Assembly (NCBI GenBank): GCA_021234155.1
Contig: JAJEKV010000005.1
Location: 16,662,089-16,726,088 of the forward strand
Direction of reading: 5' to 3'
DNA length: 64,000 nucleotides
Origin: Isoetes taiwanensis
Taxonomy: Eukaryota; Streptophyta; Lycopodiopsida; Isoetales; Isoetaceae
Shown here piece after piece: positions 1 through 64,000 of this stretch. Numbering within the stretch: position 1 is the stretch's first letter; the number at the start of each line of letters is the position of its first letter. The notes beneath the pieces are model-generated. The model worked only from the letters and a program-made list of their open reading frames with translations, was not told the DNA's origin and made no database searches. Made by a program: the position numbers and the translations under genes.

Positions 1-1100
1 ACTCTTTAAACAACTGTAACTGGTCTCGTTCACCTGGGAAAAAGCTTCTTGCAGTTGCCGATACAGGGCTTTGCTTGCTTGACTTTAATCTTGAGCCACA
101 TACTATCTCCAACCTAAAATTCCCCTATCATCATATGCTTGTCAGTCAAACTCTTCTGACGGCTTCTTGCAGCTGACAAGTATCCCCGAACTTCTTCCAC
201 TAACTGCTGCATATCTGCCAATAACTGTTGAGAGACTTCTACCTTTGACACAGGATTATGCCAGGTATCCGGTGTAAGGCATTGATAGCCATAATTAATC
301 ATAAAATGGAGACATTTGGGTTGATTTATCTCCAACCTAAAATTCCCTTACCGTCATATGCTTGTCAGTCAAACTCTTCTGACGGATTCTTGCAGCTGGC
401 AAATATCCCCGAACTTCTTCCACTAACTGCTGCATATTTGCCAATAACTGTTGAGAGACTTCTACCTTCGACACAGGATTATGCCATGTATCTGGTGTGA
501 GGCATTGATAGCCATAATTAATCATAAATGAGGACATTTAGGTTGATTCTTGCTTGATGCTATTGTATACGAACTCCAGCAAGTGAATGTAGTCCTCCCA
601 CTGACTGCTTGTTCCACATGTAGTTTCTCAACATGTCCTCTAATGTTCGATTGGTCTGCTCTGTCTGGCCATCAGTTTGGGGATGATATGTTGTGTTGAA
701 GCTGAGCTTCATCCTTATCGAAGACATCCTTCCAAAAGGAACTCATAAAATTTGGTTCCTATTAGAAATATTTTCCTTGGCATCCTATTCAATCAAAAGA
801 TCTCTTTTACGAAAAACAAGGTGATATCAAGGGTTGTATATGTGGTTCGACATGGCAAAAAATGTGCCATCTTGGACAGCTTGACGACCACTACCATTAA
901 TGCATCGTGGCCCATTGCTGTTCTTCCACTTGGCGTTTGGCACTGCCAAGGGTTCTAAGGCTCCCGAAATTTGGAGTTGCTTCGCTTTTATCTGCTAATA
1001 TATCTGATACTCTTGAATGTATTCTACAATATGCTTTTTCATTCTTGGATATACTGGTATGTTTCTCAAGCCTGCAAAATAACACGATAGTTATCAATAG
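1..1100 (-). mobile_element. Ty3/gypsy LTR-retrotransposon pol remnant (integrase region)
   Basis: Read on the minus strand, the block shows pieces of a Ty3/gypsy integrase in order. Near 950-1080 there is a decayed zinc-binding/linker part. Near 740-890 is the start of the catalytic core, with LSKMAHF and CR-TTYT-like pieces. At 550-720 is the diagnostic TYHPQTDGQTEQTNRTLED stretch. Downstream of it (109-545) is the C-terminal part before the chromodomain region. The pieces lie in different frames with many stops, so the copy is dead. No LTR or target-site duplication is visible and the left edge is cut by the window. Family assignment rests on the HPQTDGQTE motif, which is typical of gypsy integrases. 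Confidence 0.85.
109..552. repeat. Tandem duplication of 222 bp inside the integrase remnant
   Basis: The segment beginning tccaacctaaaattccc occurs at 109 and again at 331, and the two copies stay alignable for about 210 bases. On the minus strand both encode the same retrotransposon peptide (INYGYQCLTPDTW, then VSKVEVSQQLLA). The copies differ by scattered substitutions, so the duplication is not recent. It arose in the element or after its death. Confidence 0.85.
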
Positions 1101-1319
1101 ACATACAATTAATGGTTATATCGACCTTCTCTAGCATTTTACACCAGTTGAACATGGGTAGATACCATTCTTATCAACTGAACTAGCTAAGTTACACGCA
1201 ATATATTTTATTGCTAAAAATAGAAGATGCATCAAAATGTGTTCGCCTAATTAATTAGTATTTGCTGAAATTTTATAATGTCCATATTATCTTTATGTGT
1301 CAATTTCTTATGTTACATT

Positions 1320-2119
1320 TGCCCATTTCACACACTGTCTTAAAATATGACTGTCCCAATTTATATAAGACATCTTTTTATGACTCCAAAGCCAAAAATA
1401 AGACATGTCTATAGAAGTTGCTTTCACGCTACAGGATACATTTTGTAGTCCTATACAAATAAGACACTAACAAACACTACTGTGGAAATCATCACAAACT
1501 AGGACCACCTATAATTTTGAATATGATTGGTCAGAAAGTGGTGTCTTATTTTACCCCGGGAAGGGGGGGTCCCCATTATAAAATAAAATTCCATTGCACT
1601 TAGGCCCTTTTTCCACGGTAGTCTTATTTTTGAAAATCACATTTTATCAAATGAAGTTTGGCCACCTAATCTCCTAAAAGAATAGCACTGTAAAATAAGA
1701 CATGTCTTATTTAGGTTCAGAATAGGTCTGGATACCACTTTTAATGTAAATCGAGTCTCCACCAAAATAAAATAAGACATCTAGTCTTAATTAAGACACC
1801 TAGTCGTATTTGAATATATAACTAAAAATAAGACGTTTGATAGTTTTCCACTAGTATTTTTGTAGTGTCATATTTTATGAGTACCATGCAGTGGAAAAGC
1901 AAGTTTAAATTTATGTCTCATTTTTAGCTATGGAGTCACAAATAGTGTCATATATTGTATATGACAGTCATATTTTATGATGACTAGCATGAAGGGCCTT
2001 ACCAACCGGAATGAGACATGTCTTATTTTTGACATGGTGAAAACAACTTCACCCTTTTTTAAAAAGTGGCATACTCCTATTGAATACTTCTAGATATAAG
2101 ACAGTAGTGTGAAAAGGGA
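1320..2119 (-). mobile_element. Older Tourist-like MITE, interrupted by a younger copy
   Basis: Sequence 1320-1602 followed by 1999-2119 aligns to the reverse complement of the element at 11962-12364. Both ends are recognisable: tgcccatttcacac at the left and gtgtgaaaaggg at the right, against terminal repeats GGCCCTTTTTCCAC and its complement. Removing 1603-1998 plus one TTA rejoins the two halves at the expected point (ccattgcac...ccaaccggaatgag). The copy is strongly diverged and I could not define its own target duplication. Confidence 0.75.
1603..1998 (+). mobile_element. Tourist-like (PIF/Harbinger-type) MITE, younger copy
   Basis: This 396-bp element starts GGCCCTTTTTCCAC and ends in a partly decayed complement (gaagggcc). 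It is flanked by TTA at 1600-1602 and 1999-2001, the target duplication typical of PIF/Harbinger elements. It is co-linear with the copy at 11962-12364. It carries the 18-bp perfect palindrome AATAAGACATGTCTTATT at 1694-1711. It has no coding capacity. Confidence 0.85.
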
Positions 2120-2568
2120 TCTTTTATTTAAGGTCTTTATGGTCTTTATGCTTTGAACAGTTTATGATCCTTTATGAGTTTTACATTCTCTTTCTTTCTG
2201 ATGTTTATCTTAACATATATAAAGCAGTTTGATCTTTTTCTTTTTCTTTTTTCACCCCTAATATTTCTGCGCCGCAATCTAATTTCATGTTTAGAGACCA
2301 TGTATATTTTTGTTTGGCAATGTCGCCCTCAAACTTCGACGCCTGGCTATAGCAATGGCGAGCATGCTTGAACTCGGCTCAGGCCCGGACGCTTTACCTT
2401 TTGCGAGGCTAGAGGCATCAAAAGGGTGGCACCTTCCTTCATCCATTCCAGCATAAAGCTTTGCCTCTACAGAATCTGGAGGTATGACAAGTTGTTTTTT
2501 TTTTTTTTCCTTTCTTGTAACGGGCACATGGTAGACCGCTCGAGTATTCGAACCTTGAATGTGCCTGT
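2120..2568. other. Non-coding stretch and left half of a split host repeat
   Basis: No gene is visible. Around 2491-2508 there is a T run. From about 2521 to 2568 the sequence (cgagtattcgaaccttgaatgtgc) matches 8461-8484. It is the left half of a host repeat whose right half resumes at 8115, after the CACTA-like element. Confidence 0.6.
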
Positions 2569-2589
2569 CACAAGGCATCCTAAAATTTA

Positions 2590-3200
2590 ACTGCCATAAT
2601 TAACCACTAAGGAACCACTATACATGTGGTTATTTATGCAAAAAATAATAATCTTAATGGAAACCACATATTATAGTGGTTTTATAAGTAGGATGTGGTT
2701 TTCATGCTAGTTTTGTTGCAACATGGTTTATTTAAATTGATAATGGTTTCTAGCATGGTTTTCTTGTTAGTTTATTGATACAACATCGGTTATTAAGTTG
2801 GTAATGGTTTATGGTATGGTTTTTCAATGTTAGATGATGATTCTCCACATTGGTTTTCTTTTGTAGCATGGTTTACTAGAATATATGTAGTTTGGAAGGT
2901 GGTTTTTACTGCCAATTTAAATACCTAGTGGTTATTCATGTTGGTTTTCTATTGCCAAAATTGTCTATTAAAAATCGACCACATTGGTTTTTTTATCTAG
3001 TATGGTTTATTAAAATTAATGTAGTTTACAAGGTGGTTTTTAGTGCCAATATAAATATCTAGTAGTTATTCATGTTGTTTTTCTATTGCAGAATTGTCTA
3101 CTAACAATCGAATATGATTTGTAGCATGGGTTTCCGTACCATTTTAATTTGCGTGGTGGTTATTTATAATTCCCAACTAAAAGGGTGGTTATTCATAGTG
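2590..3200. repeat. Left subterminal repeat block of the CACTA-like element
   Basis: The block is packed with degenerate tggtt/atggttt motifs. It contains a clear tandem duplication of 134 bp (2851-2984 and 2985-3118); each copy has tggttt, gtggtttttA-tgccaat and a cat/tgttgttttctattg segment. Such arrays are expected as transposase-binding subterminal repeats in CACTA elements. The matching right-hand block lies at 7640-8095 in inverted orientation. Confidence 0.6.
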
Positions 3201-3699
3201 CTTAATCTTTAACTTCAATGGATATTATACTTTCATGATGTAGATTAAATTATAACTTAAATATATGCTACGAAATGCATGCTTATATTTAAGACTACCG
3301 GAAATACTGAATATTGTAGTGTAGTTACCCTAAGACCCTAGAAATTTTGATGGAGCATAATGTCGTACAATTTAGCTCTTTAAAACAAGGGAATGTGATT
3401 TAAAAAAAAAAAACATCGAGATAAAGCAAGAATTAGAAAAGGACAAAATAAAAAGCTTTTAGAATATAGTACGCTTACTACATATTCTAAGCGAGGTGCA
3501 CCCTAGACTACCACGATCGTCGGATTAAATCGATCCTCTGACCCGGATGCGTATGTTGGGGCCTCTGGGCACCTCTCGTTTCACTTATAGTCAATTATGA
3601 TTGGAGCCTTTATGATTTTGAAATATGAAATCTGATTTAGCCTAAGGTTTTGATGGAATATTGAATCTCTATCTGGCTTTGCCTAAGATTTTAGAATAT

Positions 3700-3785
3700 G
3701 AAATCACGGGGGCTCGAACCTCTACCAAAATAACTCAATGTTCTTATAAGACTACTTTAACCAATGTACCCGGTGAGCTAATGTG
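3700..3785 (-). mobile_element. tRNA-derived SINE-like head
   Basis: On the minus strand TAGCTCACCGG (3770-3780) fits an RNA polymerase III box A. GGTTCGAGCCC (3710-3720) fits box B exactly. The spacing of 49 bases, with TTGGTTAAAG after box A, is SINE-like. The body would continue toward about 3480, and I could not find a tail or a target duplication. It may instead be a chance tRNA-like match inside the CACTA-like element. Confidence 0.4.
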
Positions 3786-3789
3786 ATTA

Positions 3790-4290
3790 TTTTTTATCTT
3801 GAATCTATGTTTTTTTTATAACAACCCATTCAATTGTTTTAGGGATATATGGTCTATGGTTTTGAGGAATTGTTATTTTTTACATCTATATCAAATCCCC
3901 CACGAAACCCCTGTTATTTTGCTACATATTAGTTCTTTGGATCGAAACCATGCCTTCTTAAGGACATAAGTGGACTAAAGGAATAAAAGCGAAAAAGAGA
4001 TATGTTTGTTGGCCTTAAGGCCATTAAAGATATCTTTACCTTTCGAATTTAGAACAGATATTTCTAAGATCTTTTCCAAAAGCAAAATGGCATTTAGACT
4101 CTAGCTTCCTTTCACATTCATCTAGGGGTTTAATTGTTCATACATGCTAACTATAACACATGACGTTTAAGTTACTAATTAATGAAGGGTTTAGTCGAAG
4201 ATTTACGTTCTGAACCTTGTTACGGTGGCACCAAGTCGGCCCCGTACTATTTTATGGTGGAGGGCATTTTAGCAAATATATAATATACTG
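3790..4290. other. Non-coding interior of the CACTA-like element
   Basis: AT-rich sequence without an open reading frame of note and without a motif I recognise. It separates the SINE-like head from the nested Mutator-like element. Confidence 0.5.
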
Positions 4291-4302
4291 GGTATTTTAA
4301 CA

Positions 4303-5301
4303 AGGAAAATTTTAAAAATGCCTTGTAATTTGGGGTAATTGCCAAAATGCCCTTGTATATTCAAATATTGTTAATTTGCCCCTACGACCGAGAATAGCTG
4401 TGGGAACAAGGCTCTTGGGTATTTCGGCATCAATTTTGCTGCATCGCCAATTCAGATCACTATTATAGCATTTTCTACACTCCATCAATGATTCGAAATC
4501 ATTTTGGCACATTTTCTTGAATTTCGGGGGTGTAAAAAAGTCGGTTACGTTTTACATTGAACAATTATGCATGCATCTCTCTCTCTCTCTTTCTACATTT
4601 TTTCTTAATAATCAGGTGGACAAGGTGGACAAATTTGGCGGTAAGAAGCTTGACTACGGTGGCAAGATGGCTATGGATAGTCACCATATTTGCTCATTTT
4701 TGTGTTTTTTGAAAATCTATTGCAAAGCTTTATTGAATCATGCTACAGATCCTTAAAAGCCCGAGCTATAATGGACATAATCGATTTTTTCTTTTGCTTT
4801 GGGAGTCTCATGCTAGAAGCTTTGGCTAGAGGCATGATCTACAACAAAAAATACATTTGATGTGCAACAATATTTAGTCTCTTTGTTTTGGAGCAGAACT
4901 AGTTGATCATTGGGGCAATGAAGAAAATTTTCCAGCATTTGTTGTGCTTCTTAGGAGTGGCTAGTCTAAGATGGAAAAATGACGCCATATCTACTTTGTT
5001 TTAAAAAGCTGGGAGTGTCTTGAACAAAACAAATCCAAAGCAATAGCCATCGGAGCTATGGCGATCCTACTAGAGTGATGAACGAAGAAGAAGAAGGGAA
5101 AATGGCGGAGGATGCATGAAGGGGAAATGGTGGAGAATGATTTGGCTAGCACTTCCGTGCGAGTAGTTTTGCATGCAAGGCCATAGCTCGGGTAAGAGAA
5201 ACCGGAATTGTGGTGTAAAATAGGGGCATTTTGACAAATATTAGAAATAAAAGGGCATTTTGACAAATAATTAAAAATAGAAGGGCATCTTTAAAATTTT
5301 C
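4303..5301. mobile_element. Mutator-like (MULE) non-autonomous element
   Basis: The 999-bp element is flanked by a perfect 10-bp target duplication, tattttaaca, at 4293-4302 and 5302-5311. Its ends form long terminal inverted repeats of about 90 bp. Left, ggaaaattttaaaaatgcc leads into two ccaaaatgccc-type blocks; the right end shows the same reversed (gggcattttgacaaat, gggcatctttaaaattttc). Long inverted repeats with 9-11 bp duplications define Mutator-like elements. The interior (about 4400-5200) has no recognisable transposase. A short open segment at 4611-4700, next to an AG acceptor-like site, could be captured host DNA, but I cannot identify it. Confidence 0.85.
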
Positions 5302-5311
5302 TATTTTAACA

Positions 5312-6041
5312 ATTATAGGCAGCGTATGACAAATTCCGGGGAACACTTGCAGATTACCGGCTAGAATTTAAAATTTCCGTTTGTCCAAAATTTTTAACAG
5401 GAAGTGGTTCCTTTTGAAAACGATAAATACAGGAATATTACCTGAAACCGTATTTTCCGATTTCATCTATGTATATCCAGAAATATTTTTTATAGGTTAC
5501 TAAAAGTACTATAAGTTTAATTAGGGTAGCTTAGGGTTTCGTTTCAACAAAATTTTTTTTCTCTACGAAATTCCTATCCTGCTGTCGCCGCCTCTGATCA
5601 TTTTGCCGCCCTCTGCTGTATTCTCCATCAATTTCGGCTGCTACTCCATTAGTTTCGGCTGTTTTTCTCCCCAAAAATGCTATCGATCACTCTTACTTGG
5701 CTAATCTTTCAATTTCGTGGAAGAGGAAGGAAGAAGAGAAGGAAGAAAAAGGCTAGTTCTATCTGTGCTATTGAAAGAGGAGATGAAAACGAAACAGAGG
5801 TCTGATCCATTCACGAGAAAAATGCTTGGATTAAGTAAGACTTTGATATGTATTGTACTGTGCAAAAAACCCTGTTTTCAACAAAATACTTTCTGATTCG
5901 GATTTCAGATCTTTTGTAGGGTTGACACATACAACAGGGCAAGCAGAGAAGGGCGAAAGGTATATAGCAGATCCATTTTTGTAGAAGGACGAAAGAGGCA
6001 AAGGTGAATTCTATTTTCCATTTCATTCTATTTGCAAATCT
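5312..6041. other. Interior of CACTA-like element, possible captured 5' UTR
   Basis: Between 5540 and 5800 the sequence looks like a plant 5' UTR (gggtttcgtttcaac, C/T-rich stretches, atcaatttcggctg repeated at 5627 and 5648). It precedes the transporter fragment at 6042. No open frame covers it. Confidence 0.3.
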
Positions 6042-6235
6042 GTGGTACAAGGTCTACTTCTCATTAACGAATCAGAAAAACTTCATTCAATGAATCTGCT
6101 TATGTATATGGCTCCCATAGCTGTGGCAATGCTGCTTCCTGCTTCCCTGATCTTAGAAATAAATGTTTTTGCCATAGCTTTTGAAGATGCAAGTGAGAAT
6201 CCATGGTTTCTCATGCAAGGACCTCCATTGAAAAC
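6042..6235 (+). pseudogene. Nucleotide-sugar / triose-phosphate-translocator family fragment (internal part)
   Basis: The reading frame gives [19 protein letters not shown], then [18 protein letters not shown] and a short tail to about NPWFL. This matches the region around transmembrane helices 7-8 of plant sugar-phosphate/nucleotide-sugar translocators (the At3g11320/At5g05820 type). The similarity stops near 6235; from there the frame runs on to 6395 through sequence I do not recognise. The next helix of the family, which should follow, is missing. A further piece of the same family is found at 7120-7200, after an unrelated fragment. This is a captured or scrambled fragment, not a gene. Confidence 0.7.
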
Positions 6236-6399
6236 TGATACGCAGCAAATGGCTGTTGGCATCTACAGGAAAGGAGGGCATCAAAGCTGCCAAACAATAA
6301 ATTTTGATCCGTGGATGTCAGAAGGATGTGCACTTTCGATTTTTGTTGGTGCCACCCCACCTTTCAACTTTGTGTTTGTACGTCTGCCATTCTGATCCT

Positions 6400-6800
6400 T
6401 TTATGCTTTACATTGCATTCTGCATGATGCCACTGCTCTAATATGCACGAACGGACCTAACCCATGTCCAAAGTCATTGCATGCAACTGCAGCACCATCT
6501 TCTATCCTCTTCACACCAAAAGTGACGGCAAAAGCAAGTATAAAAGGTAAATTTGCTACGGCCCTCAAGGACAAATTCATTTGTCTTGTTCTTCCCTTGT
6601 TCTTGTAAACATATGCTGTTGTGCGTATCTTAGGGGATGTTACTCTGTTGAACACAGTCTGTCCATTTGGACGGCTGGTGAAGGACTAGTCTACGTGAAT
6701 TTTTTTTGTCTCTAACAGAGCATCAATCCTATAAATTATTCCATCTTCTCATATCAGATTGAGTTTTAGTTTCAAAAGATCTCTAGTCTTGAGTTCTGGC
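6400..6800. other. Unassigned interior of the CACTA-like element
   Basis: A minus-strand open stretch of 84 codons (6401-6655) has a protein-like composition but no family I recognise. The plus strand is broken. It may be a third captured fragment. Confidence 0.25.
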
Positions 6801-6801
6801 A

Positions 6802-7110
6802 ATGAGGAAAGCAGCCCTCTTTGTCATATGCATTTATTTAATGTTATCGGGTGCTTTTTGCACATTTGCAGAAGATATGTATGGTCATAGGCATGATGTA
6901 TACTTGTGGCCCATTACTGCATATGTTAGCCAAGGATCTAAACCCCTTGCCATTTCAAAAAGTTTCAAATTTGTGCTGGATATGAATTCTAATTCCTGCA
7001 CTACCTTAAGCCACAGCCCGGACAGTAGCTAACTTGCATGGATGCAGTTACAACTGAAAATTGATGAGTCTTATCAGCTACAAGTGCCTTCTCCTAACGA
7101 TGGAAGAACA
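6802..7110 (+). pseudogene. Beta-hexosaminidase N-terminal fragment
   Basis: The fragment starts with an ATG and a signal peptide (MRKAALFVICIYLMLSGAFC). It continues with LWPITAYVSQGSKPLAISK, the N-terminal motif of plant beta-hexosaminidases (LWP-P--VS-GS--L-(I/V)SK). A stop occurs at 7030-7032. After an acceptor-like cag at 7045-7047 the sequence LKIDESYQLQVPSP matches the family's DESY-L-VPSP segment. The catalytic GH20 barrel is absent. It is an inactive piece within the CACTA-like element, joined directly to transporter sequence downstream. Confidence 0.65.
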
Positions 7111-7117
7111 ACATTAT

Positions 7118-7200
7118 TTCTATTCTAATCTTCAGAAACCCTGTCACAGTGATTGGAATGGCAGGATTTGGCATTACAATTGTTGGTGTTATTAACTCTT
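7118..7200 (+). pseudogene. Nucleotide-sugar transporter fragment, C-terminal helix
   Basis: The frame reads IISILIFRNPVTVIGMAGFG followed by ITIVGV. This is the hallmark IFRNPVTVTGMLGY-T--GV segment at the C-terminus of the translocator family also seen at 6042-6235. The hexosaminidase piece ends within about 10 bases upstream, so the junction between the two sources is sharp. Confidence 0.7.
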
Positions 7201-7499
7201 TTGTTACACTTTTTTTTTTGTTTTCTAATTCAATATTTTGCTTCTGTCTTTCAATCTGGGTACTAATTCTCTCATTCTCATGAAACAGACCTTACTGCAA
7301 GAAGCAGATCTTACTGCATGAAACTTATTTCAAAGCAACTGTTGCATATTTCTGGAAATAAATTTATATTCTTTAAGAGTTTTGGAAATGGTTGGGGTTC
7401 AAATCCCTTGCTCCCTAATTTTGTGAAGGCACTACAGTCCATAAGAAACCATTTGCAATTAGTCTACTAGCCTAAACTTGGAATGCTTCAAACAACATA

Positions 7500-7645
7500 A
7501 CGTTTTCTGGTTATCATTATTATTTTTTGGTTATCATTATTGGTTAAGGTATTAATTTTCGTTATCATTATTGGTTAATAAATCGCACTTGGTTATCATT
7601 ATTGGTTTACTAGTTATCATTATTAGTTTATTATTGGTTTATAGA
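7500..7645. repeat. Short tandem repeat ggttatcattattggtt
   Basis: Six or so imperfect copies of a 17-30 bp unit built on ggttatcattattggtt run from 7508 to 7640. The block leads into the AACCA-rich right subterminal region. Confidence 0.6.
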
Positions 7646-8095
7646 TGACCATAACAAAACCATGCATATTTGGAACAAACAAATACACCTAAGATTAACA
7701 ATAATTCTAACACATTGCAAACCATGTGTTTACCATGGCATGACTAGTGCATTTACCATGATATTTAGTCATGTCAGTTTACCACAATGATGAACCACAT
7801 TATAGAATCACATGAATAAACACCATATTAAACCACATCCACAACCTTCATGTTATACCACATGGACAAACCATACACTTAATATGGTATAATATACCAC
7901 ATTCATTTTATCAACATGCAAAACCACTTTGACAAACTCTCTGAAGAAGCCCATCCATCTAACCATCCTAAAAACCTCGAAGAGAACCCATTAATTTAGC
8001 CACATATAGTTTTTAATGATATCAACCCACAAACATGCATTGGTTTTGTAGAATGGTTTTATAGTCATAACCATGGGAAAAACCATGTAGAGTTT
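7640..8095. repeat. Right subterminal repeat block of the CACTA-like element
   Basis: Dense aaccat/accacat motifs form the inverted counterpart of the tggtt-rich block at 2590-3200. The block ends 8 bases before the right terminal repeat GGATGCCTTGTG. Confidence 0.6.
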
Positions 8096-8114
8096 TAATT
8101 TTGGATGCCTTGTG

Positions 8115-8590
8115 TGTGGGGCATTCCCAAGACACTGGCATAAATGGGTAGAAGCGACTACTCATAAACATCTAGGCGGTTTTGCCCGGTTGGTTAAGGG
8201 CATGTCGGTTAAGGCGATTAGTTGATATCGAGGCGGAGTCTCGAGTTGAGGAGGAGTCTCCATGGGTGCCTATATGCATGGGTAATATGCAAAGACTTGG
8301 TAATCATTGTGACATGGTATGACATAGACATGGTATAGCCTTGGATGCTCGAGGACGAGCATAGTTCTAGTGGGAATAGACATGGTATAGCCTTGGATGC
8401 TCGAGGACGAGCATAGTTCTAGTGGGAGGCGCATGCTTGGACCCATGGTAGAATTTGCTTTCGAGTATTGAACCTTGAATGTGCGTACGGGGGCGTTCAG
8501 AGAGACCGGCATAAATGGGTAGAAGCGACTACTCATAAACGTCTAGACGGTTTTGCCCAGTTAGTTAAGGGCATGTCGGTTAGGAACGTT
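8115..8590. repeat. Host repeat: two direct copies plus a 52-bp tandem pair
   Basis: The segment ggcataaatgggtagaagcg and its next ~55 bases occur at 8137 and 8508 (offset 371). Between them, a 52-bp unit (atagacatggtatagcc...ctagtggga) is repeated in tandem at about 8326-8377 and 8378-8427. Each unit holds the small inverted repeat atgctcgaggacgagcat. The 8461-8583 copy gives the uninterrupted form of the site where the CACTA-like element inserted. The ctcgaggacgag segment resembles the sequence after pol in some gypsy elements, but I cannot confirm that. Confidence 0.7.
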
Positions 8591-8899
8591 ACATTGCTCA
8601 GAATTTACTGCATTCAAAAAAATCTTTTTGCTCCTTCCATCCTTTTGTGATGATCCTAGATACAAAGCCGAATCATTTTCCTGACGCCATGGCCATGGCT
8701 GCCGGATGGCTTCTTCCCGGCTTTTGCCCTGGATTGCTCATCTTGCAGCATTTGATTTTGTAGGAATCCATCATGAGGAAGAGGATCGGGTAACTCTGGT
8801 GATTATTGACCCTGTTTTAAGTTCTTTTTATGTGTGTCAAGTTGGGAACTGACGACCAGGAAGTTTTTCCTCTTCAAATATAGAATTCTCTACTACTTA

Positions 8900-9545
8900 T
8901 GTTCATTTCTCGCCCTATATTATACACAGTCAAGTCCAGTATTGACAGATTTTATACAAACAAAAGCATGATTACTTCAAGCATAACCCAGCGTTATACA
9001 GGTCGTGACGTAGTTGGAAATAGTGGAATTCTCCTTAATCGATCATATAGACAGTTTGTAGATAGTCATGAAGCTATGATTCGGCTAAATAATGCCAGAA
9101 TAGATGGTTTTGAAAGTTGAGTAGGCTCTAAAACTATATTTTCTTTCATCACTAGCAATATTCTTTATACATGTACTCGCAGAATGAAGTGTGTTTGCCA
9201 GTCTTACAAAGAGATTGTTCTGACTGTCTCTTACATGTGCCAGAGTCTTCATTTTCTAGATGTGGCATATTGTGACGACGTTTACCCCTTTATCACAAAC
9301 CCAAGATTTGATATACTTTGCACAAGGATCATGAAATATTACTTACTAAAGAAATATTTTGACAATATAGGAAATTCTTATGAAGAATGGAATAAGATTC
9401 TTATACAGGCTGTAATGCTTGCCCTGGGTATCTGTGATAAGTTTGGCCTATTTCAATTTGGCAAGGACCCCAATTTGAAGCATCATTATCATACAAATCA
9501 GAAAGCCGAATTTGCTCTTTCAGAGCTCTTTCTGAAAATTTGGTA
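8900..9545 (+). pseudogene. Sialyltransferase-like (GT29-type) protein pseudogene
   Basis: The translation contains the sialylmotif-L-like VVGNSGILL, HEAMIRLNNARIDGFE and VGSKT-FSF. After these come PRFDILCTRIMKYYLLKKY and the sialylmotif-S-like region AVMLALGICDKFGLFQFG with KHHYHTNQKAE. This is the plant sialyltransferase-like family (SIA1/SIA2 type, Golgi). An in-frame TGA at 9118-9120 breaks the frame right after GFES. About 14 residues before AVMLALG are missing, including the SGMQ part. The next stop is at 9544. The coding blocks run without introns, suggesting a processed copy. The N-terminal third is not recognisable. Confidence 0.75.
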
Positions 9546-9549
9546 AAAA

Positions 9550-9850
9550 ATTTACCGAGCTCTTTCAAGCAAATTTGGTTTTATTCCTTTTCTGGGCTTC
9601 AGAAAGAATTTTTGGCGTGTGTTGGTTGGACATGATTCTATCATGCCGGAATTATATCTCAGCTGCAATTTTTATTTGTTCATGGGTAAAATTGAATGAT
9701 TTGAATGAGTTACAGTTTTTTTATGAGTTTGTTGTGGAGTGTCGAGGTATCATTGTCTCTTTGGGGCAGTTCTCCTTCCTCCTCACTTGCTTTGTAACAT
9801 TACCATTCTTTTAATATATTGATGACACAGTTCTTCAAAAAAAAAAATTG
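9550..9850 (+). other. 3' trailer with A-tract after the sialyltransferase-like pseudogene
   Basis: The pseudogene's last segment (fragments of the agctctttcagagc type) is partly repeated at 9557-9572. The sequence then runs to an A tract at 9838-9848 preceded by atattgatgacacagttcttc. An A tract at the end is consistent with LINE-mediated retrotransposition, either of the pseudogene transcript or of a truncated LINE. No target duplication was found. Confidence 0.35.
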
Positions 9851-11950
9851 AATGATTTGTGTTGCAATTAGTCAATGTTTGCATTGCAGTGGTCTTTGAT
9901 GATAGATACGGATTTTAATAGGATCTCTTTTGTCTAAAGATAAATAATTATTTCTGTACTCTAGTTTTTGGGTTAGTATGAAATTGCTTAAATGTTTGAC
10001 ATGTTGTGTTCAGAAATTGGCAGGGATAGAAAAGATTCTTTGCAGATTGGATACATAAAAGTTTCTATATTTTCTAATCCTGGAAGATCCCAAGAAACCT
10101 GGCACTGTTTTCCTTGGTGCCAAATAGAGTGGGGTATAGTCTAAACTCTAAAACAGAAGGCAAAACAGAAGCACTAGCTAGGGGAACTCAGGCAGTTATT
10201 ATGTAAGTTCTAGATATGAATGCATCATGTAGTCTGTTTATTCTTTGTGAACTGTTAAATAATGTTATGGGATCTGTTAAATAATGTAATATTAAATATA
10301 CTGTCTTTGAGACATTACAGCTCAAAAATTTCTTAAGACTAGGGAATAAAGAAGCCAAACATCATTTCAGATTAATGGAGCAATGGTTTGCTTCAGTTGA
10401 AGGCCTCAAAAAGAAATCTTCGAAGGCCATCTCTGGAGTTATCAAGTGCCATATTTATGCTTCCAGCTTAACTTTCCAAACGCTTCAGTGTATTGACCTG
10501 TTCGGGTGAGACTCAAGGGTAGCAGGTCATGAGTTCAATTTTATGGGAAAAATAACTGCAAAGCTTATCAATTCACCCAGGACGCCATTAAAGAGTAATA
10601 ATGTCCAGTTTTGCGCTAAGATGAATTGAAGGAAGATGATGTCGCGATGGTTTTTAATGAGAGTTACTCCCTTTCACACGTGCAGCACTCATATTTCAAT
10701 ATGAAACCGAAGATTGGTTTGAAGTAGTCTTTTAACATTCAAGTTGTTTGATTATAAAGACACTCAGTTTTGAATCTTATAATCTGTCCAAAAGCTTGTG
10801 CAGTCGATGGATCATCTAGAAGGTCGTATGCTCAAATTAGACACAGTATTGCATTGTGTTGAAGAATATATGTTTTTCAAGGCATTGTCCTAAGATCTAT
10901 TTTGTTTCTAATGCAGAAAGTGTCTGCTACTTTTACAAATGATCATCCCAACTTGGCAAGGTTCATGACAAGCCAGCTTGGCCGATTGGTGATATATTCA
11001 TTAGTGTCTTGACATTCCTGGTCGAATTTCAATATACAATATCTTTAATGAGATGGAAAATTGATCTTTATTAAAGCTGTTGGATTGCATATAGGTTAAT
11101 TGCCTTAAACCTAGAAGATTTAGTAGTGGTTTACAGATTTGGATGGCAGCTTAGTTGCCTAATATGATGGTCATGTGTTCAATATTATTTTTTGAAAGAA
11201 ACACTTTAGAACCCTTAAAGTAGGTAACTTCTTGAAGGAACCAAAGGTCATTGCATATATTTAAGAAGTCCATGTGCACATTCCTATGCTACATTCATGT
11301 ATTCTTTTTTGGATTGGTTCCAATGAAATGAACTATTAATCCAAATGGATTGGTTCCTACAAACTGAGACCTTTGATATAGTAAGCTAAACTACCATTCC
11401 AACTGCACACACAAGTATTTAAGTTTGCCTCGCATCTAGACTACATATCAAAACACGACACATCGAACTAGATCAACTATAACTACTCTACTATCAAACA
11501 AAATTCCAGGCAATAAGTGAGTTGACAGAGGGGATACGCTCACTTCTATGCACACAGGGGCCAGGAAAGAGAAATGTTTGCGCCGGCCTTGACTGTCGCG
11601 ATAAATTTTTTGTATGTTTTATAGTATAAGGATGCACGCTAAAAACTACTTTAAAACATGCCAGGAGGTTGCCCCTAAGAAACAATATGGAGAAGCCTTC
11701 AATTTCCAACCTTGAGAGCATAAATAGGCTACTGATAATCTTCCGCCTCAAATCCTTCTCCTCTCACCATAACCTCTTCGAGGGGCCCCTCTAACCTGTA
11801 GGCTACCTGAGCATACAGTTTTTCTAACATCTTCTACGTGATCATACAGTTTTTCCAAATTTTCTACCTAATTTGTCAACATTTTGCCAGCCCCCACCTG
11901 ACGTGGCACAGATCCAGACCATCCAATCTGCAAATCAAGGGCTGAGATAT
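9850..11950. other. Intergenic sequence, nothing recognised
   Basis: Two small protein-like pieces stand out: LMEQWFASVEGLKKKSSKAI at about 10373 after an AG acceptor-like site, and VSATFTNDHPNLARFM at about 10920, also after an acceptor-like cag. They could be decayed exons, but I cannot assign them. From 11760 to 11960 the sequence is richer in G+C and repeats the phrase catacagtttttc twice. Confidence 0.4.
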
Positions 11951-11961
11951 ATGCCACCTCA

Positions 11962-12364
11962 GGCCCTTTTTCCACGGTAGTCTTATCTCTAAAAGTCACA
12001 TATTTTATCCAATGATGTTTGGCCACCTATTGTCTTAAAAGTAAATCATTTTTCCACTATAAAAATAAGACATGTCTTATTTAGGTTCGGAATAGGTTTG
12101 GATACCAAATGGAGTCTTATTTTATTCCGGGGGATTTCCCCCGCCGTAAAAAAGGACACCTGTCTTATTTCAATATATAACTAAAATACGTGTCTTATTT
12201 TTTCATGCTTTTCCACTAGTATTTTAATGGTGTCATATTTTATGACTACCATGCAGTAGAAAAGTAAGTTTAAATTTGTGTCTCTCATTTTTAGCTCTGG
12301 AGTCACAAATGGTGTCGTATATTGTATATGACATCCATATTTTGCGAGGTGTGGAAAAAGGGCC
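11962..12364 (+). mobile_element. Tourist-like (PIF/Harbinger-type) MITE, best-preserved copy
   Basis: The 403-bp element has perfect 14-bp terminal inverted repeats, GGCCCTTTTTCCAC at 11962 and its complement ending at 12364. TCA flanks both sides (11959-11961 and 12365-12367). A 3-bp T-N-A duplication with G-rich termini fits PIF/Harbinger Tourist elements, although TCA departs from the usual TTA/TAA. It aligns with 1603-1998 throughout and shares the palindrome AATAAGACATGTCTTATT at 12064-12081. It is non-coding. Confidence 0.9.
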
Positions 12365-12689
12365 TCAGGTGGGTGCAAAACGAACACTGCAAAAGTTAAG
12401 GGAAACAATAAACTTCCAACGTTTGAGTTTGGTATCTCTCGCATGGTTGGGCTAAGATTTCGGGCATTTAGAGGTCATGTTGCTTTTTTGGATTTTTATA
12501 TGGCTTTTATTTTGAAAGGTTAGAAAGAATAAAATTTTTTTGGAGGTCGTTTTTCTGGGGCGTGGATAGGATCAGATCCTCCCGTCTTTTTTTGGCTGGG
12601 GTAGCGGAGTAAGCGGAGGCGGAGAAAAGGCTTGGAAGCGGAGAGGTGGAAGCGGTAGGTGGGGTAAGGCGAGGAGAAGAAGGGCGGCA

Positions 12690-13330
12690 AAGCCCACAGA
12701 TGCTATGGTGGATGAAGCCCACAGATGCTATGGCGGTTGAAGCCATCGACTATGGCGGATGATGGCATATCCCCTAGTGGCAGCGCTAATTTGTGGCATG
12801 TCGGCTTTGATGTTGTTTGCTTGTAGCATTTAGGCATCTGAATGCCTTGCTTTGCTGCTGCTTGCTTGTAGCATTTATGCATTTATGTAGGATAGGTAAG
12901 ATGGCATTAGAAGGGTTCTGGTGAGGCCGACATGGCCCGGAGGTTCGAATCCTCCAGCCCTGGTGTAAACAGCCATATGCATGCGTTGTCTGAGTGCATC
13001 CGATTGCTATGAAGATGATTGATTCCGAGATTGCGCAAGATTGATTTTGGCAGCAGGTTTCATTCAAGCAGTCGAAATTTTGGATTGACTGTAGGATTAA
13101 TTGGGGGAGCAGTGCAGGGTCAATTGGGGCAGTTTGGCTTAGCACAGGCAGTCTGGTTAAGCAGAGAGACCATGGTTTTGTAGAAATTGTTAATGCTATG
13201 GTTTATTATGCGAATGCTATTTTCAATCGAGACCATAGGGAATGGCATGGTAAGTTTTTGGGAAATTGTTAATAGCCATGGATTTGGCACAATACTAGGA
13301 ATATGCCGCCAATCAATGGCTCCAATTCTC
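12690..13330. repeat. Low-copy dispersed repeat, related to 18655-20310
   Basis: The segment 13214-13320 (accatagggaatggcatg, then ttgttaatagccatggattt) matches about 20140-20240 with moderate divergence. Short internal duplications are present: cacagatgctatgg occurs twice near 12694-12735 and gcttgtagcattta twice near 12820-12880. The open frames here are short and share no known family. I read this as a degraded repeat, not a gene. Confidence 0.5.
12900..12965 (+). repeat. tRNA-like T-arm and box B, possible SINE head
   Basis: GGAGG-TTCGAAT-CCTCC at 12939-12955 is a perfect T-stem and loop containing box B GGTTCGAATCC. A weak box A candidate (tggcattagaagg) lies at 12902-12914. No complete cloverleaf can be drawn, so it is not a functional tRNA gene. 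Confidence 0.35.
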
Positions 13331-13933
13331 ATAATACTCGAAAATAGAGAATAATATTTGAAGACCAGACATTCATGCCAGAATCACCGTTCAAAAAGTA
13401 TCCAAGATCTGCCAAGCCCCAATATGATTTGTCCAATGCTATTTTTGGTTTCGGTTCTGAACGCTTTCAGAAAGGCTTTCGAATCATTTAGCTGTTGTCC
13501 AAGCTCATTCCAGAACTATGGACTATAGGGACTGTGAAAAGAACACAACAGCATCACCTAAACAATTTCGTCCCTTTTTAGGACGTTGATTGCTATAAGG
13601 CCTCCAACCTGCTAGTTAAGGTGAACAACCGACATGGGCTGTGCCAAATGAATCGTCTTCAGATCATCTAGCATAACCAGCCCCATGTTCCACCTAATAA
13701 ACCAAATATATAATCAAGCGCGCCTTACATTCCAGAGTCTATTTGAGCATGCATATAGGTTGTATGGAAAGGCAAAACTTCAAACCTGTATTCTTGGGCA
13801 AGCTTGAACCTCCAATCCTCTCACGTATAATCCCAATCAATCGTCAGGCATGTGTCCCAGATAGCCAAGTTCTTGTAAACGGACTTGTTTGAACCTCTGA
13901 ATCTACATGTTTCACAAGTACTGTGGATTGAAG
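13330..13933. other. Downstream region of MCM5
   Basis: No gene is visible. The sequence probably includes the MCM5 3' UTR immediately beyond the stop codon at 13934 on the minus strand. I did not find a convincing polyadenylation signal. Confidence 0.4.
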
Positions 13934-18184
<4,251 letters not shown>

Positions 18185-18314
18185 GTTTCCTTTGCTCTGC
18201 TCAGAAGATGATCCGAGAAGAACAGAGGCAGGCTTTCGGAGGGAAACTTTCTGATTGGTACACGTACTCCTGGTTTTGCCATGTCATCTTGGCAAGTGTG
18301 TTTAAAAAAAGGTA

Positions 18315-18458
18315 GGGAAAACTACCAAAATACCTCTATGAGTTTGTGTGTGAGTTTGTGTGTATTTTGGTAATTACACAAACTCATAGGGGGGTTGAAA
18401 CTCATAAGGGCATTTTAGTAATTACATAAACTCATAGGGGTATTTTGGTAGTTTTCCC
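18315..18458. mobile_element. Small foldback/MITE-like element upstream of MCM5
   Basis: The left arm gggaaaactaccaaaatac, then ctatgagttt, is mirrored by the right arm aaactcatag, then gtattttggtagttttccc. The element is 144 bp. The short interior repeats parts of the arms (aaactcata). It lies 131 bp upstream of the MCM5 start codon. No clear target duplication is visible, so the superfamily is open. Confidence 0.7.
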
Positions 18459-18463
18459 AAAAC

Positions 18464-18594
18464 AATATAGGGTAGGTTATAATTTGTGTGGCCGTTTAAA
18501 GTTTAAAGTATCGTTTTCTTCGTATTCCCAAAAAAATATAGGGTAGGTTATAATTTGTGCGGCCGTTTAAAGTTTAAAGTATCGTTTTCTTCCT
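18464..18594. repeat. 71-bp tandem duplication upstream of MCM5
   Basis: aatatagggtaggttataat and what follows recurs at 18464 and 18535, almost identical over some 60 bases (ccgtttaaagtttaaagtat in both). It adjoins the foldback element. Confidence 0.85.
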
Positions 18595-18654
18595 ATGTGT
18601 TCTTACCTAGACTATAGTCACATTTAAAGTACAATTGCATTAAAAGAACCTTGT

Positions 18655-20310
18655 TCAAGGTAAGATCGCTGTGAACCTTGTAATTACCGCTGTGAAAATT
18701 TTGGCGGTGCTTGTCGGTTTCCAGCCAGATAAAGCTGCAATATTTGCGTCTTGTATTTGCTGGAGGTATTTCAAGGATGGTTCGGATAAGATTTGGGCAT
18801 TGTATTGTATAAGAAATCGTATGGCAGGCATATGTTTGGAGTGTATCGAGCTACTTGTTGGCCTCTGAAGGTAGATGTCCGGAAATTGTCTGTGGCGCAT
18901 CTGTTTATTGTGTTTTCTATTTGCATGGTATGAATTTAGAAGGAGACAGGTGCGCACATAGGATGTTTCTTGGGCAGACAGGTCAGTATTGCATGCCATT
19001 GTTGCCGGTTTGCAGCTTGTTGCATTCCGCAACTTCGTTTTGGCGAGGCGTGTTGCTTCGGCAGCTTCATTTTGGTTCAGCTATCTGCTATATTGCATTC
19101 CGACAGTCTCATGTATTGCCCCTTTGCTTGGCCTTAATTTTTTTCCAACAGACCATATGTTCGTTTTGCACCATTGACTTTGGCATATGTTTTTTTTCTC
19201 AAAATTCTGATGGCCTTTGGTCTGGCATAAAGCATAGAATATCCGCCAGATCGATGGTCATAAATGAAAGATAACTATAAGACCCATAAAGGTGAATAAA
19301 TAATGAAAGATGCAAAAATAGACTTAGCACAAATTCCCTCCATAGTTGAGTCTGTCTGTATAGAGAAATGTGCCGCCGATATATTTCTCGTACATATAAA
19401 TTAGCTGTAAATAAAAAACTAGTTTCAAAAGTGGAGCTTCGATAAACCTGCAATATTTGTGTCTGTTATTTGGCTGGGGTGTTTCTGGCATGGTTGGGCC
19501 AAGATTTGGGCCTTGTATCATATGGTATGTTTTCACTGATTCGAGCTGCATGGTATGAGGATAGAAGGAAAGGGCTGCGCACATGGCCAAATCTGTTCGG
19601 CGGGCAGGTCTCCTAACATATTGATTATGTCGGGTGTGGAATTCTGAGCAAATTGAGAGCCCTGGGGATGGAGCGATCTGTTTGAATCCATAAATGCACG
19701 GGGTGATCATGAAGCCGATTCTTTGGGTTGTTCATAAACCCATGCTTGAGGGCTCGTCATTTTTGTGTGTTCTTTAAGGCAGGTTCAAAAACACAGGCGC
19801 TTTAAACACCAAAGATGAGTTTTGACACGGCAGGGGCAGACCTGTCTGCCGATTCTTGAAATTCAATGGGATGTCGGGGCATTCTAACCGGCAGAGCTTT
19901 TATGTGGGATTCACATGCTGAGAGATGGCAACTATGCAGGCCTCTGACTTCCAACAGCTGAGGAAATGTAGATTTGGTGCAGGCAAAGCAGGGTTTCATC
20001 CAGGGCAAAGCTGGAAGGCTTCTTTCCGGCAGTTTCTTTTTTTCTTGCTTCTTTTTTCTTTTCTTCCGGGTTTTTTTTTTCCCACCATTATTCTTTTAGA
20101 TCTGGCAATATAATTTCGATACCATATCTTCAATCCAGCCAGACTATAGGAAATGGCATGTTGACTTTTCAGCAAAATGTTAGTAGCCGTGGATCTGGCA
20201 TAAAACCAAAAATATGCCATCAATCAATCAACGGCTTCCAATCAACATTGGATAAAAAAAACTGATAAAGAACGATAAATAACGTAAAATAATCTACAAT
20301 AGAAAATTGG
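18655..20310. repeat. Low-copy repeat block with an internal ~710-bp direct repeat
   Basis: The stretch 18738-18860 (gcaatatttgcgtcttgtat, attgtataagaaatcg, tcgagct) recurs in diverged form at 19448-19550. Pieces around cgcacat...ggcagacaggt near 18953-18980 resemble 19575-19610. The end, about 20140-20240, matches 13214-13320. Several open frames of 60-139 codons occur but look like repeat sequence, not genes. Confidence 0.5.
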
Positions 20311-21389
20311 TTTCAGAAGTAGATTTTCGAAAGAAACAAAGAAAATTGACCTGAAAACGCAAATATATTTGTGTAATTTCGTCTAATGATCTTGTCGTAG
20401 TGTTGTAACAAAATTTTGAAAATATAAGAAGCTAAAAAATTTCCCCTTCCTAAGTCTCTCACGGTAGTGACTCTAGTTTTAGATCAAGAAGAAAGTTAAA
20501 TTGCCCTGTCATTCTGCTCCCATGGGCTCTTGCTCAAACATGAGGTGTGTTTGCCTTTGGTATGTATACATGGTTAGATAGATATATGTATGTACGCAAT
20601 GGATATATTAATATCTTAAGTGCTTTTATTATTGAATTTTGAATTCTTTACAACAAAGGGATAAGCGATGAAAGAGACACAAAATGAAGCAACAAATGAT
20701 ACCTTGTTTGTGCAAAGACATTTAGTTAAGTAGATTTAGCTCTTCTATGTGACATAGATTTGGTGCCGGGACTATAAATTGCGGCAAGCCTACCAGTTTT
20801 CAGCTGGGAACTGTCTTTCCCAGGTGGATTCCCTAACACATGAACCTAAGGATCTTCTTCCAATGGACATTTTCAACTTCTTGTAACAACGAATTCTGAT
20901 TACAAATGCTAGAAATCTGTGTAACAAAAGTAATGCATCAGGCATGCATTTGACACATTTGACTAATGATTATGATATCCTTTTTATTGCTCACTTGGGA
21001 TCATTGGATCCCAAGATAATATCAGGAATATTCTAAATCAGAGGATATGCATTTACACCTCACACCAATGTATAAAAATGCTCCCCATACACGCACTTAT
21101 ATACGTAGTACATGACAAAAAAATAGAAACGATTTCATACAAGAACAAAGCGAAGCACCATCTCCTAATTTATATCACACTTTATGCCTATGAATAAGAA
21201 GCTTGAATTCCCAGCAGCAAACATAGCTATGGCAAACCATATGAGGAATTGGGTGCTAAAATCTGGTTTCACACAAAGCCAATGCAAACAATCCCGTTGA
21301 CATCAAAGAGGCTCCATTACAACAGAGCTCAACTCCCTTGTGAACTTAATGGTCGTCTATTCGAAGGCCTAATGGCACCAGCAGAGTAA
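20310..21389. other. Intergenic sequence, nothing recognised
   Basis: AT-rich, no coding pattern and no terminal repeats seen. Confidence 0.4.
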
Positions 21390-21518
21390 TCAGTCCTCTG
21401 GACTGAGTTCATACAGCAACCATTGATCTGTAATGAGATCATCTTCACTCCAAGACCAGGATTCTGCCAGCACCTCCAACTCTGCTTCATTTGCTCCAGG
21501 CCTTACCGATCTTGCAAC
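21390..21518 (-). pseudogene. Possible C-terminal coding exon of an unknown protein
   Basis: On the minus strand the frame reads SVRPGANEAELEVLAESWSW, then SEDDLITDQWLLYELSPED and a TGA at 21390-21392. The acidic, aromatic composition is protein-like, and an AG acceptor-like site (ttgcaag) precedes it. I do not recognise the family. The MYB fragment at 22258-22372 lies upstream on the same strand, but nothing connects them. Confidence 0.3.
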
Positions 21519-21930
21519 ATATCAACCAGTCATGCTGCATAAATCCGATCTACCTGCATGAGTTTTCTTCTGATTAGGATCTGGCCACCCCATTGGATAT
21601 TGAATAACACCGAAGAGTGTTCAACTTGACGCCTTGATGCAAAAGTGTCAAGTATCAGTTCTACTCATTTTAATTGGGTTGGGCCACTTCCAAAGGGAGG
21701 ACTATAAAAATGCTTATATAGTAGGCATGTCGGCCTTCCTTTACCATTCATTGTAGTTATTTTCAACTGTACATATAGACGAGGAAGCATTCCAGCCATC
21801 ATAAGTTAGTCGAAATAGTACCCATAGCATTCTTCCAATATGTTGATATTTGGCATGATTAATGCGTCATTATTTTGAGGCTGGATCTTTGTTTGACCAT
21901 TACTTCGCATCAAATATACCATTCTTATAC

Positions 21931-22167
21931 CCCGGGGGATTCACTTATAACAAAGGGGATATGCCATCTGCGTTCAGGGTGTAGTAAAAAACCCCCTAGT
22001 ATACTGACTTATGAAAGCTATTTTAACCCCTTTAAGTATATGGTTTACCCCAAATAGTGGTTAAAAAACCCCTAGTATGGTACGTATGCCTACGTAAAGT
22101 GGTCGAAAAAACCCCTTATAGTTGAACTCACATGTTCTATACGCCCAACAAATGTGAATCCCCCGGG
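21931..22167. mobile_element. hAT-type MITE
   Basis: The 237-bp element has perfect 14-bp terminal inverted repeats, CCCGGGGGATTCAC at 21931-21944 and its complement at 22154-22167. A perfect 8-bp target duplication, TCTTATAC, flanks it at 21923-21930 and 22168-22175. Eight-base duplications are typical of the hAT superfamily. The interior carries three copies of aaaaacccc-tagta-like units and is non-coding. Perfect repeats and flanks suggest a recent insertion. Confidence 0.9.
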
Positions 22168-22257
22168 TCTTATACATTTAGTTCATTCATAAGATTGGCA
22201 GCAACACCTTATCCTCCTCGCAAAATCAAGCTTCTTGTCTCTTCTTGCAAGCAGGTA

Positions 22258-22372
22258 TTCCTTTGCTTCTCGACCAGCCTCTAAGAGCAGCATCTTCCTC
22301 GGGATTCCATGGCCCTTTGATTCTGTCACTTTCTTCCACATAGGTGGATGCCTTCATGCTCAAAGATGCCAT
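22258..22372 (-). pseudogene. R2R3-MYB N-terminal fragment
   Basis: From an ATG at 22370-22372 the minus strand reads MASLSMKASTYVEESDRIKG followed by PWNPEEDAALRG. RIKGPW-PEED--L is the start of the first MYB repeat of the plant MYB44/70/73/77 group of transcription factors. After AALRG a one-base shift is needed to continue with LVEKQ, which the family has next. Then similarity ends, without the tryptophan core of the repeat. It is a broken gene fragment. Confidence 0.55.
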
Positions 22373-22399
22373 AGCCCACTACAGATTTCCCTATTCCTG

Positions 22400-23820
22400 C
22401 TTCCACCAAAGCCATGGCATTAAAGAAATTGTTTAAATTCAAAAATCATAGTTGTCGAAACCATAGCCAGAGCGCAAAGATTTGGCTTTTGCCCTGCTCT
22501 CATCTGCTTCGGATCTCCATGGTGCCTGCTTTTGATCCGTGCTCTGTACCTGCAACTACTAATAGCGGCCAACATCCACATGCTCGAGAAGAAATTACAG
22601 AAGAAGGGCGCCACATCGAGGGGCTATAGTTTGCAGGTGTGCAAGCAAAATCGGCCATGGTTTCTGCGGGAAAGAATAAAGGGAAAAATAAAATATTAGA
22701 GCCCCCGAGTTTTACTACTGGAACTGAGAAGAGATGTCACAAAGCATGAGCTAAAAGGATTCTTTCAGGCGCATGACAGAGATTTACCATTTAAAACCAT
22801 GCTTTGCCAGTTATAACACATAGCAGAACCACGGTGGAATCGCCATCACAGGCATAGGATGTCTCCGGAAAGAAGCATTGCCCAATATTTCTTTCAATGA
22901 AAATTCTACAGTGTGGAAATTCTTTCTTTGTTGATGGAAGGTCAAGATGGATGCCTCGACATTGAAAGTGTAGCAATTATATATGTTAAGAAAGATGGGC
23001 ACAAATGCACAGGCTCCTACTAAGCATGGCAACGTCTGGCACACGTTTTACTAGTTTTCCCTAAATTTACAAGAAATTTATTCCAACGGCCTTGGCCGCT
23101 GTGAACATTTCTTTTGGTCAACTGATGCAAACGACACCCTATCTAGAAAATACTCGATGCAATATCAAAACGTAATAGATATATTGACTTCGATTAGGAC
23201 ATGATTATAGTTCAAACAGTGTGATGCATCATCAACACTGCAAGAGACACATTGGAATAGACAAGGAATAGACATGGCATGCAAGTTTGCTTATTATGAA
23301 GAATCTGTAGGGGCCGGTATAGTTGCAAGAAACATCGGCCATTTATAGTTGCAATATTGTCGAGCTCGACAATGCAGGAAATAATGGAGCACAACATGCA
23401 AAATGGAACCTTGCAAAGCATAATTTTTCAGATAAGTTGAGGTGCAATGCGGAAGCAAAATATGCCACAGCATCATGGTAAACAGTAAAGAACATGCCTT
23501 TCCAGCAAAAGGTACCAAGAAGGTGGGAAGCCGCCAGGGAATCTTAACATAACTTGCAAATGCAAGCTTTATTTTTGTAGCAAGACTAGTCATAAAACCT
23601 CAAGGAAAGACCTCAAAAGAATATTGCTAGGCAAGCTCTCCAAATATGAGATCAAACCTGAATAATTTGAGGAGGCGCTGGTCTAATATGACTGCAAATC
23701 TAAGTCGTACATCTAGCTAAATTTAAGCCATACACTTATGCTAAACTAACATGTCAATTGTAATCTGCCACCGCCAACACCTAGCATGTGCACAATGTTA
23801 ATGATACAATTTCCAAATTC
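22400..23820. other. Intergenic sequence, nothing recognised
   Basis: Several short open frames exist on both strands, none with a family signature. No inverted terminal repeats were seen. Confidence 0.4.
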
Positions 23821-23821
23821 C

Positions 23822-24631
23822 TTATATAAATGGTGCAAATATAGCAGAATGCATTTGCTCTTCTAATTCGAGAGCAACATAGAAAGGGGGCCATAACTTT
23901 AGCAAACAAACTCTGTTTCTCAAGTATAAACATGCATTGGAAGGTTCAAATAATGATCTATAAAGGTCGTTAGGTACATATTTTTCAAACATGTCAAATA
24001 AATCACAATGTATTATATAATCCAACATAGAAGTAACTTTAGCCTCAGTTTAGAACATCAAACATTCATTTTTTTGCTTCCATTTCAAGCTTTGAGGATT
24101 ATATGATGTACAAAAAGAAGGGCTTAGTACCCAGATGCTGCTTTCCAACATGCTCATTCCATGAGCCTACACATTGAATCTACTATCTCGTGATGTTGCT
24201 ATTGATTTTATGAAGGATCCCAGTGGAATCCAGGCAACCAATTTTGATTCTTGGCAAAGTTGGCATTAGTTGTAGAAAATTTAATATGTTTCTCAAGTAT
24301 AAACATGCATTGGAAGGTTCAAAGAATGATCTATGAAAATCTTTAGGTACATATTTTTCAAACATGTCAAATAAATCACAATGTATTAGTTGTATTATAA
24401 TTCTATAATCCAACATAGAAGTAACTTTAACCTCAATTTAGAATATCAAACATTCATCTTTTTGCTTCCATTTCAAGCTTGAGGATTATATGATGTACAA
24501 AAAGAAGGTTTCAAACATGTCAAATAAATCACAATGTATCAGTTGTATTATAATTCTATAATCCAACCTAGACGAAACTTTAACCAAAGTCTAGAATATC
24601 AAGCATTCATCTTTTTTGCTTCCATTTCAAG
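23822..24631 (-). repeat. Tandem array of a ~375-bp repeat
   Basis: The phrase aaggttcaaa-aatgatcta recurs at 23942 and 24315 (period 373). The flanking markers tttttcaaacatgtcaaata and cattcat-tttttgcttcc repeat in step. A third, shortened unit follows at about 24509. Units carry a conserved open stretch on the minus strand (IHCDLFDMFEKYVPKDFHRS), which is probably a consequence of shared ancestry and not a gene. Single or partial units occur at 26606, 31115 and 43690. Confidence 0.85.
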
Positions 24632-26605
24632 TAGAATAGAATAGAATAGTTTTTTTTAACGTCCACGGAGACCAATAGGTCATGGGACCCATACAATGGG
24701 CTAGTACAATCATTACTACTAGGATTAAAAAACCCCTGCCTCGAAAGGTTTTCAAGGGAAAAACCTTTGCAGTAATGATGATACTAGACAAGCTTAGATA
24801 ATGACTACTGGGGCTCCGTAATTGCCAGACGTTTATCTAGAACCTCAAGTATATATAATGCCAAGTCATGCACAGATGGTGTGCTGAGAAGTTGTGGAAG
24901 CGTGGAATGGAATGCTAAGGTCGAAAAATGATTCCGGACTATCTCAAAAGCAGGGCAACTCAGAAGAGTATGGCTTTCATCTTCAATAACACATGGCGGC
25001 AACATGTACATAGTCTAAACTTCTCGCGGCAATTCGCGGCCGCTCCCATCTACTGTCTCAATCCGTAGCACATGGGGACCCCGTGCGAATTGATGCAATA
25101 GCTACAAGCTTGTTCTGGACAATTAAAGCAAGCAAATAAGCTTGGGGCCCTGGTGCCAAAGTGGGATTTATGTGTGCATGATAATGACCGGTTTTCACTT
25201 GGGCCAAAGTAATCTGCGTCCCATATCTTTTGAGAAAAAGCGACCATTAAGGTATTGTTGCAAAAGCTCGGGATCGAATCGGCAAGCATCGAGCCGATTA
25301 CTTTCACGGTTGCACATGCCCAACGGGCAAACCATGTAGTGCAATGCTCTTTCCAACATCGTTTCAAACGCCGAGGAGATTCAGCCATGGCAAGTGCAAA
25401 CGGGATACCTAACATCATCCATGTGGTGCACCTTGCAGATATAGTGGAGATGACGCTTCATAGCGGAATGTTGAAGAGGCCAAAAACCTGTCTCTTGTAA
25501 AAGAATAGCATAGGGCACCGTTGTTTTAACTCCAAGGCTGTAAGTAAGAAAGGACTTTTGCACCCGCTCCAAGCTCTCCCAAGCACTAGCACTAATGGAA
25601 GGCCCCCACACTTCAGAACCATACAGTAAAACAGGCTCTACCAAAGCCCGAAACAAGTGGGCTTTCCGTGGCCAATCATAAATTTCTGCGAAAACAATTG
25701 TTTTGCATGGCATAGAGTGCTCTTCATCCAAAGACCACCGGCTTGGTAATACATCTTTTCCCAAAGTGTGTTCTTACAGAATTCTACACCAAGATACTTG
25801 TAGCTATCTACAACTTCAACTTTGCGGCTATCATAGTGCATAGGGGGAACATTGTGACGAGAAGATTGAACTACCAAAAGCTTGGTCTTTTGTAGATTAA
25901 CAAGCGGACACGTGTTCTCCGTAAACCTGTGCGAGCATGTAAATGTTCTTTGCATACTAGCGGTTGTGCGAAAGTGAAACATCATCGGCATACATAAGTT
26001 GCCTAATGATATAGTGTGCCAAATGTGGACCTCCGCCGCCATGATTATCAAGCCATTCTTCCAATTGATCAATGTACAAGCCAAAAGTGTAGGAGATAAA
26101 GGGCAACCCCGACGAACTCCAATATTGCCGATGATTTGAGTACGATCTTTGGGAATTTAGCAAAAACCCTTTCATAGAGCCGATAAACTGCATTTTGAAG
26201 ATCTTGTGGAACCCCAAGTGCCTGCAAGCGCTGCCAAAGAAGCTCGCGTGGTACTGTATCAAAAGCAGAAGTAAAATCCACAAAGCATATATAGAGGTCT
26301 TGTTTCAAACTTCTACTATGTTCAATAAGCATGCGCAATGTGAAAATACGGTCTATGGTAGAATGGCATGGACGAAAGCCTGCCTGTCCTACAGCACGTA
26401 CACCAGTATGTTCTGCCCATGATGTCAACTGCTTCTCAGTAAGACTGGCTAAGAGCTTTGAAAATATGGAACTTACCATGATCATGCGATAATTAGAAGG
26501 GTCATGCTTATCACCTGCTTTGTAAATTGGTACGACCTTACTGACAGCCCAAGTTTCTGGCAAGCCTTCTTGCAAAGCTTGATTTAAAAGAGTAGTGATG
26601 ATTGG
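24632..26605 (-). mobile_element. 5'-truncated LINE with (TAGAA)n tail
   Basis: The minus strand encodes a non-LTR reverse transcriptase. From 26575 it reads LPETWAVSKVVPIYKAGDK, NYRMI, QAGFRPCHSTIDRIF and CFVDFTSAFDTVPR (motif A). RRGCPLSPTL and LMYADDVSL (catalytic YADD, about 26000) follow. Then come the thumb region (DSYKYLGVEF, LLYGSEVWGPSIS) and a C-terminal Cys/His segment (ESHTLLSCPAF, about 24960). Frameshifts break it several times. Its 3' end is tttaaaaaaaac followed by tattc repeats (plus-strand tagaatagaatagaatag at 24632). The endonuclease half is missing. It interrupts a unit of the 375-bp repeat, which resumes at 26606. Confidence 0.9.
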
Positions 26606-26862
26606 AAGCTTTGAGGATTATATGATGTAGGGCTTGGTACCCCAATGTTGCTTCCCGAAATGCTCATTCCATGAGCCTACAAATTGAATCTACTATCTCG
26701 TGATGCTGCTATCGATTTTATGAAGGATCCCAGTGGAATCCAGCCAACCAATTTTGATTCGTGGCAAAGTTGGCATTAGTTATAGAAAATCTAATATGTT
26801 TCTCAAGTATAAACATGCATTGAAAGGTTCAAAGAATGATCTATGGGAAAAAGCTCCCCTTA
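26606..26862 (-). repeat. Remainder of the 375-bp repeat unit split by the LINE
   Basis: aagctttgaggattatatga continues the unit cut at 24631 (tccatttcaag). The unit ends near aaggttcaaagaatgatcta at 26825-26844. Confidence 0.85.
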
Positions 26863-26884
26863 TACGAGATTTTCTAGGAACTCT

Positions 26885-27025
26885 AGATACACCCCCTACC
26901 ATATATGTACACTGAGTTTTGTAAATTCCTCTAAACCCCTTACCATATTTGTACAATCAATTATCTAAATTCAACTAAAACCCTTACCATATTTTTATAA
27001 TCAGTTTCATAAATTCGGTTACACC
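26885..27025. repeat. Three degenerate ~45-bp tandem units
   Basis: The motif (a)cccctaccatat-t-tac followed by aaattc recurs three times: accccctaccatatatgtac, accccttaccatatttgtac and acccttaccatatttttata. Confidence 0.65.
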
Positions 27026-27029
27026 TTCG

Positions 27030-30000
27030 TCTACAAGCCGTCCACAAGTGCCCTCAATTAAGCTGGGTATATAATTGACTATTTGAGTGACCATGTTGAG
27101 TATTAAGTAGCTATGATTTAGGTTTTAAATATTTAGTAACTTGGGGACAAAGGACAAGGGATTTTCCGACAAGAGACAATCATAAAATTATTAACAAACT
27201 ATGCAAGGTAATTAAGATGGGCACAAGCCCTTCTCCGTCTATTATCCTTGCTTCAGCGCTCTTTTCTAATGGCAAGGAGTCATTGAAAAGAGCCGTGTTC
27301 CATTGCAACGGCATCTTGATAGTTAGGACAAAGTAATTCGTTAATTTATATCTTGAAAATATATGGTCCATGCCCCAAAGACAAAATGTACCCAGACTAT
27401 AAAAGACAATGTCCCAAAACATCCTCATCAAAGACAATGTACCAAAACATCCTAAGGTTGTGCAAGCAATGTACAATACCAAATCTTACAAGATGGAAAG
27501 TGGGCTTCATAGCTAAGACAAAGGGCATACATTTCATAACACACACACATATCTCACAATTTTGTTAATAGGAAAATGGCACTATAATAGCAACAAATAT
27601 AGATATCTCAAGTTCATAAGGCACTTCAGTCCAACCAGAACTGCTATTTTCAATTTACAACCAACTTGCAATCTGTCATTCTTGTCCACTAGTTTTATAA
27701 GCTTGTTATCTTTTCTAACCTTGTGATCCAAGAAGTGTTGAAAATTCTTCTTGAACAAGCTAGTTTCTGCAACGTTTCCATGCATGCCTTCTTGTCCCAC
27801 CACTACTTAAACAAAATAGATCAGCATTGTTCGATCACAAGAAAAACCACAAATCGAACAAGATACCTGACCCTCAATTTCTTCAAGAACTTGGTGCCGG
27901 CCTGGAGCTTAAATAGGGGGGTTTCAATGTAGTTGGCTTGAAGCAAGAAACCATCATGGATAGTATACAGCTTCATTCTCATTTCCACGCCATAGTTGCA
28001 TAAGATCATGATTTGTATATAACATATATGCAATGGCCAATTTCTTTATCATAGAATTACATTCCACACAGAATTGCCTTCCATTGTCTATGACAAGCCA
28101 AGCACAAGTCCCATGATTCTTCATCTTGACCCGATTCTTTGCATATTACGTTGGATGTAGTGTAATAAAGGCAACACTAAAACATACACAAAATGTGGCA
28201 GTAGATTTCCTGATGCCATCTTCAGTGCCAGTAATCTATGCAAAAACAAAACGAGAAAAATGTCATCACAAGGCAGCATATGCAATAGACAACCCACTTA
28301 TCGAGGCGGTGTAACCACTGATGAAATGATACATGGTCTGTGGTAATGTCAACTTGCTCGTAGGTGGCAGCATACAAAAGGCATTACAAGTCAACAGAAT
28401 TACGTTCTTTAAATGAGATGCAACACATGGCATCTTCACATTTGGAATATATTCAACTGCCCTTGTATTTTCTGTATTTAAGATTTTAAGATTCACAAGC
28501 AAATAGTCACAAGACCGAAGAGAAAATATTTAACTGGCAAATGATCACAAGTACAAAGAGAAAAGTAACCAAATCATACCTATCAGACTCTTATCTCCAT
28601 AATCCATTTTCCTGGTGTGTTCATCTAACGCCACATTTTCCAAAACTGAACCAAAAAACACAACAAGAACATTAGAAATAGAATTGTTGTACAAAATACA
28701 TGCAATTTAGTAATCTATGTGGAAGCTGAAAATGTTCTTGTCAAGTGCAAGATATTTTGTGGATGTCCTTATGAGCTGGACAAAAAATATTCTGTACATA
28801 AAATTCCATTCATGGAATGAAGCTTAAGTCATATAAAAGCAAATCAGGAGGCAAACCTTAATAGGCTAGTATGAAAGCACGAGTTCATCTCCATGAAATA
28901 GTATTTGCCAGAGCTAGTGGTGATAAGCAAATATGACAAAGACGTCACCTAGAAATGGTTCTAAAATGCATTGTTAGAAATGATGCTGTTTTGGCGGATC
29001 AGTTCCTTTGGCTCTTTGAATGGGAAAATGATCTCATATGAAATACAAGAAGAAACAGGGGAGTTCCGCTCGCATCCAGATTCGATAGCTTGATCCAAGA
29101 TTCAAAGAGAGCTCTGAAATCTGCAAACAAATTTAGTTCATAGCTTTTGTGCTTTGTGTGACCGGATTAGGAAAAAAACCCTGGGGTTCAGGAAAGAGCT
29201 ACCCACATCATCAAGGATTGCTAAGCAATCTTTCCCTTATTTGTTCATATATATAATAGCTCTAGCTGTAACCTCCCAGTGAATATTCTTATAAAAGCTT
29301 AGCCATGCCTGATATTCCTATAAAAGTTAACAGTTGAAGCTAAGATCGTGGTCATTTCCTCTGTATTAATGTTTCCCAAAACTACTTATCCCCTTTGTAG
29401 AGAGCGACTATGATAGAAGCTCCAGGTAAATATTAACAGACCTCTAGCTATAAGGATTGGCAAGAGATTCATGTTGTGGCCCTGTTTTTGAATGTCCCCG
29501 AATAGCTCTCTAGCTATGGTTGGCAAGAGATTCATGTTGTAGCCCCTGTGCTTGAATGTCTTCCATAGCCCTAGAAATCATCCACATATATCTTAAGACT
29601 CGAGCTTCATTTCATAAACTTAGCACTAGCAATCGTTAGCGATACTAAGCTTTAGAGCAGTAAAAAGATCATGACCATCTAATTAAGCACGGCAGGCTTT
29701 CATATGAAAACAGGAAAACGTAGCCAGAAAACTCACAGCCATAAACTGAGCCACGATAACAGGTGAAAAGTACACTTACTTGATCTACTGCATCTATAGG
29801 AGGTATGATAAAGCATTGCCGGAGCCAACATGCTTGGCATATTAGTCTCAGTGAACTGATGCTCGACTCTGGAAAAATCCCACTCCCTCTTACTGCCAGA
29901 ATCGAAAGTTCTTGCAGACTTGAGCGTAGTTATTCTGTGTGACGAGCAAATGAATGCATTAGATTGCAGGTGAATGCATTCAGTATTGCAGATGAATGCA

Positions 30001-30060
30001 TTAGAGGAGAGGGCAGGGCCTGCATTTTCGTAGTATCTCATATTAAATAGCAAGAGCTCC
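27030..30060. other. Intergenic sequence with minor repeats
   Basis: I recognise no gene. A 63-bp tandem pair (ggcaagagattcatgttgt) lies at about 29459-29580, and gaatgcatt recurs three times at 29950-30003. Minus-strand frames near 27580-28030 look weakly protein-like (LYTIHDGFLLQANYIETPLF) but have no known family. Confidence 0.4.
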
Positions 30061-30134
30061 CGCGATGGCAGTAGCACCGGTTAGCCGGTTTCGACAGTTC
30101 CTCTCCAACAACAGGGGCAATCGAGCATTTATAG

Positions 30135-30247
30135 CCTATGATGGGTTTTTAGCAGTCATTGGCATATTCTGGGTATATATTGGCATATACCTAGCATATG
30201 CCATAAACCCACCTCAACAAGGGCTTGCCCCCTTAGGGGAACCCAAA
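30135..30247 (+). repeat. Dispersed ~110-bp repeat, inverted copy at 44163-44275
   Basis: catatgccataaacccacct through cttgcccccttaggggaacc matches the reverse complement of 44163-44275, where the same phrases read gccataaacccacataaaca and tttgcccccctaggggcaac. The 99-codon frame at 30065-30364 overlaps this repeat and is therefore doubtful. Confidence 0.65.
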
Positions 30248-30379
30248 AAAAGGAGTAAAAAAGGATTTGGCGGACGCCGTGTTGTTGCCATGCCGCCGAA
30301 TTTGGAGAAGATAGATAGTAGTTGTAACGTCACGCCACTAGGCAGCATCCAACTGGACATGTGACCACACACCACACTA

Positions 30380-30560
30380 CATTGCTTGGTTGGGCCCTGC
30401 CCCCAACCACCTTACATTGCGTCTGTTGGAATTTGACCCCCAACAGTACCGAGTGCGATTCTGGGCGGTCTCGAACTCGAGACCACATTGCACAAGGGGT
30501 TTGCCTTAGTGTAGCTTGAACCACCTTCAACTGGCTCAACCTCTTTTGAAATTGGGTTAC
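30380..30560 (-). mobile_element. SINE-like tRNA-related segment
   Basis: On the minus strand AGTTCGAGACC (about 30468-30478) resembles box B, inside the hairpin ggtctcga-ac-tcgagacc. Upstream, aagctacactaagg is a weak box A. No tail or target duplication was found, so the call is tentative. Confidence 0.3.
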
Positions 30561-30619
30561 TCCATCGGAGCTCCTTCCTCACTGTGAGAGAACTGAAAAT
30601 GTTGTTGGAGCAACACAAG

Positions 30620-31110
30620 AGCCCAGACTACTTTTAATTGCCGCTAGTTTTTCTCTGGGCTAGAGCCTCACTATTGTCAATTGCGTGCTCCATGTGTCCG
30701 GCTAGACAGACGAGGGGGAAATCTGCACGGCCAAATCCATTAGAACAGTCACGTTCCCAATTTGCGGAAGGGATGAGAGGTGATGATTTGCTTGTAGGTT
30801 TATGATACCGGGTAATTATTTCTTACAGTTTCCTGTCAAGATTGGCACGTCTATTTTAATCGGAATATCCTCCTTTGTCAAATTTCAACCAACGTAAATT
30901 ATGGCACTAGGCCTATGGGAGTGATTGTGAAAAGCTTTTTTGACGCATAGGATTTTTTATTGTCAGATTTTGATGTCAAGCAGATGCTTTTTCAAGCGGG
31001 TAGGACCATCTTTTTGTTAAGAACCTTGTGCATGAAGCATTTAGTCATAGCTCAATGTTATGATTTCCTTCTTTTTTCCTCTACTCGCCATTGGACTTGT
31101 GATTGATTAA
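30620..31110. other. Intergenic sequence, nothing recognised
   Basis: No open frame or repeat stands out. Confidence 0.4.
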
Positions 31111-31114
31111 ATTT

Positions 31115-31385
31115 TCTACAACTAATACCAACTTTGCCAAGAATCAAATTGGTTGTCTAAATTTCACTGGGATCCTTCATAAAATCGATAGCAACATCAC
31201 GAGATAGTAGATTCAATTTGTAGGCCCGTGGAATGAGCATTTTGGAAAGCAACATCGAGGTACCAAGCCCTTATTTTTGTACATCATATAGTCCTCAAAG
31301 CTTGAAATGGAAGCAAAAAGATGAATGTTTGATATTCTAAACTGAGGTTAAAGTTACTTCTACGTTGGATTATAGAATTACTAGA
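31115..31385 (+). repeat. Partial unit of the 375-bp repeat
   Basis: aattttctacaactaatacc through gaggttaaagttacttctac matches the tandem units at 23822-24631 in opposite orientation. Confidence 0.85.
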
Positions 31386-31399
31386 AACGTGCGCCCGGC

Positions 31400-31830
31400 G
31401 ATGCCAGGCATTAATCATGAACATGAGGAATGAGTAGTATAATGGGGTTTGTAGGTGAAAAAGAATTTGTAAATGTAATCGTATCATAGATGTAATGGAC
31501 CGACAAAGTATGAAAGGGGTTACGAATGCCTGATATTAGTCATGGATGCGTGGAAATCGCAGGAACGTTGGGATTTTTGGAATTGAATGGATATAACCGC
31601 GTAAAGAATTACATCTTACTACTTTCATGGCAAAAAACTTACAAAAAAGAGTTTGTAGGTGCAAAAGAATTTGTAAATGTGATCATGTTCCTAATAAACT
31701 GCCAAAGGGGTTAGGGATGCCAGGTATTAGCCATCGTTATGTGGAATGCCTCAGAATGATGGAATATATAGTGTGGAATTGGATGCATAGGCGTAATGGA
31801 TTGCATATAGAATAACATCTTACTATTTTC
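31400..31830. repeat. Degenerate tandem repeat, ~190-200 bp unit
   Basis: gtttgtaggtg-aaaagaatttgtaaatgt-atc occurs at 31448 and 31650. ggggtta-g-atgcc-g-tattag-cat occurs at 31517 and 31707, with a weaker copy at 31403. acatcttacta closes two of the units. Confidence 0.7.
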
Positions 31831-32950
31831 CATGGCTGGCATCACTTCTTCTGTTTGAGACATTTATGTTCATGCTAGATTTATTTCCAATTCATAAATG
31901 TCGCTATGGAACGTTGGTTCTAATGTGCAAAACTACCTTCTCATATGGACATCATAGTTCACATGAACATCAAGCATATCTAGTTAGGGTATGCATAGCG
32001 CAAGATAACCTGTTGATCTCTTTATAGAGTACACTCAAATATAGGAGCTTGCTATATGATACTCTAGTAGGGTGACAATCAAGATACATGACAATTCAAT
32101 AGTGCTCTAGTGTATTTGATGGAGTACGGAGATGGCAAAATTCACCACCACAAACAACATCCCGTTAGAAGTAGACCTCATAGAACCCTCAAGACGGAGG
32201 CTTGTTCAAGGCAAACTATAGCATCAATATATACAATGCAAGGATATCATGGTTGTTGATGAGTGAGACTAAAAGACTCACATCCTTCAATGAAACAATA
32301 ATAATATTTTCTTATGATGTGTTAAATTGTGGTTGTTGCACCTAATTTAAAAAGAATTGGGTACTATATTTGGATTGTTATAGCAATGCAATTGTTCTAA
32401 TTTAGCACTTTTAATGACAATCTTAGGTTTTCGCCTACACTTATTAGTCCATGATTTTAGAAGTGTTATTTGCAACCTTGATTTTGCATTTATCCATAAT
32501 TTTCATTACATCAGCCATTTATTTTCTTGCCTAAAAAAGATCCACAGAGTTCTTGTATCATACTTTAAAAACGTGAAAATACAGCCTATGTCTATTCGGT
32601 TGCATGTAAAAGTTATATTTTTGCAATCTAAATTTATTATTGAAGTGGTCTATAACAATAGATCCTCATCATTTTTGAAACGGCTAATCAGCTTAATGGA
32701 TGGGACAGTTCAATATAAGAACTTGAACCACCATGCAATCTAATATATTTTTGAAGTTGTGACAATAGATCCTCATCATTTTTGAAGCGGCTAATCAGCT
32801 ATACAGAATATATAATAATCATACAATGTTTTGACACATAGGTAAGCAAGTAGAGACTTAGCTTAACACTTGAATTAAGTAAATACCTTTAGACAAATGT
32901 CTTTTGACAATTGCAAAACCATCAAACAAAGCAACACTGCGTAAATAATC
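31830..32950. other. Intergenic sequence with one 107-bp tandem pair
   Basis: caatagatcctcatcatttt and the following gaa-cggctaatcagct occur at 32656 and 32763. Nothing else is recognisable. Confidence 0.5.
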
Positions 32951-32952
32951 AA

Positions 32953-33516
32953 TCATGAGATATACATGGGTGGGGGGTATGGCAAAATGTTATGAGTCGC
33001 TAATAGAGAAAGGAAAGGCTTGATATGACCGAAGGATGTGCCTAGCGCCATGCAAGCTCTCCTTTTTCCAAAAACAGATGCTACCGTTTTCCCATCAACT
33101 AGGATTGAGATGAGGCAAATCGGGTGTGGCTGCTGAATCGGCCTGTCCTCTTCTTGGTTCTCCCCCTTGTAGAGGGGGACATTCCCTGATTCATGCCTGG
33201 ATTCGGTGGCTTCATTTGACTCTCTGACCAAGACCAAACAATCATGTTTGGGCCCGATTCTGCTGGATGTGAAGTGATGCGAAACCTGCCTTCTGACAGG
33301 ATTAGCGGCTGTCTGCCTTCTTATACTCATGCCCAACTTTCCTATGATCATTAATCTTGGGATATCCTGTTCTTTCAATCCGTTTATCCATTTGCAAGTT
33401 ATGGCTCTACTCTCGGGACCATAGTTGCTTCTCAGGCATATTTTGTGTAGCTTTCTATCAATGTCAGGTTTGAATGGAGCTGCCTCTCCCCCTTGAGATT
33501 GCTTGCTCCTGCTCAA
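32953..33516 (-). CDS. Hypothetical open frame of 187 codons
   Basis: The frame opens with MSRSKQSQGGEAAPFKPDID and runs without a stop for 564 bases, long for such AT-rich DNA. The composition is charged and hydrophilic until residue 130. No family signature, no introns and no nearby promoter are evident. It lies antisense to the presumed 5' region of the LINE at 33470-40870. It could be an antisense frame of that element or chance. Confidence 0.2.
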   Translation of the reverse strand: MSRSKQSQGGEAAPFKPDIDRKLHKICLRSNYGPESRAITCKWINGLKEQDIPRLMIIGKLGMSIRRQTAANPVRRQVSHHFTSSRIGPKHDCLVLVRESNEATESRHESGNVPLYKGENQEEDRPIQQPHPICLISILVDGKTVASVFGKRRACMALGTSFGHIKPFLSLLATHNILPYPPPMYIS

Positions 33517-34246
33517 ACTCTGTCATTCCCCAGGCCTCTGGATCATCCAGTTCCCCAGTGGAGCTATCAAAATATTTTGTTATCTTTTATAGCACCTCTC
33601 AGATTTGTTGTGGGTGGCTTGAAGGAACTCCTGCTGATATTTGGGCCTTTTTGGCGGAGGAAACTATTTTCCCTGAAATCTTCTTTATAAGAGAACACTC
33701 CCATCCCACACAAGACCCGTCTGCTGATATGGTGGAATTTAAAATTGCTTACCTTGGTGCAGACAGGCCACCTATTGCTAAGTTTTTTCTATACTCTGAA
33801 GCCTTCTCTGATTACATCACTTTGGAGCTCTACAAATCTTCTTGATGTGGTCTCAGCATGGAGTATCTAGTCTTTTCTTTTGACTCTAGCCATCAAGCTT
33901 CACAAGCTTCAGCTACTTTTTCTGTTTTTTCCATTCCATCCTCCTTCTCGCTTGATATCTCAACCATCACTCGGTCTATTATTCTTGTGAATACTGACTA
34001 CATTTGGTGGGGATACATTAAGGGTCCAATATTGCAGCTTTGAGGTTCTATTATCGATCGAAGGCTGCTGCGGCAAGATTATTTTTCTTGTGTTGGGGGC
34101 TTTGCTATACGTGGAGCTAATCCTGCATTTGTCCGAAGATTGGTCAGACTTTTGATTTTCAGTAACGTGGAAACAGAGCCTACTCAATCCTTTTTGGTGC
34201 ATTGCCCTTGGCTTAACAATTCCTACTACTGGTTGGAGACGTATTT

Positions 34247-35757
34247 TTGAGCATGACCTCTATGGAGCCTGTTTTGCCCGTTGAGAATGCTGATGCCAAT
34301 GTGTGCCCTGATATGGGTGATCAGACTTATATCTCCCTGCATATTCCCGAAGTGGCGAACCGGATTCGTCACCTTGATAATCAGGCTCTTATTGCCAAGA
34401 TTATAAGGGGTAAACCGTCTTTAGCTGAGATTAAGAAGACTGTTGAGCGTGTATGCCGTGGCAGAATCCTACCTCGGATCCAGCCTTTGGGAAACTTATA
34501 CTTTCTCGTCACCTTGCAAACTGAAAAGGAAACCCAGCTTCTTTTCAAGAAGGGGATAATCACTTGTCTCAATGGCCAAGTTTTGCTGCAAAAGTGGAGG
34601 CCGAATTTCAACCCCAAAAAGCCTGATGCTTTGTTCTACCCAATATGGCTTTCACTCTCTGATCTTAGTGCTGAATACTGAAGTGATAAAGCTTTCAAAG
34701 CTATTGCTTCCTATCTTGGGGAGTTCGTGTGCATGGGTGGGAATACCTCTGAGGCCCCAAAGATTTGTATCACAGTTGATATTTTACAGCCACTTCCACA
34801 TTCTGTTTTCTTCAAGGGTTTTAATAATACTTTAATAGAGTTTATTCTCTCTATCTCCAGCTTTCCTTCCCATGTTCTGGATGTGGAGCCAGGGTGCATA
34901 CTGGGGACATATGTTTAGACCACTCTCCGGTCTTTGAGCACAACAGGACACACACACAAGACAAAAATAGGCTGGCCCCTATGATTGACTCTGATGGTTT
35001 TATGGAAGTTGATCCCAAAAAGTCTACCAAGAGGCAGACCTTTGCTGTTGCCCCAGACTATGGGGGTGAGTGCTCCTTGAAGGCCTGTCCTCTTGACATC
35101 CCAACGTCTTCCCCTGTTCCAATGGAAAAGCCCTCTGTTCTTGTGTCAGCTTTGGAATCCCCTTTGCCTCCTGAGATCCTTTCATGTCACAATAGATTTA
35201 GCCCACTTGCCCTTATTGAAAAATGTATCGATCCCACTGAAGAGGGCTGGCCACTTGGTTTGACAGTTCCTCCAGAAACTGCAGCAGAGAAACCAACAGA
35301 TTATCTTGGCCCTATCACATGTCCCCAACTCAATGGGAAAGTCTGCGTCACTTCGCCCAAGACAAAGCAACTCAACAGTGTCTGCTTGATCCAAGATCTC
35401 TTCTTCAATGCCTCCCTAACCAAGCTCCACATCCCTTGTGCTGGATCTAGCTTGGTGTGCGATGATTCTGGTCAGGAGAGCCCCTGCTCTACTATTTTGG
35501 AATCCCAACCTCTTGTTACTGGCAGCCCCAAAGAAGCTTCGTCAGTTATGAAGACTAAGAACAAACATGCACTCATTCCTGCAGTGCACACAAACCTCAT
35601 GGTTGCAGATCATATTGATCAGTTGAATGACGGGGGCACAGTGGTAAAACCCCCTAGTGTTGCTGGCAATAATGCTTCATTGTCTAAGAAACTAAATGGG
35701 AAAAAGAAAGGGAAAGATACTGGGATTAAATCGGGGAAGTACACTTTTGAAGCATAG
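34247..35757 (+). pseudogene. LINE ORF1 (DUF4283-type RNA-binding protein with zinc knuckle)
   Basis: The first frame (34247-34681) reads ALIAKIIRGKPSLAEIKKTV, GRILPRIQPLGNLYFLVTL and LLQKWRPNFNPKK, the DUF4283 pattern found in plant LINE ORF1 proteins. A stop at 34679 and a frame change follow. At about 34875-34916 the sequence CSGCGARVHTGDIC is a C-x2-C-x4-H-x4-C zinc knuckle, entering the 287-codon open frame that ends at 35757. The remainder is polar and low in structure and ends in a lysine-rich tail (KKLNGKKKGKDTGIKSGK). At least two lesions make it non-functional as it stands. Confidence 0.8.
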
Positions 35758-37330
35758 ATAGCAAAAGTATGTTTGGAGCATTCTCTAGAGCAAGGAAGCA
35801 TGATCCTCCCTGCAAACAAGGATGGGAATGCTCTTCTCTAAAGTTGAAGCTGGAAGCTTCTTTCAAGTTTTTATGTTCTGTATACTTCCTAGTCTTGTGG
35901 CCATTTTGCCTCTTAACCACAAGATACCAGGCTTATATTCGTCCTGTATCAGGCTTATTTTGTAAGGAAGTTCTTGTAAGACAGGTTTTTCTATATCAGA
36001 TGTTCATATAAAATGCTCTATAGTATGTTCCAACTCATTGTGACAGTTGTTGGATGTAATAATCTCATTATTATGGTCATGGCAGATATTTGGTCTGTGC
36101 AAATAGCTCACTTTTCTGTTATTTATCTGTGGCCTGGAGCATCACGGTTTGCATACTACCTGCAAAACATAGCAATCAGCTTTGCATACGTCCTTGGAAA
36201 GCCCATAGTTTGGTGTTGGTTTAAGAGATATGTAGCGTTCCTGTTACATAAAAGCAGGCTAAAAGGTCTCCTCTTGGGTCATAAGGTCCTGGATGGTTTT
36301 GTCTTGCCATGCAGCTCTCCTAGTCAACAGTTTCTGGACTATAACGGTCTCTGGGGTCCCTTGCCGTCTTTCAACCATATTCTAAGGAAGATATCTAGTT
36401 CAATAAATCTGATCTGTGGCTGCTTCTGGGGTGATCAATCGATACCCTGTAAAGATGGAATCGCTGCCATTTCTCTATATTGGGTGACGCTTATTCCGAT
36501 GCATGTATCACTTCTATTTACGATCTTAAGCAAGTTTTTATATCTCCCCTTCTATTTTACCAATAATATTGAGATATTTTACGCTCGCCTCAATGGTATA
36601 TGGCTGGGTCTTATCCTAGTGATGGGGGGCATGCTGTCTCCCAGACTTATGTTGTCCCCTCTGTGGGACATTTTCTCGAGTATCCTCATAGGCGGAATGT
36701 TTCTAGGTTCTATGATTGTGAAATGGAAGGACGACAACTCTACGCTTTATGGTGCAGATTTACAGTCCCTATGTCTATCCACTTTGAAAAACAACTTTAG
36801 CATACCTTTTTTGTCACCCACACGGAGGATCTTGAGATATTTCATCAACATCGACATATGGAAGGTGTTGCCCCTATGGGACACCTTGGTACTTCTTTTT
36901 AAAAGGGCAAGTGTGTGCACTTTGGAATTTCTTCTCAAAAGGACAAAGAAGTGTCCATTATCATACCCCTCCTCTTTATATATGATGGAAGCTATTGAGG
37001 GGGGGTTCCATATTTTCTTGAGTACTTCCAGAAGCTTGTCTCCCATTTGGGATGTGATGGAATTCTTTCCAAAAAGGGCTAATATGGGTACCTCAAGTTG
37101 CCCCTCTTCAGTGTGTCTAAGGGGGTCCATCTATAAAGGGACTTCCCTAACTCATTTATCCTCCCTTGTGTTGAAACCCTTACCCCCAGATGCTCTCCTA
37201 GGTGTTGTTCCCTTGATATGACTATTCCCACTTGGTACTTGGTGGGGAGGTGTGACCCTGCCAGGAAGGAACATAGATATGCCCTTGTACCTAGGGTTGG
37301 AAGGTTGGCTGTAGTTATAACCTCTTTGGG
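35758..37330 (+). other. Inter-ORF region of the LINE with a 402-codon open frame
   Basis: A frame of 402 codons (36013-37221) is open but very hydrophobic (rich in L, I, F, S) and resembles no family I know. In a second plus frame, 36550-36900 has a more protein-like reading (VPSVGHFLEYPHRRNVSRFY, DCEMEGRQLYALWCRF), which suggests that this other frame was once coding. If so, the 402-codon frame is its shadow. Plant L1 elements normally have only a short ORF1-ORF2 spacer. Confidence 0.45.
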
Positions 37331-38113
37331 ATGATCATTGTTTCTTGGAATTTGCGTGGCATCAAAGGAGCACTCAAATGTGCTAGAGTCTTAGCGGCAA
37401 TTAGATCAATGAAGGCGGACATTGTCATGCTATAGGAACATAGGCTCCCTGACTTTGAGGCAAGATCTCTTGGCAGCTGGGTGGGTAATGGCTATTGCTC
37501 TTTTAGTTGTGCAGCTCAGGGAACTAAGGGAGGTACTTGTATTCTTTGGAAAGGTCAGGCTCAGAAAAGCCATTTCTTAGGACTAGGGGGCAGATGGCAG
37601 TCAGTTATATTTGAAAACAATAACTGTCAGTGGGAGCTTATTAATGTTTACACCTCCAATAAACCTGCTGAGAGGGCAATAATGTGGAACAATATTGAGA
37701 GTTGGATATCCCAGCACGAGAATGTGGTTGATAACTGGATATTTGGGGGTGACCTGAATATGACTGACATGTGGGATCAAAAAGTGGGTTTGCATAGGAA
37801 TCTGCAGGAAGAGGAAGAGCGTGCCTGGCTTTCTCTAATCAACAGTGCAGGCTTTTCTTTAGTTCCTTCCTCCAATACTACATTTTCCTGGTCTAACAAA
37901 CATAAGGGTCAGGATAGAGTGTATTGTTTGCTTGATAGATTCTACCTGGCCAACAAATCTGCTGGATTTATGGACAAGTCTTATGTTGAAGGAGATCTTG
38001 CACTCACTAATTCAGATCATGTTCCGCAGAGGCTTACACTTGAAGATATCCCCTCTGCCAGGAAATCAGGTAATATTCCTTTCAAGTTCAACGTCTCATG
38101 GTTAACCAAATAA
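37331..38113 (+). pseudogene. LINE ORF2 endonuclease domain
   Basis: The frame starts MIIVSWNLRGIKGALKCARV, the N-terminal motif of plant LINE AP-like endonucleases. A TAG at 37433-37435 replaces the expected glutamine of the catalytic (Q)E motif before EHRLPDF. Further on are GGTCILWKG, INVYTSN, IFGGDLNMT (catalytic GDLN), TFSWSNKHKG and the terminal TNSDHVPQ (SDH motif). It ends at a stop at 38111-38113. The cut it would make in target DNA primes reverse transcription. Confidence 0.85.
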
Positions 38114-38395
38114 GTGTTCTGTAGCCCTTTTAAGGCTTTTCTCGGCTCACTAAAAAATCAGGACAACTCCCCTTCCATGAAGGCATGGGCCCATAAGCTC
38201 AACCTCATGAAAGTTTGGATTAAGAAATGGGGAAGAAATAGGCTCTGATCTTTAAAAAGGAAAAGGATCTTGTCTACAATAGTCTCCGTATTGTTAAGCA
38301 GGAGCTTTTTAGCGACCACTACAATCGAGACAAACATGCTTTGGAGGAGGAGCTCGAAAGCAAAGCTAAAGCTATAGAAGAGGAGGAAGCAAGGG

Positions 38396-39520
38396 GTGCA
38401 GCTATACGCTCCAAAACTAAATGGTATGCTGAACTTGATCATGAGAATTCTAAGTGTTTTTAGACTGGCTGGGGCTAGATTAGCAGAAAATAGCATTACT
38501 TCTATCAAAGATCAAAATCAGGCTCTCTTGACAAATCAGGATGAAATCAAGCGCTTCATTAGGGGAAACTTCCAAGACCAATTTAAAGAGGAGCCGCTTC
38601 CATCCATATATAGATCGGAAATCACTAGATGGCTGCCAAAGGTTGATTGGGCATACTTGGTTTCGGAAGCTGATAATCAATCCTTACTTCAACAGTTAGG
38701 GGATGAAGAAGTTTATAGAACTCTTTGTTCCTTGGCAACCGGAAAATCCCCTGGTCCAAACGGATTTCCCCCGGAGTTTTTCAGAGAGTTTTGGGAATTC
38801 TTGGGGCAGGACTTCCTCAGGGCTATTAGAGGTGCATGGAACTCCCAGCTTTTACATCCTTCCTTGGCGGCTGGATTCATCACTCTCGTGCCTAAAGTGT
38901 CAAGACCTCAGGTTATCAATGAGTGGAGACCTATTGCGTTGACCAATGTCCTATATAAGGTCATCATGAAAGTTATGGCTAACCATCTGAAACCTATTCT
39001 AAATAGGATTATTGGCAGAGAACAATCAACCTCTCTCCCTGGAAGAAACATTCTGGATAATTATTTGACTGCAAGGGAAGGGTTACATTGGTGGAGGGTA
39101 TCAAGACAGAACTGTGTGTTGATAAAGATGGATTTCAGGAAGGCCTATGACTCTCTTAGAAAGGAGGATCTGTAAGAGGTGATGGCTCATATGGGTTTTC
39201 ATATACAGTTTGTTGATATTTCTATGGGCATGAACAAATTAGCATCAACACCGGTGCTTGTTAATGGTGAACCATCTGGCCTCTTTGACCTCCGAAAAGG
39301 TATCACGCAAGGGAATTCAGAGGGTTCAATGAGTGGTCTCTCTTTACCTGGTAGTGCTGACGAGCTCACAATTATGCAATATGCTGACGACACCTTCATG
39401 TTTCTCAGATTTGATGATGGTAGCTTTCAGGCATTTCGGGACGTTCTTCTGGCTTTTGAGATCATATCTGGGATTGGTCTTAACCTTAACAAATGTTCCA
39501 CTCTATGTCGAGGCGTGTAA
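38396..39520 (+). pseudogene. LINE ORF2 reverse transcriptase domain
   Basis: The frame shows ATGKSPGPNGFPPEFFREFW, ITLVPKVSRPQ, WRPIALTNVLYKVIMKVMAN and LPGRNILDN. Motif A, KMDFRKAYDSL, ends at a stop at 39173-39175. The next frame (39179) continues with VNGEPSGLFDLRKGITQGN and MQYADDTFMFL, the catalytic YADD (about 39376-39387). Between RKGITQGN and YADD a piece of the palm is shortened. This is the L1-type plant reverse transcriptase, now inactive. Confidence 0.9.
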
Positions 39521-40870
39521 CATTGGCCAATGTTGTCCTTGCTGCCTCTCACATTTTCTTCTCGTCTGTAATAGTGGCGCATAAATTTGTGTATAACCAG
39601 ATCCAGGTCATAATCAGAAAATTCATCTGGGGAGGTATGGCCAAGGTTGGTTGGTCTGAATTATGTAGAGATAAGAAAGAAGGTGGTCTTGGTTGCAAAG
39701 ATCCCTTCTCTCAGGCTCAGGCATTAGCAGCTAGATACGTATGGAGAGTACTGCAAGGTGACACTTCCCCTGCCCTGGTATTTGTCAGATATTGGTTTCA
39801 ACGGTGTAAACTCAAAAGCAAGCCTTCCCTCCCAAGGGATGATTTCGGGGCTGCCTTTAGAGACTTTAAGATAGCCCCAGGTACCTCTCCTGTTATGAGA
39901 AGAATACTCCATGCATGGGCGAAGGTGCAGCCATTATGCTCCCCTGCTGAGCTACCTCCACATGCTAGTAAGGTCAATCTTTTTTGGAATATTAGGGTTT
40001 GGGGATCAAGGAATCTTCCTCTTGCACTAGTACACCCCCGGATCTATAGTAAGTGGAAAGTTCACGGGATCTCTAGGCTATCTCACCTTTGGGAGAATGG
40101 TAGATGGATCTCTTGGTCCAAACTAAAAGGGTTGGTCCCAAACGCTGGCGAGGGTGATAGGTCTGAGGGAAACCCAAGCTAATATCTCTGGTCTCTCTGG
40201 GCTGGAGGGTCCTGAAGAAAGTTGGAAATGTGTGGAATCCCCTTCTTACGAGGTAGCTAATGTATATCGAGCGCTTCGTGGAGAAGTTCCCCTTAAAGCC
40301 GAGCTCATTCTAGGGGTCAATAGACCAGCCACTATTCAACTCCTTGCCAACTCCTGGAAGTCCATGTATTCCTGAAGAATCCAGTTCTTGCAGTGGACAG
40401 CCCTTCAAGGTGGTCTCTCCTCCAATGCTAAGCTCTTCCTAAGAGGTATATCAGCAAGTGACATGTGCCCTCTAGGTTGCCAAGTCAGCGAATCTACTGC
40501 ACACGTGTTTTTTTGCCCCAGGATTTTTGATTTCTGGAGGTGGGCTACTCCTATTCTAGGACTTGACTTACACCAACTCAACTGGCGAGGTATTATAATT
40601 TCATCTGGGAGCTGCCAAATTACTACTTCATTGGTATCAATTGCCCTTTGGGTGATCTGGAAGCGTCGGTGTCAGGTTGCTTACGGGGGGCAAGATGTTA
40701 GCATTGATAAAATTAAAAGCCTCTTCAATATGGAAGTGGCCTTAATGGCGCTAGCCCATCAAGGAAGATGGGTAGGAACTATAACAAGGAACTTGATAGA
40801 ATTGGCAGGCTTGAAGGTTTTTACACATACAATAAATTCTTTGATTCTCATAGTATCACTGTGCTTTTAG
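39493..40870 (+). pseudogene. LINE ORF2 C-terminal part with zf-RVT-like domain
   Basis: Three overlapping frames (39493-40182, 40154-40375, 40388-40870) carry the thumb and connection region (KFIWGGMAKVGWSELCRDKK, GGLGCKD) and then the zinc-binding domain (CPLGCQVSESTAHVFFCP, Cys/His spacing C-x3-C-x8-H-x3-C) with ALWVIWKRR downstream. Each frame is ended by a frameshift or stop. Confidence 0.8.
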
Positions 40871-40879
40871 AGGTCACTG

Positions 40880-43580
40880 CCTTGTCTCTGGAAGGACACC
40901 ATTCCACATACCGAACCAAGTGTCATCCTGTCCTTATCCATAGCGGCAGACTATAGCAGACACACCAAACACTATGTTGATCATGTGCAAAAACCATCAA
41001 TAATTATCTCCTATACTAGTATGTTGAAAGGGCCGTTAAATATCAAAATTGGTCTATCTCATGCCCTATCAATGTCTATCCCTTCCAAAATTGTACAAAA
41101 GTTAAAGACCTTGAAAAGGCCAACCTTGCTCATTCCACACCATTGTAGTCGGAGATTTCGTAATTTACTATATAAATGTCTCCTCTGTGTTTCACTAAGC
41201 GACCACAAATTGCATGAAACCCAATTATTTTGCGAAACCCCCTAACAAATGCCCCTCTAAAATCATACATAGTTTAGAATCAACTGTGGCAATCTAAATT
41301 TAGAGCCCTAAAGCTACAAACATTAGAAATAGAAGCAACAATAGAATGTGTGATTTACCAGTAATCTATCTACGCTCCAAACAGTAGCACACAAAGCTTG
41401 CTTTAATACACCTGCATGTTAGAAGAACACACATTAGAAACAAAGCAGAAGGATGATTAAGTACAACAATCTCATGTTCTTTGCAAACTACTACATATTA
41501 ATGGTGCCGGAGATTCTGGTCCCTCTATGGTTATCAACACTTTGAGAATGCGGTTTTTACTTTGATTGACATCTAATTAAGTTATATAATTGATTCATTT
41601 CACTTCAACGACCTTAAAATGCGAAAACCCGATAGTTGATAGAGATGTGATATGCATCAATGTAGTGAATCCTCTAAAACAGGAGCCCAAAAGTGGATAT
41701 ATAGAGCATATCATTGAGATATAGCATTGTGCTTCCATTTGTATGCAGAGAAAAATAGTTGTTGAGGTATTTTCCTCTTCGTCAATACCCAAATATGAGG
41801 CTTTTTTCGCATATGATAGCACAAACTTTGCCTTGTGGGACCTGCATGTTAGAAGAATACACTTTAAAAAATAGAGTGAATAGCACATTTTTGAAGTTAA
41901 CATTTTGCATGTCAGATTAGAGGTCTAGATAACTTGTTCCAAGAAAGGGAGCATGTTATAAAATGTTGAACTTGACCCAATGTTGTCAAATAGATCCAAG
42001 GTCTATATTTGAATCTATATTTGAATGGGCTAACATTTCAAAATGAGTTATCATATAATGAAGCACTTGTATCTTCCATTTTGACACACCATTTGCCCTT
42101 GTAACCATCCACATATAAGAAAAAGAACTAAAGATGATATGTTATTTCATTTCGTATAAGCCTATTTGTCTCTGCAAGTCATACAGATGTAAGCCTATTT
42201 AAGCCACTATATTCTCAAGCTGTTTAGCATGAATAAATGGACTTACCAGTTTATGTAGCAAACGCCATGTTTGCTACTTAATTTCGAGTGTAAATAAAGG
42301 TGAATTGACCTAACCTGCTAGGATTTCACATGCAAGAGTATATCTTCCATGAATCGGAGGTATCACCACTCACACAAAAATGCCTAGTTGTTTATTTATA
42401 GCTTCTTATCTCTTGCTTGATTGTGGTCTAGTGAGGAAATTTGAGAACCTATCTTACGACTACGCTACCAAACAAAGCAAATTGTCTCTAAATATCAGAT
42501 CTAAATTGATGGGACTACAACTGCAAAACAAAGCACCATCTCTAGAAATGTACTAAAAGAAGTAGTTAACAAATGGTAAGAAATGAAAGGAATATAGATA
42601 CCTCAGAGGAATCAAACATGCAATAAACTTGTTAGTTTCATGCAATAAACTCGTTATGACCAGCTCATGTCTAGTTGCTAAAAAAGAAATGGTTAGAAGC
42701 AAAGGGAATATAGATACCTCAGAGGAATCAAACATGCAACAAACTCTGTAGTTTCATGCTAAGCCACGGCGAGGAATAAGCATACCGCTAAACATAGAAT
42801 CCCCAACAAGCATAATTCCAGATGCAGAAATGGGCTGCAAAGGCATTGTCAATATAATCTTTGAGTAATTGCACCACTAAAAAATATGTATGACATTGTC
42901 ATTAAAAACAAAAGAATTGATTGGGATTAATAAAAAAATCCCATAATCATATGAATACATAATGCATTTTCTCTCAAAAGTAATACATCAGGAACTATAA
43001 TTCCTAGTAGGAAAGAAGTTAACTTGCTAAAACCCGACCTGTTTCCAGTAGAATTGACACGCACATGCTCTCTTAGACCAATCTTGTTCTGCAGATCATA
43101 ACCTGATGGCAAATATTTGTGCAAAAAATTCTAATGGGGCCTCTTTTTTCCTGTCAGTAATGAGCCCATCATGGGGAATAGATCAAAGGATTACTTCAAA
43201 GCTAAGAAAGGATAACTTCAAAGCTTTGAGCTAGGACAAAACAAACAATAGAAGAAACAGAGGCTATAAAAATCACCTTTGAGAGTTGGAAATCGAAGAT
43301 GGAAATTCTAATAATCTGTAAAAAAAGAAGAAGCAATCATCTGGATTGATTGCAAAAGGGCTAATATTACGACAATGTCCAATCTCCCACTACAAACTGA
43401 AATGAAAATGATCCCAACTGCAAAATCGAAATGGAAAAGTAAGGCGTAAGGGAAATAATCATTCTTCAAGAAGATAAAAATGCCACGATATACTATGTTG
43501 CAGTCGCTCCCCTGAGTCAAAACGCCAAAACATAGATATAGATGGGTTATAGAGAATTTAAAATTGGTATTGCAGCGTCC
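40880..43580. other. Intergenic sequence with one 116-bp tandem pair
   Basis: aatatagatacctcagagga, then atcaaacatgcaa-aaact, occurs at 42591 and 42707. At 43586-43617 there is an (ataga)n-like tract (aatagaataaatagaataga) similar to the tail of the LINE at 24632. No coding region is recognised. Confidence 0.5.
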
Positions 43581-43689
43581 CGCAAGAATAAAATAGAATA
43601 AATAGAATAGAATAGAATTTTAGCAGGGGGGAGAGAGAACGCTGCAATGCATGCGTCTGCTCAAGCGGTGTTCCCACACAAAAATCAAA

Positions 43690-44150
43690 ACCTTCCCTTT
43701 TTAATAAAGAAGATAATACAACTCATACATTGTGATTTATTTGATATGTTTGAAAAATATGTACCTAAAGACTTTCATAGATCATTGTTTGAACCTTCCA
43801 ATTCATGTTTATACTTGAGAAACGGATTAAATTTTCTATAACTAATGCCAACTTTGACAAGAATCAAATTTGGTTGTCTGGATTCCACTGGGATCCTTCG
43901 TAAAATTGATAGCAGCATCAGGAGATAGTAGATTCAATTTGTAGGCTCGTGGAATGTGCATTTTGGAAAGCAACACTGAGGTACCAAGCCCTACATCATA
44001 TAATCATCAAAGCTTGAAATGGAAGCAAAAAGATGAATGTTTGGTATTCTAAACTGAGGTTAAGGTTACTTCTATGTTAGATTATAGAATTATAATACAA
44101 CTGATATATTGTGATTTATTTGACATGTTTGAAAAATATGTACCTAACGT
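43690..44150 (+). repeat. One full unit plus start of the next of the 375-bp repeat
   Basis: tacaactcatacattgtgat at 43719 and tacaactgatatattgtgat at about 44097 mark one period of some 377 bp. The interior matches the arrays at 23822 and 31115. Confidence 0.85.
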
Positions 44151-44162
44151 TTTTAACCATAT

Positions 44163-44275
44163 AAGGGCCATTTTTTGGGTTGCCCCTAGGGGGGCAAACC
44201 CTTGTTTATGTGGGTTTATGGCATATCCTAGGTATATGCTAGAATATACCTAGGATATCTTGATGATAATACTCC
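44163..44275 (-). repeat. Inverted copy of the 30135-30247 repeat
   Basis: Reverse complement of the segment at 30135-30247, including the near-palindrome gggttgcccctaggggggca. Confidence 0.65.
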
Positions 44276-44377
44276 AAACACGCTATTCGGTCCGTAAACT
44301 CTGGTCGCCTCCTGCTCGGATCCGGGATGCTCCAACCCATGGAATCGGCGAGGCGACCTAAGATTTTCCTTTCAGAA

Positions 44378-46080
44378 TTTATGTCCGCAGTTGCAAGGAT
44401 CGGACATGCCATCGAGAAAGTGGTAGTTCATCCTTTAGTTCTTTTAAGCATTGTCGACAATTATAATCGCGTCGCAAAGGATACCCGCAGGCGTTCTGCT
44501 TGGATCTACATTTCGTGGTCGTGTTGATATCACAAACAGCTACGCATGTCTGAAATAATTCTGAAATTTGTTTCCTGGCCAAGGATTTAGGGTTTCAATT
44601 AGGTCTGTTTTAGTTATTTCTTAGCTTCTCTTCTGCTGTAACTTTACAAGCACCTTTTGAAGAGGGCGGCGGGGGATGCCAACATTTGGTTTCTTGATCA
44701 CAACTATCATGAGGCAATGTTCGATATGTTTAAGAGGATCAATGGTAAGCATTTTTTGGCTTTAATGTTACTGCGAGACAATAGATTAAACAACAAATTT
44801 ATCTATTTACTCATGGTGTTGTCCTACCCATGACCAGCAAAGGAGCATGTAATTGGTTGGTATAACACTGGTCCAAAACTAAGAGAAAATGATTTAGACA
44901 TCCATGAGTTCTTTCGGAAGTAAGCTATTTTTTTCTGGATTTCTGAATGTAAATGTTAAGCTATTTTTGAATGTAAATTTTTAGGCTTTTTTTTTTTATT
45001 AATAAAGATATTTGTCTTATTTCCATAGTTATGCTCCAAATCCAGTGTTAGTGATTATTGATGTTCAACCAAAAGAGCTTAAGCATTCCAACAAAGGCCT
45101 ATTATGCAATTGAAGAAGTCAAAGAGGTAGGAATATCAGGAAACTAGGTTTTTTTAAAAGGTTGAACTTGTTTTGTTCCTTGTGCAGAATGTGACACAGA
45201 AAAGTCAGAAGGCTTTTATTCATGTTCCATCAGAAATTGGGGCATATGAAGCTGAAGAAATTGGTATGATGCTCTAAAATTTTTGTGCTATATATGCTAG
45301 AAATAAGGTTTTCTGCAAAGGCTTCCGTGTCCTCCTTACTTGGAGAATAGATCATAAACAGTTGTTGCTATTGTTTTATATATACATTTTGTTTTCACCA
45401 GGTAAACCTATAATAAAAGATTTTAGACAATAGTAATTTCTATATGCCATTTGCAGGAGTGGAGCATTTACCGAGGGATGTGAAGGATGCAACTATCAGT
45501 ACATTGGCAATAGAGGTGTGTTGAGTTCAAAGCAACTTAGAATCTTTGGACTATTAACTAGAAATCTTTGGGCTATACTTTTATCATTCTTTGGTTTGCA
45601 GATTGGAACAAAGCTTGTTTCCCTAAAGGGCTTGGAAGCTAGATTGAAGGAAATACACTCGTATTTAGATCACGTAGTTGATGGCAGATTGCCTCTCAAC
45701 CATGAAATACTATACCATTTGCAGGTACTGTTTTCCGTTTAGCACGTGCCACATCACTTTTCTCTGATTGTTGCTTTAAATATTTTCCAGGATGTATTCA
45801 ACCTTCTTCCAAACTTGAACGTAGCATTTATTGGCTGTTATTTCCCAATTAGGCTTTTTTATTTAATAGCTTTCTTTCATGTGCGGTGAAAACAAATGAC
45901 ATGATGCTTGTCATCTATCCGTCATCTTTAATCCGTAGTGTCATCTCATTACACAATCGATAAACAATAAGGTAAGCGTTCGGTAACTATATCACATTAG
46001 ACATGTCGGTCATTATATTAAGACTCTTTTAATGTGTTTTGCGGATGCTTAACAAAGAACATGAAAGGCTTGCGGATGCT
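44378..46080 (+). pseudogene. RPN8: 26S proteasome subunit RPN8 (MPN-domain) pseudogene with introns
   Basis: RPN8 is a non-catalytic MPN-domain subunit of the proteasome lid. The exon-like blocks follow the family in order: 44378-44555 ([20 protein letters not shown], then [14 protein letters not shown]), 44651-44744 ([20 protein letters not shown]), 44838-44919 (EHVIGWYNTGPKLREND), 45029-45126 (YAPNPVLVIIDVQPKEL), 45188-45263 (KSQKAFIHVPSEIGAYEAEE), 45457-45515, 45602-45724 (LPLNHEILYHLQ), 45791-45820, 45870-45971 ([10 protein letters not shown]) and 46048-46080. Most splice sites are kept. Lesions: a deletion and shift after DTRR, a one-base shift after PKEL and a shift in LHN-INNK. The start is not conserved. 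It is therefore a duplicated, non-processed pseudogene. Confidence 0.85.
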
Positions 46081-46089
46081 ACTTCTTCT

Positions 46090-48940
46090 AGTATTACTTG
46101 AGTTCTGCGACTTGATGTACTTTCCTATTTTGATTGGATCTCTCTTCATGAAAGGACTCCATTGTCTCAACTCCTATTGGCTGTCCTTCCATCCGAGGTG
46201 GTTTTCATGTTATAATGAATGTCCTTCACATACCATCTTCCCCTATATGTGAACGAACTTCTTTATCAGTTTCTTAGCTGATGCAATCTATCACATGCTA
46301 TACTTATAAACTTGTGGCATGAGCTGGAACATCTGATATGAAACTAATATGATAGTTGAAACTGGTGACATGTTAATTTATTTCTTCTTTCATGCGTCTT
46401 CAACTGTTATCTGAGTTTACCTTGTTCTACAAATAAGAGGAAGTATGAGCAGATCTCTGCAGTCTAGATTGTACACTAATTGAAGTATGAAACAAAAATC
46501 CACCTCGGGCTGACACAAACATTGATATAACTTTAGTCTTTGCGCAAACATTTTCGTCATTTACTGCTAGCAGAAAGATCTAATGATGATAAACTTTCTG
46601 TCCAAAGAGCACATAGGCAGAAAAGAAAAATTCAAAGCACAAGGAATGTGGTGTAACCATGTAAACGCTGCCATAGAGGCCGTGAAGTTTGGCACAAAAA
46701 TAGTAAAGTCTATGCTCTAGATAATTTTAAGCAAAGTCTTGACATTGTTGTGGAGTCTCGAGACAAGCAGTCACTATGTCTCATAGAATATGTATCATAA
46801 TCTAGGAGGAATAGTTTATAATAAGAGCATGACCATGGAAAAGAAGTATTGAAGGGTGATGGAATAAAATCCAAAACCATGGCCTAGAGGGGGTACAGCG
46901 TGGGAGTTCAATAAAATTCTCTTTCTAGAAAGTGAGACGAGTCAATGCTTGTAGACTATGGAAAATAGCGTTAGCAATGATCATCTCTTGATTTCTACTT
47001 AACCCCAGTGTATGGAGTCGAATAATGGATAATATGAAGCACATGAACTTAGTGTAGATTATGTCATGGGGGTGAAAGAAAATCGCTACCCAAACATCTG
47101 CTAGGGAGAGTATTTGAAGCTTTGGAGTGCATGGTTAATTTCACACTGGGATTCTCTTATATCGTGTCGTCATGAATATATCGTAATTGAATCTCATAAG
47201 AAGACTGAGTCTTGTCGTTGCCGCCAGTTGGATGCAACCATTTCGGTTGTTGTTGGGCAAGATTCTAGACTCTTGAGCTATCCGTTCCAAGTTCTCCTCA
47301 AATTGCAAAACTACTTTCAATATAGTTTGTATCTAAAATAAATGCATAGTTGTTAGGAACTCAGACTTGCATGCTTTCCTAAACACTTGATTGGGTTTTT
47401 CAAATGTTTCATAACCATATTTATATAAAGTTGTTGCAAGGGAAGAATTAGCGTCGGTTCCAAATGATGTGAAACAGGTCTAGTGGTGAAGAGAAAATGG
47501 TATAAAGGCTTAAGATTTCTTTTAGGATTCATTTCAATCCCTTGAGATTGCCTCAACTTTTTTTGTACATTTTTTAAATGTTCCATTAGGCTCTCCAAGA
47601 TCCCTATAGATTCTTCAAGATTCATTTAAATTCTGTAGTTGACTTTCTCTTCAAGATTATTTTATTAGATTCTTATATATTCCTTTAGATTTCTTACAAT
47701 CCCTTAAAATTTCCTCAAGATACCTACAAGAATCTCTAGAGTTGCGCCATAATTGGGCCATGTAACCACACATTCCTAACCTCCAATATAGTAAGTCATA
47801 AGCATTTGAATTTGGCTTTGCGAAAGAAGGCAAGGGGTAAGTGGATCGTTGGAGAGATAAATGGATCGTTGGAGATCGGGGCAGAGTATATGGAAGTCTA
47901 TGGGTTGGTGGTATTGAGAGCCACAAGGTCTGTAAATGGCATGTTATGTTCCCTAGGATGTTGGCGTGCCTGAACTGGGTACAGTCCTTATATCTTTATT
48001 GTTATTGAGACATAATTCATTTTCTAGTCCATTCATACCACGACCTACAAGCAAAATATAAGAAACCCATAATAATGTCAAACTCGAAATACTCGAAAAG
48101 AAGAATCAAGAGTCTTTATGGAGCACAACAATACATGAGAGATCTATAATATAGAACTCTAAATACTCGAGAAGAAGAATCAAGAATCTATAGAGAACAC
48201 ATGAATATGTATATGGTCGTGAGGATGCAAGAAAATATGAGGACTCGATTAAGAATGGTTCACCACTATGCCGAACCAAAATTAACTGACACCAACCAAG
48301 TTAAACGTGCATATTAGAAATGGGATTACTACATCGTCAAGGCACTTAAACACACATATTCGAAATGGGATTGTTATATTACCAAAGCAGGAATTAGTCC
48401 TTTTGTACCATTGCGTACTCTATTCTTAATATTTGTATGCATTCACTAAGAAAATTAAAGCATGTATTCATACCGGCCCTGTACAATTTCCATTACTAAT
48501 ATAACTACAAAAAGCATTCTTCATAAATGGCTAATATGTTTTAGACAAAGATCATAATCACGTCAATCCTAATTGGTCTAGGTACTGACCTTTGCAAGCC
48601 TCTTCTTGGTCCATGTACAATTCATAAACAAAACAAAACAACACAAAACAAAACCCCACGTTCAAACCATTAATAAGCCCCGACACATAAAATGACCCAA
48701 CAAGAACCATGAAAACGAAACGACAACAAGAAACATGAAAACACATTCTCGGGCCATATAGGGCAACCCTCCGTGCGCAGCACCTTGTTTCTTATTTTCT
48801 AAAGCCCTATTTTTCCCTTAGAAAGCTACGTGTCATTTTTAGGAGAAAGCATCAATCAAGAATATGCTAAAAACATATTTCTATCACAAATACGTATGTT
48901 GGAAAGTTGCAAAAGATGATAACGGGTCCGGGTTCCTTTC
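46090..48940. other. Intergenic sequence, nothing recognised
   Basis: A diverged ~71-bp tandem pair (aaatactcga-aagaagaatc) lies near 48087-48190. Between 47510 and 47730 aagatt/ttcaagatt-like phrases recur. No gene is seen. Confidence 0.4.
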
Positions 48941-49072
48941 CTTTTTTTGTTTCCAGGAAAAGAATTTCGACTTTTTCCCTGCACATCTGTTTTCCCAGAT
49001 CTCTTGCATTTGAATCCTTGGATTTGGATATGGAGACCTGAATTCCGGCGAGCATCTAATCGGTTTGTAACA

Positions 49073-52000
49073 ATGACTAGAAAACGACCCAGAGGGTTTG
49101 ATTCCCATTATGGTTCATTTCGAGCACAGCATACTCAATGCCATTACCGTAGCCATCCGCCATATCAAGAGCAGTACCGGCACACATCTCCCTTCCACTA
49201 TAACCTCATTCCTCCTCCAAGTCGAGAGCAATACAGACCTCCGCCTTCCCATACCCATTCTGCATTTGCAGCTGCCCCCGAGTATTATTATGAGGAAGGT
49301 AGGGTTTCAGAGCTCAATGATCCTTGCGTTGTTTCTGGTGGCGATGGCGAGAAGGTTGTGAAAGAAGAACCAGGTAAAGACCCATGCGTTGTTTCTAGTT
49401 TTAAGGATGAGCGTAAGAAAGTGCACGCTAGGAAGATTCAAAAGACAAAGGAGGTTAGACCCAATGAGGTTGAAAAATTTGACGAGGCTGAGAAGAATCA
49501 GAACGGGGAAGGACCATATGGGATTACTTGTCAAAGGCTCTTTATGCAGCTACAGCAGGCTATGCAAGATAGAGAAAGGTGGAACGCAACAACTTCTTAC
49601 AAGTTCGCGCGGCTGTTTCTCTCTTTGGTATTTTTAATCAAATATACGTGCAATTGCAGGGAAGTAAAAAAGAGAGAAGACAAGCTAGACGCTGCTTTAG
49701 CCAATGTGGAAAATCAGAAAAAGGCAACCCTAGCAGAAAGAACTTGGATTGAAACAACAAGGAAAGAACTTGCTGATCTGAGGGAGCACATTGAAATAGA
49801 AAGATTAAAAATGGAGGAGCAGGTAAGTAGTTTTGAGGCCAGGCACTCATGTTATACAAAGCTATTATTTATCATTTAATTTTTTGCAGGCCAAAGAAGC
49901 GAGAGCAGAAAGAGAGCTGATAGAACGTATTAACACAGACATTGCCGTTCAGGTAAGCCTCCACACCATGTTTCAAGGACACAGACTGGCCAGTTATAAG
50001 ATTCAAAATGTAGGCTATATAGAAAGGGATTGAACTCTGTTTGAATTCATTCTTCAATTATGATCTTCAGATGGCAGAGATGAAGAGGACTCGAAGGGAG
50101 GTGGAAAAGAACCTGGTATAACCCTCACTTTTGATGGAGTCTTTTCTGGCTTTCATGATTCAAATCTCGTGTTTTTTTAGGTCTCATTTTCTTTCTGAAA
50201 GATTAATTACGGCATAGAAATTGCTGGAAAGGCTTTCTTCCAATACTTAAGTGATCATGCCGCTGTTGCAGCTATCATCAAAATAGCATGCAACTGATGA
50301 TCAGTTGAATTCTTAAGAAAACTTACATCATATAAATGTAATTTGAAGGGCCTTTCTATATCTGTTATTCGAAACAGCTGATTAAATTATTATAACCAGC
50401 AAGCTATTGCACTTCCTGCTTTCTTCAAAGAAAACCCTTCTGTTATTACTCTGATGTTTTTTGGAAAGATATGCTTATTTGTTTGGTTCCATTCTTTTGA
50501 CATGGGTAGTCTGAGCTGCATGCATCAAAAGATGAACTTAACAAGAGGAGGAAAGAACTGGTACAGAGCACAAACTCATTTCCTTTTGGGGAGAGAACAG
50601 AAATAACTTGTATTTCGTATTTTATATATATAGGGTATGCAAGAACTTGTCTTGCCAGCCATCAAGCATGAAATGGGGAAACAGGTATGCATTTGCCGTG
50701 AAATAGCATAAAAAAAGTGTCCCGTGCAGGATGACTAAGCAATGTATGTAGTCTATCCAGATACAATCTATCCATGCCAATAAGGATCAGGTGGAAGCCA
50801 AGGAAAGGCACCTGGTAAAAATTCTATTGAGAGATTTCATTTATTAGATATTAGAAAATTATATGTAAGCTGAAAAATCAGAAATTACAATTGAGAACAG
50901 GTAGAAAAGCCTAAGGTCATCAAGTGTGAGAATGAAGAATTAAGGCATGCAAGGCTAGCAACATCTATTGAAACTTCTGAAATGTGAGCGCTGTTATGTT
51001 ACACTTTGATGATACTTTTTGTTTATGAGATGAGCTTATGATATCCATATATTTAGGCCTATGAGATATGAAGGAAAACCACTCAACAGTAAGAAAGCAA
51101 GTGGGAAGTCAAATCAGCTGTAAGGCAGCAATCTTAGTTGTGTTCTCTCTGTGTGAAGCATATTTACAATGCGTCCTTATACTTTCAGCCCTATCCAAAT
51201 TGCTTTGCAAGAAGATGCTCCAGAGTTATTTCAGGTAGTATGCTGCAAGTCTTCATATGGCCTTTGTTTATTGTAGGAACCTCTGTTTGATACTGTTATA
51301 TTGCGTTTAGGTATTGGAAGAGAAGGGACTGTTGGATGAGATGAAAGACGTATGCAGTGTATGGGATGATACATGGGAAAGTTCTGGAAATTGTGAAGAT
51401 GATTTTAAATCACTTGCGTGGGTGGTGAATAAGGTACTGCTGCTTTCACTGTAATGTAACTCTAAGACATGAATGATTTTGCCTGCAGGATATTTTGGAA
51501 TCTTATTGCTAATTGCTAATTGACAAGTTGGAACCAATCAAGAAGTAATTAGCAGACAACCAAGAAAGGGACATTGTTTGTTTGTTTTCTGATGCAGCAT
51601 CTTTTCAGGTTTGGGGAGCTGCAACGCTCCTACCTAAGGAGTCCCGATCGCGTTTACAAAATTTGACAGGGGGCAACAAGGTGGCATATTGCCTGTCATG
51701 TTTGGTGTCTTTGATTGAGCAGGTAAATATTGGTGTATGCTTTTTTTCTAGGAACAGCATGACGTGGGCTAATTTATATTCCATGTTTGCTGATTTACAG
51801 GCAAAGTCGATTCTACAGAGAAAATGGCCGGTTAAATGGGGATGGTGCCGGCAATTGTGTGCCTTCCTTTTTGTATTTGAGAAGCATAACAGGTTTCTGC
51901 CAATTTACTGATTTAGTTTACAAACTGTAAAAATATTCAATTTGAAGCTTAATAGTCTCCCTCAGTTTAAAAGACAAATGTATATAAGCTATATTTTATG

Positions 52001-52527
52001 CATACTGCAGAATAGTGCTTGAGCGCCCAGAATATGGCTATGCAACCTACTTCTTTGAACTTGTGCAAGGAGTGCCAGTCAAATGGCAAGTTGATCGTCT
52101 GATTCAAGTGATGACCACGACCACCAATTGTAGGAGTGCACTTATTGAAAACCGACCTTTAGAGGTATTAATTTATTTTCTATACAGTCTTGTCAAATGG
52201 ACTGCTAAGATGTCTTTGAATTATGTATAGATAGGTGAGGATCTGACCATAGAGGAAGCTGCAATATTGGAAGAATATGGATGGAACCCTAATAGTGGGC
52301 TTGGATCATTATTAAATTTTTGTGATCGCATTTCTCATGACTATAAGACCGAAAGTGAAACTGCAGACTGGAGAACTAAGGTTGGCAAGTTTTTAATGGA
52401 TGGATATGACCATGGCAGAAAACTCTGCAACATACCTCACAGGTTGCAGATTTCTGATGTGGCTTCTTCTCAACATAATGATCAAGCATCTAGTTGTAAT
52501 GCATTGTGCAAGGAAGAGCCATTCTGA
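49073..52527 (+). CDS. Conserved plant coiled-coil protein of unknown function
   Basis: Fifteen exons join in frame: 49073-49578, 49660-49822, 49890-49952, 50071-50115, 50510-50560, 50634-50684, 50761-50814, 50901-50983, 51057-51119, 51189-51234, 51311-51433, 51609-51722, 51801-51892, 52011-52164, 52231-52527. They give 634 residues. The N-terminus (MTRKRPRGFDSHYG) is rich in R, H, P, Y and Q. Residues about 165-340 are charged coiled coil (ERTWIETTRKELADLREHIE). The C-terminal 240 residues are globular (LLPKESRSRLQ, CRQLCAFLFVFEKHNR, ERPEYGYATYFFELV, ILEEYGWNPNSGLGSLLN). I believe the C-terminal part is conserved in land plants but cannot name the family. The frame is open upstream to 48947. 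I chose 49073 because the upstream residues look untranslated. Confidence 0.8.
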
Positions 52528-52956
52528 ATATTGATCAATGTAACATTTTTGTACAGGCTGGTTACCCCAGTAATGTATCAACAATTCTTTGGCAAGTGAT
52601 CGTCATTTTGTTAACACAAAAGCTAGATTCAAGAATTTTACCAAGTTGTATGAAAATAATACCTGAAGTTGTGTCAGATAAACAGTCTAGTCTTTTGTTT
52701 GTCTTAACAAGCGCAAGTTCCAGCAAATGCAATGCCTTTTGTCTTATTTGCAACCTTTTTATTGGTGGTCTGCCATTCAGGAATATTTCGCATGTTAATA
52801 AGGTATTTGTAAATTTGAAAGAATCTTCTAGGCTTTTACCGTACCATGGCTCAGTTCTTCCTGCAGAGTAATTGTTAAGAAAAAAAAAGCAAAAGGGGTC
52901 ATCGGCCAAACTCTATAATATAATAATAGTTGGCGACCTAGATTGTGCAAGTAAGA
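52528..52956 (+). other. Probable 3' UTR and junction to the AlaRS pseudogene
   Basis: AT-rich, with a short A tract at 52879-52888. No coding pattern is convincing, although the minus strand is open for 115 codons. Confidence 0.4.
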
Positions 52957-54365
<1,409 letters not shown>

Positions 54366-54404
54366 ATATTGTCCATAAAAATCATTTGAATATTCCATGG
54401 CAGA

Positions 54405-54602
54405 CTTGGATCTAAAGACATTAGATAGTTATTTCTATGTTCCATAATAACTACTGCATAAGAATCATTTGACAAACTTGGATCTAAAGAGATTCGATAG
54501 TTATTTCTATGTTTTATAATAGCTATTGAACTCCGTTAGAAATAGATTAGATAGTTATTTCTATGTTCTATAATAGCTATTGAACTCCGTTAGAAATAGA
54601 GG
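54405..54602. repeat. Three tandem units of ~54-73 bp
   Basis: gatagttatttctatgtt followed by -tataat-gctattgaactcc marks units near 54423, 54495 and 54552. The first two also share acttggatctaaaga. Confidence 0.8.
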
Positions 54603-54609
54603 TACTGAT

Positions 54610-55240
54610 CTTATTTTCTAAAGAACTAAGCGTATTAACCACCATTACCAATAGTTAATGACACAAAGAGAGGAGAAATATGGAAATTTAGAAGCATATT
54701 ATCTTGGTAAAGATTTATAGAAAGAAATCGGGTTTAAATAATATTGAGGTCTCAATACTTACATGTTCCAAGCTTTGCAAACAAAACAAACAAATAACCG
54801 AAAGCAATACATCCTGACTAAAGAAAACCAAGGACTCTAGCCAAGTCACAGCACCTGAAAGAATAGAAATAGTGGATTGGCCCAGCATAGATAAATGTGT
54901 AGTAGACATAGTGGAGCATAGACAAATGTGCCTGGTTATCTCCAAGTAGTCAAATGTACCATAAAATATAAGAATCACATTCTATATAACTGTAGTAGAA
55001 ATAATGGATTGGCCTGGTTATCTCCAAATAGACAAACTATGTTATACCAAATAATCAGAACCATAAATATGTTCAAAAGCTTGCTAACGCTCAAGATATT
55101 CAATTCCATAAATAATGTTACAATAACAAGACTTCCAAGAAGCACTCTTCTACAAATTGACTGGCTTCTCCCTTCACTGCCAAAAAATTAGGCAGATCAC
55201 TAGGGTCGATATGCATATTTCCCACATTTCAAAGAGACTT
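54610..55240. other. Intergenic sequence, nothing recognised
   Basis: Short repeated phrases (tggattggcc, cctggttatctccaa, gcatagacaaatgtg) occur near 54870-55030. No gene is seen. Confidence 0.4.
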
Positions 55241-55246
55241 GCAAAG

Positions 55247-55420
55247 TAGCAAGTGAACCCGTCAGCTAGAAGCAGGTAACATTTCTGACCATTGTAGCAA
55301 GTGAATCCATCAGCTGGAAGCAGGCAACATTTCTGACTAGAAGCAGGTAACATTTCTGACCATTGTAGCAAGTGAATCCATCAGCTGGAAGCAGGCAACA
55401 TTTCTGACCATTGCCATACT
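55247..55420 (-). repeat. Minisatellite at the 3' end of the ZFWD gene
   Basis: On the minus strand the unit tggtcagaaatgttgcctgc, ttccagctgatggattcact, tgctacaa (48 bp) begins at about 55414. It is followed by a compound, lengthened unit and a third copy with changes (ctagctgacgggttcac), ending near 55247. The ZFWD stop codon falls inside the first unit. Confidence 0.85.
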
Positions 55421-56730
55421 TTCACATCACCGCTGTTATCTCCTGTGAAGACAAGACCATTGGGCCCTGTTAATAATGCTTTCACTTCTAATCTTCCAAA
55501 AATTGACCCCCTCTTTTGAAATGAAGGTAGGTCAAAGAGTTGAACAGTGCAATCTTTGTAAGCACAGAGAAGCAAAGGCTTTCCAGAGGCATCTACACTT
55601 CCGCACATTGTCAAGATGCCCTTCTGTTCTCCTTCTTGATGATAAGTGTAAGTTGCTTCCACACTGCCACTTTCTGTGATACCCCATACCTTGATAGATC
55701 CATCAAGAGAAGATGAGATTAAGTGTGACTCCCAACAAAGAATACCCGTAATAGAATGTGTGTGGCCATGCAAAACATGCAGGCATTTCAAATTCTCCAA
55801 ATCCCAGATGCGTATTGACTTATCCGCTGAACCTGAATAGAGCATATTTCCATAAACCATCAAGGTAGTGACTGCAAGTGTATGCCCTTTCAATGTAGAT
55901 GCTGGCTCGAACATGTTATTCATGCTGTTAAATTTCCAAACAAGAATGCTTCCATCATGCACTCCAGCAAACAAAAGATTATTGCTTGCGACTAATGCAT
56001 TAACCTGTCCATTTGGCCCATTCAGCACCTGCTCTTGCATAGTCTGCATATTCCAGACCTTAACTTGATTCATGAGCCCGGCGATTAACCATGGGGGCTC
56101 ACACAATAATGCATAAGGGCTGCCTCCTGTAGGTATTATTTTTGTGCATTCTCCAGTAGCACAATCCCAAACCCTAATAGCCCCATCCAATGCCGCAGTG
56201 TAAAGCAATGATGATCCCACTGACAAGGCAAGAGCCCTAATCCCTTTTTCGTGACCAGTAAGGGCTGTAAGAAAGCCCAAATCTGGAGCTGTGCCATGAG
56301 CATGAAGAAGGTGGCAATTAGGTCGCGTACACCCTTTCCCAAGCCAAAAAGAGCAAGGACCTTCACCATCTGATTTCTGTCCGCGACTCTCCTGATTAAC
56401 AGAACCATCCACAAATGTTCTTTTCTGCCTATTATCATCATCACTTAGTGATCGCCTTCTGCGATCTCCGCGATCCAAAAAGGCCTGCTTGTTAGAGTCA
56501 GAATCATAGCCAGCAGCCTGATCTGGTTCCGAATGCCGGAATTGACAATTTTCACCATATTTACATCTACCCATTTTCCAGTATCTACAAACGCGGCTAC
56601 CAGCGCCGCGGCCACCAGACCCAAAACCCATGCCGGAAGAGGAAGCAGAAGCATCATTGTAAAAAGCTAACCTGCTGTGAACGGAAGATCTGGCCATTCG
56701 AGGAGCAAGGACCTTGGTAGCGGCCATCAA
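55381..56730 (-). CDS. CCCH zinc finger and WD40 protein (ZFWD family), single exon
   Basis: The 449-residue frame is uninterrupted. Two CCCH fingers occur: CRYWKMGRCKYGENCQFRH (C-x7-C-x5-C-x3-H, about residues 48-66) and CSFWLGKGCTRPNCHLLH (C-x7-C-x4-C-x3-H, about 126-143). A WD40 propeller follows from residue 155: LTGHEKGIRALAL, AALDGAIRVWD, LKGHTLAVTTL, SGSADKSIRIWD, LHGHTHSITGIL, SSLDGSIKVWG and SGDVKVW. This is the architecture of Arabidopsis ZFWD1/2, presumed RNA-binding nuclear proteins. Start is MMAATKVL (56730) or the second Met. The last eight residues (SEMLPASS) come from the minisatellite. An intronless intact copy could be a retrogene. Confidence 0.9.
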   Translation of the reverse strand: MMAATKVLAPRMARSSVHSRLAFYNDASASSSGMGFGSGGRGAGSRVCRYWKMGRCKYGENCQFRHSEPDQAAGYDSDSNKQAFLDRGDRRRRSLSDDDNRQKRTFVDGSVNQESRGQKSDGEGPCSFWLGKGCTRPNCHLLHAHGTAPDLGFLTALTGHEKGIRALALSVGSSLLYTAALDGAIRVWDCATGECTKIIPTGGSPYALLCEPPWLIAGLMNQVKVWNMQTMQEQVLNGPNGQVNALVASNNLLFAGVHDGSILVWKFNSMNNMFEPASTLKGHTLAVTTLMVYGNMLYSGSADKSIRIWDLENLKCLHVLHGHTHSITGILCWESHLISSSLDGSIKVWGITESGSVEATYTYHQEGEQKGILTMCGSVDASGKPLLLCAYKDCTVQLFDLPSFQKRGSIFGRLEVKALLTGPNGLVFTGDNSGDVKVWQWSEMLPASS

Positions 56731-56825
56731 CGAGAACTCCTTGCCTGTGCCTTGCCGGACTTAGACCATAGCGCCCACCTGGTTCCCCTTTTATGCTGTC
56801 AAAGGGGCCCGAAAGGTCTAAACGC

Positions 56826-57022
56826 GTGGATAGGAATATTCCAGCCCCCGGAGAATATTCGACCACCTTCCAGAAAATTTATTTTTTTACCTTTTGAAAA
56901 AATCGGTATATTTATACTACTGGCTAGGGTGGATAGGAATATTCCAGCCCCCGGAGAATATTCGACCACCTTCCAGAAAATTTACTTGTTTACCTTTTGA
57001 AAAAATCGGTATATTTATACTA
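56826..57022 (-). promoter_or_regulatory. Duplicated 103-bp promoter segment of the ZFWD gene
   Basis: gtggataggaatattccagc begins at 56826 and again at 56929, and both copies continue to aaaaaatcggtatatttata. On the minus strand each copy contains a TATA-like GTATAAATATAC followed by cgattttttcaaaagg. The proximal TATA-like site lies about 180 bp upstream of the ATG, so the core promoter may have been duplicated. Use as a promoter is inferred from position only. Confidence 0.55.
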
Positions 57023-57029
57023 GGGTTTC

Positions 57030-57697
<668 letters not shown>

Positions 57698-57755
57698 CCC
57701 TTCCTTCCAATCTCCCATGATATGAATTTGCAGCTTTATGATTGATCCCAGCAGA

Positions 57756-58260
57756 CAAACTTGTTTTGGGTGTTGGTTGAGCTAGTTCCTCTCTATGGTG
57801 TAGAAGTATGGGGTCATGTAATATCACTTGATACATGGGAGGATTGTGTGTTCCGAAAGCCTTCCTCACTTGAGCTCCATGAGTTAAGTCTACAATTCCA
57901 TGTCCTTTTCTCCTGTAAGAGACAGGTTTCTTTCCCTTGCAATGTGAAGGGAAAGCCACGTACTCTATTGTCAGAAGGTGTTCGAAGGGGGGCATGCAGC
58001 TCCCAAAACTTGCATGCATACAATGGCCATGGATGGGCCCACAACGCCGTAATGCTTGTTTGAAAGAGAAACGTGCAGGGTGGCTTTCTAGATGGCAGCC
58101 ATTTGTACCTTGATACAAGCTTTCTCAATAAGCTTTGGGATGCTAATGCTTTGGAGGTGGTTAAGACAGGACCTTATAGCATACATATTAATCCTATACT
58201 AGTGCATAGCCCACAAGGGTACCCTGTTAGCATGTCTGCTCACGAAGAAGCATAGAACAA
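57756..58260 (+). mobile_element. Fragment of the (TAGAA)n-tailed LINE family, 3' part of ORF2
   Basis: The plus strand gives LVELVPLYGVEVWGHVISLD, matching LVEPVLLYGSEVWGPSIS in the LINE at 24632-26605. Later, GPYSIHINPILVHSPQGY matches GHYHAHINPTLAPGPQAY there. The spacing between the two matches is comparable. The piece is broken by stops and a frame change near 58060. Confidence 0.75.
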
Positions 58261-58269
58261 TTGTGTCTA

Positions 58270-59600
58270 TTTGCACAAGTGCACAGTAGCTCAGAATTAA
58301 AACATGGCAATGGGGCTATGAGCCACGTGAGAGTAGGATCCGTCAGTGTTGTCAAATGGAAGTGATTGAAGATGAGAACCGTACCCTTCAAATATGTTCA
58401 ACATTTGCCAATATCATTGGTCTGATAACACATAATTAACCACTACATATGCTTTTGCAGAAGTCTATAGGGGTACTAACATTGTATATCATGGAAGTAC
58501 TTGATCATGGAGCCCATTTATGCTAGCTTCCAAGATATTGATATCATACTTTATACACATTCCTCGCTATGCTTATTACTGTCACTGTCAAGATGGGTAT
58601 TTTTGAATCTGGTTAATAATTTGCTTATTGTGCTATTCTTGTATTGGGTCCCAATAGACCATTTTTGTCTCTGTAGGCGATAAACATCAATTCTATTATA
58701 TTCTTCATAGATTGGTGCATTCGACCTATAATTGTAGGTCATCAAAAGGTAAACCTACAGATATTAGATTGCAATTACCACAATTGCAAGTTAATAATTT
58801 ATTATGCACCTAGATTCTTAATTATACATTGTTTCTAAAATGAACAGATACCGTAATCCAACTGTGTAGATCTTAATGTTACAAAAGTTTGTTCCACTTC
58901 CTCTCCAACCTTATTTGTTAGTTCAAGCAAGTTCAAATTTAAAATAACTGCATATGCTCGTAACACAAAATGACTGCCATCCATTTTAGAGCATATATTA
59001 ATCTTATGCAAACATCAGAGGACATCATTATGTATACTTACAATTCTACACAACAGGGTCCGGGGCGTGTGACACTCCTTACACTATATACGGCAGTCTG
59101 TCGTATACATCGAAGGACCTTCCCATCCAACGGCCATCCGTCGTATGGGCCCTCTGTCTAACTCGCATCTGGGGACCAGACTATCGAGTAGAGGACACAG
59201 AGATGTCATTTCGTCCCGTCCTCTAGGGGTTCCTATGTCAGCAATCAAGGATGGGATAGGTTGCCAGTGGCACGTGCAATTGAAATAGCATGGACTATTG
59301 CTTTGGAGAGCACTTCTACAGCCAATTAGACGAAAGGAAGGCATGATGCAACAGTCATTGAGGAGATTTTAAAAGTACACCATGAACCATGAACCCATGG
59401 TGTAAATATGTTGTATTTATTTGTACAATATGAATATATAGATCATTTTGCCATGAAAATCTATTCATGTGTTATCTTCATATTGACAAAATGATATTAA
59501 ATGCTTATGCAATAAACTTTATTCAATTCTGATCAAATTGGGATATACAAGTTATTTAAAAAATGTACGTTGATGTACATCGATGTATGTAGATCTATGT
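58270..59600. other. Intergenic sequence, nothing recognised
   Basis: A short segment at 59057-59300 has a higher G+C content than its surroundings and near-inverted phrases (tatacggcag-ctgtcgtata). No family is recognised. Confidence 0.4.
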
Positions 59601-59619
59601 TCACATCTCCATATCTGAG

Positions 59620-62425
59620 TTAGTCCATGACATCTACAATTGTTGGAAGTTGTGATAGCAATGACTCATGAACTTCATCGAGCAAATGAAATGCTGTGGT
59701 TGCCCCCTTCAGCCTGTGAGTTACTTTGTTGAATGGAATTCTAACCCCAATCACGGAAGCAGGTACCAAAACATTCTTACTAGGAAGCAAATTATACTTG
59801 TTGTGGCAGCATGGAATTGGTTCATAATACTGCCCTTCAATGACACTAGTACCAGTAGCGTACTCATTTCCATAGTCATCAACCGAATCTTCTTCCAATA
59901 CATGTTTTCCCTTGCACATACTAGAACATAGTATGGAACACCTTCTCCATTGTCTGGTGCTGCAAATGATACAAAAACATCAGAAACTCCTATAGTGTCA
60001 TCTAAACCAGGCTCGTCTTCTGCATACAATACATCCACATCATTTTCAGCTTTCCCACGAGAGGCTACATGATCTGAGGGCTCCAAACTTTTCAGAGACC
60101 ATTCACTACAATGTTGTATGTTCTCACAATTCAGCCAATCGAAGATAATGCAAGCATCACAGAAACACGAGAGTGGTCTGCAAAGCAACTTCGTTGGGTC
60201 ATTTGGGTTTATGGTTGAGACAGAATGTATCTGTTGAGTACCATGTAAAGTCCTGCAATTAAATGCTTGCTGCCTGTCGACATCAATTTTTCCAACCTCC
60301 CAAAATATCCTTTCACACTCCGATTCCTTGGTCCTTAAAACTGCACAACTGTTGTTGCACCTGTCATTGGCATGCTATTTTGTTTTCTTTGCTCGCTCTC
60401 AAGCCATAACTTGGCGATACTAGCCTCTCCATCATGTGTGCCTTTCCCATGGCCAAATCCAAAGAAATTCCATATCACTCGAATTTTATTTTCAACATGG
60501 TATCTGCAGATTCCATACCATGCCCTTGAAGACTTGAATTGAAATGCACAACCATCCGACCACATAATGAAGGTTTATGTCACTGCCTCCATTATTCTTA
60601 AGCCATGCCAAATGTAATTTAAAAGCATGCTGTACAAAATGAGTGTCATGCTTCCTGTCATCTGAAACAAAGAACTGCACTGTTTTTTTAATCTTGCCTT
60701 CATTGAAATATGGACCACAATCATAATCTGATCAGGATTTCAGTGCTCTGATTGCACTTCTGTCCCTGGCTTCAATGTGTAGTTCTTTGCAAAGTCGACA
60801 ACAGACAACACACTCTTATTAGGGAGTTTCTCAATACATCTTTTGAACTGTTTGCTCTGCCATTGTGCAGTAAAGTTATGATCTGTAAACTTAGCAAGCT
60901 GATTTTTCATGTTCTTTAACAAGACAGATGCCTTGTCATGCTGAGCAACTAATCTAAGCCTTCTGGATGTACCTTTCTTGGAAGGCTCATTGACATAAGC
61001 ATATACTTGCCAATCGACATCCTGCATGAATGTTCTATCTTTCTCTTTTGGACAAATGTCTATATTCTTCACTTCACATTCCTCACATTCACCCTTGATA
61101 CATTTTAATTTATGCCATTCATCTGTCACATATTTCTCACAAACTGTTGACCTCCACAAGATGCTGACATTATCAAAAGTCTTCTTATTTGCTTGACACA
61201 CTCCATTGTTTTTCTGGGATGCACAAACACTGCAGCAGCAAGTGCAATTAACATGTAGAGTGCTTCTCATATCATTGAAGGCCTTTCTGTACATATCTGC
61301 TTGTTCATGTTTGATACAACAACATGTGTTCCTCTCTTTCAATTTTCTTATGCACTCAGGTTTCAGATACTCAAACTGTCAAAGGCGAATCTTGGTATCA
61401 GGATTCTGATATACAAACTGTTGATAAAGCTCAGACTGCGACAACACAAATATTAGACCATGTTAGCAATTTGTTATAAGCAAGCAGATGCATCCAAAGT
61501 ACTAATCAATACATTTGTACATTTGTAGTACATTTGTACATCTGATGTAGGATTTTGGAGATGTACATATAGTGTGCATGTAAATAACTGTACATAGAAT
61601 GTACATGGAATGTACATATCTTAAAGCTTTTTGGCTTCATTACCTGAAAGTATATTTAAGTATAAAGGGATATAAATCTAATAGGTAGGTACATGTTAAA
61701 TGCAGGCGCATGTACATATAATTGTAAATGGATTCATATCTAAAAAGTAGCTAATGGCACATCACTGCAAGATTTTTGCTGCCATGTAAACAATGTAACA
61801 AACATTGTGATGCAATACGTGTCATGACAACCATGTGCATTCATTAAGAGGTCACGGGGAAATTGTACTGCAATGTACATAAGAAGATCATGTAAGAATT
61901 GAGAAGAAAATATAAGATTCCAATGAGAATCGATTCAATTGCATATTCCATTGAGAATTGATTCAATTGCAAGAACAAACCTGTGAGATGTCAAGGTATT
62001 GTATAGCTTGTGTTCTCCTCTTCATGACATCTCTAACCTTCGGTGAAACTTTAGTATTATCAAGCCAAAATTCATGAACCTGACGCTTGATTGAGTCATC
62101 GATTCTATTCAATCTTGACCTCCTTCCTGCCAAAGCCCATATATTTGCTCCACTTAATGACATTATCTTTCTTCTTGTTGCAGCTTTGGATAAATTTCTT
62201 GGTTGTATCTTTACTAATTTTGAAGAAACAGTCTTTCTTTATATTGCCTTCTTTTCCAACAATCATTGATAACAACGAATGTTTTGCAGCCAACATGTCT
62301 TTCCTATTAGCAGATTTTATGTCTTGAAGCCCATCTTTCAAGTTCCCGATCATTGATTTCATAACAATAACTTCAGAAGGATTTTCAATCACAGGTTCGA
62401 AAAAAGAAAAAAGCCTGTCATCCTG
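59620..62425 (-). pseudogene. DDE-transposase-like gene, decayed, family not named
   Basis: Minus-strand parts in order. 62425-61981: basic N-terminus (DDSIKRQVHEFWLDNTKVSP) ending at a GT donor. A 545-bp intron follows. 61435-60740: a Cys/His-rich segment (RNTCCCIKHE, CTCCCSVC, C-x2-C-E-C) and then VLSVVDFAKNYTLKPGTEVQ. About 60690-60590: VSDDRKHDTHFVQHAF. 60590-60335: MWSDGCAFQFKSSRAWYGIC and FGFGHGKGTHDGEAS. 60188-59620: a C-terminal part (CFCDACIIFDWLNCENIQHC, VSFAAPDNGEGVPYYVLVC, VIEGQYYEPIPC). The invariant-looking D in VVDFA, D in SDGC and D/E in HDGE suggest an RNase-H-fold DDE nuclease. Lesions: TGA near 61380, TGA at 60740, a shift near 60575, and shifts near 62240 and 59890. The family assignment is an inference from motif spacing. 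Confidence 0.6.
61490..61740. repeat. Cluster of tgtacat motifs in the intron of the transposase-like gene
   Basis: At least nine tgtaca/gtacat motifs occur between 61513 and 61720, with others at 61876, and on the 3' side at 59570-59590 (atgtacgttgatgtacatcg). They flank or interrupt the transposase-like relic. Confidence 0.55.
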
Positions 62426-62439
62426 CAACAAACGAGCAC

Positions 62440-63974
62440 CAAAGACTACTCTTTGATCTAGACAAAGTGCTTACAAACAGCTGAGAATGCAATCCATCGA
62501 CCTATCAACACGCCGCTTTATTTATTTTGTGGCGTAACACAACCCAATGTCGGAATACCTGCGTTTAGAACCAGTAATTGCAATGGAGTTCTCGCCCTCC
62601 ATCTAAAAAAATGAAATTGATTGGAATTCCTTGTAGAATTCTTGTGAAATTCTCCATCTTTCTTGCGGGATTCTTGTTTGGTTAACGTTTTGGGAAGGGG
62701 AAACTTTTGAAAGGGAGGGACGGATTCATGCAAACTAAGTTCGATTCGGTGCGCCAAGAATTCCGGCGGTAGGTTGTCAGGGGATGTTCTCGCAATCATC
62801 GCGGACCTGCCACAAATAGACAAATTGGAGTATCACGTTGTACACCCAAAATGTAGCCTAAAAAAGCACGAATTCGTCCTTCAATTCAGTACGATGTACG
62901 TACACCCTTTCATGCTTTTACCTTGCAGAAACTGTCAAATTCTCTAATATTTGAACAATCACTACAATATATACGTGAGTTCATTGGTCTTGAAATTCTC
63001 GAAGATCATTAAGAATCAAATAAAGATTGATATGGTGGTGATATATTGCAAAATTAAAATTTTTATTCTTAGATATATTGGTTTAAGTGATAATGGGTCA
63101 ACTGGACCAATTCTGGTGCATGGACCAGGAATGGTCCCCGGGACTACCCTAGTGTTAACAAACTAGATCCTGAAACTCTGATTGGACACATCAATTGATT
63201 ATCAATTCAATTCTTACAATAAAGTACAGTTGCATGTTAGATTATGAAAGTTAAAATCTCTTGGACAAAAATACAATTTACCGTCCTGGCTTGTTGGAAC
63301 CAAAACAACTCGTCCTAAGGTGCACAATATTTTCAGCAGAATAACTATGCCTAGATAGAAGTTTGAGATAATGATGGATTAAAACACTATAAAAAATATC
63401 AAGAAAATTTGAAGGATTCATTTGCATGCATCAAGTCTGAAGCTTAGACACGCGATTTTCGACAGTTACATTATTGCCCAAGGAACATATGAGAAGCAAG
63501 AATTCTCATCAATGATAAAAATGTTAACTAATGCGTATAGCTTGGATATATGCTGAGAAGATTACCATGAAATACGTGGCCATTCGACTAAAGCATCTAA
63601 AGGCAACAAATGTAGCAAAAATTTCCATCTTGAAGGATATGCATTATTTTGGTTGTAGAAATGCAGGCTGATTCAACAAGCCTCAATTAGCTTTGATGTG
63701 GAGGAGGAGAAGAGTCGTAAAGACGATGGTTCCTCTCTGAGTTCTTGTGCATCATTGGAGCTTGAGTATGTACAAAAGCTCTAGTTATCACAAGCCAAGG
63801 AGCTCCATGAAACAAGTTTGATAAGAATAGAAAATAACGCCACGGTCTAAAAAGCCGCTCTAGAATCCCAGATGTATTCGTTCCAACAGTATCAAAACTA
63901 CTATATAAAACGTAGATATGTTCAAGAAAATAAAGAGGAACCAATTCCAAAACAACAGCACAAGCTCAAACAAG
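62440..63974. other. Right-end sequence, no gene recognised
   Basis: A minus-strand frame of 101 codons (62518-62823, MSICGRSAMIARTSPDNLPP) could be an upstream exon of the transposase-like gene, but nothing supports it beyond position. The rest is non-coding. Confidence 0.35.
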
Positions 63975-64000
63975 ATAAAATAGAATAGAATTGAATTGAA
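63975..64000 (-). mobile_element. Possible LINE tail at the window edge
   Basis: aaaatagaatagaattgaat resembles the pentanucleotide tail at 24632-24650. The body of a minus-strand LINE, if present, would lie beyond the right edge. Confidence 0.3.

Follow-up and report, generated by a model that had tools for sequence, protein, structure and literature searches.

A CACTA-like Pack-TYPE transposon carrying fragments of two unrelated host genes in Isoetes taiwanensis

Gene capture by DNA transposons shuffles plant coding and regulatory DNA, and its mechanism is not settled. The window analysed here, a 64,000-nucleotide stretch of the Isoetes taiwanensis genome, contains a unit in which an earlier note, made from the sequence alone, had recognised pieces of a nucleotide-sugar transporter on either side of a beta-hexosaminidase N-terminus. 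This locus raises the question of what kind of element carries these pieces and how one came to lie inside the other.

Boundaries, copies and empty sites

The unit is a terminal-inverted-repeat transposon of 5,546 bp at window positions 2569–8114, with ends CACAAGGCATCC and a TGT target duplication. The left terminal repeat lies at 2569–2580 on the plus strand and its complement at 8103–8114 on the minus strand, each identified by pattern match and by genome matches to the 25-bp and 28-bp ends, respectively. TGT was read in the flanks at 2566–2568 and 8115–8117, and joining the flanks gives back the empty site. When CACAAGGCAYCC was searched with at most one mismatch, these two repeats were the sole matches in the window (0.47 expected), and no terminal-repeat copy was found between the two ends.

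The 5' terminal and subterminal region (2569–3219, plus strand) and its 3' counterpart (7490–8114, plus strand) are common to family members. The left 651 bp contain 14 copies of TGGTTT against 1.2 expected under a first-order Markov model, and the right 625 bp contain six of AAACCA against 0.7. Because TGGTTT also occurs at the right end (four times, 0.5 expected) and AAACCA at the left (once, 0.2 expected), the orientation of the blocks is biased and not exclusive. The 5' region also includes a 134-bp tandem duplication at 2845–3111. Thus the bounded 5.5-kb unit with its TGT duplication was found as the earlier note had described it, and so were the inverted subterminal blocks, with an incomplete orientation bias.

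The insertion site is itself a repeat. The empty-site relative that the note had placed at 8461–8583 was recovered at 8461–8582 on the plus strand, as an element-free copy of the flanking repeat with 87% identity to the joined flanks (107 of 123 alignment columns). A genome search with the joined 124-bp flanks, in which 40 of 1069 candidates were scored, listed 42 matches; 40 are full length, 95–97% identical and uninterrupted, and are therefore empty sites, and the other two are partial.

Copies with these ends, which the note had proposed to seek and whose absence would have counted against its reading, were likewise numerous. The 25-bp pattern of the 5' end gave 103 genome matches with up to two mismatches, the 28-bp pattern of the 3' end gave 344 with up to three, and both reversed-pattern controls gave none. 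The chimera recurs in two sister insertions, and another same-ended element has a different interior; each has its own 3-bp duplication. The window and contigs C907 and C1025 have identical chimera junctions, yet each site has its own flanks and duplication, which indicates multiple insertions of one unit. The 3-bp duplications match in six of the seven elements with both flanks read (window, L039, L040, L045, L060 and L061), these being TGT, TAT, ATA, AAA, TTT and AAT; those of the two L062 flanks do not match. L040 and L041 were counted as one insertion because their right flank is identical, and the pair represents an allele, a duplication or an assembly copy.

The family members compared share mainly their terminal parts, and their interiors differ. 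At 3475–3930 the window has a single monomer of an approximately 440-bp tandem repeat that forms arrays elsewhere in the genome. The C907 copy has this monomer too; it is missing from the corresponding place in C1025, C335 and several other members. The stretch 3957–5319 (plus strand) is common to several other members, and GGGCATTTTRRCAAAT-type repeats lie near 4261–4353 and 5221–5301. The passenger DNA at 5379–6030 (plus strand) occurred only in the four chimera copies among the matches listed (40 of 4697 candidates scored). The interior of L045, the sole other interior searched, recurs in other members (C1084 and C1060) and elsewhere in the genome. Its genome search gave no evidence of a captured gene and identified no parent, and thus lends no support to repeated capture within this family.

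Classification of the element

The kind of transposon is known, and this one, which carries pieces of two unrelated host genes, illustrates it clearly. It is very probably a non-autonomous Pack-TYPE terminal-inverted-repeat transposon with a CACTA-like structure. The Pack-type label of the earlier note holds in that the element is non-autonomous, has terminal inverted repeats with a target-site duplication, carries DNA from two identifiable host-gene parents, and belongs to many same-ended copies with multiple insertions.

A tblastn search of the whole window with three Transposase_21-type proteins (E up to 0.01) detected no transposase in the element, so it lacks its own transposase of that type, the sole family searched over its whole length. 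The same proteins found none at this threshold in 11 member loci, of which several were partial stretches, and the transporter protein used as a positive control was recovered in the window, L039, L040 and L041. A Pfam search of 20 open frames from four long members (L046–L049), a selection from frames of at least about 100 codons, detected no transposase; the matches were zf-RVT in L049 and two weak ones below cut-off. A 5.4-kb extra stretch in the C445 member was considered as a possible transposase region and rejected, as it was inserted at the point corresponding to window 3263 and matched none of the three proteins. Transposase_21 is abundant in the genome (167 matches, 150 of 2311 candidates scored), and none of the matches listed lay between same-family ends paired by eye. 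The searches revealed no autonomous partner, so the superfamily assignment and mobilisation in trans both rest on structure.

Nearly all listed 5' ends of the family, like the ends of the window element, carry the motif CACAA, with CATAA, CGCAA and TATAA as a few exceptions; the search patterns themselves contained CACAA, so more divergent ends would escape. In a literature search, 105 papers contained at least one of three strings of the end sequence, and the 10 listed were all unrelated animal and medical papers. The motif of CACTA (En/Spm) elements is given as CACTA or CACTG (PMC10741241) or as CACTA (PMC4938662), and their target duplication as 3 bp (PMC8978399, PMC10741241, PMC4938662) or 5 nt (PMC8903248). 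The ends CACAAGGCA(T/C)CC are thus unlike CACTA or CACTG, and this, together with the lack of a Transposase_21-type match inside the members tested, would suit another terminal-inverted-repeat superfamily with 3-bp duplications and its own transposase. We consider that assignment unlikely, since 5'-CAC...GTG-3' ends, 3-bp AT-rich duplications, and short terminal and subterminal repeats fit CACTA as described. In the case of PIF/Harbinger, most elements have TTA or TAA duplications according to PMC8903248, and neither is among the six matching duplications. Therefore, the earlier term CACTA-like stands for most of the structure, namely the 3-bp duplication (in six of seven elements) and the short terminal and subterminal repeats, and does not extend to the motif or, in the members examined, to a transposase.

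Two captured genes and their junctions

The captured pieces all lie on the plus strand. Transporter piece 1 (6036–6211) is 98% identical to C1074:4555383–4555558 and corresponds to positions 676–851 of the parent's 1,095-bp open frame. Piece 2 (7113–7190) is 97% identical to C1074:4555181–4555258 and corresponds to frame positions 976–1053, reaching 1060 in sister copies. The earlier identification was correct, and its coordinates (6042–6235 and 7118–7200) are replaced by these. The parental open frame has 365 codons (PF03151, E 1.6e-47), and C1036 holds a second locus that is nearly identical. Searched alone, the short captured pieces fell below the Pfam cut-off, so their gene assignment rests on Pfam support for the parent loci.

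The beta-hexosaminidase-derived DNA spans 6222–7118 and is 88–97% identical to a parent on C959. It comprises the upstream region plus the initial part of exon 1 (6222–7025, ATG at 6802; 88% with gaps to C959:334692–335570) and the end of intron 1 with exon 2 (7023–7118; 97% to C959:335779–335874). The identity of this piece had been recognised before as an N-terminus at 6802–7110; its extent is larger and takes in about 580 bp ahead of the ATG. A PDB search with the N-terminal piece gave weak unrelated matches at most (best E 0.12). Both parent loci are in the same genome, with about 97% identity in the coding parts.

The alignments uphold the nested transporter, hexosaminidase, transporter order and assign the pieces to two separate parents, C1074 and C959. 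Co-linearity with one intact locus, which the note had named as a refuting finding, is therefore ruled out. The hexosaminidase DNA sits inside the transporter piece in place of 124 bp. A 10-nt filler at the first junction (6212–6221, plus strand) is the same in four copies, and it was not found on either strand of the transporter frame or of L042. Within the hexosaminidase DNA, a 211-bp deletion with CAG microhomology joins part of exon 1 to the end of intron 1; the 3-bp microhomologies at the junctions are CAG and ATT. All three chimera junctions are identical in the window, L039, L040 and L041, and the chimera therefore arose once.

At first look, the two hexosaminidase blocks and the absence of most of intron 1 resemble retro-capture of spliced messenger RNA copies. 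This reading is extremely improbable and was rejected, since the last bases of intron 1 and the upstream DNA are kept and the deletion begins within exon 1. Moreover, one open frame runs through the gap region in the transporter parent, so the gap is lost coding sequence and not an intron. The retained intron sequence places capture at the DNA level. Capture and rearrangement in a Pack-type element, as proposed earlier, is thereby supported, with genomic DNA including an upstream region and an intron end, not exons, as the captured unit.

A functional new gene kept by selection would be consistent with the 136-codon open frame containing the window transporter piece and with the 79-codon open stretch (6793–7029) that holds the hexosaminidase start codon. 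However, in L039 the transporter piece is interrupted by a stop and the hexosaminidase piece by a frame-breaking insertion, the hexosaminidase piece of L040 and L041 carries a deletion, and the window has an intron-derived stop after the exon 1 part. A functional chimeric gene is thus very improbable and was rejected on the broken frames of the sister copies. The captured cargo shows no sign of protein-coding constraint, and any effect it has would act through transcripts or small RNAs.

Proposed origin of the chimera

DNA repair may have brought a stretch of about 385 bp of the transporter gene into the element. A subsequent break within this stretch would have been repaired by template switching to hexosaminidase DNA, which left the filler and microhomology at the cost of 124 bp of transporter sequence. 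Alternatively, one multi-switch repair could have joined both genes; the genome search for the captured pieces showed no intermediate element in which the transporter piece is unbroken, so the two-step order is one that we infer. The finished chimera would then have moved as cargo, mobilised by a transposase that is encoded elsewhere in the genome and acts in trans.

The published Pack-CACTA model (PMC8903248) is tandem insertion and joint mobilisation, in which two elements flanking gene DNA later move as one. The numerous family members, of which those compared share mainly their ends, suit this model, and it could account for the entry of a first DNA piece. However, tandem insertion alone leaves the nested hexosaminidase DNA, the 124-bp replacement, the 10-nt filler and the 3-bp microhomology unexplained, and the element has no internal terminal-repeat copy within one mismatch; we regard it as improbable here. 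At least for the second capture, the nested arrangement instead suggests that a break within the element was repaired.

Known systems share parts of this structure. Pack-CACTA and other Pack-TYPE elements (PMC8903248) are likewise non-autonomous, with terminal inverted repeats, target duplications, conserved ends, variable interiors and DNA from more than one host locus. Their ends are CACTACAA, whereas those here are CACAA, and the tandem-insertion model alone does not yield a second piece nested in the first with filler and microhomology. Tgm-Express1 of soybean (PMC1947982) is a 5.7-kb CACTA element that also carries exon and intron parts of several host genes. It holds five gene fragments and lies in a flower-colour gene intron with its exons spliced into transcripts, whereas the present element carries pieces of two genes and lies in a repeat. 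Gap-filling Pack-TIRs (PMC8277862) show similar breakpoint microhomology (median 2 bp), short de novo insertions and breakpoints inside the element, but they are animal elements, and the present one is of plant type with a nested double capture. Chenopodium CACTA elements (PMC8978399) also contain gene pieces and tandem-repeat DNA; here a single monomer of about 440 bp, not an array, lies in a non-autonomous element.

The element will be no surprise to specialists. It is a useful test case, with both parents in the same genome, clean breakpoints, and sister copies that aid in working out the sequence of events. Tentatively, it may represent a large family with CACAAGGCA(T/C)CC ends, distinct from CACTA/CACTG, in which non-autonomous members acquire host DNA in nested form through internal break repair and template switching and then spread it. 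If this were true, CACTA-type elements would have internal break repair as a second way to capture genes, in addition to tandem insertion.

Element ends, family size and insertion site

The two ends of the 5,546-bp element at 2569-8114 are CACAAGGCATCC and its complement, and TGT adjoins the element on both sides. Against first-order Markov expectations, TGGTTT occurred 14 times at the left end (1.2 expected) and AAACCA 6 times at the right end (0.7 expected). In the opposite orientation, AAACCA occurred once at the left (0.2 expected) and TGGTTT 4 times at the right (0.5 expected).

All comparisons were made inside one genome (1.66 Gb), in which the window lies on contig C1056. With at most 2 mismatches allowed, the 25-bp 5' end gave 103 matches; for the 28-bp 3' end, with at most 3, there were 344. 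The reversed-pattern control gave 0 for each. A broader end variant, CACAAGGCACCCNAAAATTTAAC, gave 711 matches with at most 2 mismatches (control 0). At least 36 same-strand 5'/3' end pairs with a spacing of 1.8 to 20 kb were matched by eye, a lower bound drawn from nearly all of the 103 5' matches and about 100 of the 344 3' matches, with one 28 kb pair left outside the count.

When the flanks were joined minus one TGT, they matched a relative at 8461-8582 in 107 of 123 columns. Among the 42 genome matches listed for the joined 124 bp (40 of 1069 candidates scored), 40 were full length at 95-97% and 2 were partial. These matches place the element in an abundant repeat, many copies of which are empty. 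Just to the right of the element, at 8324-8427, a 52-bp unit is present as two repeats with 100% identity.

The 3-bp duplications agreed in six of the seven elements with both flanks read: TGT in the window, TAT and ATA in the sister copies on C907 (L039) and C1025 (L040), and AAA, TTT and AAT in three further members (L045, L060, L061). At the seventh, L062, a matching duplication was absent.

Captured pieces, parent genes and junctions

The earlier note had described an element carrying captured gene pieces, which proved real and well described; its coordinates needed small corrections to 6036-6211 and 7113-7190 for the transporter and 6222-7118 for the hexosaminidase. The first transporter piece (6036-6211) matched the parent locus on C1074 at 98%, corresponding to frame positions 676-851, and the second (7113-7190) matched at 97%, corresponding to positions 976-1053. 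The 124 bp between positions 851 and 976 are open-frame in the parent and missing from the element. The parental open frame has 365 codons and matches nearly the whole PF03151 profile (triose-phosphate transporter, 1.6e-47), with weaker profile matches to UAA and EamA transporters; the TPT family includes nucleotide-sugar transporters. C1036 holds a further locus, 99.5% similar to this frame. Pieces of the same gene were also observed at L020, L027 and L029, where the match begins at frame position 332 in all three; this common start suggests a second, independent capture or a mosaic pseudogene.

The hexosaminidase DNA matched its parent on C959 in two blocks, 6222-7025 at 88% (gapped) and 7023-7118 at 97%. 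The exon-1 frame of this parent matched PF14845 at 1e-4, under Pfam's curated cut-off, and a GH20 catalytic match (PF00728, 1.4e-9) lies downstream. The captured DNA runs from upstream DNA through exon 1 until a 211-bp deletion, then resumes just before the end of intron 1 and takes in exon 2, with exon and intron limits predicted from sequence and splice-like sites. Another locus, L044 (C1084:3603500-3607500), is 97.5% like this parent, with the similarity setting in near the end of exon 1; in the stretch read, the exon 1 start and upstream part were unmatched.

These comparisons show that capture took place at the DNA level. The transporter/hexosaminidase junction is a 10-nt filler (6212-6221), CAG is common to both sides of the junction within the hexosaminidase DNA, and ATT is common to both sides of the hexosaminidase/transporter junction. 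Filler and microhomology of this kind are described for animal Pack-TIRs, with break repair and template switching, in PMC8277862. The filler and microhomology here point to the same process for the Isoetes taiwanensis chimera, though a microhomology of 3 bp may occur by chance. The Pack-CACTA capture model in PMC8903248, tandem insertion, can bring DNA in; however, it does not by itself place one gene's piece within another's. A single event and two successive ones are both compatible with the observations.

Sister copies and later changes

The three junctions are identical in the window, L039, L040 and the copy on C335 (L041); therefore, the chimera formed once. It now occupies at least three different sites (C1056, C907 and C1025). 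L040 and L041 were counted as one insertion because they have a common right flank and L041 is without a left end. The window differed from L039 at 145 of 5,504 gap-free aligned sites and from L040 at 213 of 4,813. L040 and L041 have in common a deletion in the hexosaminidase part and an insertion of about 1.3 kb. In L040, this 1.34-kb insertion (3927-5262), nested in captured hexosaminidase DNA, is Mutator-like in form: its inverted ends are imperfect and it is accompanied by a duplication of 9 bp, TGATGCCAC.

One monomer of a ~440 bp tandem repeat (3475-3930) is present in the window and L039. It is absent at that place from both L040 and L041, as well as from three or more further members (e.g. 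C1018, C54, C919). Arrays of several units were seen, among other places, at C907:45.16 Mb, C952:5.92 Mb and C963:21.98 Mb. Among the matches listed (40 of 4697 candidates scored), window 5379-6030 was found in chimera copies only. In a sister element on C445, a 5.4-kb insertion (L066, C445:450700-456500) lies at the equivalent of window 3263 and is probably another transposable element.

No coding constraint on the chimera was visible in the frames of the four copies. In the window a stop is reached after the exon 1 part; in L039 the transporter piece has a stop and the hexosaminidase piece a frame-breaking insertion; and L040 and L041 are deleted in the hexosaminidase piece.

Classification of the element

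In its 3-bp duplication and in having both short terminal and subterminal repeats, the element agrees with CACTA elements as characterized in PMC8978399, PMC10741241 and PMC4938662, whereas PMC8903248 gives CACTA duplications of 5 nt. The terminal motif is CACAA, in contrast to CACTA or CACTG in the superfamily. A tblastn search with three Transposase_21-type proteins found nothing within the element in the window, nor in 11 loci of other members (L041 and the long members L046-L049 covered in part); the single hit, a 39-residue match at L039:10-126, lies in the left flank of that sister copy, outside the element. Likewise, Pfam found no transposase in 20 open frames of the four long members. 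Transposase_21 genes are plentiful in the genome, and no listed place falls between end pairs matched by eye. Because of the CACAA ends and the failure to find Transposase_21 in the members tested, we call the element CACTA-like, not proven CACTA. It is a Pack-TYPE element, an already known kind, and its instructive feature is the nested double capture.
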